Shown one piece after another: positions 1 through 64,000 of a DNA stretch of 64,000 nucleotides. The notes beneath the pieces were generated by a model. It was given only the letters and a program-made list of their open reading frames with translations. It was not told where the DNA came from and did no database searches. The position numbers were made by a program, and so were the translations under genes. Numbering within the stretch: position 1 is the first letter of the stretch; each line of letters starts with the position of its first letter. Location: NCBI RefSeq assembly GCF_024345415.1, contig NZ_JAGQBB010000001.1, positions 248,001-312,000 on the forward strand, read 5' to 3'. The stretch is from Synechococcus sp. Tobar12-5m-g (lineage in GTDB: Bacteria > Cyanobacteriota > Cyanobacteriia > PCC-6307 > Cyanobiaceae).

Positions 1-1021
1 ATTGCAAGACGTCGGTTAAAGACTCCTTGACAGACGACATCTCAGCAATTATCTGGAGCTGATCATCGTTCGCCTTATCCTGTAATTCTGCCAATTGTTG
101 CTTATTCCTGATGGCCAGAGCTTCGAGACGGCCGATTTCCCTGTTGCGCTGAATCAGCTCACGACGAAGCGCATCAACCCTCAGGCTGCTTTGTTCAACG
201 GAGAAACTCTGATTGGTTTGGATTGTCATTTCCTCAAGAGAATACGCTTCCAAAAGATCCCCATGACCCTTCAACGGCACCTGCCCGTTCTGGTTGTCAA
301 GTGCATCTCCCATTGCGGCGAATGCTTTACGTAGAGTGTCCACACCCTGTTGATCAAGACGGCAAAGCTGTTCGCCGGGCTCTGGGAGAGTGGCAGCAGG
401 AAACAAAACGCCAAGACCATGCCCATGAAGAAAGCTGAATGTTCTGCCTGGATAACGCAGGCATAGTGAGTCCCAGAACGAGGAATGGTAACATTTAGTC
501 CCAAGTGGGTTGATACCACAAATCAGGACTGTGGAAGAAGAGCTTAACTTTGGTAACCATGATTCGAAGAGATGCGGAAGATCTAAAGATGAATTGGTGT
601 CATTGAAGTGGATCAGATCAATGCTGCCATCCTCAAAAGATCCAAGAGCTGCATCGAAACTGGGGCAAGTCAAGCGTGAAGAGCCCTCGAGCTGCCTCGC
701 CCGCGAGTCCGATGGGTGTTCCCACCCCGTATTGGACCATGCATTGGTCTGACCTTCCACATCGCAGCAATCGATTCCGAAGCACACCGTCCGCGCCCCA
801 GCGGCATTCTTCACGGCCAGACACAACGCGGTGTAAGAACCATCATCCCGAACTCCAAGCTGTACAAACGTTGTAGGTGATAACGTCTGAACCAGCCAGT
901 AAGCGAAGGCAACATGTTCCCGCCAAAGCAAAGCATCAGTGGGACGCGAATAAGCCGTCATCAAGAACTGACGTGAGGCTGCGATGATGTTGATTGCGAT
1001 GTTATCGGGGTGACCATCCAT
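1..1021 (-). CDS. Partial glycan-cluster protein: class I methyltransferase-like domain followed by a coiled coil
   Basis: An uninterrupted frame starts at ATG 1021 and runs off the left edge (340 codons visible). Residues about 25-190 resemble the SAM-methyltransferase domain found at the N-terminus of large cyanobacterial and proteobacterial glycosyltransferases: an entry helix (EHVAFAYWLVQTL), a nucleotide-fold strand with VQLGVRDDGSY, then SIDLIHFND, FESWLPKL and the closing FSFLHGHGLGVLFP. After about residue 250 the chain is a charged heptad-rich helix (RRELIQRNREIGRLEALAI), typical of the coiled coil that links such domains to glycosyltransferase modules. Usual acidic motif residues are substituted, so methyltransferase activity is doubtful. 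Base 541-600 has only 23 G+C of 60, far below the window average. The C-terminal domains lie outside the window. Likely role in surface polysaccharide synthesis (inference, supported by the neighbouring epimerase). Confidence 0.72.
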   Translation of the reverse strand, partial: MDGHPDNIAINIIAASRQFLMTAYSRPTDALLWREHVAFAYWLVQTLSPTTFVQLGVRDDGSYTALCLAVKNAAGARTVCFGIDCCDVEGQTNAWSNTGWEHPSDSRARQLEGSSRLTCPSFDAALGSFEDGSIDLIHFNDTNSSLDLPHLFESWLPKLSSSSTVLICGINPLGTKCYHSSFWDSLCLRYPGRTFSFLHGHGLGVLFPAATLPEPGEQLCRLDQQGVDTLRKAFAAMGDALDNQNGQVPLKGHGDLLEAYSLEEMTIQTNQSFSVEQSSLRVDALRRELIQRNREIGRLEALAIRNKQQLAELQDKANDDQLQIIAEMSSVKESLTDVLQ

Positions 1022-1367
1022 CGAAAAAAACAAGATCAAGCCGTATCCTGGTGAGTGTACCCCAGCGAGTCCTTCCAGGCAAAGAACCGCACTGATGGAA
1101 AGCTCTAATCTCGAGGGCTTGAGTTCTTGAGTTGTCTAAGACAGGAACCATCGCTCCTCTGAGAGGGGGCGCATCGACCGTTAGAGGGGCAGGGGCAGGC
1201 CATGGATCGCCACATTGCAAGGCCGCTACGAAGAAGTTGCGGAGCGACCACAGCTCCGAGCTCAATGCCCACGTGACCGTATGGGCCGCTGAGGAAAGCC
1301 CACAGGAAGGCACACCCCCATCTTCATCGTGATGCATTTCAAGGAAGAATCTTCCTGCTGGGGGCTG
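1022..1367. other. Intergenic stretch between two glycan genes
   Basis: About 350 bases with no gene I can support. A 111-residue open frame on the minus strand (1002-1337) has no recognisable motif and overlaps the start of the neighbouring gene. A short inverted repeat (arms AGGAAGA / TCTTCCT, 1342-1356) lies just past the epimerase stop codon on its strand. It lacks a U-tract, so it is only a weak terminator candidate. Confidence 0.5.
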
Positions 1368-2306
1368 CTAAAGCACCGTGAGGGTTCGTCGCATTCGTGC
1401 CAGTCCTTCAGAAAAGGCAACAAGAGGCCTCCACGAAAGCTCTGATGCAGCCATCTGAATGTCGAGAATATTACACGGAACGTCGAATGATCTTCTAGGT
1501 CTATAGACGACCTCTATTGGCCTGCCAAGCTCAAAGGAGATGGCAGAAACAAGCTCATTCAGGCTCAGTCCTTGACCCGATCCAATGTTGAAGACGGAAG
1601 TATTTCCTACATACATTGCCGCCGCCAATAGAGAGTTCACAGCATCACTCACATGCAAATAGTCACGCACTACACTTCCATCTCCCCAGATCTCAATGAG
1701 TTCCCCACGCAAGGCCTTGGAGAGGAAAACAGCTGCAGCCCCCTGGGCAGCCTTAATGCGTTGGCGATCACCATACGGATTGGCGAATCGAAGAGCCACA
1801 GAGTCGAGCCCGTACATAAATCTGTACATTGCAAGGTACTTTTCAATGGCTAGCTTTACAATTCCATACGAGCATGTTGGATTCGTCGGATGACTTTCAG
1901 GAATTGGAGTTTGCTGAGGTGGCCCATAAACAGTCCCCCCGGAGGATGCAAATACAATCCGTCTAATTCCCACTCGAACAGCAACCTCGAGTAGCTTTAA
2001 AGTTCCAATCAAATTGCTAGAAATGTCAAGCGAGGGATTCAGGTTTGATGTTGATGGGATCGTTGTACTGATTAGATGAAAGCACAACTCAACGCCAGCC
2101 AGCGCCTGCTCCATTGCGTCCTGATCACTGAAGTCACCTTTGTGATACTCAAGCATGGGATGGTGTTTTGCTTCAGTTCCAATCAGGCCCGGGAATGTGC
2201 GACCAAGAGCACGAACTCTGTATCCGCGTCCCAGAAGTTCATCCACCAAGTGGGAGCCAAGAAAGCCGGTCGCCCCGAGAACGGCAACTGGAGCGGATTC
2301 GTGCAC
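1368..2306 (-). CDS. NAD-dependent epimerase/dehydratase (UDP-glucose 4-epimerase-like)
   Basis: 312 residues, an extended short-chain dehydrogenase. The N-terminal Rossmann motif GATGFLGSHL binds NAD(P). The active-site pair is in SYGIVKLAIEKY (YxxxK near residue 150), with an upstream serine in FASSGGTVYGP. The middle segment ALRFANPYGDRQ and the C-terminal WGDGSVVRDYLHVSD are typical of UDP-sugar 4-epimerases and related dehydratases acting on nucleotide sugars in the cytoplasm. The length is normal for the family. The gene is lower in G+C than the housekeeping genes to its right and shares its strand with the methyltransferase/coiled-coil gene, suggesting one surface-glycan cluster. The exact sugar substrate cannot be read from the sequence; GalE, dTDP-sugar epimerase or GDP-sugar dehydratase relatives are all possible. 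Confidence 0.85.
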   Translation of the reverse strand: MHESAPVAVLGATGFLGSHLVDELLGRGYRVRALGRTFPGLIGTEAKHHPMLEYHKGDFSDQDAMEQALAGVELCFHLISTTIPSTSNLNPSLDISSNLIGTLKLLEVAVRVGIRRIVFASSGGTVYGPPQQTPIPESHPTNPTCSYGIVKLAIEKYLAMYRFMYGLDSVALRFANPYGDRQRIKAAQGAAAVFLSKALRGELIEIWGDGSVVRDYLHVSDAVNSLLAAAMYVGNTSVFNIGSGQGLSLNELVSAISFELGRPIEVVYRPRRSFDVPCNILDIQMAASELSWRPLVAFSEGLARMRRTLTVL

Positions 2307-2741
2307 GGCTCAATACTCGGTGAAGCTGCATTGAACCTTAGGCGAGCAACGGTCCCAGAACTCCAGGAGGGAATGACCCCGAGGGGGCCGTTGTCGGTGT
2401 GATACGAATGCGCTCCAACGGCCTGCAGAACTGGCTTAGGACATTGAGCCAGCCCACGACGACTTCCACCAAAAGAGAAACTGATTGAAACTGATTCATT
2501 CGCCCTGACAATGATCGGAGATCATCACATCGCAAAGACCAATGGCGAGTGCCAGGGCGAGGCAAACGAAGTCCGGACCTCAGAGCTCGATGCCCTCAAA
2601 GCAGCCTGGCGGCTGTGGGCAGATGATGGACCACGGGGTTTTGACGGGTTGTGAACCCATAGCATCCCGCGTTGACGCCGGCCGACCTTGATGCACCCGC
2701 TCCTGGGTGTCTGCTCAGGGCGATCGAGGTGCAACACGCTC
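2307..2741. other. Intergenic region at the edge of the glycan cluster
   Basis: 435 bases separating the A+T-richer glycan genes from the G+C-rich acyltransferase block. The only coding-like element I see is a 47-codon frame at 2511-2654, listed separately. No tRNA, repeat or insertion-sequence end is visible. Confidence 0.45.
2511..2654 (+). CDS. Possible small protein, 47 aa, unrecognised
   Basis: ATG 2511 to TGA 2654. The C-terminal half (ELDALKAAWRLWADDGPRG) reads like an amphipathic helix followed by a turn and looks protein-like, and its codons end mostly in G or C as in real genes here. No Shine-Dalgarno sequence precedes the ATG and I do not recognise a family. It could be a genuine small protein or the 3' remnant of a decayed gene. 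It stands alone, between two leftward genes. Confidence 0.3.
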   Translation: MIGDHHIAKTNGECQGEANEVRTSELDALKAAWRLWADDGPRGFDGL

Positions 2742-4118
2742 CTAAGACTGCGACTCTCCAGCGTGGAGCCCCTCCTCAAGGTTGTGGAGCAGGTCAGCGG
2801 TGAGCCGGTCGACAGCGGACCTCCGGCGGTGCGCGTACTCCTCGGTGCGGCGATCCACGCCGATCGGCTCACCGACACGGATGCGCACCGTCCACGGGCC
2901 AAGAGCCGGCGGACGCTCATCGTCGCGGCCGCGGATCCAGGCGATCGCCCGCCAGAGAATCATCAGCACCTCACCATAGCGATCAAGGCTCGGCTTCTCG
3001 GCCACGTAGGAGCCGCTGACGGTGGCAAGGTACTCCACCAGCCGCATGTGCTCCATGTGGCTTCCGGCCACTGCCGCCCTCCAGTCGGCCAGGCTGCGCT
3101 CCACTGCCGAGCTCCCCTCGAGGTCGTCGCGGTAAATACAGTGCCAGCCGGCCTGCTCGATGCGGCGGCAGCGTTCGCTAATCGTTCCGCGAGGGAGCAG
3201 GTTGAAGTGGGATTCCGCAACGGCCAAGGCCGATTCACGCAGTCGTTCGAGGCGTTCTGTGAAGTCACCTGGGGCTGGGGATGGTCCACCAGTCTCCAGC
3301 GCCTGGCCGTACGTTTGTCGATAGAACGTTTCCAGTTGCACGAGCAGGCCCTCGGCCAACTTGAGCAACCGGACATAGCGGCGATCGGCCGGATTGGAAG
3401 GCGAAGGATCTGGAGCGTTAGGCAGCCCCAGGAGGGCCTCCAGGTCCATGATTAGCTGATTGATCGGCGCCCAGTCGTTACTGAGGGAGACATACTGCAG
3501 CACGACCGGCACGATCAGCACCCTCTCGCTACGCCCTTCGGCGGCGAGATCCTCACAGCCCCAGAACGCCATCTGGGCCAGGCCGGGCTCAAGGGGACCG
3601 AGTAGTTCGTTGTGGTTGTTGGTGGCGCCCTCCGGGGCGATCGCCAAAGGGAAGGGGCCTTTTGCAAGGAGGTGGCGGGCCGCCTTCAGGGCCCGGCGAT
3701 CCAGCTTGCCCCGCTGGATCGGGATCCCCCCCAGCCTGGCGAGCATCCAGCCGGCGGCGGCGCCGGCCCAGAGGGGGATGCCGCGATCATAGAGGAACTG
3801 GCTGTGCACCGGGCCCGCCAGGCGGATGCCGTGGCGGCGGGCCGCCCGAGGCACCTCCTTCCAGATCAACTGGGCCATCACCAGGGGGTCAGCGGTGCTG
3901 GGATGGCGGAAGGCGATCAGCAGGCGAACCTGTCCGGCCTGGGCCGCGGCAAACAGCTCCGCCAGCCGCGCTGCTCCGCTGACCTCACAGCGGACGATGC
4001 CCCGCGACGCCAGCACGGCCGGCAGGGCCAGCCGGCAGAGGCGATGCAACCAGGGCGTGTAGGCGGGAGGGATGAAATCCAGCGCGGGCTGGGCGGCCTG
4101 GACCTTGGCTCGTGGCAT
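2742..4118 (-). CDS. 1-acyl-sn-glycerol-3-phosphate acyltransferase family protein (PlsC domain)
   Basis: 458 residues. A PlsC-type acyltransferase core sits in the first 260 residues: the catalytic HxxxxD box is FRHPSTAD, followed by GGIPIQRGKLDRRALKAA and the phosphate-binding EGATNNHN. Such enzymes transfer an acyl chain to lysophosphatidic acid or a related lipid at the membrane. The protein is about twice the length of minimal PlsC; its C-terminal 200 residues are helical and conserved in cyanobacterial homologues (family knowledge, not checked here). ATG 4118 is chosen because the cupin gene upstream ends at 4124, five bases away, and residues before this ATG in the longer open frame look non-coding. 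It probably forms an operon with the cupin and superoxide dismutase genes. The precise lipid substrate is unknown. Confidence 0.85.
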   Translation of the reverse strand: MPRAKVQAAQPALDFIPPAYTPWLHRLCRLALPAVLASRGIVRCEVSGAARLAELFAAAQAGQVRLLIAFRHPSTADPLVMAQLIWKEVPRAARRHGIRLAGPVHSQFLYDRGIPLWAGAAAGWMLARLGGIPIQRGKLDRRALKAARHLLAKGPFPLAIAPEGATNNHNELLGPLEPGLAQMAFWGCEDLAAEGRSERVLIVPVVLQYVSLSNDWAPINQLIMDLEALLGLPNAPDPSPSNPADRRYVRLLKLAEGLLVQLETFYRQTYGQALETGGPSPAPGDFTERLERLRESALAVAESHFNLLPRGTISERCRRIEQAGWHCIYRDDLEGSSAVERSLADWRAAVAGSHMEHMRLVEYLATVSGSYVAEKPSLDRYGEVLMILWRAIAWIRGRDDERPPALGPWTVRIRVGEPIGVDRRTEEYAHRRRSAVDRLTADLLHNLEEGLHAGESQS

Positions 4119-4123
4119 CAGGC

Positions 4124-4651
4124 TCAGCCGAACAACGCTGCCCAGGTGCGGGCCTGGGCGGCGGCGGCGGGGCTGCCCTCGGCAGGAAACGCGGGCAGAA
4201 AGTCCTTGTCGGCGGAGGGGATGTAGGGCCCCTGTTTCACCTCGAACATCACGGAGTTTGGGCAGAGGGCCACCAGGGTGTGGAACTGGCCTTCGGCCAG
4301 CTCGATGCCCCGCAGCGGCCCGCCGGCATCGAGCCGTTCCCGCTGCACGACCTGGCCGGCCCCATCGAGCAGCAACAGACCGATCGCCCCCTGCAGCACC
4401 ACAAAGCATTCGAAGCCCGCTCCTGGCTCCTGGCGCAGATGGCGGTGGGGCCGCACGTAGGTGCCGGGCTGCAGCACGTTCAGAAAGCGCTGCACCGGCT
4501 CGGGCTCGGCGTGGAGGTTGTGGTTCCTCCGGAGGCGCGGGGATGAACGGGCCTGGCCTGCCACCGCATCAAACAGGGCCTGGTCGAGGCGTTTCAGCTT
4601 GATGGCCGGCTGATCGTTGCCGGTGCCATTGTCATTGCAGTTACCGTCCAT
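4124..4651 (-). CDS. WbuC family cupin-fold metalloprotein
   Basis: 175 residues, a single cupin barrel. The metal-binding motif 1 is YVRPHRHLRQEPGAGFE, and motif 2 is GQFHTLVALCPNSVMFEV. The family tail GPYIPSADKDFLP is diagnostic of WbuC-like proteins, often encoded in O-antigen clusters. Catalytic function is not established for the family. ATG 4651 overlaps the TGA of the upstream superoxide dismutase gene (ATGA), indicating translational coupling; that overlap decides the start over the longer open frame reaching 4708. Confidence 0.85.
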   Translation of the reverse strand: MDGNCNDNGTGNDQPAIKLKRLDQALFDAVAGQARSSPRLRRNHNLHAEPEPVQRFLNVLQPGTYVRPHRHLRQEPGAGFECFVVLQGAIGLLLLDGAGQVVQRERLDAGGPLRGIELAEGQFHTLVALCPNSVMFEVKQGPYIPSADKDFLPAFPAEGSPAAAAQARTWAALFG

Positions 4652-5391
4652 CAGGCCAGCCGCTCGGCATAGCGCCCCGACACCACCTCCCAGTTCACCA
4701 CCGACCACCAGGCATCCAGGTAATCAGCGCGGCGGTTCTGGTACTGGAGGTAATAGGCGTGTTCCCAGATGTCGTTGCCCAGCAGCGGCGTACCCCGCCG
4801 CTCAGCGTGGTCCATCAAGGGGTTGTCCTGGTTGGCGGTGCTCACCACCTCGAGTGCTCCCTTCGGGTTGACGATCAACCACACCCAGCCCGAACCGAAG
4901 CGCCCCAATCCCGCCGCCTTGAAGCTGGCCTGGAACTGCGCGAAGGAGCCGAAATCCCGATCGATCGCTTCGAGCAGCGCGGCCGACGGCGCTCCCCCCT
5001 GGCCTGGAGCCGCCATGGATTCCCAGAAGAAGCTGTGGTTCCAGTGGCCGCCGGCGTTGTTGCGCACGGCGGCTGAACGCCGCGACGGGCGCTTCAACAG
5101 GGTCTCCAGGCCAAGGCCCTGCAAGGAAGGATCCGCACCCACGGCGTTGTTCAGGTTGGCTACGTAGGCCTGGTGATGGAGGTCGTGATGAATCGCCAGC
5201 GTGGTGGCATCGATCGCCGGCTCCAGGGCCGCACTCGGGTAGGGCAGGGGCGGCAGGGAGAAGGGGGCCCCGTCAGCGAGGGCCAGCTCGGCGGGCGTGA
5301 ATGCCAGCAGAAAGGTCAGCAGCCAGGGCAACAGCCAGAACCGGAGCATGGGCATCGAGGAGCGCACTGTTGAAGCCAAGCATGGGAACAC
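4651..5391 (-). CDS. sodA: Exported manganese superoxide dismutase
   Basis: 246 residues as drawn; in-frame starts at 5355 and 5349 are equally possible. A hydrophobic export signal or membrane anchor (FWLLPWLLTFLLAF) precedes the mature domain. The enzyme converts superoxide to peroxide and oxygen. Metal ligands are visible: His in AIHHDLHHQAYV, His in NAGGHWNHSFFW, and Asp/His in DIWEHAYYLQYQNRR. The TANQDNPL segment favours Mn over Fe. The signal places the protein in the thylakoid lumen, periplasm or on a membrane rather than the cytoplasm. It is the first gene of a coupled leftward trio with the cupin and acyltransferase genes. Confidence 0.93.
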   Translation of the reverse strand: MFPCLASTVRSSMPMLRFWLLPWLLTFLLAFTPAELALADGAPFSLPPLPYPSAALEPAIDATTLAIHHDLHHQAYVANLNNAVGADPSLQGLGLETLLKRPSRRSAAVRNNAGGHWNHSFFWESMAAPGQGGAPSAALLEAIDRDFGSFAQFQASFKAAGLGRFGSGWVWLIVNPKGALEVVSTANQDNPLMDHAERRGTPLLGNDIWEHAYYLQYQNRRADYLDAWWSVVNWEVVSGRYAERLA

Positions 5392-5404
5392 CGGCGGCGA
5401 CCGC

Positions 5405-6865
5405 TCAATCCAGCTGCTTCAGCACCGCCAACGCGGCCTCCTCGCCGCTGCGCACCGCACCTTCGAAAAAACCAGGCCAACGCTCGGCCACCTCGGTGCC
5501 GGCCCAGAACACCCGGCCATGGGGCCGGCGCAGGGCATCACCGCAGCGGCTCCACAGCCCCGGCGGCATCCAGGCGGAGAAGGCGCCGCCCACAAAAGGT
5601 ACCGCCGGCCAGTCTTTTTCCGCATAGCCCAGGGGCTCCAGGGCCTTCGGCCCCAGATAGGCGGCCAGATCCCCCAGCACCGCCTGCTTCCGCTCCAATG
5701 CGCCGAGGGCTGCCCAGCGCTGGTGGCGGTGGCCCACCACAAAAGCAGCCAGCACCCCGCAGCCGCTCTCGGGGTCGGAACTGTCGGCGCAGAGTTCCAC
5801 CCAGGGGCGATCGCCGATGGCGATTCCCGAGAGCCCCTGATCCCGCCACCAGGGCCGGGAATACACCACCAGCACCTTGGCGCAGGCGCCCATGGCCATC
5901 TGCTGCTGAAGCTCCAGACGGTCGGGGGGCAGCTCCGGCGTGAAGCGCAGGCGCCCCGCCAACGCCGGCGGCATCGCCACGATCACGGCACGGCAGGGGT
6001 AGCAGGTCTGGTCGGTGTGGACCTGAACCGGAGACCCCGCCTGGCCTCGGGCGGGATCCCCCTCGGTGTGGGGCTGCTCCTGCACCACGGCCCGCACCGG
6101 CTCGTCCAGTCGCACCACCCCCTCGCCCAACTCCGCCGCCAACAGGGCCGGCAGCTGCCCGGCGCCACCATGCAGCAGCTCCTGTTCCGGTTGCTCGCCC
6201 TGGGCTGCCGTGCGCTGGCCCCAGAGCACATGCAGCAGCGACACCTGCTCCGGCTCGGCCGGGCCGAGGAAGCCCACCGCCCGGCAGAAGTAGGCGAAGT
6301 ACCAGGCGGCAAAGGGGGTGTGGGTGTGGGCGTCGATCCAGTCCTGAAAGCTGAGGCGATCCAGTTCGGCGGCCGCCGGATGGTGGTGGGGGTGACCATC
6401 TGGCAGCTGCGCCACCTGCTCCTGGAAGTGCGCCAGGGCGGCCATGGCGTCGTCCCAGTCGGCGGAGGGGACAGCCGGCGGCTGCCCTTCCGGGAAGCCC
6501 TGGAAGAAGCCGGCGAAGCTGCAGCGGCTCTCGCCGAACACCAGCACCGTCTCGCCGTCATGGGGAGATGCGAAACGGCGGATGCCGTGGCGATCAAGCA
6601 GGGCCAGGAAACGGGTCTGGGTGGGGCCGACCCACTGGCCGCCAAGATCGACCCAGGGGTAGCTGCCGCCCCCCGCAAGTGCCTCGCCAGGGGCCTGCCC
6701 CCCCCAGGGCAGCCGCTGGCGGCACATCCGACCACCCAGCTCCTCGGCCGCCTCGATCAACCGCACCGAGCGGCCTGCCTTCTGAAGAGCCCGGGCCGCC
6801 ACCAGACCTGAGAGGCCCCCACCCACCACCACGACATCAACGGGTTCCGATGGGATGAGCGCCAT
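5405..6865 (-). CDS. FAD-dependent amine oxidase (flavin monoamine oxidase family)
   Basis: 486 residues. The N-terminal dinucleotide-binding motif VVVVGGGLSGLVAARAL is followed by the GGRM segment and GGQWVGPTQ of amine oxidases. The C-terminal FAD-contacting end reads FWAGTEVAERWPGFFEGAVRSGEEAA, the classic closing motif of monoamine and L-amino-acid oxidases. The middle substrate-binding domain includes FLGPAEPEQVSLLHVLWG. The family oxidises primary or secondary amines, releasing peroxide and ammonia; the substrate here is unknown. The stop lies 13 bases before the longest start of the superoxide dismutase gene on the same strand. A peroxide/superoxide-handling pair is suggestive but unproven. 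Confidence 0.88.
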   Translation of the reverse strand: MALIPSEPVDVVVVGGGLSGLVAARALQKAGRSVRLIEAAEELGGRMCRQRLPWGGQAPGEALAGGGSYPWVDLGGQWVGPTQTRFLALLDRHGIRRFASPHDGETVLVFGESRCSFAGFFQGFPEGQPPAVPSADWDDAMAALAHFQEQVAQLPDGHPHHHPAAAELDRLSFQDWIDAHTHTPFAAWYFAYFCRAVGFLGPAEPEQVSLLHVLWGQRTAAQGEQPEQELLHGGAGQLPALLAAELGEGVVRLDEPVRAVVQEQPHTEGDPARGQAGSPVQVHTDQTCYPCRAVIVAMPPALAGRLRFTPELPPDRLELQQQMAMGACAKVLVVYSRPWWRDQGLSGIAIGDRPWVELCADSSDPESGCGVLAAFVVGHRHQRWAALGALERKQAVLGDLAAYLGPKALEPLGYAEKDWPAVPFVGGAFSAWMPPGLWSRCGDALRRPHGRVFWAGTEVAERWPGFFEGAVRSGEEAALAVLKQLD

Positions 6866-6889
6866 GGGCCCAGCATCGCAGCCGCCGAT

Positions 6890-7615
6890 TCAGACCTTCA
6901 GATCACCGCAGCAGGCCGCAAACGCCGCCGCCGGATCCTCGGCCGCGCTGATCGGCCGGCCGATCACCAGGGCGCTGGCGCCAGCGGCGATCGCCTGGGC
7001 GGGGGTGAGCACCCGGGCCTGATCGCCGCTGGCGCTGCCGGCGGGCCGGATGCCAGGAGTGACCAGGGTGAAGGGTTCTGGGTGGGCCGTTCGCAGCGCC
7101 GCCACCTCCAGCGGTGAGCACACCACCCCGCCAATGCCGGCGGCGGCGGCCAGCTCCGCCAGCCGGCCCGCGTAACGCTCAATCGGTTCGCTGATCGCCA
7201 GCTCGGCTTCGAACCGGACAGGATCCCAGCTGGTGAGCACCGTCACCGCCAAGAGGGTCGGGGGGACCACCCCCGCAGCCTCTGCTCCTTCCAGCGCCGC
7301 CGCCTGGGCTGCCGCCAGGCCGTCGCCGCCAGCGGCGGCATGCACCGTGATCTGCTCGGCCCCCAGCCGGGCGGCACTGCGCACGGCGCCGCCCATGGTG
7401 GCAGGAATGTCGTGGAACTTGAGATCAAGGAACACCCCCAGGCCTCGATCCCGAAGCTCGCCCACCACGTCGGGGCCGGCAGCGGTGAACAGCTCCAGGC
7501 CCACCTTCACCCTGCGCAGCCCCGGGATCCGGCCCACCAGCTCCAAGGCGGAGGCGGCATCGGGGCGATCGAGGGCCAGGATGATTCGCTGGGCGGGGTC
7601 AACAGTGGCGATCAC
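6890..7615 (-). CDS. pyrF: Orotidine 5'-phosphate decarboxylase
   Basis: 241 residues from GTG 7615. The enzyme decarboxylates OMP to UMP, the last step of de novo pyrimidine synthesis, in the cytoplasm. IILALDRPD is the first strand of the TIM barrel and DLKFHDIPATM carries the catalytic Asp-Lys-Asp array; VTPGIRP and GASALVIGRPI bind phosphate. GTG 7615 is chosen because the conserved N-terminus begins a few residues later and no ATG is available. The GTG shares one base with the TAG of the upstream frame (TAGTG), suggesting coupling or chance. Confidence 0.94.
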   Translation of the reverse strand: MIATVDPAQRIILALDRPDAASALELVGRIPGLRRVKVGLELFTAAGPDVVGELRDRGLGVFLDLKFHDIPATMGGAVRSAARLGAEQITVHAAAGGDGLAAAQAAALEGAEAAGVVPPTLLAVTVLTSWDPVRFEAELAISEPIERYAGRLAELAAAAGIGGVVCSPLEVAALRTAHPEPFTLVTPGIRPAGSASGDQARVLTPAQAIAAGASALVIGRPISAAEDPAAAFAACCGDLKV

Positions 7616-8124
7616 TAGACCAGCCAGATTCCACAAGCAGGATACAAATGGGCCAAGGTCCTGCTTGGCATGGGCGGAGAGGCGCAGATCGAAGTCGGAA
7701 TCCACCCGGGCTCGGACCAGTTCGCGAGACGCAGCCCCTCCAGCAGCTCGAACTCCCGCAGGGCCTGCGTGACCAGCACCCGCTGACGGTGGAGGGCGTG
7801 ACAGCCGATCAGCAGACCATTGGCAAGGAACCCATGGAGGGCCTCCTGATTCAACGCCCGTGGCGACGCGGCGGATCCATCGATGTGCACGGGGGGTACG
7901 TTCCACACACGCTCGCGGACGCTCGGCACCGGCATCGGGCCGGTGCGGTGATCACGTGAAGGAAGGCTATAGGTATCGAGCATGATCGTGAAAACGTCCC
8001 CGTTCTTCTCGATCAGCACCTGATCCGCATCGGGCAACATGTCGCGGGGCAGGCAATTCGCCTGGTCGTGGCCGTACTGACCAGGCTGGCCACCCCTATA
8101 CCGCTCAAGGATTTCATGGGTCAA
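7615..8124 (-). CDS. Hypothetical protein upstream of pyrF, unrecognised
   Basis: 169 residues, from ATG 8124 to TAG overlapping the pyrF start. The first 130 residues look protein-like (for example HIDGSAASPRALNQEALHGF and LVTQALREFELLEGL). The last 35 residues do not, and a +1 frame over the same bases gives a more plausible chain running straight into pyrF (ARVDSDFDLRLSAHAKQDL). The reading frame may therefore be broken near 7740. I recognise no family, catalytic motif, signal peptide or membrane segment. It lies at the edge of a pocket of decayed accessory genes. Confidence 0.4.
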   Translation of the reverse strand: MTHEILERYRGGQPGQYGHDQANCLPRDMLPDADQVLIEKNGDVFTIMLDTYSLPSRDHRTGPMPVPSVRERVWNVPPVHIDGSAASPRALNQEALHGFLANGLLIGCHALHRQRVLVTQALREFELLEGLRLANWSEPGWIPTSICASPPMPSRTLAHLYPACGIWLV

Positions 8125-8535
8125 AGGAGTCAGTCAACAACATCAGGCCCAACATGGGACACGCGATGATGTTGGGCTGCCTGGATGGAGAGGTGGGGCA
8201 TAGTCCAACAGGTCCGGCATCTGGGGAGAGGCCAGAAGAAAGCATCCTTGCAGAATTCCACCCAGATCAACAGATGACCGCTTCTGGCAATCTCTTGAGA
8301 TTGCATCGTTGCACACTCACTGCGATGGCTGGCGGCCTGGAATCAGAGCCGCAACCCACTGCTCGCTCAGGTGCAGAACATCCCGCCGGATCGGCGTACG
8401 AGGGTGGCCGGGAGCGTGGAAGCGCCGCTTCCCAGGGGGTGAATCCAGCTGCTGCCGCTGCGCGGTGCGGGGGAGCGGTGAGAAACGCTTCCGACAAACT
8501 GGGACGGTAGACAACCACACAACCTGATTGGTGCC
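8125..8535. other. Gene-poor stretch in the pyrF-tyrS accessory pocket
   Basis: About 410 bases without a gene I can support. A 118-codon open frame (8154-8510, plus strand) lacks any recognisable motif and has poor composition. An inverted repeat with 9-base arms (GCCCAACAT at 8147-8155, ATGTTGGGC at 8169-8177) sits just upstream of the frame ending at 8124 and is noted separately. Confidence 0.45.
8147..8177. repeat. Inverted repeat, 9-base arms, 13-base spacer
   Basis: GCCCAACAT and its exact reverse complement ATGTTGGGC flank a 13-base spacer, 23 bases upstream of the ATG at 8124. It could be an operator for the leftward frame, a terminator-like stem, or a remnant of a mobile-element end. 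Nothing further supports one choice. Confidence 0.5.
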
Positions 8536-9138
8536 ATGGCCCACTCTCAACGCGTTCCCAAACCCATGCAGGAGCGGTTCGAGAGCCTGTGTGAGGCAAC
8601 TGAAGCCTTCAGCGACGCCCACCTCAACGGTGAATACCAGCAGCTGATCCGCTACCTGCTGGCGGCACTGTCCCGCAAACGGCCGTCACCGGTGGCCGGG
8701 GGGAAGGTGCCCACCTGGGCAGCGGCGGCGGTGCACGCCATCGGCACCGCCAACTTCCTGTTCGAAAGAACCCAGACCCCCCACTGCAAGAGCCCGGAGA
8801 TCTTCGCCTTCTTCGGAGTCTCCGCCAGCAACGGCCAGGCCCGATCGAAGCGGCTGCGCGATCTGATGGGGGTGGATTGCTTCTCGCCCGAGTGGACCCT
8901 GCCCAGCAGGATGCACGCCAACCCCATGGTGTGGATGGTGGAGGTGGATGGCTTCATCCGTGATGCGCGGAGACTGCCCTTACAGGTCCAGGAGATCGCC
9001 TACGCAAAAGGCCTGATTCCCTACATCCCCGCCCTGAAAGAAAGCTCCAGTGCTGCGGAGCATGGCCCGAAAACCAGGCCAGAAGAGCCAGAAGCCACTG
9101 CGCCGGCACCGGACAATGGTCAGCTGGGGTTGTTCTGA
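8536..9138 (+). CDS. DUF6398 domain-containing protein
   Basis: 200 residues. The central motif GKVPTWAAAAVHAIGTANFLF with the following SPEIFAFFGVSASNGQARSKRLRDLM matches my recollection of DUF6398, a domain of unknown function whose helix-turn-helix-like second half follows a conserved TWAAA-IHAIG helix. The N-terminus (MQERFESLCEATEAFSDAHL) is helical and the C-terminal 30 residues are low-complexity. No signal peptide or membrane segment. The frame is intact while everything around it is decayed, so it is either a recent arrival or under selection. Function unknown; members often occur on mobile or defence-rich DNA (recollection, unverified). Confidence 0.75.
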   Translation: MAHSQRVPKPMQERFESLCEATEAFSDAHLNGEYQQLIRYLLAALSRKRPSPVAGGKVPTWAAAAVHAIGTANFLFERTQTPHCKSPEIFAFFGVSASNGQARSKRLRDLMGVDCFSPEWTLPSRMHANPMVWMVEVDGFIRDARRLPLQVQEIAYAKGLIPYIPALKESSSAAEHGPKTRPEEPEATAPAPDNGQLGLF

Positions 9139-9244
9139 GCTGGGAATCGTTGATCCAGGAGCTGCCGCGCAGCAGCCGCCAGCCGTGTTGGCTCGGGCCC
9201 TCCAGTGCTGGATCTGGATCCTGCTTCTCCCAGGCCTTGTCGTC
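9107..9244 (-). pseudogene. Relic of a formylglycine-generating-enzyme (sulfatase-modifying factor) domain
   Basis: A minus-strand stretch reads DKAWEKQDPDPALEGPSQ followed by GWRLLRGSSWINDSQ. This resembles the C-terminal RVLRGGSW-N-P signature of the FGE-sulfatase/SUMF1 family, which in cyanobacteria is common in accessory regions. The following conserved CRSAYR and GFRV motifs are missing, there is no start codon with a family-like N-terminus, and the segment runs into the end of the DUF6398 gene. A short decayed fragment is the best reading; chance resemblance cannot be excluded. Confidence 0.4.
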
Positions 9245-9270
9245 AGGTGGAGCTCCGTCGAAAGTCGGCT

Positions 9271-9520
9271 TCAGAGGTCGGGCTGGCGTTGGAGCCAGCG
9301 TTGCAGAGTGTCGATGGTCCAGATGGCTACACCGGTGCCGAGGAAGTCGTTGTCGTTGGTCCAGATCCCGGCGGTCAGGTCGAGGGCGGTGGCCACGATT
9401 GGCCAGTCTCGGGGATCGCGTCGGCAACGCTCTCGCGCTTCGTCCTCGAGCGCGGCGGAGATGCCCTCATCAAGGCGGAGATGCCCTCATCAAGGATGAC
9501 ATCGCCGGGCATGGGGCACG
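9271..9520 (-). pseudogene. Truncated, frameshifted PIN-domain toxin-like gene
   Basis: The minus strand encodes about 65 residues that match the C-terminal half of single PIN-domain proteins: RRDPRDWPIVATALDL, then GIWTNDNDFLGTGVAIWTID, ending at TGA 9271. The DWP helix and the WTND-DF strand carry acidic residues of the PIN nuclease site. The N-terminal half is absent or unrecognisable. A 20-base tandem duplication at 9454-9493 shifts the frame; deleting one copy would restore DVILDEGISAALEDEARER. No intact start is present. PIN proteins are Mg-dependent RNases of toxin-antitoxin modules; this copy should be inactive. Confidence 0.7.
9454..9493. repeat. 20-base perfect tandem duplication inside the PIN relic
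   Basis: Two adjacent identical 20-base units (9454-9473 and 9474-9493), each beginning ggcggagatg. Because 20 is not a multiple of three, the second copy breaks the minus-strand PIN reading frame. This is a clean, apparently recent inactivating event. Confidence 0.92.
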
Positions 9521-9592
9521 GGTCGTGCCAACCCCTCCAGTCGCAGACCTTCTGCGCCCTAAACGAAGACTTAGTTCACGTCGATAGCCGTC

Positions 9593-9841
9593 ATGGCATT
9601 GTTCAATCTGCACCAGGCCAAGACCCACCGCTCTCGTCTGGTGGAAGAAGCCGCCGCAGGAGAGGACCTGGTGATCTGCAAGGCAGGCAAACCCATGGGT
9701 GCGGCTCACGGCCCTTGTGGGAGGCGAAACGGTGGGGCGACACCGCCTGCGGCTGGGGCTGCTCCAAGGGGAGTGCGCTGTTCCCGACGACTTCGACCGC
9801 CTTGCTGCGGAAGCGATCGCCGAAGCCCCGAGGGGCTCTGA
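9593..9841 (+). pseudogene. Phd/YefM-type antitoxin gene with two compensating frameshifts
   Basis: The 82-codon frame starts like an antitoxin (MALFNLHQAKTHRSRLVEEA, then EDLVICKAGKPM), the DNA-binding N-terminus of Phd/YefM proteins that pair with VapC toxins. After codon 36 the family sequence continues in the +1 frame (VRLTALV, then LGLLQGECAVPDDFDRLAAE), consistent with one inserted G in the GGG at about 9698-9701. Near 9826-9829 one base appears lost, which returns the frame to the original TGA at 9839-9841. The result is an uninterrupted ORF of normal length whose middle 43 residues are scrambled. It is probably non-functional as an antitoxin, but the DNA-binding end may be kept. Confidence 0.7.
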
Positions 9842-9848
9842 AAGCCCC

Positions 9849-10049
9849 ATGCGTTTGCTGCTTGACACCCATCTGCTGATCTGGACTACAGGGGATCCGG
9901 GGCGCCTCTCCACTTCCCTGCGCGAACGGCTCGAAGAGCCCGCCAACACCCTTGTCTTCAGTGTCGCCAGTCTCTCGGAGCTGCTGCTCACTGCCGATGG
10001 GGCGATGGTCCGTTACCCAGGGCCGGTGCAATGGGTGGGCAACGGTTGA
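9849..10049 (+). pseudogene. Truncated VapC-type PIN toxin
   Basis: ATG 9849 lies seven bases after the antitoxin stop, the usual spacing of a toxin-antitoxin pair. The start MRLLLDTHLLIWTTGDPGRL is a standard VapC N-terminus with the first catalytic Asp, and VFSVASLSEL holds the Glu-bearing helix. Family members run to about 125-130 residues; here the sequence departs from the family after about residue 50 and stops at 66, so the second half of the PIN active site is gone. The nuclease should be dead, which fits the damaged antitoxin beside it. Confidence 0.75.
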
Positions 10050-10057
10050 GCTGAGTC

Positions 10058-11362
10058 TCACCCCCGCACCAGCCGTCGGAACGTCTTCTTACCCAGCTGC
10101 AGCACCTTGCCCTCCAGCTCGCCCGGCCCAGCAAACGCCTGGCTGGGATCGATGAGTTTCTGGCCGTCGAGGCGCACACCGCCCCCCTGGATCGCTCGCC
10201 TGGCCTCGCCGCTGCTGACGCAGAGCCCCAGGGCGCTTAGCAGATGGAAAGCTTTGGCCGGGAAGTTCACCGGTGCCAGCGACGCCTCCACGACCTCCGC
10301 CTCGGCGGCGCCGCTGCCCTGGGCGCCTCTCACAAGCTTGGCGGCATCCGCTTGGGCCGCCCGTGCCGCGGCCTCGCCGTGGCGAGAGGCGGTGACGGCA
10401 AGGGCCATCGCCTTCTGCCGCTCGCGGGGGTTTTCCGGCAACTTTGCCAGATCCAGATCGGTGAGCAGGGTGAGGTAGTCGTCCACCACCGCATCGGGCA
10501 CCTTCTCCAGCTTGGAGTACATCGAGAGCGCATCTTCACTGAGCCCAACGGTGTTCCCAAGGCTCTTGCTCATCTTCTGCACGCCGTCGAGGCCCGGCAG
10601 GATCGGCAGCAGCAGGCCGAACTGGGGCCGCACTCCGAAATGGCGCTGCAGGTCGCGGCCCATCGCCACGTTGAACTTCTGATCGGTGCCGCCCAGTTCC
10701 AGATCGGCGGCCACCTCCACCGAGTCGTAGCCCTGCAGCAGCGGATAGAGAAATTCGTGCAGGGAGATCGGCGTGCCTGAGCAATAGCGGTTGGCGAACT
10801 CCTCCTTCGCCAGCATCTGCCCCACGGTGGCGATCCCCAGCAGCTCGATCACCTTGGGGAGATCCATCGCCGCCAGCCATTCGCTGTTGCGCCGCACCTC
10901 CAGCCGCCCCGGCGTGGTGAAGTCCAGCAGTGATCGCTCTACTGGCTGGCCCTGGCCCAGCTGGGCCAGGTAGGTGGCGGCGTTGGCCTCCACCTCGGCG
11001 GCGTCCAGCTGCACCCGCGTGGCGCTCTTGCCGGTGGGATCGCCGATGCGGGCGGTGAAGTCGCCGATGATCAGCACGGCGGTGTGGCCCGCGTCCTGGA
11101 AGGCACGCAGTTTGCGGAACAGGATCGAGTGCCCCAGGTGGATGTCGGTGCCGGTGGGATCGATGCCGAGCTTGATGCGCAAAGGCCGGCCTGTCTGCCC
11201 AGCCTCCGCGAGCCGGGCCGCGAGCCGCCCATCGGGGTTCGAAGAAAAAAAGCCAGCGGGGAACAGGTCGGCGATGCCCCGCTCCAGCCACGCCGGCAGC
11301 AGCTCCGATCTGCCCTCCACCGGCTCTTCCACCTCGCTGATCGCCACCGGGCCTGCATCCAT
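10058..11362 (-). CDS. tyrS: Tyrosyl-tRNA synthetase
   Basis: 434 residues from ATG 11362. It charges tRNA-Tyr with tyrosine in the cytoplasm. The class I signature HLGH (HIGH-like) is at residues 75-78, and KMSKSLGN is present further on. LGGTDQKFN and the C-terminal S4-like RNA-binding domain ([20 protein letters not shown]) complete the family architecture. ATG 11362 is chosen because upstream codons in the open frame overlap the divergent transporter gene and show no similarity. The short divergent gap to potA (85 bases) probably holds both promoters. Confidence 0.96.
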
Positions 11363-11447
11363 CCGGGGCTGATGGTAGGCAGCACCGCACACACGGTCCC
11401 CATTCCCAGCACGAGAAGCGAATCTGCGCCAACCTGCTGCCAACCGT

Positions 11448-12521
11448 TTGGGCCCCAGACCACTGGAGAGTGTCATCGAACTGGAGAGGCTCCAGAAGCA
11501 GTACGGGCCGGTCACCGCCGTGGCCGGGGTCGATCTGCGCATCGGCCGGGGCGAGATGTTCGGGCTGCTCGGTCCCTCCGGTTGCGGCAAGACCACCACC
11601 CTTCGCCTGATCGCCGGCTTCGACAGCCCCAGCAGCGGCGCCATCCGGCTTGAGGGGGTTGATGTGTCGCGGGTGCCGCCCCACCGGCGCAACGTCAACA
11701 CGGTGTTCCAGAACTACGCCCTGTTCCCCCACCTCTCGGTCTGGGAGAACGTGGCCTTCGGTCCCCGCGCCCAGAAGATCGAAGCCACCACCCTGCGCCA
11801 GCGGGTGGGTGAAGCCCTGGCGATCGTGGGGCTCACCGATCTGGCCCACCGCCGGCCGGCCCAGCTCTCCGGTGGCCAGCAACAACGGGTCGCCCTGGCC
11901 CGGGCCCTGGTCAACGCCCCGGCGGCCCTGCTGCTGGATGAACCCCTGGCGGCCCTGGATCCCAACCTGCGCCGTGCGATGCAGGGGGAGCTGCGGCGCA
12001 TCCAGCAGGAGGTGGGGATCAGCTTCATCCTCGTCACCCACGACCAGGACGAAGCCCTGGCCCTCTGTGACCGCATCGCCGTGATGCGGGTTGGTCGGGT
12101 CGAGCAGATCGGCACCCCCAGGCAGCTCTATGACCAGCCCTGCAACAGCTTCGTGGCGGGATTCGTGGGGGAGGTCAACCTCCTGCCGCTGCCCGGCGGC
12201 CAGGAGCGGCTGATGGTGCGACCGGAGCGGGTGCGGTTGCAGGCGGATCCTCCCGCCGCCGGGCAGGCCGGCCGGACGGCCTGGATCGAGTCGGTGATGT
12301 TCCAGGGGCCCCTGCAGCGGGTCGCCCTGGTCGGCGCCGATGGCACGCCGTTGCTGGCCCTTGTGGCGGCGGATTCGCCAGGCAAAACGATTCATCCACC
12401 CTTAACATCCGGCCAAAGGTGCTGGGCTGTCTGGGATCTCTCCGCCGAACGCCCTCTACCGGGTGGGTCCCCCGACCAGGCCCCAACCGCCTCCCGCTCG
12501 ATGCCTGCCCATGCGCCCTGA
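11448..12521 (+). CDS. potA: ABC transporter ATPase, spermidine/putrescine type
   Basis: 357 residues. Walker A is [12 protein letters not shown], the Q-loop [11 protein letters not shown], the signature [15 protein letters not shown], Walker [12 protein letters not shown] and the H-loop VTHDQ. A C-terminal TOBE-like segment (VRPERVRLQ) is present, as expected for PotA-type ATPases that drive uptake through PotB and PotC at the inner membrane. The start is uncertain: TTG 11448 is the only common start codon near the conserved [14 protein letters not shown]. It is the first gene of a four-gene operon, eight bases before the binding-protein gene. Confidence 0.9.
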
Positions 12522-12529
12522 GCTACGCC

Positions 12530-13684
12530 ATGCCCCCTGACCTCCCCCTCAGCCGCCGTCGCTTCCTGGCGCGAAGCTCGTGGGCCCTGATCGGCGTGAC
12601 CCTGGCCCCCTCCCTGGCTGCCTGCACGGGTCAGGGCAAGGACAGCGAAGCCGCCGCCAAAGCCAAGCGGCTGGTGATCTCCAGCTGGCCCCTCTACATC
12701 GACCCCGGCACGAAGGATGACCCCGGCAGCGTCGAGCGCTTCTCGAAACAGACGGGCATCGACGTCACTTACAAAGAAGACATCAACGACCCGCTCGCCT
12801 TCTTCAGCCGGATCCAGCCGGATCTCGCAGCCGGCAAGCGGCTGCCCCAGGACATCATCGTGCCCACCTACTGGGTGGCGCAGCGGCTGATCGATCTCGA
12901 CTGGGTCGATCCCCTGCCCCTCTCCCAGATCCCCAACGCCGCCAACCTGCTTCCCAGCCTCGACAAGCCGTCGTGGGACCCCAGCGGGCGCTTCAGTCTC
13001 CCCTGGCAGACCGGCATCACCGGCATTGCCTACAACATCGAGGCCACCGGCCGCGAACTCCGTTCGGTTGACGATCTCTTTGATCCCGCCTTCCGCGGCA
13101 AGGTGGGCTTCCTCACCGAAATGCGCGACACGATCGGGCTGCTGATGCTGGCCGATGGCCAGGATCCCGCCAAGCCCAGCTTCCGCTCCGCCGAGGGTGC
13201 CTTCAACCGGCTCGAGCAAGCCAAAGCCGATGGGCAGATCCGTGCCTTCACGGGCAACGACTACCAGGACGACCTGCTGGCCGGCAATTTCGCCGCCTGT
13301 GTGGCCTGGTCGGGGGATGTGGCCCAGCTCTCGCTGGAGCAACCCAAGCTCCGCTTCGTGGTGCCGGAGAGCGGTGGCATCCGCTTCGCCGATGTGATGG
13401 TGATGCCGAAGGGAGCCCCCCACCGCGATGCCGCCGCCGCCTGGATGAATTTCGTCTACGACCCGGTGAACGCGGCCCGGATCGCCGCGGCCGTGAACTA
13501 CATCAGCCCGGTCCGGGGTGTGGCCGAGATCCTGGCGCGCGATCCGGCCACCGCCGCCATGGCCCGCAACCCGCTGATGTTCCCGGATGCGGCGATGGAG
13601 CGCCGGCTCACCAAGTTCGGACCCCTGAGCCCCGAGGAGGAAAGCCGTTTTGATGCCCGCTTTGCCGCGATCACCGGGGGCTAG
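12530..13684 (+). CDS. potD: Spermidine/putrescine-type ABC transporter substrate-binding lipoprotein
   Basis: 384 residues. The N-terminus combines a twin-arginine-like SRRRFLARS with a lipobox LAAC (Cys32), so the mature protein is probably a lipoprotein facing the periplasm. The body is the PotD/PotF fold: VISSWPLYIDPG, GIDVTYKEDINDPLAFFSRI, the hinge LPWQTGITGIAYN, and YISPVRGVAE. It captures polyamines (or a related cation; not decidable here) and delivers them to PotBC. ATG 12530 is chosen because it directly precedes the signal peptide. Its 3' end overlaps the permease gene by 32 bases. Confidence 0.9.
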   Translation: MPPDLPLSRRRFLARSSWALIGVTLAPSLAACTGQGKDSEAAAKAKRLVISSWPLYIDPGTKDDPGSVERFSKQTGIDVTYKEDINDPLAFFSRIQPDLAAGKRLPQDIIVPTYWVAQRLIDLDWVDPLPLSQIPNAANLLPSLDKPSWDPSGRFSLPWQTGITGIAYNIEATGRELRSVDDLFDPAFRGKVGFLTEMRDTIGLLMLADGQDPAKPSFRSAEGAFNRLEQAKADGQIRAFTGNDYQDDLLAGNFAACVAWSGDVAQLSLEQPKLRFVVPESGGIRFADVMVMPKGAPHRDAAAAWMNFVYDPVNAARIAAAVNYISPVRGVAEILARDPATAAMARNPLMFPDAAMERRLTKFGPLSPEEESRFDARFAAITGG

Positions 13685-14552
13685 GCGCTGGGCGCCCTAT
13701 GCCCTGCTGGCCCCCGGCCTGCTCTGGATGGCTCTGTTCTTCCTGCTGCCGCTGGCGGCGCTGGTGCGAATGTCGCTCTCGGAGCAGACCCAACGCTTCA
13801 GCCTCGATGCGATGTTCACCGGCAGGGTGGCGAATTACACCGAGGTGTTGGTGCAGTACGGCCCGGTGCTCTGGCGATCTCTCGCTTTCGCCGGTGTCGC
13901 CACCCTGCTCTGCGGCCTGATCGGCTATCCGATGGCCTATGCCATCTCCCGCCAGGGCGGGCGCTGGAAGCCCCTGTTGCTCGGCCTGGTGGTCGTGCCG
14001 TTCTTCACCTCCTATCTGGTCCGCACGATCGCCTGGACCACGTTGCTGGCCGACCAGGGACCGGTGCTGGCTCTGCTGTCCTGGTTGGGGCTGGTCAGCC
14101 CGCTCGAGCGGCTGGGCCTGGTCGTCGAGGGGCGGATTCTGAACACCGCGGCCGCCGTGATCGGCGGGCTCACCTACAACGGCCTGCCGTTCATGGTCCT
14201 GCCCCTGGTGGTGAGCCTGGAGAAGATCGATCCCCGCCTGCTCGAGGCCGCCGCCGACCTCCACGCCAGGGGCGGCCGCACCTTCCGTCGGGTGATCTGG
14301 CCACTCTCCCTGCCAGGGCTGCTGGCCGGGGTGCTGCTCACCTTCATCCCGGCGGCGGGAGACCTGGTCAACGCCCAGTACCTGGGCGGGCCGGGCAACC
14401 GCATGATCGGCAACAGCCTCCAGAATCTGCTGCTGGTGCAGAACCGCTACCCGGCGGCTGCCGCCCTCGGGGTGGTGCTGATGGTGATGCTGTCGCTGCT
14501 GCTGGTGCTCAGCCTCGGCAAACTCGACCGCGACTCCCTGACGGGCCCATGA
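13653..14552 (+). CDS. potB: ABC transporter permease, PotB-like
   Basis: 299 residues with about six hydrophobic segments, starting WAPYALLAPGLLWMALFFLL. The EAA loop that contacts the ATPase reads LEAAADLHARGGRTFRRVIWPL. ATG 13653 lies inside the end of potD, and the stop overlaps potC in an ATGA, so the operon is translationally coupled. PotB and PotC form the membrane channel. Confidence 0.9.
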   Translation: MPALPRSPGARRWAPYALLAPGLLWMALFFLLPLAALVRMSLSEQTQRFSLDAMFTGRVANYTEVLVQYGPVLWRSLAFAGVATLLCGLIGYPMAYAISRQGGRWKPLLLGLVVVPFFTSYLVRTIAWTTLLADQGPVLALLSWLGLVSPLERLGLVVEGRILNTAAAVIGGLTYNGLPFMVLPLVVSLEKIDPRLLEAAADLHARGGRTFRRVIWPLSLPGLLAGVLLTFIPAAGDLVNAQYLGGPGNRMIGNSLQNLLLVQNRYPAAAALGVVLMVMLSLLLVLSLGKLDRDSLTGP

Positions 14553-15370
14553 GCCGCCTGGTCCTCCGCTGCTGCCTGCTGCTGGGTTACGGGCTGCTGT
14601 TCGCGCCGATCGCGGTGATCGTGCTGTTCAGCTTCAACGACCCGGCCGGACGCTTCAACCTGGTCTGGCGGCAACCCACCGCAGCCAACTGGTTGGACCC
14701 GCTGAGCGATCCCGGCCTCACCGGGGCGTTCATCACAAGCCTACTGCTGGCCCTGGCAGCGAGTGCCGTCGCCACCGTGCTGGGCAGCCTGATGGCCTAC
14801 GCCCTGGTCCGCTACCGCTGCCGGGGGGAGCGCGTCGTGAACCTCCTCCTGGTGCTCCTGCTCACCACGCCGGAGGTGGTGATGGGGGTGTCCCTGCTCA
14901 ATCTGTTTGTGCAACTGGGCGTGCAACGGGGGCTGGGGACCCTGCTGGTGTCCCACAGCCTGTTCTGCCTCAGTTTCGTGGCGCTCACCGTGAAGGCGAG
15001 GCTGGGCGGGATCGACTGGAACCTCGAAGATGCCGCCATGGACCTGGGCGCCCGGCCAGGCCGGGTGTTCCGGCTCATCACCCTGCCGCGGATCCTGCCG
15101 GGGGTATTGGCCGCGGCCCTGCTCTCCTTCTCCCTCTCCCTCGACGACGTGATCGTCAGCAGCTTCACCGCCGGGGAAGCCGTCACCTTTCCGCTCTACA
15201 TCGCAGGCGCCTTCCAGCGGGAGATCTCTCCCCAGATCCATGTCCTGGCCACCATGGTGCTGGTGGCCAGTGTGGCGATGCTCGCGGCGGGGTCGCTGCG
15301 GCAGCTGGGCGTCAGCTCCCGGTTCCGAGCTCCCGCTTCATTCGCTCGAGGGTCTGGTTCATCTGGCTGA
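14549..15370 (+). CDS. potC: ABC transporter permease, PotC-like
   Basis: 273 residues, an integral membrane protein with about six segments. The EAA motif is LEDAAMDLGARPGRVFRLIT. The ATG overlaps the potB stop (ATGA). The last 20 residues (after SSRFRAP) are serine/glycine-rich and overlap the 3' end of the convergent DUF1825 gene by 59 bases; homologues may end sooner. Confidence 0.9.
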   Translation: MSRLVLRCCLLLGYGLLFAPIAVIVLFSFNDPAGRFNLVWRQPTAANWLDPLSDPGLTGAFITSLLLALAASAVATVLGSLMAYALVRYRCRGERVVNLLLVLLLTTPEVVMGVSLLNLFVQLGVQRGLGTLLVSHSLFCLSFVALTVKARLGGIDWNLEDAAMDLGARPGRVFRLITLPRILPGVLAAALLSFSLSLDDVIVSSFTAGEAVTFPLYIAGAFQREISPQIHVLATMVLVASVAMLAAGSLRQLGVSSRFRAPASFARGSGSSG

Positions 15371-15635
15371 ACATCTGCTCCGGCGTCATGCCGAACTGGC
15401 CGAGCTGGGTGCGCAACTGCTCAACGGTGAGCTTGGCCTGGAAATCCTCGGAGAGCTCGAAGCGCTTCATGAACACCCGGTAGCGGTCCATCAGCTCCTC
15501 CATCCGCTCGATGAACAGCTTCTTGCCTTCCCGATCGAACTTGCCGTAGTCGCCGCCGAGCTGGGTGAGCTGCTGGTAATCGCCGAACAGCCGCTTGGCT
15601 TCGTCCTGAACGATTTCGGATTCGAAGAATCCCAT
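15312..15635 (-). CDS. DUF1825 family protein
   Basis: 107 residues, all-helical and highly charged, starting MGFFESEIVQDEAKRLFGDY. The segment FDREGKKLFIERMEELMDRY and the tail FGMTPEQMFSQMNQTLERMK are hallmarks of this cyanobacteria-specific family of unknown function. No signal peptide or membrane segment. It is convergent with potC, with overlapping coding ends. Confidence 0.9.
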   Translation of the reverse strand: MGFFESEIVQDEAKRLFGDYQQLTQLGGDYGKFDREGKKLFIERMEELMDRYRVFMKRFELSEDFQAKLTVEQLRTQLGQFGMTPEQMFSQMNQTLERMKRELGTGS

Positions 15636-15767
15636 GGCAGAGGCCAGGCATGGTGCGATCTCAAGGATTCTGAGCGTCCCGCCGCCACCGGGGGAGTGTG
15701 GATTGACGTAATCGGGCGCCGGCTGCCGCTAACTTCAGCCCAGTCGTGCGTTCGGGCGAGGGCCGCC

Positions 15768-16460
15768 ATGGCCAAGGGGCACTGGCTGGATCCCCTGGCT
15801 CGCCGCCTGCTGGTCGCCACCGGCCAGCTGCCGGCGGCGCCAAGGCGTTCGGCTCCAGGTCAATCCAGCTCCGGCGACACCGGTGAGAGCGCCGAGGCGA
15901 TCGAGAGGGAGCTGCTGGCCCTGAAGCTGGCAGGCAATCCGGCCCTGCGCCTGCGCAACGCCGAGGAGGTGCGTCAACTGGCGACCCTCGGCTGGCGCCT
16001 CGATGTGAACCGGGCAACGGCGGCCGACTGGCTGCGCCTGCCTGGCTGCACCCCCAGCCAGGTGGACCTGCTGCTGCGCCTGCAGGCCGGCGGCGTGCAA
16101 CTCAGCGGCCCCGACGATCTGCAACGGCTGCTGGCGCTGGCCGACGACCAGGTCCGCTGCTGGCAGCCCCTGCTCGCCTTCCGCTGGTACGGCGATCCTG
16201 TCGCTCCCAGCCCGGCCCCGGTCGACCTGAACCGAAGCAGCGCGGATCAGCTGCAGGGCCGCCTGCCCCTCGATGCCGAGCGCTGCCGGCGCCTGGTGCG
16301 CGAGCGCGGCCGCGGCCCCTTCCAGGATCTGGCCGACCTGCAGCACCGGCTGGGTCTCCCCGCCGACCTGATCGAGGCCCTGATCGGCAAGGTGAGCTTC
16401 GGCAAGGGGCCGGTGGGGCCGGATCTGCCGCGGCCCAGCCAACCCCCACCGTCGTGGTGA
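15768..16460 (+). CDS. Helix-hairpin-helix (ComEA-like) protein without export signal
   Basis: 230 residues from ATG 15768. Two helix-hairpin-helix units are visible: VNRATAADWLRLPGCTPSQ (about residues 80-100) and VDLNRSSADQL with ERGRGPFQDLADLQHRLGL (about 155-210), matching the ComEA repeat, which binds DNA backbone non-specifically. Unlike true ComEA there is no N-terminal membrane anchor, so a cytoplasmic DNA-binding role is likely. The stop overlaps the start of the GIY-YIG gene by seven bases, so the two are probably co-translated. The specific function is unknown. Confidence 0.78.
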   Translation: MAKGHWLDPLARRLLVATGQLPAAPRRSAPGQSSSGDTGESAEAIERELLALKLAGNPALRLRNAEEVRQLATLGWRLDVNRATAADWLRLPGCTPSQVDLLLRLQAGGVQLSGPDDLQRLLALADDQVRCWQPLLAFRWYGDPVAPSPAPVDLNRSSADQLQGRLPLDAERCRRLVRERGRGPFQDLADLQHRLGLPADLIEALIGKVSFGKGPVGPDLPRPSQPPPSW

Positions 16461-17101
16461 CGATGGGGGTTGGCCGGCAGGGGGAACTGTTCGCTGCTGG
16501 GGCTGAATCCTGCTCGAGCTCTGGAGCTGGCGCGCTGCCGCTGAGGCGGCACCAGGTGCTGGCCTGGCAAATCCGGCTGGCTGAAGTCCAGCAGTCGCTC
16601 TTCGAAGCGGCAGGGTCACTCTCCGTGCCGGGCCCCTCTCCAGGGCTTGAGCAAGGAAACCTGTTCTCGCCCCAGCCACCCAGCCAGCCGCCAGACCCCG
16701 CGGCCCTGGCCGCCCGGCTCAACCCCCTCGCCTTCGCACCCCAGAGCCTGCAGTTCTGGCGCTGGCCCCAGCCGCCCCAGGCGGGAGCGGCGCTGTACCT
16801 GGTGATCGATCAGCCGCCCCACCTGGTCAGTCCCCTGCTGCTGTATGTGGGGGAAACCGGCCGGGCCGACCAGCGCTGGAAGGGCGAGCACGACTGCAAG
16901 GCCTACCTGGCGGCCTACGCCGAAGCCGTGCTCCAGGCCGGCTTCACCACCCGCCTCAGCATCCGCTTCTGCTGCGATGTGCCGGAGGCGGCCCGGCCAC
17001 GTCGTGCCCTGGAGCAAGCCCTGATCCGCCGTTGGCTGCCGCCGTTCAACAAGGAAACCCGCCGGCGCTGGGCCACCCCCTTCACCGCCGATCCGGCCTG
17101 A
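16454..17101 (+). CDS. GIY-YIG-like nuclease-domain protein
   Basis: 215 residues from GTG 16454 (ATG 16463 also possible). The C-terminal half carries a GIY-YIG-like fold: ALYLVID and LLLYVGETG replace the GIY and YIG strands, RWKGEHDCKAY holds the catalytic Arg, and the closing ALEQALIRRWLPPFNKET supplies the Glu and Asn expected of the family. The N-terminal 100 residues are proline- and glutamine-rich and unrecognised. GIY-YIG proteins nick or cut DNA. The overlap with an HhH DNA-binding gene suggests a joint DNA-processing role (inference). Confidence 0.72.
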   Translation: MVTMGVGRQGELFAAGAESCSSSGAGALPLRRHQVLAWQIRLAEVQQSLFEAAGSLSVPGPSPGLEQGNLFSPQPPSQPPDPAALAARLNPLAFAPQSLQFWRWPQPPQAGAALYLVIDQPPHLVSPLLLYVGETGRADQRWKGEHDCKAYLAAYAEAVLQAGFTTRLSIRFCCDVPEAARPRRALEQALIRRWLPPFNKETRRRWATPFTADPA

Positions 17102-17161
17102 GCACCGCCAGGGTGGCCCCCTGCGGCGTGGCTACGATCGCGGCCCCCAGCCCCCTGCCCC

Positions 17162-18643
17162 ATGGAATTCCGCTGCACGCCCGCCACCCTGAGCGACTGG
17201 GGCGGCGACACCCTGGCCGTGGGGCTGTTCGAGGGCGACCAGGGGGAAGCGCGGCAGGCGCTGGAGGCCAGGTTCGGTGCCGGGCTCCCGCGGCTTATGG
17301 AGCAACGCGGCTTCAAGGGGAAACCGGGCGAAACCCTCAGCCTCTCCCTGCTGGATCACTCCCCGGCTGACCTGATCCTGGTGGGGCTGGGCGACGCCGC
17401 CAGCTTTGACGCCGCAGCCCTGCGCAGTGCAGCGTCGAGCATTGCCAAGGCCGCCGCCGCCGGCAAGGCCACCGATCTGGCCATCGCCTTGCCGAACCAG
17501 GGCCTCGAGCCTGCCTTCGCCGCCGGGGCGATCGCCGAGGCAGTTCGTCTGGCCCTCTACGCCGATCAGCGCTTCAAAAGCGAAGCCGAGCCGAAGGAGC
17601 TGCCTCAGACCATCACCCTGCTGGGACTGACGGAGGCGGCGGTCGCCGGCCTCGATGCGTTGGAGGCCACCTGCAGCGGCGTGGAGCTGGCCCGCCAGCT
17701 GGTGGCAGCACCCCCCAATGTGGTGACTCCTGAGGCCCTGGCCGAAGCGGCCGCCGCCATCGCCCGACAGTTCGGCCTGGAGCTCAAGGTGCTGGAGCGC
17801 GCCGACTGCGAGGCCCTCGGCATGGGGGCCTATCTGGGCGTCGCCCAGGGCTCCTCCCTGCCGCCCAAGTTCATCCACCTCACCTACCGCCCCGCCGCCG
17901 GGGCCAGGCGCCGTCTGGTGCTGATCGGCAAGGGGGTCACCTTCGATTCCGGCGGCTACAACCTCAAAACCGCCGGCTCCCAGATCGAGATGATGAAGTA
18001 CGACATGGGCGGCAGCGCGGCGGTGCTCGGTGCCGCCCGCGCCATCGCCGAGCTGAAACCCCCGGGGGTGGAGGTGCATGTGATCGTGGCCGCCTGCGAA
18101 AACATGATCAGCGGCAACGCCATCCACCCCGGCGACATCCTCACCGCCTCCAACGGCAAGACGATCGAGATCAACAACACCGACGCCGAAGGTCGCCTCA
18201 CCCTGGCCGATGCCCTGGTGTACGCCTGCCGCCTCGAACCCGATGCGGTGGTCGATCTGGCCACCCTGACCGGCGCCTGCGTGATCGCCCTGGGCGAGGA
18301 GATCGCCGGATTGTGGTCCCCCAGCGACGGCCTGGCGACGGCCCTGCTGGAGGCGGGCCGGCAGGGAGGTGAGCAGTTCTGGCGGATGCCCCTGCAGGCC
18401 TCCTACAAGGAGGGGATCAAAAGCCCGGTGGCCGACCTGAAGAACACCGGCCCCAGGCCCGGTGGCGCGATCACCGCAGCCCTCTTCCTGCAGGACTTCG
18501 TCGAGCCGAAGACGGCCTGGGCCCACCTTGACATTGCGGGCACCGTCTGGAGCGAAAAGGGTCGGGGGGTGGATCCGGCTGGGGCCACCGGCTTCGGGGT
18601 GCGCACCCTGGTGCGTTGGATCACCCAGGGTGGAGAGGCCTAG
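17162..18643 (+). CDS. pepA: Leucyl aminopeptidase (M17)
   Basis: 493 residues, normal for the family. It removes N-terminal residues from peptides in the cytoplasm using two metal ions. The C-terminal catalytic domain shows LIGKGVTFDSGGYNLK (metal ligands and catalytic Lys), MKYDMGGSAAVLG and the M17 signature NTDAEGRLTLADAL. The N-terminal domain is the usual macro-like fold. ATG 17162. Confidence 0.95.
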   Translation: MEFRCTPATLSDWGGDTLAVGLFEGDQGEARQALEARFGAGLPRLMEQRGFKGKPGETLSLSLLDHSPADLILVGLGDAASFDAAALRSAASSIAKAAAAGKATDLAIALPNQGLEPAFAAGAIAEAVRLALYADQRFKSEAEPKELPQTITLLGLTEAAVAGLDALEATCSGVELARQLVAAPPNVVTPEALAEAAAAIARQFGLELKVLERADCEALGMGAYLGVAQGSSLPPKFIHLTYRPAAGARRRLVLIGKGVTFDSGGYNLKTAGSQIEMMKYDMGGSAAVLGAARAIAELKPPGVEVHVIVAACENMISGNAIHPGDILTASNGKTIEINNTDAEGRLTLADALVYACRLEPDAVVDLATLTGACVIALGEEIAGLWSPSDGLATALLEAGRQGGEQFWRMPLQASYKEGIKSPVADLKNTGPRPGGAITAALFLQDFVEPKTAWAHLDIAGTVWSEKGRGVDPAGATGFGVRTLVRWITQGGEA

Positions 18644-18672
18644 GTTGGCGCCTGACGCCGGAGTGCGACGCC

Positions 18673-18924
18673 ATGGCCGTTCAGAAGATCCGCTGGTATG
18701 TCAGCGCCCAGCTGGGGGTGCTGCTGCTGCCGCTCGGCCTGTGCCTGGTCGGTGAGGCCGTGACCCGGCGCACCCTGCAGCGGGTGGCTCTGCTGAACCA
18801 GATGGTGTCGCCGGCCGGACCCTGGTTCTGGTACGGAACCCTAGGGCTGATCTGCGTGACCGCCGGCGTGGGGCTGATGGTGGAGAGCGGCCTGCTGCGG
18901 GGCTATCCACGCAACGCCCGCTGA
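18673..18924 (+). CDS. Small two-TM membrane protein, conserved hypothetical
   Basis: 83 residues from ATG 18673. Two hydrophobic segments (QLGVLLLPLGLCLVGEA and FWYGTLGLICVTAGVGLMV) are joined by a short polar loop with a basic C-terminus (GYPRNAR). It lies 29 bases after pepA on the same strand and is probably cotranscribed. I do not recognise a named family. Confidence 0.7.
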   Translation: MAVQKIRWYVSAQLGVLLLPLGLCLVGEAVTRRTLQRVALLNQMVSPAGPWFWYGTLGLICVTAGVGLMVESGLLRGYPRNAR

Positions 18925-18933
18925 GCGGTGGGG

Positions 18934-19119
18934 TCAAATGGCAACCGGCTCCAGGCTAGCGAGCAGCGATTCGGGCGATTCCATCGCATGAATCTGCCAG
19001 CGGGCCCGCTCACCAAGGCTCGCGCTGAGGCGATCAAGGTCGTCGGCGGCCTGTTTGGGGCTCTCATAGGGCCCGATGTGCCGTGTGGCCAAACCATCGC
19101 GAATCGTCAGTAGAAACAT
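18934..19119 (-). CDS. Small hypothetical protein
   Basis: 61 residues from ATG 19119 (a longer start at 19158 exists). The sequence FLLTIRDGLATRHIGPYES followed by KQAADDLDRLSASLG suggests a beta hairpin plus helix, similar in feel to small cyanobacterial proteins of unknown function. It is convergent with the preceding membrane-protein gene. No motif identifies a role. Confidence 0.6.
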   Translation of the reverse strand: MFLLTIRDGLATRHIGPYESPKQAADDLDRLSASLGERARWQIHAMESPESLLASLEPVAI

Positions 19120-19212
19120 CTGCCACCCTCCCTTCTGGGGTTTCCAGCGTAGGCACAAATCGAAGTTCTGAACAGGTCTGGGCCCCGTGGGCCCGCTCGG
19201 CCCGGGCCCGCT

Positions 19213-19917
19213 TCAGGCCCCGGGGCCGGCCCAGGGGGCGGAGCTGCGGGCCTTGCCCCCCCACACCTGGTTGAGCCGGCGGTCGCGCCCGCAGGACCAG
19301 CGGTAGTAGTTGTACTTGAGCTGATTCTGCTCGGCGTAGTTTTGGTGGTACCCCTCGGCGGGCCAGAACCGTTGCAGCGGGCGAATCTGCACCCGGATGG
19401 CACTTGGCTTCTGCTTCAGCTCCCGCGCAGCCTCTTTGACACTGGCGAGGGCCTGCTCCTGCTGGCGGGTGCCCTTTGTGAAGATCACCGGGCGGTAGGA
19501 GGCGCCGCGGTCGCAGAACTGGCCGCCGCCATCGAGGGCATCGACGTTGCGCCAGTAGGCCCGCAGCAGGGTGGGGTAGCTGATCCGGCTGGTGTCGAAG
19601 CGCACCTGCACGCTCTCGAGATGGCCGGTTCCTCCCGCCGTCACCTGGCGGTAGGTGGGGTTGTCCTTCGTCCCGCCGCTGTAGCCGCTCACCGCATCCA
19701 CCACGCCGGGCAACCCCTCCAGGTCGTGCTCGAGGCACCAGAAGCAGCCCCCGGCGAAGACCGCCTCCTCGATCGCCGCCTGGGCGGGTGCGGCGCCCAC
19801 CACAAGCACAAGCAGGAGCACGAGCAGCCGGCGGCCAATTCCCAGCCAGGGGGAAGAAGCGTAGGGACAGGGCCGTTGGTTCGCCATGGTCGGCTCCGGG
19901 AGGCTGGTGGAAGCCAT
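19213..19917 (-). CDS. msrA: Exported peptide-methionine (S)-S-oxide reductase
   Basis: 234 residues from ATG 19917; ATG 19887 (224 residues) has an equally good Shine-Dalgarno sequence. The catalytic motif is AGGCFWCLEHDLEGLPGV, followed by VSGYSGGTKDNPTYRQVTAG and the HLESVQV strand. It repairs methionine sulfoxide in proteins with reducing power from thioredoxin-like donors. A signal peptide (RLLVLLLVLVVGAAPAQA) indicates export, unusual among MsrA proteins, many of which are cytoplasmic. The gene closes the leftward lpx operon, 44 bases after lpxB. Confidence 0.93.
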   Translation of the reverse strand: MASTSLPEPTMANQRPCPYASSPWLGIGRRLLVLLLVLVVGAAPAQAAIEEAVFAGGCFWCLEHDLEGLPGVVDAVSGYSGGTKDNPTYRQVTAGGTGHLESVQVRFDTSRISYPTLLRAYWRNVDALDGGGQFCDRGASYRPVIFTKGTRQQEQALASVKEAARELKQKPSAIRVQIRPLQRFWPAEGYHQNYAEQNQLKYNYYRWSCGRDRRLNQVWGGKARSSAPWAGPGA

Positions 19918-19960
19918 CGGATCATCCTGCCGGGCTGGACGCCGCCAGCGGTCCGGATGG

Positions 19961-21142
19961 CTAGGCGGTGGGCAGGTGATCAAGGATCTCGATGGCCGCC
20001 CGCCCTGTGACGCCCGGCTCCCCGAGGCATTGGCGCAGGCGCCCGTAGCCCTCCACCATCCGCTCGCGGGCCAGGCCGGAATCGAGCAGGGGCAGGGCCG
20101 CCGCCACGACCGCTCCCGGGGTGAAGGCCTCCTGGAGCAATTCGGGCACAAGGCGCTCCCCCAGCACCAGGTTGACCGGTGAAATGTGATCGACCCGGAA
20201 GTGAAGCAGATGGCGGGCCAGCCAGGCTGTTGGCCGGCTGACCCGATACCCCACCACCTGGGGGACCCCCCGCAGGGCCAGTTCGAGGTTCACAGTGCCC
20301 GACTTGGTCAGCGCCAGGTCGGCGGCGGCGGACAGCACCGGCCGCAACCGGTCGGCGGCAGCGGCGGGCACAACGTCGGCCCGGACCCCCGCCTGATGCA
20401 GCAGGGCCGCCAGCGTCGCCTCGAAAGCGGCCTGACCGGCTGGAACCACCACCCGCAAGCGAGGCCGCTGGCGTTGCAGCTCGGCGGCCGCCGCTGCCAG
20501 GGTGGGCACCAGGTAGCGCATCTCCTGACTGCGGGACGCGGGCAGCAGCAGCAGCAACGGCTCCCCCTCCGCAAGCCCCAGCTGGCGGCGGGCCGCATCT
20601 CGGCTGGGCAGCTCACCGAGGGTGTCGAGCAGGGGGTGGCCCACCCAGGTCACATCGGCGCCCCGCTCTCCGTAGAAGCGGGCCTCTTCCGGAAAAATCG
20701 AGAGGATGCGGTCGGTGAAGCCGATCAGCCGGGTGCTGCCGCCCTCGCCGATGCGGAAGGCCCATTCCTGGGGGGCGATGTAGTAGGTGATCGGCACCGC
20801 CGGCCACCAACGCCGCAACTTCAGACCGAGGCTGACATTCGCACCCATGTAGTCGATCAACACCACCCCGTCCGGCGGCGCCTGGCGCAGCACCCGCCCC
20901 ACCCGCCGTTGCAGCCGCAGGGTGGGCAGCACCAGCGGCAGAGCCTCCCACAGACCCATGGCTCCCATCGGCGCGGTGTTCGCCAGCAGCGTTGCTCCCG
21001 CCCGCTCCATCCGCTCCCCGCCCAGGGCGACGATCTCGAGGTTGAGGTCACGCCGCCGGGCCTCCACATGGAGGGCCTGGATCAGCAGCCCGCCCTGAAG
21101 ATCGCCCGACACCTCGCCGGTGCTGATCAGCAAGCGCACCAT
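19961..21142 (-). CDS. lpxB: Lipid-A-disaccharide synthase
   Basis: 393 residues. It joins UDP-2,3-diacylglucosamine and lipid X to form the lipid A disaccharide at the inner membrane. Family motifs: [13 protein letters not shown] at the N-terminus, [21 protein letters not shown] and the nucleotide-binding [15 protein letters not shown]. The ATG overlaps the lpxA stop by one base (TGATG), so the two are coupled. Its presence shows that this cyanobacterium makes lipid A. Confidence 0.96.
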
Positions 21143-21963
21143 CAGCGGTGGGGGGGCAGGGGGCCGCGGCGTCCTGGCGTGATCGAGGCCTCGAGGAAGC
21201 TGCAGAGTTCTTCCGCCGCCGGCATGAGCTCCTCCTGGCGGATCCGCGCCAGGGCCTGCACCAGCACCTCATCGCCTCGGTAAAGCCGGTTCCACACGTC
21301 CTGCAGTTGTTTGAGTTCGGCGCCGGCGGCGCGCTCGGCCAGGCCGCTGCGCCGCAGGCCGATGCGGTTGAGCCCCCGCAACCGCCCCGGGTGACCCTCG
21401 ACGATCGCGAAGGGGGGCACATCCCGGTCGATGCGGCTCATGCCCCCCACCATCGCCAAGGTGCCGATGTGAACGAACTGATGGATGCCGAGCACGCCGC
21501 CGATCACGGCCCGGTCACCGATCACCACGTGGCCGGCGATCGCCACACTGTTGGCCACCACGATGCCATCGCCCAGCTCGCAGTTGTGGCCGACGTGGCA
21601 ATAGGCCATCAGCAGATTGCCGCTGCCCAGCCGGGTCTTCTCGCCGTCGGCGGTGGCCCGGTTGATCGTGACGCATTCCCGGATCGTGTTGTCATCGCCG
21701 AGCACCACCTCGGTGGGGGCGCCGTTGTATTTCAGGTCCTGGGGTTCCAGGCCGATGCAGGCCCCGGGGAAGACCCGGTTGCGCGCCCCCATCCGCACCC
21801 GACCCTCGATCACCACGTGGGGGCCGATGCGGCTGCCGGCGCCGATCTGCACCTCCGGACCGATCACGGAAAAGGGCCCGATCGCCACCCCGCTGGCCAA
21901 CTTGGCGCGGGGATCAACCAGGGCGGTGGGATGGATCGAGGTTTCCACGGCTGCACTGGTCAT
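21142..21963 (-). CDS. lpxA: Acyl-ACP--UDP-N-acetylglucosamine O-acyltransferase
   Basis: 273 residues. It catalyses the first committed step of lipid A synthesis. Hexapeptide repeats forming a left-handed beta helix run through the first 190 residues ([20 protein letters not shown] onward). The catalytic base is in [14 protein letters not shown]. The C-terminal helical domain is present. The gene starts four bases after the fabZ stop. Confidence 0.96.
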
Positions 21964-21967
21964 CGCC

Positions 21968-22423
21968 TCAGTCCACCAGAGAGAACATCAGGTCCCCGGA
22001 GCAGACCCGTTGGCCATCCACAGTCACCTCGCCCCTCACCTTGCCGAAACGCTTGTGCTTGAGAGCGATCAGCTCGCAGCTGATCCGAAGCTGATCGCCA
22101 GGCACCACCGGACGACGGAATCGCACCCCATCGATGCCGGCGAAAACGAACAGGCCCTTCGGCAGCTCAGGCATCTGGGCGATGATCAGACCCCCCACCT
22201 GGGCCATCGCCTCCACGATCAACACGCCTGGCATCAGGGGCCTGCCAGGGAAATGGCCCTGGAACTGGGGTTCGTTGATGGTGACGTTCTTGATGGCCAC
22301 GGCCCGCTTACCAGGCTCATGTTCGATCACCCGATCCACAAGAGCAAATGGATAGCGGTGGGGCAACAGATTGAGGATCTGCTCACTGGTCAGCAGAGGG
22401 GAGCCGGCGAGAGAAACGGTCAA
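21968..22423 (-). CDS. fabZ: 3-hydroxyacyl-ACP dehydratase
   Basis: 151 residues, a single hot-dog fold. [17 protein letters not shown] is the family N-terminus; the active-site His and Glu are in [19 protein letters not shown]. It dehydrates beta-hydroxyacyl-ACP in fatty-acid elongation and shares its substrate pool with LpxA, which explains its conserved place between lpxC and lpxA. Six bases after lpxC. Confidence 0.97.
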
Positions 22424-22429
22424 CGGGCT

Positions 22430-23278
22430 TCAGGCAGATCGGAACTGAGCAGCCAGGGCCGCCGCCAGAGCGGTGTGCAGCCCATGGGACCCGCGGAAGG
22501 CAAAGACCTGGGCTCGGGGCAAACCCACCAACGCCAGGTCGCCCAGCAGGTCCAGCAGCTTATGGCGCACCGGTTCCTGCTCGAATCGCAAAGGGGGATT
22601 CAACCATTGCCGCCCATCGCAGACCAGGGCATTGCTGAGATCCCCACCTTTGATCAGCCCGGCCGCCTGAAGCTGCTCCACCTGTTCGCGAAAGCCGAAG
22701 GTGCGGGCCGGGGCGATCTCCTCAACGAAACGCCGGGGGGTGAGCTCCAGGGAAAAGAGCTGCCGCCCGATCGCCGGCTGGGAAAACTCGATGGCCGCTC
22801 CGATCCAGGGCTGGGCGCTGGGCAGGGCCGTCACGAAGCTGTGGCCCTGCTGAAGGGTGATCGGTGCGGAAAGCTCCTGCAGCGGCTCCCGCTCGCCCAG
22901 GGGGCAAAGACCGGCCTCGGCGATCGCTTCCACCCAGGGCAGGCCCGAGCCATCGAGCAGCGGCACCTCCTCGCCCTCCACCAGAATCGCCACCTGGCTG
23001 AGGCCCACTCCAGCCAGGGCCGCCAGCAGATGCTCCACCGTGGCGAGGCGCCGTTGATCGAGCTTCAGCGCCGTGCACAGCTGGGTTTCGCACACCATCG
23101 CTGGGTGAAGCCGGGCGAGTTCAGTTGCTGGTTGATCCAGCCAGCCGAGCCGGAAGCCGGGCTGGTCGCTGGGCTCGAGCCGCACCCGGCAGGCGGTGCC
23201 GCTGTGCAGACCCACACCGGAGCGCTCCACCGGCGCCGCCAGGGTCCAGGCCTGGCCATAGCTCTCGGGCCAGTCCAT
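22430..23278 (-). CDS. lpxC: UDP-3-O-acyl-N-acetylglucosamine deacetylase
   Basis: 282 residues from ATG 23278. The zinc enzyme deacetylates the LpxA product, the committed step in lipid A synthesis. Metal and catalytic residues appear in TVEHLLAALAGVGL, RHKLLDLLGDLALVG and the closing FRGSHGLHTALAAAL. The start is placed at MDWPES because the upstream bamA stop is two bases away. It is slightly shorter than the E. coli enzyme. Confidence 0.95.
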   Translation of the reverse strand: MDWPESYGQAWTLAAPVERSGVGLHSGTACRVRLEPSDQPGFRLGWLDQPATELARLHPAMVCETQLCTALKLDQRRLATVEHLLAALAGVGLSQVAILVEGEEVPLLDGSGLPWVEAIAEAGLCPLGEREPLQELSAPITLQQGHSFVTALPSAQPWIGAAIEFSQPAIGRQLFSLELTPRRFVEEIAPARTFGFREQVEQLQAAGLIKGGDLSNALVCDGRQWLNPPLRFEQEPVRHKLLDLLGDLALVGLPRAQVFAFRGSHGLHTALAAALAAQFRSA

Positions 23279-23280
23279 GC

Positions 23281-25626
23281 CTAGAACTTCCAGCCAACGC
23301 CCAGATTGAAGCGCCAATCCCCGCTGAAGTCCTTGCTGGCGACTTCCAGCCGCAGGGGGCCCACTGGAGTGGTCACGATCAGACCGGTGCCCACCGAGAA
23401 GCCACTGCCCGGCTTGCTCAGCAGGCCGCCCGGATTGCCCTGGACACTGGACTGGGTGCCGAAGTCGGTGCCGCCATCGACGAAAAAGGACCCGCTGACG
23501 ACGGCGAAGAGCGGGAAGCGGTACTCGATCGTGGCTTCGCCAAAGCTCTTGCCGACTCCGAGATCGCAGTCGGCGTAGCCACGCACCGAGTTCGAGCCCC
23601 CCATGCAGAAGGCCTCATAGGGGGGCAGATCACCGATGTTGGTGCCGGCAGAGACCTGGAAGGCCAGGGCCTGCTTGCAATCGGCCGCATCACCGCGCTT
23701 CGGCCGGCACCCCCGGTAGAAGCGCACCCAGTTCACTGGGATGAAATAGGAGTAGCTGCCACGCAGGCGATTGAAGGTGGGGGAATCAGGGCCCACCGAG
23801 ACGAACTGCTCGGTGCTCAGGCTGAGGAAGTTGCCGGAGGTGGGGTTGCGGGGGTCGTTGAGGGTGTTGCGGGTGGCAGCGAAGCGGATGCCCAGCAGTT
23901 GGTTGACGGAGGCACAGTTGAAGGCCACGCAGACCACGTCCTGGATCGGGGCCTCGGAACCATTGAAATTGTTGTTGCTCACGCCAAAGGGCATGGAGTC
24001 ACCAGCGAAGTTGATCGGCCTCACTTCCTGGGCGCTGGCTCCCAGCACCACACTCCAGAGGGCTTTCTTGAACGGATTGCCGCCATTGAGGGGCCGCACG
24101 AACTGGATGTTGCCACCCACCCGCTGCAACGCAATCGAATTCCCGTCGTAGTTGAACCAGCTGTTCCCGCGCGATTGGGATTCGGCTTCACTGACGGAAT
24201 TGAAGGTGCGCTCTGCGGGGTTGTCGTCGGAATTAATGTTGTAAGCGACGCTGGTGCCTGGGGCCTTGTAGAAATCAGAGGCGGTGTTGATGTTGCCGTT
24301 GTCCTGGCTCTGGTAGATCTGCGGCACATCCCGGCTGATGAAGACGCGGGCGCGGAAGGCGGTGCGGAATTTGTCCCCCTTGATCCAGGGATCGGTAAAG
24401 GAGAGATCGGCCAGACCACCGAACTGGCCGTAGGTGAAGTTGAGGGCGACATCCCAGGCGCGACCGCGCAGGTTGCTGTCCTGGAGCTGCACCTGGCCGA
24501 ACACACCCTGGCTCTGGCTGTAGCCCAGGCCGCCGGAGAGGGAGCCGGTGGATTGCTCCACCACCCCCAGCACGATCACCACGGTGCCTGGCTCGGCCGG
24601 CACGGGCCGCAGGGTCACCTTCACATCGGCGAACAGGCCAGTGCCGTAGAGGCGTTTGATGTCCTCCTCGAGGTTGCGGCGGTTGAAGGTCTGGCCCGGC
24701 AGGATTGAGATCTCCCGGCTGACCACCCAGGGCTTGGTCTTGCCGCGAATCGGCACTCCCTTCTCATTGGTGGCGGAGCCCTCCTTGTTGAGGAACTGCA
24801 CCTCCACAGACTGGACCGTTCCCTCCCGGACGCCCAGGACCACCACCCCTTCCGGGCTGACGCGGCTGGGGCCGGTGATCCGGGCCAGGGAATAGCCCTG
24901 GTCGGCGTACCACTTCTGCAGTTCCGCCAGCCGACCCTGCAGGGTGTTGAGGTTCAGGGTCTTGCCGTAGTCCGCAGCGAAGGTGTCCTGCAGAACGGCG
25001 GGTGGCAGCTTGGCCTTGGTGGAGTCAAGCTCCACCTTCTGAAGCACAGGATTGGCGGTGGCGATCACCACGAGCTGAACGCCAAGGGGACCATCCACCG
25101 GCTGGATGCGCACATCCGAGAACCAACCGCTGGCATAGATCGCGGCGAGATCGGTCTGCAGCTCCGAACGGGAGACCCTGCTGCCGGGCCGCACAATCAT
25201 GGCGTCGTAGACGGCCAGCTCGAGCCGCTCCCTCTCCGGATGGCCCTCCAGGCCGTTGACCACCACCTCACTGATCAGCACCTTGGGCTCGGCGGGCGCC
25301 TGGGGCGCCAGGCTGCCGGCTGGCGGTGTGCTGGCCGGGGGGGTGGTTTCTGGCGGAGTGGCGGGCGGGGTGGGTCCAGGGGTGACGGCCGGGCCAGGTA
25401 GGGCCGGCTCAAAGCCGGCTGGCTTGTTGGCGGGCGCCGGCATCGAAGCCGGGGGGGCCGCCTGGGGCTGGGCTGGAGTGGACTGGGCCTGGGCCTGAAC
25501 CCGGGCGGGGGCGAGCAAGGCAAGCACTCCGAGCACCGGCAGGGTGACCACCAGGCCAGGGCCGCCGCGCCGCCCGAGCCGGGCTGGGAGGGAATCTGGG
25601 GTCAGGGCGTTGCGGGTGCCACCCAT
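23281..25626 (-). CDS. bamA: BamA/Omp85 outer-membrane assembly factor
   Basis: 781 residues from ATG 25626. A signal peptide (VTLPVLGVLALLAPARVQAQ) is followed by a proline-rich linker (about 50 residues of PPA/TPPE repeats), three POTRA-like units (for example LISEVVVNGLEGHPERERLE) and a C-terminal beta barrel ending FNLGVGWKF with the terminal Phe of outer-membrane proteins. It inserts barrel proteins into the outer membrane and is the cyanobacterial relative of chloroplast Toc75. Three POTRA domains are typical of cyanobacteria, against five in E. coli. First gene of the run into lpxC. Confidence 0.94.
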   Translation of the reverse strand: MGGTRNALTPDSLPARLGRRGGPGLVVTLPVLGVLALLAPARVQAQAQSTPAQPQAAPPASMPAPANKPAGFEPALPGPAVTPGPTPPATPPETTPPASTPPAGSLAPQAPAEPKVLISEVVVNGLEGHPERERLELAVYDAMIVRPGSRVSRSELQTDLAAIYASGWFSDVRIQPVDGPLGVQLVVIATANPVLQKVELDSTKAKLPPAVLQDTFAADYGKTLNLNTLQGRLAELQKWYADQGYSLARITGPSRVSPEGVVVLGVREGTVQSVEVQFLNKEGSATNEKGVPIRGKTKPWVVSREISILPGQTFNRRNLEEDIKRLYGTGLFADVKVTLRPVPAEPGTVVIVLGVVEQSTGSLSGGLGYSQSQGVFGQVQLQDSNLRGRAWDVALNFTYGQFGGLADLSFTDPWIKGDKFRTAFRARVFISRDVPQIYQSQDNGNINTASDFYKAPGTSVAYNINSDDNPAERTFNSVSEAESQSRGNSWFNYDGNSIALQRVGGNIQFVRPLNGGNPFKKALWSVVLGASAQEVRPINFAGDSMPFGVSNNNFNGSEAPIQDVVCVAFNCASVNQLLGIRFAATRNTLNDPRNPTSGNFLSLSTEQFVSVGPDSPTFNRLRGSYSYFIPVNWVRFYRGCRPKRGDAADCKQALAFQVSAGTNIGDLPPYEAFCMGGSNSVRGYADCDLGVGKSFGEATIEYRFPLFAVVSGSFFVDGGTDFGTQSSVQGNPGGLLSKPGSGFSVGTGLIVTTPVGPLRLEVASKDFSGDWRFNLGVGWKF

Positions 25627-25669
25627 GCGTCTCCGAGGCAATGCGGCGAAGCCGCAACTTGGCGTGACC

Positions 25670-26425
25670 TTACCCGTACACGTGGGGTTCAGGGCAAACA
25701 CCTTGGACCCGTTTGCAGACCTCCCCATAGGCCTCGATGACGCCGCCAAGGTCCTGACGGAAGCGATCCTTGTCCAGGATCCGGTCGTTGGCATCCTCAA
25801 CGCGGCCATCCCAGAGGCGGCAGGTGTCGGGGCTGATCTCATCGGCGAGAACCAGCTGACCGTCGGTGGTGAAGCCGAATTCGAGCTTGAAATCCACCAG
25901 TTGCAGTTGTACCCCGACGAAAAGGTCCCGCAGAACATCGTTCACCCACCGCGCCAGCCGCTCCAGCTCCCAGCGCTGCTCCGCGGTCACCAGGGCCAGG
26001 CGCTCCAGCCGGGCCTCGGTGAGCAGAGGATCGCCGAAAGCGTCGTCTTTGTAATAGAGATCCAGCAGAGGCGGCTCCAGGGGCGTGCCCTTGGCGATCG
26101 GCAGCTCCCGGCAGAGCGAACCGGCCGCCACGTTGCGGATCACCACTTCGAGGGGAATGACCGCGACCGGCCGCACCAGCATCCAGCGATCGCCATCGAT
26201 CCCCCGGTAGTGGGTGGGAACGCCAGCCTGCTCGAGCCGTTCGAGCAACAGGGCGGAGATCCGGCAGTTGAGGGGTCCCTTGCCCGGCAGCTGGGCCTTC
26301 TTGAGGGCGTTGAAGGCCGTGGCGTCATCCTTGAATTCCACCGCCAGCAGGTCGTCGGTGTCGGTGCGGAACACCCGCTTCGCTTTGCCCTCGTAGAGCA
26401 GGGGACCGAGCTGAAAAGCCGTCAT
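25670..26425 (-). CDS. purC: Phosphoribosylaminoimidazole-succinocarboxamide synthase
   Basis: 251 residues. It condenses CAIR with aspartate in purine synthesis. The N-terminus [19 protein letters not shown], the ATP-binding [17 protein letters not shown] and the signature DFKLEFGF with [14 protein letters not shown] are diagnostic. The ATG overlaps the upstream gene's stop (ATGA). Confidence 0.97.
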
Positions 26426-27498
26426 GGTGTCGCAGGCGGAAGGGAGGGGCTGACCGGGGGGCTGGCGGCATGGCCTCCGGCGGCCCGAGGTGAGCGCAGC
26501 TGGCGCTCCAGCTCAAGGGTGCGGGCCACCTGGTCGGGGTCCGACTGGCGCAGCCGCCATTCGGCGTAGGCGTCGTCGATGCGCTGGCTGAGCCGCAGCC
26601 GCCGCGCCGCCGCGGCCGCCCCATCCCCACCGGACGCCTGCTGCAGGTTCCGCTGGAGATCCAGCAGTTCGGCCGCCAAGCCCCAGGCCGCGGCGGCGGC
26701 GGCCTGGTCCAGCGCCTGCTCCAGCAGGCGATCGCGCTCGGCAATCGGCACCGAATCAAGCAACTGGGCGGCCAGCTGGAGCCGCTCGGCAGCCGGGCGC
26801 CCCGGCAGCCGACCCGCCAGCAGCAGGGCGGCGGCCTCCTCGTTGAGGCCCAAGGCCGCCAGGTGGCCGGCGAGCACGTCGAGGGCGGGACGGGTGTCGA
26901 GACTGCCGTCCTCCCGCAGCCGCATCGGCAGGGGCATGGCCTCCAGGCTGGCCGGATTCCCCGCCGCCAGCCGTCGCAAAGCGGCGGCGGCGCGGCGGTG
27001 GTTCAGCCCGGCGTTCGCCGCGCGCCACTGCTGAATCAACCACTGCTGGCGCTCGATGCCAGCACCGGGACCGAAACGGTCGAGCACGGTGAGGGCCGCC
27101 TCCGGCGCCCGGCAGCTGATCAGGGCATTGGCGTTGGTGATCACCACGCTGAACGGCTGGGGGGCCGGCCGCAGCGCGACAAGGCGTTCGGTCAGCAGGC
27201 GTAGGCGCTCGGGCTGATCGAACCGGGCCGAGTCCTGGCAGGCCTGCTCGAGCAGCAACAGATCATCTGAGGCCAGGCTGGCGGCAAAGGCCTTCTCCTC
27301 CATTGGCAATGCCACCGTTGGGGCCGATGGCGACGGCCGCTCGACCGGCGAATCCAGGGGCTGGGCCGACGCAGCCGGGTCGACGCCCAGAAACCCTGCC
27401 GGGGAGAGAAGCAGCGCCCCAATCCAGCCGGCCACCCGGCGGGATGGGACCGCTGAGATGTAGAGAAGGAACGGCACGGCGGGCGATCCAAGGGCCAC
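26422..27498 (-). CDS. Exported helical-repeat protein, conserved hypothetical
   Basis: 358 residues from GTG 27498. A signal peptide ends near PAASAQ (about residue 46). The mature part is alanine- and leucine-rich and helical, with repeated pairs such as [19 protein letters not shown] and [20 protein letters not shown] that resemble TPR-like repeats. It has a proline-rich tail. No catalytic motif. Coupled to purC by ATGA and divergent from purD. A periplasmic scaffolding role is a guess. Confidence 0.65.
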
Positions 27499-27535
27499 AA
27501 CCTAGGGAACCGCCCCCTCCGCTCCGATCGATCCG

Positions 27536-28867
27536 ATGACGTCCTCGGCACCGCTCCAACCGTCCACCCCATCCCGGCTCCTGGTCGTCGGCTCCGGTGG
27601 CCGGGAAAACGCCCTGGCCTGGGCGCTGCGGCGCTGCCCCGGGGTGGAGAGGGTCTGGGTGGCGCCTGGGAATGGGGGCACCTCCAGCCAGCCGGGCTGC
27701 GAGCCCCTGGCGATTGCCAGCAGCGATCAGGGCGGGTTGGTCCGCGCCTGCCAGGAGCGGCAGGTGGAGCTGGTGGTGGTGGGCCCGGAGGGACCCCTGG
27801 CCGAGGGCCTGGCCGACCGGCTGCGGGGGGCTGGCCTGACGGTGTTCGGTCCCGGGGCCGATGGGGCCCGGCTGGAAGCCAGCAAGCACTGGGCCAAGAC
27901 GTTGATGCGGGAGGCCGGGGTGCCAACGGCCTCCCACTGGGCCCCGACGACCCTTGCGGAGGCCCTGGCCGTGCTGGAGCGCCAGGGCCTGCCCCTGGTG
28001 GTGAAGGCCGACGGGCTCGCGGCCGGCAAGGGGGTCACGGTCGCCGACACGGTCGAGGCCACCCGGAGCGCCATCGAGGAGATCTTTGCGGGCCGCTTCT
28101 CCAGCCCCGGCAGCAACGACGCTGGCGGCGGCGCCCCCCTGGTGCTGGAGGAGCGCCTCTTTGGTCCTGAGGTTTCGGTGTTCGCCCTCACCGACGGCAC
28201 CGCGATGGTGCTGTTGCCGCCCGCCCAGGACCACAAGCGCATCGGCGAGGGGGACACCGGTCCGAACACAGGGGGCATGGGCGCCTACGCCCCGGCACCC
28301 CTGCTCGACGCCGCCGGCCTTGAGCAGGTGCGCCAGCTGGTGCTGGAGCCCACCCTGCGGGCCCTTCAAGGGCGCGGCATCGAGTACCGCGGCGTCCTCT
28401 TCGCTGGGCTGATGCTCACCGCCGATGGCCCCAAGGTGATCGAGTTCAACTGCCGCTTCGGGGATCCCGAATGCCAGACCCTGATGCCCCTGCTGGGCGG
28501 GGAGCTGGCGGCGGTGCTGCTGGCCTGCGCCAGCGGCAATCTGGCCCAGGCCCCCGCCCTGACCGTGGCGCCCCGCTGCAGCGCCTGCGTGGTGGCCGCC
28601 GCCTCGGGCTACCCCGACGAGCCGCGGCAGGGCGATCCGATTGAGGCCAACCTCCCTGCCGATCCCGATCGGCAGGTGTTCCATGCCGGCAGCCGGCTGG
28701 AGCCCTCCGGCACTTGCCTCACGGCCGGTGGCAGGGTGCTGGCGGTGGTGGCCCAGGCGGCGGATTTCGACGCGGCCTTCGGCGCCGTCTATGCCGGCCT
28801 GGAGCAGGTTCACTTTGATGGGATGACCTTTCGGCGCGATATCGGCCACCAGGTCCGACGCCTCTAG
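27536..28867 (+). CDS. purD: Phosphoribosylamine--glycine ligase
   Basis: 443 residues. It performs the second step of de novo purine synthesis, an ATP-grasp ligation of glycine. VVGSGGRENALAWAL opens the protein; VVKADGLAAGKGV is the ATP-grasp strand, followed by LVLEERLFGPEVSVFAL and the signature FNCRFGDPECQ. Normal length, ATG 27536. It lies 26 bases before the kinase gene and may be cotranscribed with it. Confidence 0.96.
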   Translation: MTSSAPLQPSTPSRLLVVGSGGRENALAWALRRCPGVERVWVAPGNGGTSSQPGCEPLAIASSDQGGLVRACQERQVELVVVGPEGPLAEGLADRLRGAGLTVFGPGADGARLEASKHWAKTLMREAGVPTASHWAPTTLAEALAVLERQGLPLVVKADGLAAGKGVTVADTVEATRSAIEEIFAGRFSSPGSNDAGGGAPLVLEERLFGPEVSVFALTDGTAMVLLPPAQDHKRIGEGDTGPNTGGMGAYAPAPLLDAAGLEQVRQLVLEPTLRALQGRGIEYRGVLFAGLMLTADGPKVIEFNCRFGDPECQTLMPLLGGELAAVLLACASGNLAQAPALTVAPRCSACVVAAASGYPDEPRQGDPIEANLPADPDRQVFHAGSRLEPSGTCLTAGGRVLAVVAQAADFDAAFGAVYAGLEQVHFDGMTFRRDIGHQVRRL

Positions 28868-28893
28868 GGTGCGCTGATCCGACGGTTCCGATC

Positions 28894-30963
28894 GTGACCG
28901 CCGACAACCCGTCCATCCCCACCTTTCCAAACCTCGACGCGGCCATGGCCGCGGCTGAAAGCGCGGCGGTCGAACCGATCTCCTGGTGGCAGGGATTCCT
29001 GCGCTGGTGGGCTGAATTCAGCCTGCAGACCAAGCTGCTGGCGGTGGCCACCCTGGTGGTGAGTCTGATGATGACGGGCATCACCTTCTTTGCCTTCCAC
29101 AGCATCCAGCGCGATGCCCGGATGAGTGACACCCGCTTCGCCCGCGACCTTGGTCTGCTGCTCTCCGCCAACGTCACACCCCTGGTGGCGGAAAGCAGGG
29201 ACCGGGAACTGGCGGCGGTGGCCGAACGCTTCTGGCGCTCCAGCCGCAGCCTTCGCTACATCTTTTTCGCCGATCCCGATGGCGTGATCTATCTGGGGAT
29301 CCCGATCAGTGCCACCAACGGCGGCAGTGAACTTCTGCTCAGCCGCCGGCTCGAGCTGCCGCCCGATCTGCAGCGTCGGCCCCAGAACCCGCTGATTCGC
29401 CAGCACCTCAGCCCCGATGGCCAGGTCACCGACGTGTTCGTGCCGATGGTGAGTGATGGGCGCTATCTGGGGGTGCTGGCGCTTGGCATCAACCCAAACG
29501 AGGCGGTACTGGCCAGTGCGGCCCTCACCCGCGAAGTGACGGTGGCTGTGTTCATCTCGATCTGGGTGCTGGTGATCCTCGGGGCGGTGTTCAATGCGCT
29601 GACGATCACCCGACCGATCAAAGAACTGCTGGAGGGCGTGCGCTCGATCGCCGGGGGCGACTTCGAAGCCCGCATCACCCTGCCGGTGGGCGGTGAACTC
29701 GGCGAACTGCTCAAGGGCTTCAACGACATGGCTTCGCGGCTGGAGGTCTACGACGCCGCCAACATCGAGGAACTCACCGCCGCCCAGGTGAAGCAGCAGA
29801 CCCTGATCGCCACGATGGCCGATGGGGCCGCCCTGCTCGACGGGGAGGGCCGCATCGTGCTGGTCAACCCCACCGCCCGCCGTCTGTTCCGCTGGGAGGG
29901 CCGCAAACTGGAGGGCACCGAACTCTGCGGCGAACTGCCCGAGGTTCTGGCCATGGAGTTGCAGGAGCCGCTCCACACCCTGCTGAGCGGCGAGCGGGAC
30001 AGCACCGACGTGCGCTGCAGCTTCGGGGAGCCGGCCCGCACCCTGCGGATCGTGCTGCAGACAGTCAAGGATGTCAGTGGCGAAAGCCTCAAGGGCATCG
30101 CCATGACCGTGCAGGACCTGACCCGCGAAGTGGAGCTCAATGCGGCCCAGAGCCGCTTCATCAGCAATGTTTCCCATGAGCTGCGCACGCCACTGTTCAA
30201 CATCAAGAGCTACGTGGAAACCCTCCACGACCTGCGCGATCAGCTCAGCGAGGAGGAAACCCAGGAGTTCCTGGCGATCGCCAACGCCGAAACCGATCGC
30301 CTCACCCGGCTTGTCAACGATGTGCTGGATCTCTCTCGGCTGGAATCCGACCGGATCTGGAGCCTCGAGCCGATCGAGTTACGCCCGGCGATCGAGCAGA
30401 CCCTGCGCAACTACCGACTCAACGCAGAAGAGAAAGGCGTGACCCTCGACCTGGAGGTGGATGCGCAGTTGCCCCGGGTGATGGGCAACTGGGACCTGAT
30501 TCTGCAGGTGCTCGACAACCTGGTGGGGAACGGCCTCAAGTTCACCGCCGCCGGGGGGCGCCTGAAGCTGAGCGCCTACCCCTGGCCCGATGCCTGCCCC
30601 CTCGATCCCGGCAACGTCCCGAACACCGACCAGCCATCCTGCGAGCTGTCTTCACCGATGCCCCGCCTGCGCCTGGAGATCGCCGACACCGGATCGGGAG
30701 TCTCCCGGGAAGACCAGCAGCGGATTTTCGAGCGGTTCTTTCGTGTCGAGAATGCCGTGCATACCGAAGTGGGCACAGGACTTGGCCTCTCGATCGTGCG
30801 TGGGATCCTCGACAAGCACGGCAGCCGGATCCGGATGGTCAGCGAACCGGGCGTCGGCACCACCTTCTGGTTTGATCTGGCCCTGGAACACGCCGACCTC
30901 GACGACCTGCAGGTTGAGGGGTTACGACGCCAGCACGCCCTGGCGGCAGCTACCCACGACTGA
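28894..30963 (+). CDS. nblS: Membrane sensor histidine kinase NblS (Hik33/DspA family)
   Basis: 689 residues from GTG 28894. Two membrane segments (about residues 46-68 and 213-234) bracket an extracytoplasmic sensor. HAMP (ITRPIKELLEGVRSIAGGDF), PAS (about 300-400), HisKA with the phospho-acceptor His428 in FISNVSHELRTPLFNIKSY, and HATPase (N-box LDNLVGNGLKF, G boxes DTGSGVS and GTGLGLSIV) follow. NblS is the conserved cyanobacterial kinase that controls high-light, nutrient-stress and phycobilisome-degradation genes through RpaB/NblR-type regulators. The FISNVSHELRTPLFNIKSY stretch closely matches that family. It is convergent with kaiC. Confidence 0.93.
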   Translation: MTADNPSIPTFPNLDAAMAAAESAAVEPISWWQGFLRWWAEFSLQTKLLAVATLVVSLMMTGITFFAFHSIQRDARMSDTRFARDLGLLLSANVTPLVAESRDRELAAVAERFWRSSRSLRYIFFADPDGVIYLGIPISATNGGSELLLSRRLELPPDLQRRPQNPLIRQHLSPDGQVTDVFVPMVSDGRYLGVLALGINPNEAVLASAALTREVTVAVFISIWVLVILGAVFNALTITRPIKELLEGVRSIAGGDFEARITLPVGGELGELLKGFNDMASRLEVYDAANIEELTAAQVKQQTLIATMADGAALLDGEGRIVLVNPTARRLFRWEGRKLEGTELCGELPEVLAMELQEPLHTLLSGERDSTDVRCSFGEPARTLRIVLQTVKDVSGESLKGIAMTVQDLTREVELNAAQSRFISNVSHELRTPLFNIKSYVETLHDLRDQLSEEETQEFLAIANAETDRLTRLVNDVLDLSRLESDRIWSLEPIELRPAIEQTLRNYRLNAEEKGVTLDLEVDAQLPRVMGNWDLILQVLDNLVGNGLKFTAAGGRLKLSAYPWPDACPLDPGNVPNTDQPSCELSSPMPRLRLEIADTGSGVSREDQQRIFERFFRVENAVHTEVGTGLGLSIVRGILDKHGSRIRMVSEPGVGTTFWFDLALEHADLDDLQVEGLRRQHALAAATHD

Positions 30964-30982
30964 CGTCCAACCTTGATGAAAA

Positions 30983-32524
30983 TCAGAGATCGTCACTGCC
31001 GACCCCCCGCACGATCCGGGAGAGTTCATTGCGCTCGTCGTTGGTGATGCGGTGAGGTACACCGCTGATGATCCGCTCGAAGTTGGAAAAGGAGTTCCTG
31101 ATCTCGGGCCCATTACCGGTGATCACGAATTCGCGGATGCCTTTGTCATGGGCCGATCCACGCATCTTGAACACATTGATGGCGCGGGCCATCTCACCAC
31201 GAATCTCCACATATTGCAACAATAGAATCGTGTCTGTAATGGTGGAAATATGGGAGTCCGTGATCGAATGGCTGCCCATAAACTCCTCCGATGTGTTAGT
31301 GAAGAATCCAGCAATCTCCTCCTGTTTAGCATAGCCGGTTACCCCGATCACGAACTGGCGAAAAGTGTTGTGGCTAACGCCCCGCGACAGGGCAGACAGG
31401 GAGTCGATCGCCATTCGTGATGGCTTGAAATCGCTGATCTCCGTCTTGATGATTTGGAGATGGTCTTCCAGACCCGTCGATTCGGGGTAGGCACAGATGA
31501 TCCGAAGCAACCCATCCTCTTCCATCTGCTCGAAATCAATTCCCCAGCTGGTGGCATTGCGCAAAAGCTGGGCGCGCGATTCCTCAAAGGCGAAGACGAT
31601 CGCTCGCTCCTTGTTCAGGCAGGCATTCTCCACAAACTTACTGACCAAGAGCGTCTTGCCGGTGCCGGTGGCACCGGTGGCCAGGATGATCGAATCCTTG
31701 AAGAAACCACCGCCACACATCTCATCGAGACGGGCAACCCCAGAGCTGACACGAACGTTGGAAGATCGCTGGGTCAGGCGCATGGCACCCAAAGGGATGA
31801 TGCTGACCCCGTTGACCCCCATCGTGAAGGGAAACTCTCCCTTCATGTGAGTGGTTCCCCTCAATTTGAGGATTTCCACCGTTCGCCTGCGCCGCTCACC
31901 GTCGAGCACATTGCGTAGGATGATCACATTATCGGATACGAACTCCTCAACGCCATAGCGGGCAATCGGCCCATACTCATCGACACGCTCAGTGGTCATC
32001 ACCGTGGTGACACCGATCTCCTTGAGCCTGGCGATCATCCTGAAAATCTCACGACGCACCACCGACAGGGCGTCATACTGCTGGAAAACAGCAGTGATGG
32101 AATCGATGGCAACGCGGCGAGCCTTGTACTTGCGGATCGCGTAGTTAATGCGCTCGATCAGGCCTGAGAGGTCAAAACTACCTGCCACATCCTGTCCCTC
32201 CGGATCAGGCGAAGCATCCAGGATGAAAAGCTTATCCTGATCAATCAAAGACTGAAGATCCCAGCCAAAGCTGGAGGCGTTGCGAATCACATCAACGGGG
32301 GATTCTTCGAAGGTAACAAAAATTCCCGGTTCATCATACTTATCAATACCGTTGTAGAGGAAATGAAGCGAGAAAATGGTCTTCCCAGTGCCCGAAGTAC
32401 CACTGATCAAGGTGGAGCGTCCCGTCGGCAGGCCCCCCTGAAGAATGTCGTCGAGGCCCTCCACACCGGTGGGGAGCTTCTGCACCTGCAATGGCAAGTC
32501 AGAGGTCGGCATGAAATTCTGCAT
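30983..32524 (-). CDS. kaiC: Circadian clock ATPase/autokinase KaiC
   Basis: 513 residues from ATG 32524 (an in-frame TTG at 32548 directly follows the kaiB stop). Two RecA-like domains: CI with Walker A GTSGTGKT at residues 42-49 and CII with GATGTGKT. The CII autophosphorylation pair is Ser-Thr in SHISTITDT, matching S431/T432 of Synechococcus elongatus. KaiC is the central oscillator, its phosphorylation driven up by KaiA and down by KaiB. The C-terminus NFERIISGVPHRITNDERNE carries the KaiA-binding A-loop region. G+C is well below the neighbours (25 of 60 at 31201-31260). Confidence 0.97.
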   Translation of the reverse strand: MQNFMPTSDLPLQVQKLPTGVEGLDDILQGGLPTGRSTLISGTSGTGKTIFSLHFLYNGIDKYDEPGIFVTFEESPVDVIRNASSFGWDLQSLIDQDKLFILDASPDPEGQDVAGSFDLSGLIERINYAIRKYKARRVAIDSITAVFQQYDALSVVRREIFRMIARLKEIGVTTVMTTERVDEYGPIARYGVEEFVSDNVIILRNVLDGERRRRTVEILKLRGTTHMKGEFPFTMGVNGVSIIPLGAMRLTQRSSNVRVSSGVARLDEMCGGGFFKDSIILATGATGTGKTLLVSKFVENACLNKERAIVFAFEESRAQLLRNATSWGIDFEQMEEDGLLRIICAYPESTGLEDHLQIIKTEISDFKPSRMAIDSLSALSRGVSHNTFRQFVIGVTGYAKQEEIAGFFTNTSEEFMGSHSITDSHISTITDTILLLQYVEIRGEMARAINVFKMRGSAHDKGIREFVITGNGPEIRNSFSNFERIISGVPHRITNDERNELSRIVRGVGSDDL

Positions 32525-32548
32525 GATTAACGAGGCTGGGGAAGACAA

Positions 32549-32905
32549 TCAAAGCAGGGCCGACTTGCCCATGGCCTCAGGCGAGTCGAGGGAGCCATCG
32601 ATCAGATCGTTCTCCGAAAGCTCGTCATAGAGAAGATCCAGACCGATCAACACCCGCTCCCGGTCTGAGAGATCACCGATGATCCGCCGCACCGGCGGCG
32701 GCAGGATCTTGGCGAGGGTTGGCGTGGCAAGGATTTTATCCTCCTCAGCCAGCTGGGGATTCTTGAGCACATCGATCACCTTGAGAGCGTAGACACCCTT
32801 GAACTCCGATTCGAGGATGGTGCGCAAGGTCTTGAGCGCACGCATCGAATTTGGGGTGTTTCCCGCCACATAGAGCTTCAGGATGTAGGCCTTTGGTGGT
32901 GCCAT
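32549..32905 (-). CDS. kaiB: Circadian clock protein KaiB
   Basis: 118 residues. It opposes KaiA action on KaiC after switching to its thioredoxin-like fold. The start [20 protein letters not shown] and [20 protein letters not shown] are the family core; the acidic tail after residue 95 is typical of the longer cyanobacterial KaiB. Its ATG overlaps the kaiA stop by one base (TGATG), behind an AGGAGA ribosome-binding site. Confidence 0.98.
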
Positions 32906-33798
32906 CAGCAGATCTCCTGCTTTAAGGCACCCAGCTGGGCAGCCGGCTCGATCGCCTCAAGGAGAGGCTCCGGCGGCAGGGAGCGACGATACATCTCACA
33001 GAGATTGGCCAACACATCCATCAGAGCCAGTCGATAGTCCCTGAGAAAATCATTCTTGCGGCCTTTCAACTTCAATAAATTCCAGAACTCATCAATCAGA
33101 TTCATGTGGATTTCAACGGTTTTTGTAATCGGGATATCACTGAAGAAAACTGTGTTCACGAAGCTTTCGAGCGCTTGATTTGCGGCCACTGGGTCACGGA
33201 AATAGCTGATCAGCAGATCCCGGTAGGTGCGTTCCAGGGATTGCAGCAGGATGTTGCGCTCCGCGGGCGGCAGGTTCCGGAAGAACCTACTCGGATCCCG
33301 TTTATAGAACACACCGAGATAGCCCAGGCGCTCCTTGAGCCGATTGGAGAACCTCCACTTTTCCGCCCAACCGATTTCGTTTGCGTCGTCGGGCCCCATG
33401 GACTGCCCCCGCCGCAGGAACCGGGAGATGGCCGCATCCAAGCTGTAGCTGAGCTGTTCGAGCTGGTCCTTGGCGAGGTGGACCTCTGCGGCGTGGTACT
33501 CGACCAGGCCGGTCACGGGACCGAGGATGACAGTGGGCAGCACCAGCCCCTTTCCCCAGAGCTGCTGCATGGTGTCTCTGCTCAGCAGGCCCTGCTCAAG
33601 CAGAACAGCATCGAAGCCATCCCAACGATCCTCCAGAGCCGCCCCGGGGGAGGGCTGTCCCCCCAGATCCACCAGTTCATAGCGACCTTCCCGGAGCCAC
33701 TGGCCGCAGGTTTCCCTGAGGGTAGGGTCCCTGAGCAGGGACGCGATGGTCAGGGCAGGCTGGGCCATCCGCCGTTCTCGGATGAGAGCCATGACCAT
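32905..33798 (-). CDS. kaiA: Circadian clock protein KaiA
   Basis: 297 residues from ATG 33798 (ATGs at 33792 and 33768 also possible; none has a strong ribosome-binding site). An N-terminal pseudo-receiver domain (to about residue 145) is followed by the C-terminal four-helix KaiC-binding domain ([18 protein letters not shown], then [14 protein letters not shown]). KaiA stimulates KaiC autophosphorylation. It is slightly longer than the 284-residue S. elongatus protein. A full-length KaiA distinguishes this organism from Prochlorococcus. First gene of kaiABC, divergent from rplU. Confidence 0.96.
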
Positions 33799-33925
33799 AG
33801 TGTTGACGCTGGGGCAAACGGCAAGGGAAGATACTTGTTCGTTTCTTGCGCTGGTCGTGCGCCAGGCCTGAATAACTACGATCCGCAGGGGCATTTCCCC
33901 TGCGCGGAGCGTTGTTTGCCTGTCC

Positions 33926-34336
33926 ATGCCACCTGTTTCCATGACCAACACCTCTCCCGCCGTCAGCGCTCCGCCCCCCAACGGCATCCCAGCGGCGGCC
34001 ACGGGTCCCTACGCCATCGTCGAGGCTTCGGGCCAGCAGTTCTGGCTTCAGCCGAACCGCTACTACGACCTGGACCGGATCCACGCCGAGGTGGATGACA
34101 CCGTCACCCTGGATCAGGTTCTGCTGGTTCGCGATTCCAGCGGCACCCGCCTGGGCCTCCCCCATGTGCCGGAGGCTTCTGTCACCCTGAAAGTGGTCGC
34201 CCATCGCCGCGGGCCCAAGATCATCGTCTACAAGATGCGCCCCAAGAAGAAAACCCGTCGCAAGAACGGCCACCGTCAGGAGCTCACCCGGGTGGTCGTC
34301 GAATCGATCACGGTGGGCGGCCAGTCCCTCAGCTGA
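33926..34336 (+). CDS. rplU: 50S ribosomal protein L21
   Basis: 136 residues from ATG 33926; ATG 33941 is also plausible. The core YAIVEASGQQFWLQPNRYYD, then VTLDQVLLV and the basic KIIVYKMRPKKKTRRKNGHR are diagnostic L21. The N-terminal proline/alanine extension is common in picocyanobacteria. Its last codons lie in a 20-base tandem duplication. Confidence 0.97.
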   Translation: MPPVSMTNTSPAVSAPPPNGIPAAATGPYAIVEASGQQFWLQPNRYYDLDRIHAEVDDTVTLDQVLLVRDSSGTRLGLPHVPEASVTLKVVAHRRGPKIIVYKMRPKKKTRRKNGHRQELTRVVVESITVGGQSLS

Positions 34337-34360
34337 TCCTTTCCATCCTCAGCTGATCCT
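34327..34360. repeat. Short direct repeat at the 3' end of rplU
   Basis: The 14 bases CCTCAGCTGATCCT occur at 34327-34340 and again at 34347-34360, a 20-base period. The first copy contains the rplU stop codon. It looks like a small slippage duplication in the rplU-rpmA spacer. Confidence 0.9.
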
Positions 34361-34419
34361 CTTCAACAGGGGTTTTCCGCTTCCTTCACCTCGCTTCCAC
34401 CTCCTCCAGGCTTGATTCC

Positions 34420-34686
34420 ATGGCCCACAAGAAAGGCACCGGCTCCACCCGCAACGGCCGGGATTCGAATTCCAAGCGCCTGGGCGTGAAGCGCTACGGC
34501 GGCGAAACCGTCAGCGCCGGCTCGATCCTGATCCGCCAGCGTGGCACCTCGGTCCTTCCCGGCCTGAATGTCGGCCGTGGCTCCGATGACACCCTCTTTG
34601 CCCTGGTGGACGGGGTGGTGAACTTCGACAGCATCAAGCGCAGCCTGCGCAACCGCAAGCGGATCAACGTGGCCCTGCTGGCCTGA
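34420..34686 (+). CDS. rpmA: 50S ribosomal protein L27
   Basis: 88 residues. [20 protein letters not shown] is the invariant start, and the N-terminus begins directly without the cleavable extension seen in Firmicutes. L27 sits near the peptidyl-transferase centre. Its 3' end overlaps the convergent methyltransferase gene by 23 bases. Confidence 0.98.
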
Positions 34687-35464
34687 GCCGGTAGGCCCGG
34701 GTGGTGATCAGGAAGGGGTGAAACACCTCGAGAAATCGGTCCTGGAGCGTTTCAAAAAAGCGCTCCACCAGGGCCGGCTCATCGAAATGAAAGGGGTACT
34801 CCCCCTGGAACCCCTTGAAGAAATACCAGTTCAGCAACGCCGTCGCCCCTGGTTCCATCCGTGCGGCAAAGTCAACGAGCTGGGCGGCCGGGTCGGGCAG
34901 ATGCTCCAGCACATCGAGGCAAACGACCGTGTCGAACCGGCTCGGCAGGGAGGGGTCATGGAGGTCTCGGCAGACTTGCAGCCGCTCGCTCAGGCCGAAG
35001 CGGGCCGCCCGCTCGGCCACGAAGGCACGGTTGTGGGGGTTGAGATCCACGAACCAGACCTGCTCCACCGCCGGCAAGGCGGCCGCCGCCAGGGCATGGC
35101 TGCCGATCCCGCCGCCGAAGTCGAGCACCTGTCCGACGGCGCAGCGAGCCTGCAGCCTCAGGGTGTCGGCGATGTAGTCGGCACTGCCCAGGTGCCAGGC
35201 GGCCAGTTCCAGCAGGTGGCCCGTACCCACCGTTTCCTCGTAAAACGCCCCCACCCGCAGGGGGTCGAAATCCACGGCTCCGGGATGGAGGGCCGCCAGA
35301 TCGCTGCAACTGGCGCCGAGGCGCTGTTCCAACACCGCGGGAGTGAGCTCCAGAAAATCAGCCAGTTGCTCCCGGAGGGCAAAGCCATCGCAAAGGAACT
35401 GATCCACGTCGATGGCGGCGTCGCGTCGGTGGCTGGCGGAATCGGCGCGGATCAGCTCAGGCAC
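34664..35464 (-). CDS. Class I SAM-dependent methyltransferase
   Basis: 266 residues from GTG 35464 (start uncertain; no ATG is in frame nearby). The SAM-binding motif I is [14 protein letters not shown], motif II follows in [10 protein letters not shown], and [20 protein letters not shown] is the post-II segment of Methyltransf_11/25 enzymes. The first 90 residues form a helical substrate domain. Substrate unknown. Convergent with rpmA. Confidence 0.82.
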
Positions 35465-35495
35465 ACCGGATCGGACATCTGAAACAACCCGCAGA

Positions 35496-36353
35496 TTACG
35501 GCGGTGTCCTCGCTGACCCCAGCTCCGGCTCCCCCAGTCCCAGGTCCCCCAACTCCGAACCGGCACCGGGCACATCGAGCCAGCGGCGCAGCCAGGCCAC
35601 CAGCAGATAGAAGGGCAGGGTGTCCAGCAGGGCGGCTACGAATTTGAACAGGTAGCCGCTGGCGATGAACGCCCCCAGCTGGGGCAGCACCGGCTCGCCC
35701 ACACGAACGGGCAAGACATGGGCGGCGTAGTGGCTGATCAGCACCACCGCCGTGGTGTCGACCAGCTGGCTGACCATGGTGGAGCCGTTGTTGCGCAGCC
35801 AGAGCGCCTTGCCGCCACTGAAGCGCTTCCAGAAATGGAAGAGGCGCACATCGGTGAACTGGGCCGCCAGGTAGGCCGCCATCGAGGCGCCCACCGCACC
35901 GAACGCCAACCGCCGCACCTCGAAGAACACCGGCAATCGCCCTTCGGGGTCAGCCAGGGGCAGACCATGGCCGCCGCCGTAGCCATCGAGGCCCGGCAGC
36001 ACACCCCCCAGCCAGAGGATCAGCACGATCCAGCCGTTCAGCAGCAGCCCCACCCAGACCAACTGGTTGGCCTTCTGCTCGCCCCAGATCTCGCTGATCA
36101 GATCGGTGCACAGAAAGGTGACGGGGTAGGGCAGCGCCCCGACCGCCACCACGATCGGCCAGCCACCGATCGAGCCGAGGCTGAGAAAACGGGTCAGCCC
36201 CAGGATGTTTAGCATGCCCATCGTGCCGAGGAAGAGTCCGGCCAGCACCATGTAGGCCAGATCGCGGCGGTTCTGCAGGGTCAAGGCGGATCGGGTCGGG
36301 GGGCACGGGCCCCAGCCTGCTGGGGCCGGCGCGGGATGCAACAGTTCCCTCAA
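35496..36353 (-). CDS. VUT family queuosine-precursor transporter
   Basis: 285 residues with about six membrane segments. The family signature PYPVTFLCTDLISEIWGEQK (about residues 75-95) and FVAALLDTLPFYLLVAWLRR are the YhhQ/VUT hallmarks. These proteins import 7-deazaguanine precursors of queuosine across the inner membrane. Divergent from truB, another tRNA-modification gene, with a 45-base gap. Confidence 0.88.
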   Translation of the reverse strand: MRELLHPAPAPAGWGPCPPTRSALTLQNRRDLAYMVLAGLFLGTMGMLNILGLTRFLSLGSIGGWPIVVAVGALPYPVTFLCTDLISEIWGEQKANQLVWVGLLLNGWIVLILWLGGVLPGLDGYGGGHGLPLADPEGRLPVFFEVRRLAFGAVGASMAAYLAAQFTDVRLFHFWKRFSGGKALWLRNNGSTMVSQLVDTTAVVLISHYAAHVLPVRVGEPVLPQLGAFIASGYLFKFVAALLDTLPFYLLVAWLRRWLDVPGAGSELGDLGLGEPELGSARTPP

Positions 36354-36397
36354 CCTTCCTCACCGCTTGGGCCCTGGACAAACCCTGTGGATTTCTG

Positions 36398-37258
36398 GTG
36401 CTCGACAAGCCGCCAGGCCTCACCTCCCACGCCTGCGTGGCCAGGGTGCGCCGCCGCTATCAGCTCAAGCGGGTCGGCCACGGCGGCACCCTCGATCCGG
36501 CCGTGACCGGGGTGCTGCCGATCGCCCTGGGGAGCGCCACCCGACTGCTGCCCTATCTGCCCGGCGCCAAGGCCTACCGCGGTGTGATCCAGCTGGGCCT
36601 GCGCACCGGCACCGACGACCTCAGCGGGGAGGTGCTGGAGAGGTCTGCGGTCCCGGATCTGGATCTCCTGCAGCTGAACGCCTGCCTGGAGTCCTTCCGC
36701 GGCCCCATTCAGCAGCGCCCCCCCCAGGTGTCCGCCGTCCACGTCGCCGGTGAGCGGGCCCACGTCCGCGTCCGCCGCGGCGAAACCCTCGAGCTCAAGG
36801 CGCGCGCCGTGACGATCCACCGGCTGGAACTGCTCCGCTGGGATCCGGAGCACCACCGGCTGGAGCTTGAAGTGAGCTGCAGCGCCGGCACCTACATCCG
36901 CGCCCTGGCCCGCGACCTGGGCGATCGGCTCGGCTGCGGCGGCGCCCTGGCCACGTTGCGGCGCACCGAGGCCCTCGGTTTCGGCCTGGCCGGCAGCGTG
37001 GATCTGGAGCGCCTGGAGGCCGAACCCCTGCTGCCCCTGCGGGATCCCCTGCTGGCCCTGGCCCACCTGCCCCGCCACCAGCTCGATGCGGCCGACTGGC
37101 TGGGTTGGCGCTGCGGCCGTGGTCCGGGCACCGCGATGGAGCTCACCCCCGACCAGGCCGTGGTGGTGGTCAGCCCGGATGGCAACCTGGCTGGCATGGC
37201 CCGCTCAGCTCCAGACGGACGGCTTCAGCCCCGTTTGGTGCTCGATCCGGCCGGTTGA
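36398..37258 (+). CDS. truB: tRNA pseudouridine(55) synthase
   Basis: 286 residues from GTG 36398. The enzyme isomerises U55 in the T-loop of tRNAs. LDKPPGLTSH and GHGGTLDPAVTGVLPIALG (catalytic Asp) are diagnostic, as is KAYRGVIQLGLRTGTDD. Conserved residues (GFLV) lie just upstream of the GTG without any ATG, GTG or TTG in frame, so translation may begin slightly earlier at a non-standard codon. Confidence 0.93.
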   Translation: MLDKPPGLTSHACVARVRRRYQLKRVGHGGTLDPAVTGVLPIALGSATRLLPYLPGAKAYRGVIQLGLRTGTDDLSGEVLERSAVPDLDLLQLNACLESFRGPIQQRPPQVSAVHVAGERAHVRVRRGETLELKARAVTIHRLELLRWDPEHHRLELEVSCSAGTYIRALARDLGDRLGCGGALATLRRTEALGFGLAGSVDLERLEAEPLLPLRDPLLALAHLPRHQLDAADWLGWRCGRGPGTAMELTPDQAVVVVSPDGNLAGMARSAPDGRLQPRLVLDPAG

Positions 37259-37282
37259 GTCCACACCCCGGAGCCGATTGCG

Positions 37283-38038
37283 ATGGCCGGCCACAGCAAG
37301 TGGTCCCAGATCAAGCGCCAAAAGGCGGTCGTCGATGCCAAGCGCGGTGTGGTCTTCACCCGCCTGGGGCGCGAGATCACGGTGGCGGCGCGCCACGGCG
37401 CCGATCCGGCCGGCAACTTCCAGCTGCGCACCGCCATCGAGAAGGCCAAGGCCGCAGGGATGCCGAACGGCAACATCGACCGGGCGATCGCCAAGGGCTC
37501 AGGCCAGGCGGGGGGGGAAGCAGACCGGTTCGAGGCAGTGCGTTACGAGGGCTATGGGCCCGGCGGGGTGGCGGTGCTGGTGGAGGCCTTCACCGACAAC
37601 CGCAACCGCACCGCGGCCGACCTGCGGCTGGCCTTCGGCAAGCACGGCGGCAACCTGGGGGAAACCGGCTGCGTCGGCTATCTGTTCGAGCACCGGGGGG
37701 TGGTGCGGATCGAGCAGTCCGATCTTGCCGAAGAGGCCCTGCTCGAGAACCTGCTGGAGCTGGAGGTGCTGGGCTACGAGCTCGATGCTGCCGGGGCGGA
37801 TGTGGTCTGCGGCTTCACAGGCCTTGAGGCGCTTCAGGACGGCCTGCGGCGCCAGGGTTGGGCCGTGGCTGGCTGGGAGCACCGCTGGATCGCCGCCAGG
37901 CCGTGCCGCCTCGTGGACGCCGACCAGCTGAACACCTGCCTGGGCCTGCTCGATGCCCTGGAGGATCTGGATGACGTGCGCAGCGTCACCTCCAACCTGG
38001 AGGCCGACGATGCCCTCCTGGAGGCGCTGTTGACCTGA
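37283..38038 (+). CDS. YebC/PmpR family protein
   Basis: 251 residues. [20 protein letters not shown] with [14 protein letters not shown] opens the family. [20 protein letters not shown] is the central signature. Members act as DNA-binding regulators or, as shown for some, ribosome-associated factors that help polyproline translation. Follows truB by 24 bases. Confidence 0.95.
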
Positions 38039-38049
38039 TCAACGCTGGG

Positions 38050-38871
38050 CTAACCGCTGAGCGCCGCCCGGTCCACCCACACCTGCAGGGCTGGATGCCC
38101 CTGCAGCCAGCTGGCCGGGAGGTCCGGGCTGGCTGGTTCCTGCAGGAGGCGGCGGAGGATTGGGGCCTTGCCGGAGCCGCTCACCACCAGCAGGATCCGC
38201 CTGGCCTGCAGGATCTCGGCCAGGCCCAGGGTGATGGCGGCGCTGGGCACGGCCGCTGGATCACCACCGAACAAGCCGCAGTTCTGGAGGCGGGTTCCCC
38301 GGCTGAGCGCCACGCAGCGGCTCACGGCCGAGGGCAGGCACGGGGGCTCGTTGAAGCCCACATGACCGTTCTCGCCAAGCCCCAACAGTTGCAGATCGAT
38401 GCCGCCGGCGGCGCCAATGGCCTCGCCATAGCGGAGGGCTTCGTAGTCTGGGTCGGCAGCCAGCCCCCTGGGCAGTTGCAGCCGCCCTGGATCGAGGCCG
38501 AGCGGGTCCCCGAGTTGCCGGCGCATGGTGGCGGCGAAGGAGCGGGGATCAACGGGGGACAGCCCCACGTACTCATCGAGGTTGAAGCTGCGCCAATCGG
38601 CCCGGATGGCTTCCCACTGCTCGGGTGGCAACCCGGTCAGCCGGCGGACCAGGGCGGCGTACACCGGCTCCATCGTGCGGCCGGTGGCCAGGCCCAGACA
38701 CAGGCGCGGATCGGCGATCATGGCCCCGGCCATGATCGCCGCCACCCCTTCGGCCAGGGCAGCGCCATCCTCCGCCACCACCAGGCGGCCAGCCCAGACG
38801 GGCAAGGCTGCTCCTGGCGGCTCTAGGACGGTCAGGGGCGGCCCCAGGCCGTGACGGTTCCAGGTGTCCAT
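38050..38871 (-). CDS. nagB: Glucosamine-6-phosphate deaminase family protein
   Basis: 273 residues. LGLATGRTMEPVYAAL binds phosphate; FNLDEYVGLSPVDPRSF and LQLLGLGENGHVGFNEP carry the catalytic Asp and His of NagB, which converts glucosamine-6-phosphate to fructose-6-phosphate and ammonia. The start overlaps the upstream SpoIID gene by 40 bases; a later start is possible. It could act in cell-wall sugar recycling. Confidence 0.87.
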   Translation of the reverse strand: MDTWNRHGLGPPLTVLEPPGAALPVWAGRLVVAEDGAALAEGVAAIMAGAMIADPRLCLGLATGRTMEPVYAALVRRLTGLPPEQWEAIRADWRSFNLDEYVGLSPVDPRSFAATMRRQLGDPLGLDPGRLQLPRGLAADPDYEALRYGEAIGAAGGIDLQLLGLGENGHVGFNEPPCLPSAVSRCVALSRGTRLQNCGLFGGDPAAVPSAAITLGLAEILQARRILLVVSGSGKAPILRRLLQEPASPDLPASWLQGHPALQVWVDRAALSG

Positions 38872-40301
38872 CCCGGGGAGCCTGGCGGATTGGCCGTCCC
38901 CGAGGCAAGCGGCCCCCTGCCCTGGTCCTTGAACGGACGCAGCTCGGCACCCCGGTAGTAATGCCGAAGGATCTGGTCGAACCGTTCACCGCGCTGGGCG
39001 AGGGCAAAGGCGCCCCACTGGCTCATCCCCACGCCATGGCCGAAGCCGCGGCCGATGGCCACCAATCCGATCGGAGGCTGCAACAGCTGGGCCTGGGGTG
39101 GCGGCGGCGGACCAAGCAGGGGGCCCAGGGGTGTGCTGAACCCAACCGGCACTCCAGGCTGGGGACCCCCGGCCACGGCAACCCCGGCGTCGGCAGGACC
39201 GGTGAAGCGGAAGGGGGCCGCTTCGAAGCGCACCATGGTGCTCCTCAAGCCCAGCCGGCTGCGCAGCTGGGCACCGCTGAGCACCAGCGCTCCGGAGGGG
39301 CCGATCACCCGGGCCTGGCGCACCCGGCCACTGGCGGTGGTGGCGATCACATCGATCCGCCGCACGCCGCCGATCTCGGCGAACGCCTGGTCCAGCAATT
39401 CCGGTGCCAGGTCCTTCTTCCATTGGCTCACCGGGCTGCTCTCATCGAAGTCACGCACGCTGACCAGGTAGGGCAGCTGCTGCGACCAGAGGTCGCCGCT
39501 GTTCTCCGTGGCGCCGCCGCTGCTGCTGTGGAACACCGCATTGATCAGGCCGTCACCGTACATCAGAACCAGGCCCCGGGTCGTGGCGGTCGCCTGGCGG
39601 GTGGAGGCCGTCTCGGCTTCCAGGCCCTTGTAGACCTGGCTGCTCACCGTGGCCTTGAGGTCGAAGGCGGCCGAGGGATTGCGCTGCCGCAGGGCATAGG
39701 TGCGGGCGGCGACCGCCTGGGCCCGCAGGGCCTCCAGGGGCCAGCTGGCGGGCATCTCGCTGCCGACGACGCTGGGTAGATAGGTCTCGACGCCGATCAC
39801 ATTGATGGCCCGCAACTGGTCGTTGGCGGGGCGAACCTGCAGGCGGCCGCGGTAGCGCCGCTGCTGGAGCTCAAAGGTGGCGGGAGCCGAGCCGGTGCCG
39901 ATCGGCTCGAACCACAGCTCGCCGACGGAGATCGGGGCCGCTGGCGCTTCGACCTGGCCCTGGGGCTGGGAATCGACGACGACCCTGCCGGCGGAAGGTC
40001 TGAGGACCACCATGCCCCCCGGAGGCAGGCGCAGCAGCTCCTTGCCGGCTCCATCCACCAACCGGGCCCCGCCGTCGCCGGCGATGCGGAAGCCCGCCGA
40101 TTCGAGCAGCAACACCCGCAGTTCCGGGCTGACGCCCTCCTGGCCCCTGGTCGCTTCAGCCGGCTCAGCCCCGGCCCCCCGCTGCAGGCCAGGGGCGCTG
40201 AAGAGCAGCAGGGTTCCGGCCAGAGCCCCGATTCCCCTCCACAGGCGGCGGGGGGTTGGAGGCAGGGCCAGAGGAGCGAAGGGGGACAAGACAGCAGCCA
40301 T
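38832..40301 (-). CDS. Exported SpoIID/LytB domain protein
   Basis: 489 residues from ATG 40301. A signal peptide ([20 protein letters not shown]) is followed by a beta-rich N-terminal domain and the SpoIID core: [45 protein letters not shown] and the end [20 protein letters not shown]. SpoIID proteins cleave or stimulate cleavage of peptidoglycan glycan strands; in non-sporulating bacteria the role is in wall remodelling. It shares an operon with nagB. Confidence 0.9.
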
Positions 40302-40443
40302 GAACCGGCGGTGGGCTCGCAGAAAGCGGGCCCATTGTGACCACCACGCAACGGGGCTGCCAGTCCCCCGCCGGACACCCGCACCACTGGTTGGACCGGC
40401 GTCGGGCGGAGCCGTGACAGCATGCCGAAAAGACGCGGATGGT

Positions 40444-41394
40444 GTGCAGGTCACCTTTCTTGGCACCAGTTCGGGGGTCCCCACCCGAGCCCGCAACGTG
40501 TCGGCGGTGGCCCTGCGGCTGCCCCAGCGCGCCGAGATCTGGCTGTTCGATTGCGGCGAAGGCACCCAGCATCAGTTCCTGCGCAGTGAGTTGCGCGTCT
40601 CGCAGCTGAGCCGGATCTTCGTGACCCACATGCACGGCGACCACGTCTTCGGGTTGCCAGGCCTGCTGGCCAGCCTCGGCATGGCCGGCAGCTGCGGCGG
40701 CATCGATCTCTACGGCCCCGACCCCCTGGCCGACTATCTGGAAGGGGCCCTGCGCACCTCCTCCACCCGGATCGGCTATCCCCTGCGCACCCATCCCGTG
40801 CGGGCGGCCGCCCTCAAGGGCCTGGTCCTGCTCGACGACGGCGACCTGCTCGTGCGCTGCGCCCCCCTGACCCATCGCATCCCCGCCTACGCCTACCGGG
40901 TGGAGCAGAAGCCACGTCCCGGCCATTTCAATGCGGACAAGGCCCGGAACCTGGGCATTCCGCCGGGACCCATCTACGCCGAGCTCAAGGCCGGCCGCAG
41001 CGTGACGCTGGAGGATGGCCGGATCATTCGCGGCGAGGCCCTCTGCGGACCCGTCCGCCCCGGCTGCAGCGTCGTGTACTGCACCGACACGGTGTTCTGC
41101 GAGGCGGCGGTCGAGCTGGCCAAAGGGGCCGACCTGCTCATCCACGAATCCACCTTTGCCCATGGCGAGGCGGCCATGGCCATCCAGCGCCAGCATTCCA
41201 CCAGCACCATGGCCGCCCAGACGGCGGCCATGGCGGGGGTGAAGCAGCTCGTGCTCACCCACCTCAGCCCGCGCTACGTGCCCGGCAATGCCTTCACCCC
41301 AGACGATCTGCTCGCCGAGGCCCGCTCGATTTTTGCGAACACGCTGCTGGCCAGGGATTTCCTCAGCGTCGAGGTCAGCCCTGCGGAGACCTGA
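40444..41394 (+). CDS. rnz: Ribonuclease Z
   Basis: 316 residues from GTG 40444. It is a metallo-beta-lactamase endonuclease that trims tRNA 3' trailers. [19 protein letters not shown] is the conserved N-terminus, [17 protein letters not shown] the zinc-binding box, and the later HESTF and LTHLSPRY complete the ligands. The GTG sits directly before the family start; the ATG two bases away is out of frame. Confidence 0.95.
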
Positions 41395-41440
41395 ACCAGG
41401 CGTGTCGGCAGGCGGGCCTGCAACAGTTCTTGATTCCGTG

Positions 41441-41456
41441 CCGGACGGCCGTCCGG
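41441..41456. promoter_or_regulatory. Perfect 16-base palindrome upstream of psbV
   Basis: CCGGACGGCCGTCCGG lies 54 bases before the psbV ATG and 46 bases after the rnz stop. It could be an operator for psbV or part of an rnz terminator, though no T-run follows. Perfect symmetry of this length is unlikely by chance at one site but not impossible in G+C-rich DNA. Confidence 0.45.
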
Positions 41457-41510
41457 CCGTGATACAAGGTCTCAGGCGCGGTGCCCACCGCCATTTCGCC
41501 GGCTCCCTCC

Positions 41511-42032
41511 ATGGTCTCCCTCCTCTCCTCCTCGCTCCGGACCCTCACCCGATCCCTTCTGGTTCTCTGCCTGTCACTGCTCGCCTGCCTGGCGCTGCCG
41601 GCCATGGCGGTGCAGGCGGCCCAGTGGGACACCGAAACCCTCACCGTGGCCGGCACCCCGGATGGCACGCCGGTCAGCTTCAGTGAGGCGGAAATCAAGA
41701 CGGGTCGCAAGATCTTCAACGAGAGCTGTGGCACCTGCCATGCCGGTGGCGTGACCAAGACCAACTACAACGTCGGTCTCGACATCGAAACCCTGGCCCT
41801 GGCCACCCCGCCCCGGGATTCCGTGGATGCCCTGGTGGACTACATGAAGGATCCCACCTCCTACGACGGGGAATTCAGCATTTCGGACATTCACCCCAGC
41901 CTGCGCAGCAGTGATGTGTTCGTGAAGATGCGTGACCTCAGCGAGAACGACCTGCGCCTGATTGCCGGCTACATCCTGGTGGCGCCGAAGGTGAGCGGGA
42001 TCCAGTGGGGCGGCGGCAAGGTCTACTTCTGA
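41511..42032 (+). CDS. psbV: Cytochrome c550 of photosystem II
   Basis: 173 residues from ATG 41511. A long signal peptide (SLLVLCLSLLACLALPAMAVQA) sends it to the thylakoid lumen. The heme motif is CGTCHAGG, followed by TKTNYNVGLDIETLALATPP, the PsbV signature, and VDYMKDPTSYDGE. It is an extrinsic subunit that stabilises the oxygen-evolving Mn cluster. It is flanked by palindromes on both sides. Confidence 0.97.
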   Translation: MVSLLSSSLRTLTRSLLVLCLSLLACLALPAMAVQAAQWDTETLTVAGTPDGTPVSFSEAEIKTGRKIFNESCGTCHAGGVTKTNYNVGLDIETLALATPPRDSVDALVDYMKDPTSYDGEFSISDIHPSLRSSDVFVKMRDLSENDLRLIAGYILVAPKVSGIQWGGGKVYF

Positions 42033-42054
42033 ATCAGGCCACCGGTGGCCTGAT
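42033..42054. terminator. Bidirectional terminator-like palindrome after psbV
   Basis: Perfect inverted repeat with 11-base arms (ATCAGGCCACC and its complement), starting one base after the psbV stop and covering the last codons of the convergent gene. It has the position of a shared terminator, but neither side has a good T-run, so efficiency is uncertain. Confidence 0.5.
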
Positions 42055-42405
42055 GTTCCGGGGATCGAGGGACCCCGGCAGCTTGCTGTACCACCACTCC
42101 TGCAACGGCCCGTTCAACCGCTGCGGAAAGAGCGTGACCACCGTGCGGGTTGGCCTGGAGCCTGGCTGCAGCAGTTCCACGGCATAGGACGGGCAGCGGC
42201 GGGACGCCAGATCGGCGACGAACCGACGACCGATCCGCCGCCAGCTCGGCTCCTTGGTGCGCCAGGCCAGCCTGCAACAGGGCCAGGGCAACTCCTCCCG
42301 GTCGAACAGCCTGCAACAGGGGCCGAGGATGCGGTAGCTGTACTGGCCGCCCAGGCTGGGATGCTCGCTGCCGGACTTCAGGAGGGCGTCGACCTGCAAG
42401 GCCAT
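42034..42405 (-). CDS. Conserved hypothetical cyanobacterial protein
   Basis: 123 residues from ATG 42405. It has several Cys (LGPCCRLFDREELPWPCCRL) and a basic, Trp-containing C-terminal half (VVTLFPQRLNGPLQEWWYSK). No known domain, signal or membrane segment. It lies downstream of petF on the same strand, but a terminator hairpin directly precedes its ATG, so its translation signal is unusual. Confidence 0.7.
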   Translation of the reverse strand: MALQVDALLKSGSEHPSLGGQYSYRILGPCCRLFDREELPWPCCRLAWRTKEPSWRRIGRRFVADLASRRCPSYAVELLQPGSRPTRTVVTLFPQRLNGPLQEWWYSKLPGSLDPRNIRPPVA

Positions 42406-42406
42406 G

Positions 42407-42429
42407 AAAAAGCCACCCGATCGGGTGGC
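42407..42429 (-). terminator. Rho-independent terminator of petF
   Basis: On the minus strand GCCACCCGATCGGGTGGC forms a 7-9 bp G+C-rich stem followed by TTTTT. It lies about 95 bases after the petF stop and ends one base before the ATG of the next leftward gene, so it may also limit that gene's expression. Confidence 0.8.
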
Positions 42430-42524
42430 GGTGAATGGGGTTCAGATCCAGCAACGAAGAAGCGATGAATCAAGGGGGGTGTAAGGAGATGTACCCCGGT
42501 GGCCCCCCTTCCACCCCCAGGCGC

Positions 42525-42824
42525 TCAATAGAGCTCTTCTTCGGCGTGGGTGGTGATGGTCACGTCGGAGGTGGGGTAAGCCACGCAGGTGAGCACGAAA
42601 CCGGCTTCGATCTGGTCGTCGTCGAGGAAGCTCTGGTCGGATTGATCCACCGTGCCGGTGGTGAGCTTGCCCGCGCAGGTGGAGCAGGCGCCGGCGCGGC
42701 AGGAATAGGGGAGATCGATTCCCTGCTCTTCAGCCGCATCGAGGATGTACTGATCGTCAGGAACCTCGATGGTCTTGTTGAGGCCCTCGCTCTCGTTGAT
42801 GAGGGTGACCTTGTAGGAAGCCAT
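42525..42824 (-). CDS. petF: Plant-type [2Fe-2S] ferredoxin
   Basis: 99 residues. The cluster ligands are [13 protein letters not shown] plus the Cys in FVLTCVAYP. The acidic surface and the end THAEEELY are typical of the main photosynthetic ferredoxin, which carries electrons from photosystem I to FNR, thioredoxin reductase and nitrogen or sulfur reductases. Confidence 0.97.
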
Positions 42825-42966
42825 GGAAGGGATTGGGGCTCACAGGCGCCTGGACAGTCCGGGCCTGTAGGACCGCACCTTCCTACATCGGACCAGGGCA
42901 TTGCCGGTGCTCCCGGCGGCGGATCATCGGAAGGCCAATCAAAGGGGGGGCACAGATAAGCGTGAT

Positions 42967-43884
42967 TTATGCGACGGCTGCACCTCGACGGATCTCCAGC
43001 AACCCCCAGCCTCCCTGCTCCCCGATCAGCCTCGTGCCCCAGCCGGCTGCTGCCAGGGCCCTCACAAGACCGGGCACCTGATCCAGCAACAGCCCACTGA
43101 GCAGGCCAACCCCGCTGCTGGAGAGCACGGTGTGGAACTGGGGAGCGAGGGTCTCGATCACCGGCGCCAGGATGTTGCAGAACAGCAGCTCGGCTGGTTG
43201 GCCGTCGAGCAGCCCCGCCAGCGCCTCCACCGACCCCAGGTCCACCTGCAGGGTCTCTCCTGGTCCAACGGCGAGGCCATTCAGCCGACCATTCTCACCA
43301 GTGGCACGGACGGCCAGGGGATCGGTGTCGGTGGCGGCGGCGAAGGCGGCCCCCAGCCGCAGGGCGCCCAGGGAGAGAATGCCGCTGCCACAACCCAGGT
43401 CGGCCACCCTCCAGCCCACAGGATCGATCGCCTCGATCGCCTCCAGACAGAGACGCGTCGTGGGATGGCTGCCGGTGCCGAAGGCGCTGCCGGGGTCGAG
43501 GAGGATCACCTCCCGGCTGGAGAATTCGGCCGGCAACTCCAGCCAGGCCGGCAGGATCAGCAACCGCTGCCCAACCGGATCGGCTTGCCAGTGCTGCTTC
43601 CAGCTTGAACTCCAGTCTTCTTCTCCCTGCTCATGCCACTCCTGCGGAGGCAGCGGCAGGCCAAAGGGCTCACCCAGCGGCTCCAGGGCCGCCTCCAGCC
43701 GCTGGCGCTCGATCAGGGGCCAGTCGGCGGCCGGCAGCCAGGCCACCAGCCGGTGGAACCGCGGCGTTCCGGGCCCGTGGCGAATGGCCACCCGCTGAAC
43801 GCCAAGCGCGCCCAGTTTCCACAGCAGCGACTCCTCCAGTTCGGCCGGAGCATCCATCTCCAGCCGCCACCAGCTCCGGGCCAT
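42967..43884 (-). CDS. prmA: Ribosomal protein L11 methyltransferase
   Basis: 305 residues. The C-terminal catalytic domain shows DPGSAFGTGSHPTTRLCLEA, WRVADLGCGSGILSLGAL (SAM site) and LLFCNILAPVIETLAP (NILA substrate motif). The N-terminal domain binds L11. The ATG overlaps the serA stop (TGATG). Confidence 0.95.
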   Translation of the reverse strand: MARSWWRLEMDAPAELEESLLWKLGALGVQRVAIRHGPGTPRFHRLVAWLPAADWPLIERQRLEAALEPLGEPFGLPLPPQEWHEQGEEDWSSSWKQHWQADPVGQRLLILPAWLELPAEFSSREVILLDPGSAFGTGSHPTTRLCLEAIEAIDPVGWRVADLGCGSGILSLGALRLGAAFAAATDTDPLAVRATGENGRLNGLAVGPGETLQVDLGSVEALAGLLDGQPAELLFCNILAPVIETLAPQFHTVLSSSGVGLLSGLLLDQVPGLVRALAAAGWGTRLIGEQGGWGLLEIRRGAAVA

Positions 43885-45470
43885 CAGAGCGTGACGGGAT
43901 GGGCTTCCTGGATGCCGTTGATCGTGTGGATGTGGGCCAGCAGGCTGGGGGGGATCGGGTCGTCGATGCTGAGCACCATCACCGCATCGCCCCGCACGAT
44001 CCGCCGGCCCACCTGCATCGAGGCGATGTTCACGTTGTGCTCGCCCAGCAGGGAGCCGAGCTGGCCAATGATGCCGGGCATGTCCCGGTGGCGGGTGAAG
44101 AGCATGTGGCGGCTGGGGGCCACATTCACGGGGAACTCATCAATCGTGGTGATGCGCAGCTCCCCGTTGGCGAACACCGCGCCGGTGACGCTGTGGCTGC
44201 CCTGGGACCCCCGCGAGGTGAGCTGCAGCGAACCGCCGGCGAAGTCGCGGCTGCTGTCGTCCTTCACCTGCAGCACATGGATGCCGCGGCCCTTGGCCTC
44301 CAGGGACGCGTTCACGTAGTTGATCCGATCGCCGAGGGCGGGGGAGAGCAGGCCCTTGAGGGCCGCCACCACCAGGGGCTGGGAGGGGTGGTTGGCGAAC
44401 TCGCCCTGGAGCCGAACCTCCAGTTCCTGCACCGAGCCACCGGCCATCTGGCTGAGCAGCAGCCCCAGGGTCTCGGCCAGCTGGAGGTGGGGCCGGAGCC
44501 GCTCCATCACCTCGGGGGTCAGGCCCGGGATGTTCACGGCACTGCGAGCCGGCAGCCCCAGCAGCACATCGCGGATCTGCTCGGCCACGTCGATCGAGAC
44601 GTTCTCCTGGGCTTCGGCGGTCGAAGCGCCGAGGTGCGGCGTGAGGATCAGCCGCTCCTTCACCCCGCGCAGGGGGGAATCCGCCTCCAGCGGTTCATTC
44701 GCATACACATCCAGAGCGGCTCCGGCGATCGTGCCGGCGTTGAGGGCTTCGGCCAGGGCCTGCTCGTCAACGATTCCGCCGCGGGCGCAGTTCACCAGAC
44801 GCGCCGTGGGCTTCATCGACTGCAGCAGCGCCGCGTCCACCAGATTTTCGGTGTCGGGCGTGCGGGGCAGGTGCAGGGTGATGAAGTCCGCCTCGGCGAA
44901 CAGGGGCTTGATCGCCAGCAGGCGCACCTGCAGCTGCTGGGCCCGTTCTGTCGAGATGAACGGGTCATAGGCGAGCACCTCCATGCCCATCGCCTTGGCG
45001 ACCCGGGCGACATGGGAGCCGATCTTGCCCAGTCCGACCACGCCGAGCTTCTTGTTGTAGAGCTCGTTGCCGACGTATTTCTTGCGGTCCCAGCCCCCGG
45101 CCATCGTGCTCTGGTGGGCCTGGGGAACGTGGCGGGAGAGGGAGAGCATCATCGCCAGGGCATGCTCGGCTGCGGCGATGGTGTTCCCCTCCGGCGAGTT
45201 GACCACCAGCACGCCCCGCTGGGTGGCGGCGGGCACATCGACGTTGTCGACGCCCACACCAGCCCGCCCGATGATCTTCAGCCGCGGGGCCGCCTCGATC
45301 AGGGCGGCCGTCACCTGGGTGCCGGAGCGAATCATCAGGGCTTCGTAGTCGCCGATGATCTCGAGCAGTTGCTCGGGCGGCAGGCCCGTGCGCACATCCA
45401 CCTGGGCCACCTGGGAGAGGATGTCGATCCCCGTTTGATCGATCGGATCGGAAACCAGAACCTTTGTCAT
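43884..45470 (-). CDS. serA: D-3-phosphoglycerate dehydrogenase
   Basis: 528 residues, the long type with an extra allosteric domain. It starts serine synthesis from 3-phosphoglycerate. GRAGVGVDNVDVPAATQRG, GVVGLGKIGSHVARVAKA (NAD site) and VNCARGGIVDEQAL (Arg) are the catalytic core. The C-terminal ACT domain (LFTRHRDMPGIIGQLGSLL) probably senses serine. First gene of the serA-prmA pair. Confidence 0.97.
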   Translation of the reverse strand: MTKVLVSDPIDQTGIDILSQVAQVDVRTGLPPEQLLEIIGDYEALMIRSGTQVTAALIEAAPRLKIIGRAGVGVDNVDVPAATQRGVLVVNSPEGNTIAAAEHALAMMLSLSRHVPQAHQSTMAGGWDRKKYVGNELYNKKLGVVGLGKIGSHVARVAKAMGMEVLAYDPFISTERAQQLQVRLLAIKPLFAEADFITLHLPRTPDTENLVDAALLQSMKPTARLVNCARGGIVDEQALAEALNAGTIAGAALDVYANEPLEADSPLRGVKERLILTPHLGASTAEAQENVSIDVAEQIRDVLLGLPARSAVNIPGLTPEVMERLRPHLQLAETLGLLLSQMAGGSVQELEVRLQGEFANHPSQPLVVAALKGLLSPALGDRINYVNASLEAKGRGIHVLQVKDDSSRDFAGGSLQLTSRGSQGSHSVTGAVFANGELRITTIDEFPVNVAPSRHMLFTRHRDMPGIIGQLGSLLGEHNVNIASMQVGRRIVRGDAVMVLSIDDPIPPSLLAHIHTINGIQEAHPVTL

Positions 45471-45613
45471 GAACCGGGGATGGGGTGGAGAGGGGCCCGA
45501 GAGCCTCCAGCGATGGCCGCCGGTGAAGTGTAGTGAGCGGTCGCCACGCTGCTCGCCGGCAGCGAAGAGAATCCATTCGACTGCGGCGTTCTGTCTTGGG
45601 ATTGTGTGTGGTG

Positions 45614-46099
45614 ATGGTGCTGGATGATCACGTCAAGCTGCTCCAGCTGCGCGATCAACTCAGCCAGCTCAGGCCAGCGCCAACGGCGCTGGTGGCGGTC
45701 GGGGAAGGGGAAACGCCGATGGAGGCGGTGGAGCTGCTCAATCCGGCGCTCGCCCGCCAACGCCGCCAGCGGACCATGGTGCGCTGGCTGATGCCCTTCG
45801 GGTTCTTTGCCGGCCTGATGTTCAGCCTGATCACCAACCTCGACACCTTCGCCTTCGCCGGCCCCGTCGGCGAACCGCTGATCGGTGGCCTGCTCGGCAT
45901 GGGCTCCGGCTGGATGGGCAGCTTTGCGGCGGCCGCGAGCGTGACCTCCGAGGCTGACGACCGGATCCGCAGCCTGCGCAACCGGCTCGAGGAGGGCAAC
46001 TGGCTGCTGCTGCTGGATGCGGCGACCGGCGAGGAGATTCCTTGGAACCTGATTCAACAGTCCAGGCCCCGGGCCGTGGTGCGCCTTGCCGAAAGCTGA
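45614..46099 (+). CDS. Conserved cyanobacterial membrane protein
   Basis: 161 residues from ATG 45614. Two membrane segments (WLMPFGFFAGLMFSLIT and the glycine-zipper-like LIGGLLGMGSGWMGSFAAAA) with charged flanks; the C-terminus is cytoplasmic-looking (NRLEEGNWLLLLDAATGEE). Its end overlaps the PSII S4 gene by 14 bases. Function unknown. Confidence 0.75.
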   Translation: MVLDDHVKLLQLRDQLSQLRPAPTALVAVGEGETPMEAVELLNPALARQRRQRTMVRWLMPFGFFAGLMFSLITNLDTFAFAGPVGEPLIGGLLGMGSGWMGSFAAAASVTSEADDRIRSLRNRLEEGNWLLLLDAATGEEIPWNLIQQSRPRAVVRLAES

Positions 46100-46850
46100 C
46101 CCCGCACCGCTCGCCGATCTCATCCAGCTGGCCGAGCGGGCCCTGCGGACCTGGGAACCGCTCTGGAGTGGCTTCCTCCCCGCCTCGGTGCTCGAAGAAG
46201 CGGAAGGGCGGCTGGCGCCCCTCAGCGAACTGGACCTGCACACGGGGGGAGGGTATGCCCACGCCGAGCGGCGCTGCCTGCGGCTGCAGAGGGTGGAGCT
46301 GGTCGGTGCGGAGCACCCCCTGGCCGCGGCCCCCCTCGGGGGCCTGCAGGTGAGCGGCAACTTTCTGTTCGACCCCGCCTCCCCTGCCGATTTCCGCAGC
46401 GGTCTGCTGGCGGCCGGGGCCACCGAGGCGGATCTCGGTGATCTGTGGGTACGGGGCGATCGCGGCGCCCAACTGGTCACCACCGAGGCGCTGGCCGCCC
46501 GGTGGCACGGGCAGCAGGCCCGGGTCCGCACGGTGACGGTGGACCTCGAAGCCATCCCCCTTAGCGATCTGCAGCCACCCGTCCGGCCCCAACCCCGCCA
46601 GCTCCACACCGTTGAAGCCTCCCTGCGGCTGGATGCGGTGGCCTCGGCCGGATTCGGCGTCTCCCGCAGCCGCATGGCCGGCTGGATCCGCCAGGGGCTG
46701 GTGCGGGTCAACTGGTACGTGATCGACAGCCCCGGCAGGGAGCTGGCCCCGGGCGATCGGATTCAGCTGGAAAACCGCGGCGAACTCACGGTTTTGGCAG
46801 TGGAGGCGACCAAGCGGGAGCGGTGGCGCCTAATGCTCAGCAGGTGCTGA
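46086..46850 (+). CDS. Photosystem II S4 domain protein
   Basis: 254 residues from TTG 46086. A C-terminal S4 RNA-binding domain (RLDAVASAGFGVSRSRMAGW, with VRVNW) follows an N-terminal domain that resembles the YlmH family. FLFDPASPADFRSGLLAAGA is typical of the cyanobacterial/plastid version, which was linked to photosystem II. Its exact task is unclear. Confidence 0.88.
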   Translation: MPKADPAPLADLIQLAERALRTWEPLWSGFLPASVLEEAEGRLAPLSELDLHTGGGYAHAERRCLRLQRVELVGAEHPLAAAPLGGLQVSGNFLFDPASPADFRSGLLAAGATEADLGDLWVRGDRGAQLVTTEALAARWHGQQARVRTVTVDLEAIPLSDLQPPVRPQPRQLHTVEASLRLDAVASAGFGVSRSRMAGWIRQGLVRVNWYVIDSPGRELAPGDRIQLENRGELTVLAVEATKRERWRLMLSRC

Positions 46851-46919
46851 AAGCGGTCACAAGGAAATCTGGCAGCTCTGGCTGCTAGGTTTCGGCCTTG
46901 GGCGAATTGCCCAGACCCC

Positions 46920-46991
46920 GGGCGATTAGCTCAGAGGTAGAGCACTACCTTGACACGGTAGGAGTCACTGGTTCGATTCCAGTATCGCCCA
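46920..46991 (+). tRNA. tRNA-Val (GAC)
   Basis: 72 bases. Acceptor GGGCGAT pairs with ATCGCCC, discriminator A at 46991. D-arm TAGCTCAGAGGTAGAGCA, anticodon stem CTACC/GGTAG with loop TTGACAC (anticodon GAC, valine), T-arm ACTGG-TTCGATT-CCAGT. CCA is not encoded. It lies between the PSII S4 gene and murD, with no integrase beside it. Confidence 0.96.
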
Positions 46992-47049
46992 CTCCCCCAT
47001 AGCCCAACGGGCCCGATTCCCCTCAACAGAAACGCATCAGGAGAAAGGA

Positions 47050-48447
47050 ATGACCGCTGGGGCTCACCCTTTCACTGTGGTTGTCGGCATGGGGAGATCA
47101 GGCATCGGCGCTGCCCGTCTGTTGGCTGCCCGGGGCAGGAGGGTGTCGCTTCTGGAGAGCAAATCCACCCCTGAACTCGAGCAAACCGCCGCTCAACTCC
47201 GCAGCGAAAGGATCGAAGTTCACCTGGCCACGCCGCTGGTGCCTGCAAGCTTCGAGACCCTCGGTACTCCCCCCGACGACGTTGTTGTCAGTCCGGGGAT
47301 TGCCTGGGATCACCCCACCCTGGAGGCGCTGAGGCAGCGGGGGGTCCCGATCCGCGGTGAACTCTCGGTGGCCTGGGAGGCAACCCGCTCCATTCCCTGG
47401 ATCGGCATCACCGGAACCAATGGCAAAACCACCGTCACCCATCTGGTCAGCCATTTGCTCACTCAGGCCGGCATCGATGCTCCGATGGCAGGGAATGTGG
47501 GTCGCTCGGCGGCCGAGCTGGTGCTTGAGCGCCAGTCGCCAGGGCAAGCCCTGCCGGAGTGGATGGTGGTGGAGCTCAGCAGTTATCAGATCGAGGCGTC
47601 AGCGGAGCTGCGTCCGCGGCTGGGTCTCTGGACAACCCTTACCCCCGACCATCTCGAGCGCCACGGCAGCCTCGACAACTACCGGGCGATCAAGCGCAGC
47701 CTGCTCGAGAGCTCCGGCAGCCGCATTCTCAATGCCGATGACCCCGATCTGCGCGCCCACGCGGCCAGCTGGGACCAGGCCGACTGGGTCACCGCCACGC
47801 CAATGGACCAGTGGCCCCAGGGGATGGAGCCCTTGCTCTGGATTGCGGCGGGCCTGGTGCACAGCGCAGCTGGACCCCTGTTTCCCGCCGACTGCCTGGC
47901 GATGCCGGGCAATCACAACCGCCAGAATCTGCTGATGGCCGCGGCCGTGGGCTGGAAGCTGGGCCTGGAAGCCGCCGTCATGGAGTCCGCCTTTCGTTCG
48001 TTCCCGGGGGTTCCCCACCGGTTGGAGCGCATTCGTGAGCTTGCTGGCGTCGGCTGGTACAACGACAGCAAGGCCACCAACTACGACGCGGCGGAAGTGG
48101 CGCTGGCGGCCCTGCCCGGTCCGATGGTCGTGCTGGCTGGGGGGCAGGCCAAGCAGGGCGATCCGGCGGCCTGGCTGAGCGCTTTGCAGCAGAAGGCGGC
48201 TGCCGTGGTGCTGTTCGGCGCGGCCCGACGCTCCCTGGCTGGCCTGCTGGAGTCCAGCGGCTATGCGGGCACGGTCCTGGAGCTGGAGGGTCTGAGCCAG
48301 GCCGTCCCCAAAGCTCGCCAACTGGCCGCCGAGGCCCGCTGCCGCACCGTGCTTCTCTCACCGGCCTGCGCCAGCTTCGATCAGTACGGCGATTTCGAGG
48401 CCCGCGGCGACCACTTCCGCTCCCTGGTCGCAGCCCTGGAGACCTGA
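47050..48447 (+). CDS. murD: UDP-N-acetylmuramoylalanine--D-glutamate ligase
   Basis: 465 residues. It adds D-Glu to UDP-MurNAc-L-Ala in the cytoplasm. VVGMGRSGIGAARLLAARG opens the protein, IGITGTNGKTTVTHLVSHLL is the ATP loop, and GVPHRLERIRELAGVGWYND the domain junction. An AGGAGAAAGGA ribosome-binding site precedes ATG 47050. Here it stands apart from other mur genes. Confidence 0.97.
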   Translation: MTAGAHPFTVVVGMGRSGIGAARLLAARGRRVSLLESKSTPELEQTAAQLRSERIEVHLATPLVPASFETLGTPPDDVVVSPGIAWDHPTLEALRQRGVPIRGELSVAWEATRSIPWIGITGTNGKTTVTHLVSHLLTQAGIDAPMAGNVGRSAAELVLERQSPGQALPEWMVVELSSYQIEASAELRPRLGLWTTLTPDHLERHGSLDNYRAIKRSLLESSGSRILNADDPDLRAHAASWDQADWVTATPMDQWPQGMEPLLWIAAGLVHSAAGPLFPADCLAMPGNHNRQNLLMAAAVGWKLGLEAAVMESAFRSFPGVPHRLERIRELAGVGWYNDSKATNYDAAEVALAALPGPMVVLAGGQAKQGDPAAWLSALQQKAAAVVLFGAARRSLAGLLESSGYAGTVLELEGLSQAVPKARQLAAEARCRTVLLSPACASFDQYGDFEARGDHFRSLVAALET

Positions 48448-48536
48448 GAGCGTCCAGCAGCAACGCCAGAGAAACGCCCCAGACATAAGGACCAAGGGTG
48501 TGGTCGATAGACTCAGGACCCTGGCCCGGTCTGACC

Positions 48537-48992
48537 TTGGCCTATTGGTTGATGAAAAGCGAGCCCGATGTCTACGGCATCGATCACCTGGCCCGCGAGC
48601 AGACCACCCTCTGGGATGGCATCCGCAACTACCAGGCGCGCAACTTCATGCGCTCCATGCAGGTGGGGGACCAGGCGTTCTTCTATCACTCAAACATCAA
48701 GCCACCCGGCATCGTCGGGTTGATGGAGGTGCTTGAAACCGGGCTGGTCGACCCCAGCCAGTTCGACCCCGACTCGAAGTACTTCGATCCCTCCGCCACC
48801 CAGGACGCCCCGCGCTGGGACTGCGTGCGGCTGGGCTACCGGCGCTCGTTCCCCCATCTGCTCAGTCTCGACACCCTGCGGGACAGCTTCACCACCGACG
48901 AGCTGATGGTAGTGCGGCGGGGCAACCGTCTCTCAATTATGCCGGTGCCAGAGGCAACGGCCCTGCGGCTGCTTGCGCTTCTTGCCGCATGA
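48537..48992 (+). CDS. EVE domain-containing protein
   Basis: 151 residues from TTG 48537. YWLMKSEPDVYGIDHL, WDGIRNYQARNFMRSMQVGD and FFYHSNIKPPGIVGLMEV define the EVE (thymocyte nuclear protein 1-like) fold, a reader of modified bases in DNA or RNA. The TTG is chosen because AYWLMKSEP is the usual second-residue start in the family. Role unknown in cyanobacteria. Confidence 0.92.
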   Translation: MAYWLMKSEPDVYGIDHLAREQTTLWDGIRNYQARNFMRSMQVGDQAFFYHSNIKPPGIVGLMEVLETGLVDPSQFDPDSKYFDPSATQDAPRWDCVRLGYRRSFPHLLSLDTLRDSFTTDELMVVRRGNRLSIMPVPEATALRLLALLAA

Positions 48993-49038
48993 TCCTGCCC
49001 AGCCCGGACCCCGCCCTGCCGGGACCTTGCCGGCTCGG

Positions 49039-49317
49039 CTACCGCTGAAACATGTTGGCCACGTAGCAGCGGGTCACCGCCCGGCTCTGCACCCCGTTCT
49101 GGACGAGAAAGCCCGCCAGCGCAGCCTGAAACAGCCGGTACTGGTCCCAGTTCGGATGGGCATCGATGAAGCGGCGCATCGAGCCCAGCAGGGCCTCCGG
49201 AACATCGGCCCGCAGGCTCACCACCCCCTGGTCGTCCTGATCGGAGGCGGGTGGCGCCACCGTGGCGGGGGGGGCGCTCAGCTGGGTTGGGGGGGAGAGA
49301 ACCGGAGCTGCATCCAT
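49039..49317 (-). CDS. DUF2811 family protein
   Basis: 92 residues from ATG 49317. VVSLRADVPEALLGSMRRFI, then HPNWDQYRLFQAALAGFLVQ and RCYVANMF are the domain signature, restricted to cyanobacteria. The first 30 residues are low-complexity. Function unknown. Confidence 0.88.
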   Translation of the reverse strand: MDAAPVLSPPTQLSAPPATVAPPASDQDDQGVVSLRADVPEALLGSMRRFIDAHPNWDQYRLFQAALAGFLVQNGVQSRAVTRCYVANMFQR

Positions 49318-49342
49318 CGGAACGTGTTCGGGGAGACACCAG

Positions 49343-49575
49343 TTCTCCACACCGGGGCAGTCCCGTCAAATCGGGCGGCACGGGGCGGGGAGCGACCATC
49401 CCAGCCTGAGACTTCAACCACGGGGGGGCTGTGGATCGATCAGCCCCGCAGCGGCGGCGGCTTGAACCGATTCGCCGCCACTGTCAAGGGGAGAACCCAT
49501 CGAAGGGCGCTTCTCCACAGGCAGGAGCTGGGGAACAGGTTCCTGCCGATCGAGCTGTGGAAAAGCTGTGCAGAA
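49343..49575. other. Cluster of DnaA-box-like 9-mers
   Basis: Five sites: TTCTCCACA (49343-49351), TGTGGATCG (49430-49438), TTCTCCACA (49511-49519), TGTGGAAAA (49556-49564, the reverse complement of TTTTCCACA) and TGTGCAGAA (49567-49575). Only TGTGGAAAA matches the strict TTWTNCACA rule; the others differ at one or two positions. Known cyanobacterial boxes have the consensus TTTTCCACA. Most lie in the gene-free gap 49351-49663. Confidence 0.4.
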
Positions 49576-49663
49576 GCCTGGGGAAGCCCCCCCGGGCCGG
49601 GGAGGGTCCAGGAGATCAGCACTGCTGATCCCTGCCGATTCGGGCGGCCAGTCTCACTGGCGG
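49351..49663. other. Gene-free gap between DUF2811 and DUF1818 genes
   Basis: About 310 bases with no coding frame I can support. It holds four of the five DnaA-box-like sites listed separately. Confidence 0.5.
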
Positions 49664-50065
49664 CTAACTCTCCGAGCGGTGCTGGTCACCGAGCGGCCAT
49701 TGCTCCATGGCCCTCAGGCATTGGGCACTGGCCGCCGCCGGCCAGCCCCCTTCGATCCCCCGTTGGGAGTCGCCGGGGGTGAGCACGAAACGCAGGGCCC
49801 AAGCGCTGCGATCCCCCTCAAGGCCGACCCACCAGGGCTGGCGCTCCAGCTCAAGACTGACCAGCTCTTCGGGCATCAACTGGTCGGTGAGGGCACCGAC
49901 CTGCTCCACCAGGTGACGGATCGCCTGCAGCAACTGAAGGGCTTCGCCCGCAGTGAGCTCTGCAGCCCAGCCTGCTCCGCCGATCAGCACCGAAAAGGGT
50001 TGGCGAGCAGGGTCCCAGGCCAGGCGCCAGCCTTCCCCCTCTCCGCACCATCCCCCCGGATTCAA
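49664..50065 (-). CDS. DUF1818 family protein
   Basis: 133 residues from TTG 50065. GWRLAWDPARQPFSVLIGG, the ELTAGEALQLLQAIRHLVEQ helix and LELERQPWWVGLEGDRSAW match this cyanobacterial family of unknown function. It starts eight bases after rpoZ, forming a pair with it. Confidence 0.87.
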   Translation of the reverse strand: MNPGGWCGEGEGWRLAWDPARQPFSVLIGGAGWAAELTAGEALQLLQAIRHLVEQVGALTDQLMPEELVSLELERQPWWVGLEGDRSAWALRFVLTPGDSQRGIEGGWPAAASAQCLRAMEQWPLGDQHRSES

Positions 50066-50073
50066 GGCAAGTC

Positions 50074-50304
50074 TCAGCCAGGCAGGAGATCGGGCTGGTC
50101 CTGTTCGTCGCTGAGTTCGACGATGGCGCGCTGCACGGGTTTGACCATCGCATCCTCCAGGAGGCCATCAAAATCATCGAAGCGGCGCTGCTTGGCCCGG
50201 AAGGCGATCTTCACGGTAGTCAGATAGCGGTTGCTCGACTCACGGATCAGGCTCTCGGCCCGTTGGGCCAGTTCCTTGGGATTGACCACTGCACTGGTAT
50301 ACAA
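50074..50304 (-). CDS. rpoZ: RNA polymerase omega subunit
   Basis: 76 residues from TTG 50304; GTG 50289 is an alternative. [20 protein letters not shown] and [17 protein letters not shown] with [16 protein letters not shown] match the cyanobacterial omega. It helps assemble RNA polymerase. Divergent from the Hsp70-like gene. Confidence 0.92.
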
Positions 50305-50409
50305 ATCGAGTCACCAACTTCCAACACTCTAAGCCAGCGCACAGCCAGCCCCGGATGGTGGTTCCATCCGGCACACTTGGTGCACAGAACGAAGGCCAGC
50401 CCCGCCGTG

Positions 50410-51990
50410 ATGGATGGCACCCTGGCGATCGACCTGGGCAGCAGCAGCACCGTTGTGGCCTTCCAGGCGGCTGGCGGCGGGCCGATCGAATTGGTCTCGC
50501 TCGCCCCGTTCAGCGGCGCCACCGCAGGTGTGATCCCAAGCCTGATCTGGGTGACCAGTGCCACGGCCGACCAGGCCCTGGTCGGCCGCCAGGTGCAGGA
50601 GGCCGGCCTGGCCTGGAGTGAGAGCCCCCAGCTCTGCCGCGATTTCAAGCGCAGGATCGGCGCTGGCGACAGCGGCTCCGGCCGGGTGTGCCTGCTCAGT
50701 CCAGAGCAGGCGGGCGCCCTGCTGCTGCAGCGCATCTGGGCCAGTCTGCCCCCGGAACTGGCGCCCTCCCGGCTGGTGCTCACGGCCCCGATCGATGGCT
50801 ACCGGGGCTACCGGCAGTGGTTGGAGCAGGCCAGCGAAACTCTGGCTGTGGAGGAGGTGGCCCTGGTGGATGAGCCCACCGCCGCCGCCATCGGCGCCGG
50901 CCTCCCCCCCGGCAGCCGGGTGCTGGTGGTGGACCTCGGTGGCGGCACGATTGATCTTTCCCTCGTGGCCCTGGAGGGAGGCGAAGGCCGGGCGGCACCG
51001 ATCGCCCAGCTTCTCCGTTTCGGTGGCCGCGACCTGCGCGGCAGCCGCCAGGCCCTGCGCTGCGCCAGGGTACTGGGGAAGGCGGGCCTGGCCCTGGGGG
51101 GCAGGGATCTGGATCACTGGATCGCCGCGGCCCTCCTGGACGGTCACCCTTCCGGGGCCCCTGGCTCCACCGCGGCCATGCCGGGAGCCCTGCTGGAGGC
51201 TGTCGAGCAGCTCAAGTGCAGGCTCAGCACCGAACAGGAAGCCAGTGTGCTCTGGTGCCCCCCTGGCGAGGCCTGCCGAGAGCTCAGGCTGAACAGGCCT
51301 GCGCTTGAGGCGCTGCTCAGGGGGAAGGGGCTCTTGGAGCTTCTCGATGACCTTCTAGAGCGGGTGCTGGCCGGGGCTCGGGCGGAAGGACTGAACCTGG
51401 CGGCGATCGACGCCGTGCTTCCGGTGGGGGGCAGCAGCCGCATCCCCCTGATCCGTGAGTGGCTGCGGGAGCGCTGCTGCGGCATCCCCATCCTCGATCA
51501 ACGGCCGATCGAGGCTGTGGCGGTTGGGGCTCTTGCCCTGACCCCCGGCGTTCAGATCAAGGATGTGCTCACCCGGGGCGTGTCGCTGCGCCGCTGGGAT
51601 CCCCGCAGTGATGGCTACCGCTGGCATCCCCTCTTCCTCGCCGGCCAGAGCTGGCCCACCGGCCAGCCCCTGGAGCTGGTGCTGGCCTGCAGTCGGGATG
51701 GGCAACGTGAGCTGGACCTAGTGCTGGGCGAGCCGCTCGATGAGCGGCGCACCGAGGTGGTGTTCCGCGATGGTCTTCCCGAACTGTGCCGCCGCCCTGC
51801 CGGAGAGATCCGGGTGGAGCCCTGGGCCCGGCAGCCCGCGGCCATCGGCCTGGATCCCGCCGGGACCCGCGGCCTGGATCGGCTGCGGCTGCGCTTCCAG
51901 ATCAATGGGCAAGCCCAGCTGACCATGGAGAGGGAGGATCTGGTCAGCGGCCTCACCAGCGAGCCCATCGCCCTTGGCCCCGTCCGCTAG
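50410..51990 (+). CDS. Hsp70-family protein, divergent (not DnaK)
   Basis: 526 residues from ATG 50410. The actin-like ATPase core is complete: LAIDLGSSSTVVAF (phosphate 1), LVVDLGGGTIDLSL (phosphate 2), DEPTAAAIGAG and VLPVGGSSRIPLI (adenosine). The substrate-binding region after residue 380 is short and poorly conserved, and the helical lid and EEVD-type tail of DnaK are absent. Probably a specialised chaperone. The next gene (98 bases on) encodes a membrane-anchored helical-repeat protein that may be its partner. Confidence 0.88.
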   Translation: MDGTLAIDLGSSSTVVAFQAAGGGPIELVSLAPFSGATAGVIPSLIWVTSATADQALVGRQVQEAGLAWSESPQLCRDFKRRIGAGDSGSGRVCLLSPEQAGALLLQRIWASLPPELAPSRLVLTAPIDGYRGYRQWLEQASETLAVEEVALVDEPTAAAIGAGLPPGSRVLVVDLGGGTIDLSLVALEGGEGRAAPIAQLLRFGGRDLRGSRQALRCARVLGKAGLALGGRDLDHWIAAALLDGHPSGAPGSTAAMPGALLEAVEQLKCRLSTEQEASVLWCPPGEACRELRLNRPALEALLRGKGLLELLDDLLERVLAGARAEGLNLAAIDAVLPVGGSSRIPLIREWLRERCCGIPILDQRPIEAVAVGALALTPGVQIKDVLTRGVSLRRWDPRSDGYRWHPLFLAGQSWPTGQPLELVLACSRDGQRELDLVLGEPLDERRTEVVFRDGLPELCRRPAGEIRVEPWARQPAAIGLDPAGTRGLDRLRLRFQINGQAQLTMEREDLVSGLTSEPIALGPVR

Positions 51991-52088
51991 ATCCAGGGCT
52001 GGGGTGGACGGCCCGGTGGCTGCCCCCAGAGAATGGGAACTCGGGGGTGCTTCGATAGGGAAGAGTAGGTTTTGCCTCCCCCCTCGCC

Positions 52089-52919
52089 TTGGCCATACGC
52101 CGCCACAGGCTGCCGCGCTTCTGGTTGGCCCTCACCCTGGGCCTGGTGGCGGCAGGCGTTGGAGCCGCCCACTGGTGGGAAGCCCAGCTTCCCGATCGAC
52201 TGGAGCAAGCGGCCGCCGAGGGGGATTACGAAGCCTGTCTGCGCTATAGCGACCAACTCGCCTCCCTGCGTTGGATGAGTGGACGCGCCCCCCGGGAGCA
52301 GGGGCGTTGCCGACGGAACAAGGCCGAAACGCTCTGGAAAGCAGGGAAGTGGGGGGAGGCGCTGAAGTTGCAACTCTTGCTCAGCAACTCTCCGGCCGGC
52401 ATGGCCTCCGACAAGCGGCGCCTGGAGGCCTGGCAGCAGGACCTGAAATCCAGGGCCCTGGCTCGCTTCGAAGCCGGAGATCTGGAGGGCGCCATCGCCC
52501 TGCTCAAGCCGATGGGGGAGCATCAGCATCCCGATGGCAAGGCCTACGGCGACAACCTGCGGGAATTCTGGAGCCGCAACCGCCTCCAGCAGGATCGGGC
52601 CCGCGCCCTGGTCGCCCAGAAGCGCTGGTGGGAGGCGCTCGATGCTCTCAACCGCATCGACCATCCCTGGTGGAAACGCCAGTCCGCCGGACTGCAGAGC
52701 CAGGTGGAGCGGGAAATCGCCGCCCTCAAGGCCAAGGAGCAAGAACACCACAGCCACGGTGACACCAGCTTGAGCACCGTGCCCATGGCCGAACTCGATG
52801 CTGCCGTTCAACGCAACATCGGCCTCGGACTCGACGACTGGACCGCCTTCACCAAAGCTTGTAAGGAGCTGGGCGGCAGGGTGGTGGAAGCGGGGCCAGA
52901 AACGGGCTGCCAGCGTTGA
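52089..52919 (+). CDS. Membrane-anchored TPR-like protein
   Basis: 276 residues from TTG 52089. One N-terminal anchor (FWLALTLGLVAAGVGAAHW) is followed by helical pairs resembling tetratricopeptide units (EQAAAEGDYEACLRYSDQLA, ALARFEAGDLEGAIALLKPM, ARALVAQKRWWEALDALNRI). TPR domains often dock Hsp70 tails or clients, which fits its position after the Hsp70-like gene. No enzymatic motif. Confidence 0.72.
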   Translation: MAIRRHRLPRFWLALTLGLVAAGVGAAHWWEAQLPDRLEQAAAEGDYEACLRYSDQLASLRWMSGRAPREQGRCRRNKAETLWKAGKWGEALKLQLLLSNSPAGMASDKRRLEAWQQDLKSRALARFEAGDLEGAIALLKPMGEHQHPDGKAYGDNLREFWSRNRLQQDRARALVAQKRWWEALDALNRIDHPWWKRQSAGLQSQVEREIAALKAKEQEHHSHGDTSLSTVPMAELDAAVQRNIGLGLDDWTAFTKACKELGGRVVEAGPETGCQR

Positions 52920-52962
52920 GAGCCGCCCATGACAGGATTACAGAACCAGAGCGTGAACCGCC

Positions 52963-53193
52963 ATGCAGCCGGGAGAGCAGGTCAGGGTGAGCCAGAGCGT
53001 CGTGGTCTTCACCCACCCGGAGCACAGAGGTGAGCCCTTCGATCTCCAGGGTCAGCAAGGGGAGGTTCACCAGGTCCTCGATGACTGGAAAGGACGACCG
53101 ATCAGCCCCACCCTGCCTGTGATCGTGGCCTTCGGACGGTTCCGGGCCCATTTCCGTGCCGATGAACTCGAAGCGGTGACCCCACCAGCCTGA
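52963..53193 (+). CDS. ftrV: Ferredoxin-thioredoxin reductase, variable chain
   Basis: 76 residues. GEQVRVSQSVVVFTHPEHRG and EPFDLQGQQGEVHQVLDDW form the SH3-like barrel of the variable subunit, which stabilises the catalytic Fe-S subunit that reduces thioredoxin with ferredoxin electrons. The catalytic subunit is not in this window. Convergent with pyrR, one base apart. Confidence 0.93.
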   Translation: MQPGEQVRVSQSVVVFTHPEHRGEPFDLQGQQGEVHQVLDDWKGRPISPTLPVIVAFGRFRAHFRADELEAVTPPA

Positions 53194-53194
53194 C

Positions 53195-53743
53195 TCACTC
53201 CTTCAACAGGTAAACCCCCTCCACCCCGTCGACTTCGGCCAGACAGAGCTGAACGCTCTCTTTGCGACTGGTGGGCACGACCCGGCCACAGAAGTCCGGT
53301 TGGATCGGCAGTTCCCGGTGGCCCCGGTCCACCATCACCAGCAGGCGCACCGCCTCGGGGCGTCCCCAGGTCAGCAGGGCTTCCATCGCCGCCCGCACGG
53401 TCCGACCCGTGAAGATCACGTCGTCCACCAACACCACCTGGCGCCCTTCGATCCCGACTGGCAACCGGGTTGCTTCAACAAGCCGGGTTCCGACCCGCTC
53501 CAGGTCGTCGCGATGGAAGGTGGGATCGAGGCTGCCCTGGTCGATGGGGTGGCCGGAATCGGCTTCCAACTGCTGGGCCAGCACCCTGGCCAGGGCCACG
53601 CCACGGGTGGGGATTCCCAGCAGCAGCAACTGCCTGCTGTCTGTGACGCTCTCGAGCACCTGGGAAGCCAGGCGATGCAGGGTGCGGGCCAGGTCCTGGG
53701 CCGAGAGGATTTCCACTCGCCCGAGCCGACGGGGCGATTGCAT
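53195..53743 (-). CDS. pyrR: Bifunctional pyr operon regulator / uracil phosphoribosyltransferase
   Basis: 182 residues. The PRPP loop is VVLVDDVIFTGRTVRAAMEA; LLLLGIPTRGVALARVLAQQ and LVMVDRGHRELPIQPDFCGR are PyrR signatures. In Gram-positives it binds pyr mRNA leaders; in cyanobacteria RNA regulation is less certain. Divergent from gpmI. Confidence 0.93.
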   Translation of the reverse strand: MQSPRRLGRVEILSAQDLARTLHRLASQVLESVTDSRQLLLLGIPTRGVALARVLAQQLEADSGHPIDQGSLDPTFHRDDLERVGTRLVEATRLPVGIEGRQVVLVDDVIFTGRTVRAAMEALLTWGRPEAVRLLVMVDRGHRELPIQPDFCGRVVPTSRKESVQLCLAEVDGVEGVYLLKE

Positions 53744-53910
53744 GGCGCTGCCGAGAGGACGTGCAGCGTAGGCAGAGCCCTGGGTGCCACAAACATGACC
53801 AAAAGCTGACCCACCGCCTGGTGGGAAGGGTGTTTGCAGGGCCCGGGTTAACTTGAGGGGATGTTCAACGATGGGAAGCCTTCATCCACCGGGGTGACAC
53901 TTTGTTCTCT

Positions 53911-55584
53911 ATGACATCCGGCCCCCGCTCGAACCCCTTCTCTTCCGGTGGCTCGACCACGACCCAAGGGGCCGATGGGTCAGTTTCTCCAGTGGTTCTG
54001 GCGATCCTTGATGGCTGGGGTTACGGGGAAGCTTCCCAGACGAACGCCATCTCCGAGGCTTCCACCCCGGTGATGGACGCCCTGTGGGAGGCCTACCCCC
54101 ACACGTTGATCCAAGCCAGCGGCGGCGACGTCGGCCTGCCCGATGGGCAGATGGGCAATTCCGAGGTGGGACACCTCACGATCGGCTCCGGGCGAATCAT
54201 CCGCCAGGAACTGGTGCGGATCAGCAAGGCGGTGAGCGACGGCAGCCTGGCGGACAACCCAACGCTCAACGCCCTGGCCGACTGCCTGCTCGAGGATGGC
54301 GGCAGCCTCCATCTGGTGGGCCTCTGCTCCAATGGAGGGGTGCACAGCCACATCGACCATCTCGGGGGGCTGTTGCGCTGGGCCGCCGGTCGGGGTCTCA
54401 AGGATGTCTGCATCCACGCGATCACCGACGGCCGCGACACCCCTCCCCAGTGCGCCATTCAATTCCTTGATCAGATCGATGCCCAGATCGATGCGGCCGG
54501 TGTGGGGCGGATCAGCACTCTCTGCGGCCGCTATTGGGCCATGGATCGTGACAACCGCTGGGATCGCACCGAGAAGGCCTACCGCCTGCTCACCGAACCG
54601 GCCGAGGCCAGCCCGCTGACGGCGCAACAGGCCGTCGAAGCGGCCTATGCCGCAGGAATCCATGACGAATTCATCGAGCCCTTACGCCTCGGTCCGGGGG
54701 TTGTGAGCGCCGGTGATGGACTGATCTGTTTCAACTTCCGTCCGGATCGGGGCCGGCAGTTGCTGCGATCCCTGGCCCTCGAGAGCTTCGAAGGCTTTCC
54801 GCGTCCGTTCCTGTCACCTCTCCACCTGGTCACCTTCACCCAGTACGAAGTGGGCTTGCCGGTAGCGGTGGCCTTCCCCCCCGAATCCCTCGACGGATTG
54901 CTCGGCCAGGTGGTTTCCGAGCAAGGCCTGCTCCAGTTGCGGACGGCCGAAACCGAGAAGTATCCCCATGTCACCTACTTCCTGAATGGCGGAATCGAGC
55001 AACCCTTTCCCGGCGAAGATCGCCACCTCGTTCCTTCACCCCGGGTCGCCACCTACGACCTCTCGCCGGAGATGTCGGCCGATGCGCTCACCGAGAGTTG
55101 CATCGCCTCGATCAACAAGGGCATCTACTCCCTGATCGTGATCAACTACGCCAACCCCGACATGGTTGGCCATACCGGCCAGATGGAAGCCACCAAGGCG
55201 GCGATCGCCACGGTCGACCGCTGCGTCGCCCAGTTGGTGGAAGCCACCAACCGCAAAGGCGGAACGGTGCTGATCACAGCAGACCATGGCAATGCCGAAA
55301 TGATGGAGAGCAAGGATGGCCGGCCCTGGACGGCCCACACCACCAACCCTGTTCCCGTCATCCTGGTGGAGGGAGAGAAGCGGAAGCTGCCTGGCCGTGG
55401 AGCCAGCGCCAGTCTTCGCAGCGGTGGGGGCCTGGCCGACATCGCCCCGACCCTGCTTGAGATTCTTGATCTTCCCCAGCCGGCGCGCATGACTGGCCGT
55501 TCCCTGATCGAGCCGGCCGACATCCTTCCCGACGCCACCGCCGAGCCCAAGCCTCTCCAGGTTTACCAAGCCCTGCAGGTGTAG
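53911..55584 (+). CDS. gpmI: 2,3-bisphosphoglycerate-independent phosphoglycerate mutase
   Basis: 557 residues from ATG 53911 (a TTG nine bases earlier is also in frame). It interconverts 3- and 2-phosphoglycerate using Mn. [17 protein letters not shown] and [17 protein letters not shown] (Ser nucleophile) open the protein; [16 protein letters not shown] carries metal ligands near the C-terminus. The N-terminal 20 residues are a serine/glycine-rich extension. Confidence 0.96.
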
Positions 55585-55622
55585 GGGGCAGTCCTGGAGC
55601 GATCATTCGGTACGCTGAATTC

Positions 55623-55853
55623 ATGTTGATCGCCATTCTCTCCTGGATCTGGATCGGCACCGGTGTGTTGCTGATCATCAGTGTCCTGCTCCACAGCCCC
55701 AAGGGCGACGGCATGGGAGGCCTGGCCAGCAGTGGTGGCTCGATGTTCAGCAGCGCCCGCAGCGCTGAAGACACCCTCAACCGAATCAGCTGGACCCTGC
55801 TGGCCCTGTTTCTCGGTCTGGCCGTGTTGTTGAGCGCGGGTTGGCTGCGTTGA
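55623..55853 (+). CDS. secG: Preprotein translocase subunit SecG
   Basis: 76 residues, two membrane segments (ILSWIWIGTGVLLIISVLLH and LLALFLGLAVLLSAGWL) around the conserved PKGDGMGGLASSGGSMFSS loop. It assists SecYE in export. Its stop overlaps the msrB start. Confidence 0.95.
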   Translation: MLIAILSWIWIGTGVLLIISVLLHSPKGDGMGGLASSGGSMFSSARSAEDTLNRISWTLLALFLGLAVLLSAGWLR

Positions 55854-56338
55854 GACCGATCAAGCGCCGCAACCTGTTGGCCGTCATCGCCTCCCTCCTC
55901 GGCCCGATCATCGGTGGCAGCCGGGCCGAGGCCGCCTCGAAGGGGACGGATCCGAAATGGCAACTCAGCGAGGCGGAATGGAAGAAACGACTCAGCCCTG
56001 AGGCCTATGCCGTGCTGCGCAAGGAGGGCACCGAGCGGCCCTTCACAAGCCCCCTGGACAAGGAAAAACGCAAGGGCACCTTCGTATGTGCCGCCTGCCG
56101 CCTTCCCCTGTTCCGTTCCACCACGAAGTTCGACAGCGGGACCGGCTGGCCCAGTTTCTGGGATTCGCTACCCAATGCACTGGTCACAAAGACGGATTTC
56201 AAGCTGATCGTGCCCCGCACCGAGTACCACTGCAGGCGGTGTGGCGGACACCAAGGCCATGTGTTCAATGACGGGCCCAGGCCCACCGGCAAGCGCTACT
56301 GCAACAACGGGGTTGCCCTGGGTTTCATCCCTGGTTGA
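55850..56338 (+). CDS. msrB: Exported peptide-methionine (R)-S-oxide reductase
   Basis: 162 residues from TTG 55850, whose TTGA overlaps the secG stop (TTG 55841 is an alternative). A signal with basic start (KRRNLLAVIASLLGPIIGG) implies export. Zinc is held by CAAC and CRRC; the catalytic Cys is in RYCNNGVALGF, with KFDSGTGWPSFW the substrate loop. It repairs the R form of methionine sulfoxide, complementing the exported MsrA at 19213. Confidence 0.94.
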   Translation: MRPIKRRNLLAVIASLLGPIIGGSRAEAASKGTDPKWQLSEAEWKKRLSPEAYAVLRKEGTERPFTSPLDKEKRKGTFVCAACRLPLFRSTTKFDSGTGWPSFWDSLPNALVTKTDFKLIVPRTEYHCRRCGGHQGHVFNDGPRPTGKRYCNNGVALGFIPG

Positions 56339-56513
56339 GGCAGCCTGGCTGGGCTGGCACAATGCGCCGGACATGAGAACAGGCTCCATGCCTTCGCTCA
56401 GAATCAACACGTCGGCAGCTTCGGCAGTGACTTCCGCGACATTCTGAACCGCGGCAACGCCGAAGTGGCCGAGCGGCAGCTGCCCGTCGTGGGCAACCAC
56501 ACAGGAACCGGTG

Positions 56514-56544
56514 AAAAAGGGGAGAAGGCCGAAACCCTCTCCCC
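56514..56544 (-). terminator. Rho-independent terminator of groEL
   Basis: Read leftward, GGGGAGAGGG-TTTCGG-CCTTCTCCCC forms a G+C-rich hairpin followed by TTTTTC, 60-90 bases after the groEL stop. Confidence 0.8.
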
Positions 56545-56603
56545 ATGCTGTGGCGCCACTGGAGAGCCTGAAGAACCCCATCCAATTGATGGGGAGGCAG
56601 TAC

Positions 56604-58250
<1,647 letters not shown>

Positions 58251-58303
58251 CTAGGGGGGTGTTTGGACTGAAGCGTCGACAGGCGAAGCAAACCGATCGA
58301 TGG

Positions 58304-58615
58304 TCAGTTGACGATCGCCAGAATGTCCTTCTCCGAAAGCAGCACGAAATCGTTGCCGCCCAGTTTGATGTCAGTGCCGGCGTACTTGCTGTAGAGAACT
58401 TGGTCACCCACGCTCACTTCGGGAGATTGGCGGGTGCCGTCGTCGTTCCGCTTGCCAGGACCGACCTGAACCACTTCACCAACCTGGGGCTTTTCCTGGG
58501 CGGTGTCGGGAAGCAGGATCCCGCCGGCGGTTTTTTCGTCGGAGTCGGAAACTTTGACAAAAACGCGATCCCCGAGGGGTTTGACCGTGGAGACGGTGAG
58601 AGAAACAGCAGCCAT
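58304..58615 (-). CDS. groS: Co-chaperonin GroES
   Basis: 103 residues from ATG 58615. [20 protein letters not shown], then [20 protein letters not shown] and the [20 protein letters not shown] end are diagnostic. The mobile loop ([11 protein letters not shown]) binds GroEL. First gene of groESL, 56 bases from the CIRCE operator. Confidence 0.98.
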
Positions 58616-58670
58616 GATTCGATGCGACAACGACAGGCATGGCGCCGATGACGCCATGGGAACGGTCGAG

Positions 58671-58697
58671 TTGGCACTCGGGTCCGTCGAGTGCCAA
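58671..58697. promoter_or_regulatory. CIRCE operator (HrcA binding site) upstream of groES
   Basis: TTGGCACTC, nine bases, GAGTGCCAA: a perfect inverted repeat matching the CIRCE consensus TTAGCACTC-N9-GAGTGCTAA at all but one position per arm. In cyanobacteria HrcA represses groESL at this element and heat releases it. It lies in the divergent space between groES and atpD. Confidence 0.95.
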
Positions 58698-58745
58698 CCT
58701 ATGGCAGCCAAGGGTTGCCCGGCAATCGGCACCGGGGGCGGTTGA

Positions 58746-60326
<1,581 letters not shown>

Positions 60327-60368
60327 TCCCCTTCCCGTTTCCGTCTTGCTTTCTGAGGATCCACGCCG

Positions 60369-60776
60369 ATGACACTCAACCTGCGCGTTCTGGCTCCCGC
60401 TCAGAGCGTTTTCGATGGCAGCGCCGACGAGGTGATCCTGCCGAGCACCACCGGCCAGCTGGGCATCCTTCCCGGCCACATTTCCCTTCTCACCGCCCTT
60501 GACGTCGGCGTCATGCGCCTCCGCACGGGCAAGGATTGGGCCTCGATCGCTCTGATGGGGGGATTCGCCGAGATTCAGGCCGATCAGGTCACCGTCCTGG
60601 TGAACACCGCCGAGCTGGGCTCCAGCATCGAACCCAGCCAGGCGGAGCAGGCCGTCGAGGCCGCCCAACTGGTGGCGGCCGGCTTCGAGGGTCAACCATC
60701 GAGCACGGGCAAACTCAAAGCCCAGCAGGCCCTGGCCCGGGCCCGGGCCCGCTTGCAGGCCTCAAAAGCCAGCTGA
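60369..60776 (+). CDS. atpC: ATP synthase F1 subunit epsilon
   Basis: 135 residues. LRVLAPAQSVFDGSADEVIL and TTGQLGILPGHISLLTALDV form the N-terminal beta sandwich; the C-terminal helices (QALARARARLQASKAS) regulate rotation. 42 bases after atpD. Confidence 0.97.
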   Translation: MTLNLRVLAPAQSVFDGSADEVILPSTTGQLGILPGHISLLTALDVGVMRLRTGKDWASIALMGGFAEIQADQVTVLVNTAELGSSIEPSQAEQAVEAAQLVAAGFEGQPSSTGKLKAQQALARARARLQASKAS

Positions 60777-60823
60777 GCGGAGCTGACTGACTGGCGGGTT
60801 CGGCTGAATGAGCAGCTGGTGGC

Positions 60824-60852
60824 AAAAAAAAGCGTCCAGAGGGACGCTTTTC
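60824..60852. terminator. Bidirectional terminator between atpC and PSRP-3 gene
   Basis: Stem AAAAGCGTCC / GGACGCTTTT (10 bp) with a four-base loop, flanked by an A-run on the left and TTTT on the right. It serves rightward atpDC and leftward transcription alike. Confidence 0.9.
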
Positions 60853-60903
60853 GCTTGAGGTTTGTTTTCAGGAAACCAACGGATCCCCGGCAGTCCCGCA
60901 GAC

Positions 60904-61479
<576 letters not shown>

Positions 61480-61526
61480 TCAAACAACAAACCTATCAGC
61501 CGCCGCTTCAGGCCCTGAGCACCATC

Positions 61527-62333
61527 CTGAGCATCGACCCGAGCATCCAGGCCGTTCTGCTCTTCGACATCGATGGGGTGATACGGGATGTGGGCGGCAG
61601 TTACCGCCGCGCCCTGCGTGAAACGGTTCACCATTACAGCGGCTGGCGGCCGCGACCCGATCTGATCGATGCCCTCAAGAGCGAGGGTCACTGGAACAAC
61701 GACTGGCAGGCCGCCCAGGAGTTGCTGCGGCGACGGGGCCAGAGCCCCTTGCCGAAGTACGACGACCTCGTCGGCGTGTTCAGCCGCTTTTACTTCGGTG
61801 GAGATCCGTATGGGGATCCGGCCTGTTGGCGTGGCTTCATCCGGGATGAGCCCCTGCTGGTCGAGGCTGACTTCTTCGCCCGCTTGAGCGAGGCCGGGAT
61901 CTCCTGGGGCTTCGTGAGCGGCGCCGAGCCCAGTTCGGCGCGCTACGTCCTGAGCCAGCGGCTCGCTCTGGTGGATCCGCCGCTGCTCGCCATGGGGGAG
62001 GCCCCCGACAAACCCGACCCCACCGGCCTGGTGCAGCTGGCCGAAACCCTGGCCGGCCAGGCCCTGGGCCCGGGGGCTCCCCCCGTGGCCTATCTGGGTG
62101 ACACCGTGGCCGATGTGCTGACCGTGCGCAATGCCCGCCGCGAACGGCCCGGCCAGCGCCTGATCAGCCTGGCGGTGGCCCCGCCCCATCTCCACGCCCC
62201 TGGCCTGGCCAAGCAACGCTCCAGCTATGAGGCCGCCTTGCTGGAGGCCGGGGCCGATCGGCTGATCCCCCGCATGGCGGCTCTCCAGCCCGATCTGGTG
62301 CTCGCCTGGCTGGGGGGCGGCCCCACCGGCTGA
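61527..62333 (+). CDS. HAD-superfamily hydrolase (TIGR01548-like), non-standard start
   Basis: About 268 residues if CTG 61527 is the start. The HAD nucleophile loop is VLLFDIDGVIRDVGGSYRRA; motif II FVSGAEPSSARY and the Mg-binding AYLGDTVADVLTVRNARRE follow. The first GTG in frame (61578) lies inside the nucleophile loop and would delete the catalytic Asp, and no ATG, GTG or TTG precedes it in the open frame nearby. So the start is a CTG (61515 or 61527), another rare codon, or a sequence error. Substrate unknown. Confidence 0.82.
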   Translation: MSIDPSIQAVLLFDIDGVIRDVGGSYRRALRETVHHYSGWRPRPDLIDALKSEGHWNNDWQAAQELLRRRGQSPLPKYDDLVGVFSRFYFGGDPYGDPACWRGFIRDEPLLVEADFFARLSEAGISWGFVSGAEPSSARYVLSQRLALVDPPLLAMGEAPDKPDPTGLVQLAETLAGQALGPGAPPVAYLGDTVADVLTVRNARRERPGQRLISLAVAPPHLHAPGLAKQRSSYEAALLEAGADRLIPRMAALQPDLVLAWLGGGPTG

Positions 62334-62336
62334 GAT

Positions 62337-63656
62337 TCAGCGCTGCATTGCCGCCACGCTCTTGAGAGCGGCGGCCGTGAGCACCTCATGGCCCTGCTCG
62401 GTCACGGCGACGTCGTCTTCGATCCGAATGCCGATGCCCTTCCAGCGCTCCTCGATCGCCGGCTGGCCCTGGGGCGGAGGCAGGCGGTCGCTCACATAGA
62501 GGCCCGGCTCCACCGTGAGCACCATGCCGGCCTCCAGCGGCACCGGATGCTCGCCAAGGCGGTAGGCCCCCACATCGTGCACATCCAGCCCTAGCCAGTG
62601 GCCGGTGCGGTGCATGTAGAGGTGGCGGTAGGCCCCCTGCTCGATCAACCCGTCCACCTCCCCCGCCAGCAGGCCCAGGTCCACCAGCCCTGCCACCAGC
62701 ACCCCCAGGGCAGCCCCATGGACCTGCTCGGCATCGGCACCGGGGCGCACTTCGGCAATCGCCGCCTCCTGGGCAGCGAGCACCAGCTCGTAGAGGGCCC
62801 CCTGCTCAGCGCTGAAGCGACCGTTGATCGGAAAGGTGCGGGTGATGTCGCCGTTGTAGTAGTCGCTCAGGCTGCAGCCGGCATCGATGAGCAGCAGGTC
62901 GCCAGCTTCGAGCAGGGCGTTGTTGCTGGTGTAATGCAGCACGCAGGCGTTGTCGCCGCCAGCCACGATCGAGCCATAGGCAGGACCCCGCGCCCCCTGC
63001 TCCATGAAATGCCGCTCAATGGCCGCCTGCACCTGGCGTTCGTTCAGGCCTGGACGCGCCACCTGGCGGGCCAGTTCATGGGCTTCCGCCGAAATCCTGC
63101 CGGCCAGGCGCATCCGCTCCAGCTCATCGGCGGATTTACGCAGCCTCAGCTCATGCAGCAGGGGGCAGGGGGCCACCAGGCCAAGGGCAGCATGACCGCT
63201 GCGGGGGGCGCGATCCAGCTGGGCTGCCCAGGCCGCCAGCACCAGCGGTTCGACCGCCGGATGGCGGTCCACCCGAAAGGCGATGCCCTCGGCGCCCTTG
63301 AGATAGTCGCCGAGGCGCTCTGCCAATTCGGCACGGGGATGGGCCAGATCGGCGCCAAAGCGCTCCACGGCCCCCTCGCATCCCCAGCGGAAGCCGTTCC
63401 ACACCTCGGCGGTGGGGTCCTTCGGCTCCACGAACAACACGAAGGGGTTGTCGGGCCGGTGGGGCAGGAACAGGGCCACCGCACCGGGCTCATCGAAACC
63501 GGTGAGATACCAGAAATCACTCTGCTGACGAAACGGGTGCTCCACATCGGCGTGGTGGGTGACCAGTGGGGCCGCCGGGATCACCGCCGCCACGCCGCCG
63601 AGCCGCTCCAGAAAGGTGGTGCGGCGTCGGCTGAACTCGGCGGCGGAGATCCCCAT
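62337..63656 (-). CDS. pepP: Xaa-Pro aminopeptidase (M24B)
   Basis: 439 residues from ATG 63656. An AMP_N domain (HPFRQQSDFWYLTGFDEPGA) precedes the pita-bread catalytic domain with metal ligands in LLIDAGCSLSDYYNGDITRT, HRTGHWLGLDVHD and VLTVEPGLYV. It removes N-terminal residues before proline. Convergent with the HAD gene, three bases apart. Confidence 0.95.
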   Translation of the reverse strand: MGISAAEFSRRRTTFLERLGGVAAVIPAAPLVTHHADVEHPFRQQSDFWYLTGFDEPGAVALFLPHRPDNPFVLFVEPKDPTAEVWNGFRWGCEGAVERFGADLAHPRAELAERLGDYLKGAEGIAFRVDRHPAVEPLVLAAWAAQLDRAPRSGHAALGLVAPCPLLHELRLRKSADELERMRLAGRISAEAHELARQVARPGLNERQVQAAIERHFMEQGARGPAYGSIVAGGDNACVLHYTSNNALLEAGDLLLIDAGCSLSDYYNGDITRTFPINGRFSAEQGALYELVLAAQEAAIAEVRPGADAEQVHGAALGVLVAGLVDLGLLAGEVDGLIEQGAYRHLYMHRTGHWLGLDVHDVGAYRLGEHPVPLEAGMVLTVEPGLYVSDRLPPPQGQPAIEERWKGIGIRIEDDVAVTEQGHEVLTAAALKSVAAMQR

Positions 63657-63770
63657 GGAGAGAAGGTCGGAACAGCGCGAAGATGGCACAACCGATAGCA
63701 TGAAGGGATTGGCAATCAGCGTGGGACGACGACGGTCGGGGCAGGGGCTGGCTGCGGCGACGTTTCGGAC

Positions 63771-64000
63771 ATGAACGGACTGGTCGGGCTGGCCGCACTG
63801 GTCGTCTTCATTTTGGTGGGTTCGGCGGTCTGCTCCGGCGTCGAGGCCGCCATGCTGACGGTGAACCCGCTGCGGGTCCATGAGCTGGCCAGCCGGCCCA
63901 GGCCGGTGCGCGGTGCCCTGGCCCTGCTGTCCCTCAAGAACCGGATGGGACGGGCCCTTGCCGTGCTGGTCATCCTCAACAACGGCTTCAACATCTTCGG
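63771..64000 (+). CDS. CNNM/HlyC-CorC type membrane protein, partial
   Basis: The first 76 residues, cut by the window end. ATG 63771. LVGLAALVVFILVGSAVCSG and VEAAMLTVNPLRVHELASR are the start of the CNNM (DUF21) domain with the characteristic S-x-x-E-A-A motif; LSLKNRMGRALAVLVILNNG follows. Complete members have CBS domains and transport or sense Mg/Co. Confidence 0.85.
   Translation, partial: MNGLVGLAALVVFILVGSAVCSGVEAAMLTVNPLRVHELASRPRPVRGALALLSLKNRMGRALAVLVILNNGFNIF

Follow-up and report, generated by a model that had tools for sequence, protein, structure and literature searches.

A divergent GIY-YIG-like protein of cyanobacteria with two predicted sliding-clamp binding motifs, and its local association with a double helix-hairpin-helix protein

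Within the window, that is the whole 64,000-nucleotide stretch of Synechococcus sp. Tobar12-5m-g DNA analysed here, an ORF check of the sequence recovered both of the genes reported in an initial annotation. The first encodes a 230 aa helix-hairpin-helix (HhH) protein carrying an HHH_3 match (15768..16460, + strand; ATG 15768, stop 16460), and the second a GIY-YIG-like protein, hereafter the putative nuclease, of 215 aa if read from GTG 16454 (16454..17101, + strand), which was assigned by family alignment, model, profile and structural comparison. They are flanked by a DUF1825 gene, the divergent neighbour of the HhH gene (15312..15635, - strand; PF08855, E 7.3e-52), and by a leucyl aminopeptidase gene (17162..18643, + strand; NF002076, E 1.7e-229), and the closest named matches to the window are mostly from Synechococcus and Cyanobium genomes. 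The HhH start at ATG 15768 is backed by a conserved N-terminus, H-W-L-D-P-L-A-R in own-family relatives. The seven-base overlap (16454-16460) that had been reported between the two genes holds only if the nuclease starts at GTG 16454. An in-frame ATG at 16463 gives MGVGRQGELF and, since relatives begin in this way (MGRQGELF, MARQGDLF), is probably the better start, in which case the genes no longer overlap. Among the 80 named loci closest to the window, 78 have a nuclease match that begins somewhere from 10 bases ahead of the HhH stop to 143 bases past it; the remaining two say nothing about overlap (L143 lies at a contig edge and L108 contains an ambiguous base). An apparent HhH-nuclease fusion in L108, a single open frame, was discounted because the ambiguous base (X) is near the junction.

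The HhH protein contains two HhH domains of the ComEA/PsbU type, at about residues 75-138 and 149-212. HHH_3 matched residues 151-209 of the window protein with 25.2 bits (E 1.8e-5), just below the cut-off of 27, and was found in every one of the 30 sequences of a diverse family alignment (E up to 1). A PDB profile search retrieved EEPD1, ComEA, PsbU and other HhH proteins, and the C-terminal domain of the predicted structure (pLDDT 88.7) aligned with ComEA (8dss_B) over 64 residues with Z 10.3 and rmsd 1.6, in agreement with the ComEA-like identity first proposed. A Foldseek search with the same model gave no match at E 0.001 or better. The protein had also been described as having no membrane anchor, and a crude hydropathy scan bears this out, with a 19-residue maximum of 0.86 and neither an anchor nor an export signal evident; by the same kind of scan the putative nuclease likewise has no hydrophobic anchor. 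We regard the HhH protein as an independently conserved double-HhH protein that probably binds DNA.

The GIY-YIG family is defined by a tyrosine at the GIY position, a Y-x-G, and a catalytic arginine, glutamate and asparagine, in that order. Taken alone, the window protein scores below the PF01541 cut-off (12.7 bits against 22.6; E 0.16), and at the family level 29 of 30 sequences hit the profile with E no higher than 1 (best 5.8e-6). Across 30 diverse sequences from many cyanobacterial families Y115, Y131, G133, R141, E187 and N199 are invariant, as are the R, W, H, D, C and K of an R-W-x-x-x-H-D-C-K stretch, so that the catalytic Arg, Glu and Asn noted in the initial annotation are kept throughout the alignment. 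In the model (pLDDT 80.8; topology strand-strand-helix-strand-helix) the two predicted catalytic strands, 113-119 and 128-135, carry Y115 at the GIY position and Y131-V-G133 at the YIG position (16796..16852, + strand). These are followed by R141 and H146 of R-W-x-x-x-H-D-C-K (16874..16891, + strand), then by E187 in the last helix and N199 within PFNKE (17012..17050, + strand). Foldseek returned no significant structural match for this model (best E 1.6) and the nuclease profile, run against PDB sequences, gave nothing at E up to 1. A second structural comparison placed T4 EndoII first (Z 5.8, rmsd 3.2, 102 residues aligned), followed by two PD-T4-3 entries (Z 4.6 and 4.5) and the N-terminal domain of a plant Grx (4.5), before falling to Z 3.2 at the fifth row; a Z of 5.8 can reflect a common arrangement, and the top four rows are what we take to be GIY-YIG proteins. 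From sequence and model together the evidence for a divergent GIY-YIG fold is good but not absolute, and the C-terminal half of the protein (residues about 90-212) would form the catalytic domain, with its active site intact.

Distribution was assessed in a class sample of 195 genomes at least 90% complete, of which 23 belong to the window's own family (f1), two to a second family (f11) and 170 to other families. Only strong matches were kept (the nuclease in 130 of the 137 genomes with any match, the HhH protein in 124 of 159), the others being weak; some of the dropped HhH matches lie in 545-600 aa frames resembling a protein with phospholipase D (PLD)-like and HhH domains. A denser sample comprised 35 of 61 own-family genomes (completeness 90% or more), and 34 of these nearly complete genomes encode the nuclease, including small ones in which it has no HhH neighbour. 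The single missing case (G016) is uninformative because its contig ends there, at the HhH gene. Such retention within the family argues that the protein must do something useful, and its absence, as judged by strong matches, from 65 of the 170 genomes outside f1 and f11 indicates that some cyanobacteria can do without it.

A sample of 117 genomes taken across the phylum gave 26 nuclease matches, all within the same class, and none of 23 pattern matches on viral contigs was confirmed as a relative, which speaks for a chromosomal gene passed on vertically rather than a homing or phage enzyme. Outside f1 no gene recurred beside it in three or more of 16 loci. The presence of PD-T4-3, a restriction endonuclease, among the structural neighbours, together with an R-x4-H spacing that resembles that of GIY-YIG restriction enzymes, could be taken to indicate restriction or defence. 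However, every f1 genome that has the nuclease has one match only, the gene is syntenic beside the DUF1825 and aminopeptidase genes, no methyltransferase was recognised by eye among the flanking ORFs and the viral contigs yielded no confirmed relative, and we consider such a role very unlikely.

The adjacency of the two genes had been taken to indicate tight coupling, with the HhH and GIY-YIG proteins forming one two-part machine in which the DNA binder delivers a nicking nuclease, and near the window the arrangement is indeed consistent. In the f1 genomes of the class sample the nuclease is present in 23 of 23 and the HhH gene in 11, in all 11 of which the two are adjacent on the same strand; the HhH gene immediately precedes the nuclease in 78 of the 80 nearest named loci (a sample biased to near relatives), and both f11 genomes hold the two genes 0.5-0.7 kb apart on the same strand. 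Against this, 12 of the 23 f1 genomes, from five genera, encode the nuclease alone, although these are not independent because seven belong to one genus. In the 170 genomes of other families the nuclease was found in 105 and the HhH protein in 111, with both in 70, the nuclease only in 35, the HhH protein only in 41 and neither in 24, a co-occurrence outside f1 and f11 that is random (Fisher p=0.74). None of the 70 genomes holding both has them within 20 kb: in 18 they share a contig at a separation of 24 kb or more, and in 52 they are on different contigs, many of these assemblies being drafts, so a few adjacencies may have gone unseen. The survey of cyanobacteria called for by the initial annotation thus gave the frequent separation in relatives that this annotation had itself named as counter-evidence to the pairing, with adjacency local to f1 and, at 0.5-0.7 kb, f11.

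The same is seen at finer scale, the HhH gene being missing from five of 30 f1 loci, and in these five the order DUF1825, nuclease, aminopeptidase is kept. One of the five (L020) has a LuxR-family gene (523-1360, + strand; GerE, E 6.6e-17) between the DUF1825 and nuclease genes. In a tree of the 26 loci that have all three marker genes, read without branch support, HhH presence changes five times whilst the nuclease stays, changes that we read as apparent scattered losses with the nuclease retained.

Outside f1 and f11 the HhH gene has other company. In 18 of 20 such loci (L078-L097) it is accompanied by a TM2-like ORF, which precedes it in the same orientation or (in L085) is part of a fusion with the HhH domain; the TM2 assignment was profile-checked in L080, where a TM2-type gene with SHOCT lies at 2414-2872 (+ strand), and in L085, where the TM2-HhH fusion spans 3065-3832 (- strand). 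Because TM2 adjoins it so regularly, the HhH gene would have a membrane protein, and not the nuclease, as its older partner, and in those genomes the HhH protein may work at the membrane. A DUF1825 homologue is near the HhH gene in eight of 22 loci outside f1 (one of the eight profile-checked, E 8.3e-50) and a signal-peptidase gene in nine of 22 (examples profile-checked). Since these genes accompany the HhH gene beyond f1, the nuclease would be the later arrival, apparently entering an already established HhH neighbourhood in the lineages of f1 and f11. Distribution, separations, tree and TM2 neighbourhood together led us to reject an obligate HhH-nuclease pair, and a joint machine of the kind first proposed appears highly improbable. 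What looked a tempting operon-based guess is thereby corrected as wrong; the HhH protein would have come to adjoin the nuclease in f1 and f11 without being required for it.

A part for the two proteins in processing incoming DNA had also been suggested, which in its fullest form would make the HhH protein a ComEA-like competence DNA receptor and the nuclease a trimmer of the DNA taken up. ComEA of S. elongatus is among the factors needed for transformation, according to the part of PMC7125226 available to us, which gives no locus tag. The genome studied here encodes ComEC, the HhH protein is its sole HHH_3 match at E up to 0.01 (below the curated cut-off), and the TM2 partner found elsewhere could put an HhH protein at the membrane. 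Of the 23 f1 genomes in the class sample 12 have ComEC; the HhH gene occurs in 11 of these 12 and in none of the 11 without, and on those figures a competence ComEA looked likely. The denser f1 sample weakened that candidate: the association remained (19 of 21 with ComEC, p=0.006), but six of the 14 ComEC-less genomes keep the HhH gene, and a PLD-domain lipoprotein tracks ComEC far better (21 of 21 against one of 14, p=9e-9). In these counts the split ComEC of G051 was scored as present and the short PLD fragments in G028 were left out. Moreover, the crude hydropathy scan showed no export signal in the HhH protein, and the nuclease does not follow ComEC, being present regardless of it. We therefore hold a receptor-and-trimming pair to be quite unlikely; the suggestion survives in weakened form for the HhH protein, which may be linked to competence, and finds no support for the nuclease.

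The PLD-domain protein has a lipobox-like start by eye and occurs in the window's own genome on contig C3 (L196, 578-2053) as well as in L197 and L195. An HhH domain ends some of its cyanobacterial copies, with no HhH match in the copy of this genome or that of an f11 genome (G089). By description only, it fits Synechocystis ComA, slr0197, as portrayed in the accessible part of PMC7690421.

Little of the N-terminal part of the putative nuclease is conserved beyond a helix (residues 32-56) and two QxxLF pentapeptides, each a predicted sliding-clamp binding motif. Motif 1 (QGELF, residues 9-13; 16478..16492, + strand) lies ahead of the helix and motif 2 (QGNLF, residues 67-71; 16652..16666, + strand) beyond it. 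Mean column identity is 0.39 in residues 1-31 and 0.36 in residues 57-90, and the only columns there reaching at least 80% identity are Q9, L12, F13, Q67, L70 and F71; the probability that both segments would, by placement alone, each show three columns of this kind spaced 1-4-5 is about 3e-5 when residue identities are ignored. In the diverse alignment the motif 1 columns hold Q in 29/29, L in 29/29 and F in 26/29 (L in 3/29), those of motif 2 hold Q, L and F in 28/30 each, and column by column in a further alignment (A3) motif 1 has Q in 49/49, L in 48/49 and F in 48/49. Of 155 nuclease sequences 127 are distinct, and among these 123 carry a strict Q-x-x-L-[FL] ahead of the helix and 117 beyond it, in forms that include QGELF, QLSLF, QLNLF, QISLF and QTDLF. 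The exceptions at motif 1 are two QPSFF, one HGDLF and one sequence with an ambiguous base, and the ten at motif 2 include ATDLF/PTDLF (f11), CLPLF (L047), QGSFF, QGSMF and QPSLW. In one small own-family genome of about 1.7 Mb (G020; L206) motif 2 reads QTSLP, motif 1 being kept as QFELF. The window protein contains three QxxLF stretches where 0.08 would be predicted from composition, the third, QQSLF (residues 46-50; 16589-16603), being located within the conserved helix.

The sections of PMC12309361 and PMC4549789 at our disposal describe QxxLF, at its best QL[S/D]LF, as a common bacterial clamp-binding motif, of which positions 1, 4 and 5 are critical and for which each clamp dimer offers two sites (PMC12309361). 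It is because both motifs match this DnaN-binding motif that we infer recruitment of the nuclease by the sliding clamp, even with a Gly at the second position of QGELF that departs from the best consensus. The alternative that the repeats serve not clamp binding but another kind of contact, such as helix packing or self-assembly, draws on the third copy, which recurs at the helix position in 69 of the 127 sequences (Q invariant in 30/30 aligned members, L and F in 12/30 each) and, lying in a conserved helix, suggests that the QxxLF residues may pack. Motifs 1 and 2, however, fit the clamp consensus at positions 1, 4 and 5 and sit in poorly conserved segments of low model confidence, with block mean pLDDT, a proxy for flexibility, of 50, 46 and 55 over residues 1-30, 54 over 61-70 and 77 over 71-80. 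By that proxy the two motifs probably occupy flexible, accessible segments, and we judge a non-clamp function unlikely.

Taken together, we consider it moderately probable that the protein is a clamp-recruited GIY-YIG endonuclease acting in replication-linked repair, with clamp binding and DNA cleavage both predicted from sequence. It would be a stand-alone DNA endonuclease, inherited vertically in cyanobacteria, in which a conserved helix flanked by two flexible segments, each presenting a QxxLF motif, docks on DnaN and so brings the catalytic domain to DNA that has just been copied. Its nicking of this newly made DNA would serve post-replicative repair, such as the removal of mismatches or lesions, the choice of mismatch or lesion repair as the pathway being a guess. 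Clamp-directed incision appears the most likely mechanism. As the dimeric ring has two identical pockets, one nuclease could occupy both or bind tightly by avidity; a more specific version, in which a clamp-tethered nickase makes strand-directed post-replication incisions with one molecule engaging both pockets through its two motifs, is put forward tentatively and is on balance doubtful. If the protein is clamp-bound, the replication fork of picocyanobacteria would have a repair nuclease stationed at it, offering a direct way into the study of replication-error correction in cyanobacteria; strand-directed incision by a tethered nickase, if true, would be a route of mismatch or lesion repair for which we found no paper. 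Among publications retrieved on GIY-YIG in cyanobacteria, the sliding clamp and clamp-binding motifs, none dealt with this nuclease in its title or the opening of its abstract.

The HhH protein shares with ComEA the fold of its C-terminal HhH domain, and differs in having two such domains, in showing no export signal and in an association with ComEC that is not strict. With the PLD-HhH lipoprotein it shares, in some members of the latter, an HHH_3-type HhH domain, whereas PLD-like nuclease domains and a lipobox-like start are features of the lipoprotein only. The putative nuclease has the same catalytic Tyr, Tyr-x-Gly, Arg, Glu and Asn, in the order generally given, as the GIY-YIG superfamily (T4 EndoII, PD-T4-3, the N-terminal domain of plant Grx, UvrC), from which it differs in its divergence and in an N-terminal module of its own, the helix with two QxxLF motifs. 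In the portion of a GIY-YIG survey available to us (PMC1564403) one Synechocystis protein, sll0664, is named among I-TevI relatives, and the words 'cyanobacteria' and 'sliding clamp' do not appear. With bacterial clamp binders such as PolC (QLSLF), DnaE (QMGLF) and transposases the nuclease has the QxxLF form in common, some of its members reading exactly QLSLF, and it is set apart by carrying two conserved copies of the predicted motif N-terminal to the nuclease domain. NucS/EndoMS of actinobacteria is a clamp-recruited repair endonuclease whose nuclease fold differs from GIY-YIG. The cyanobacterial protein would work alike, with a GIY-YIG domain in place of the actinobacterial fold.
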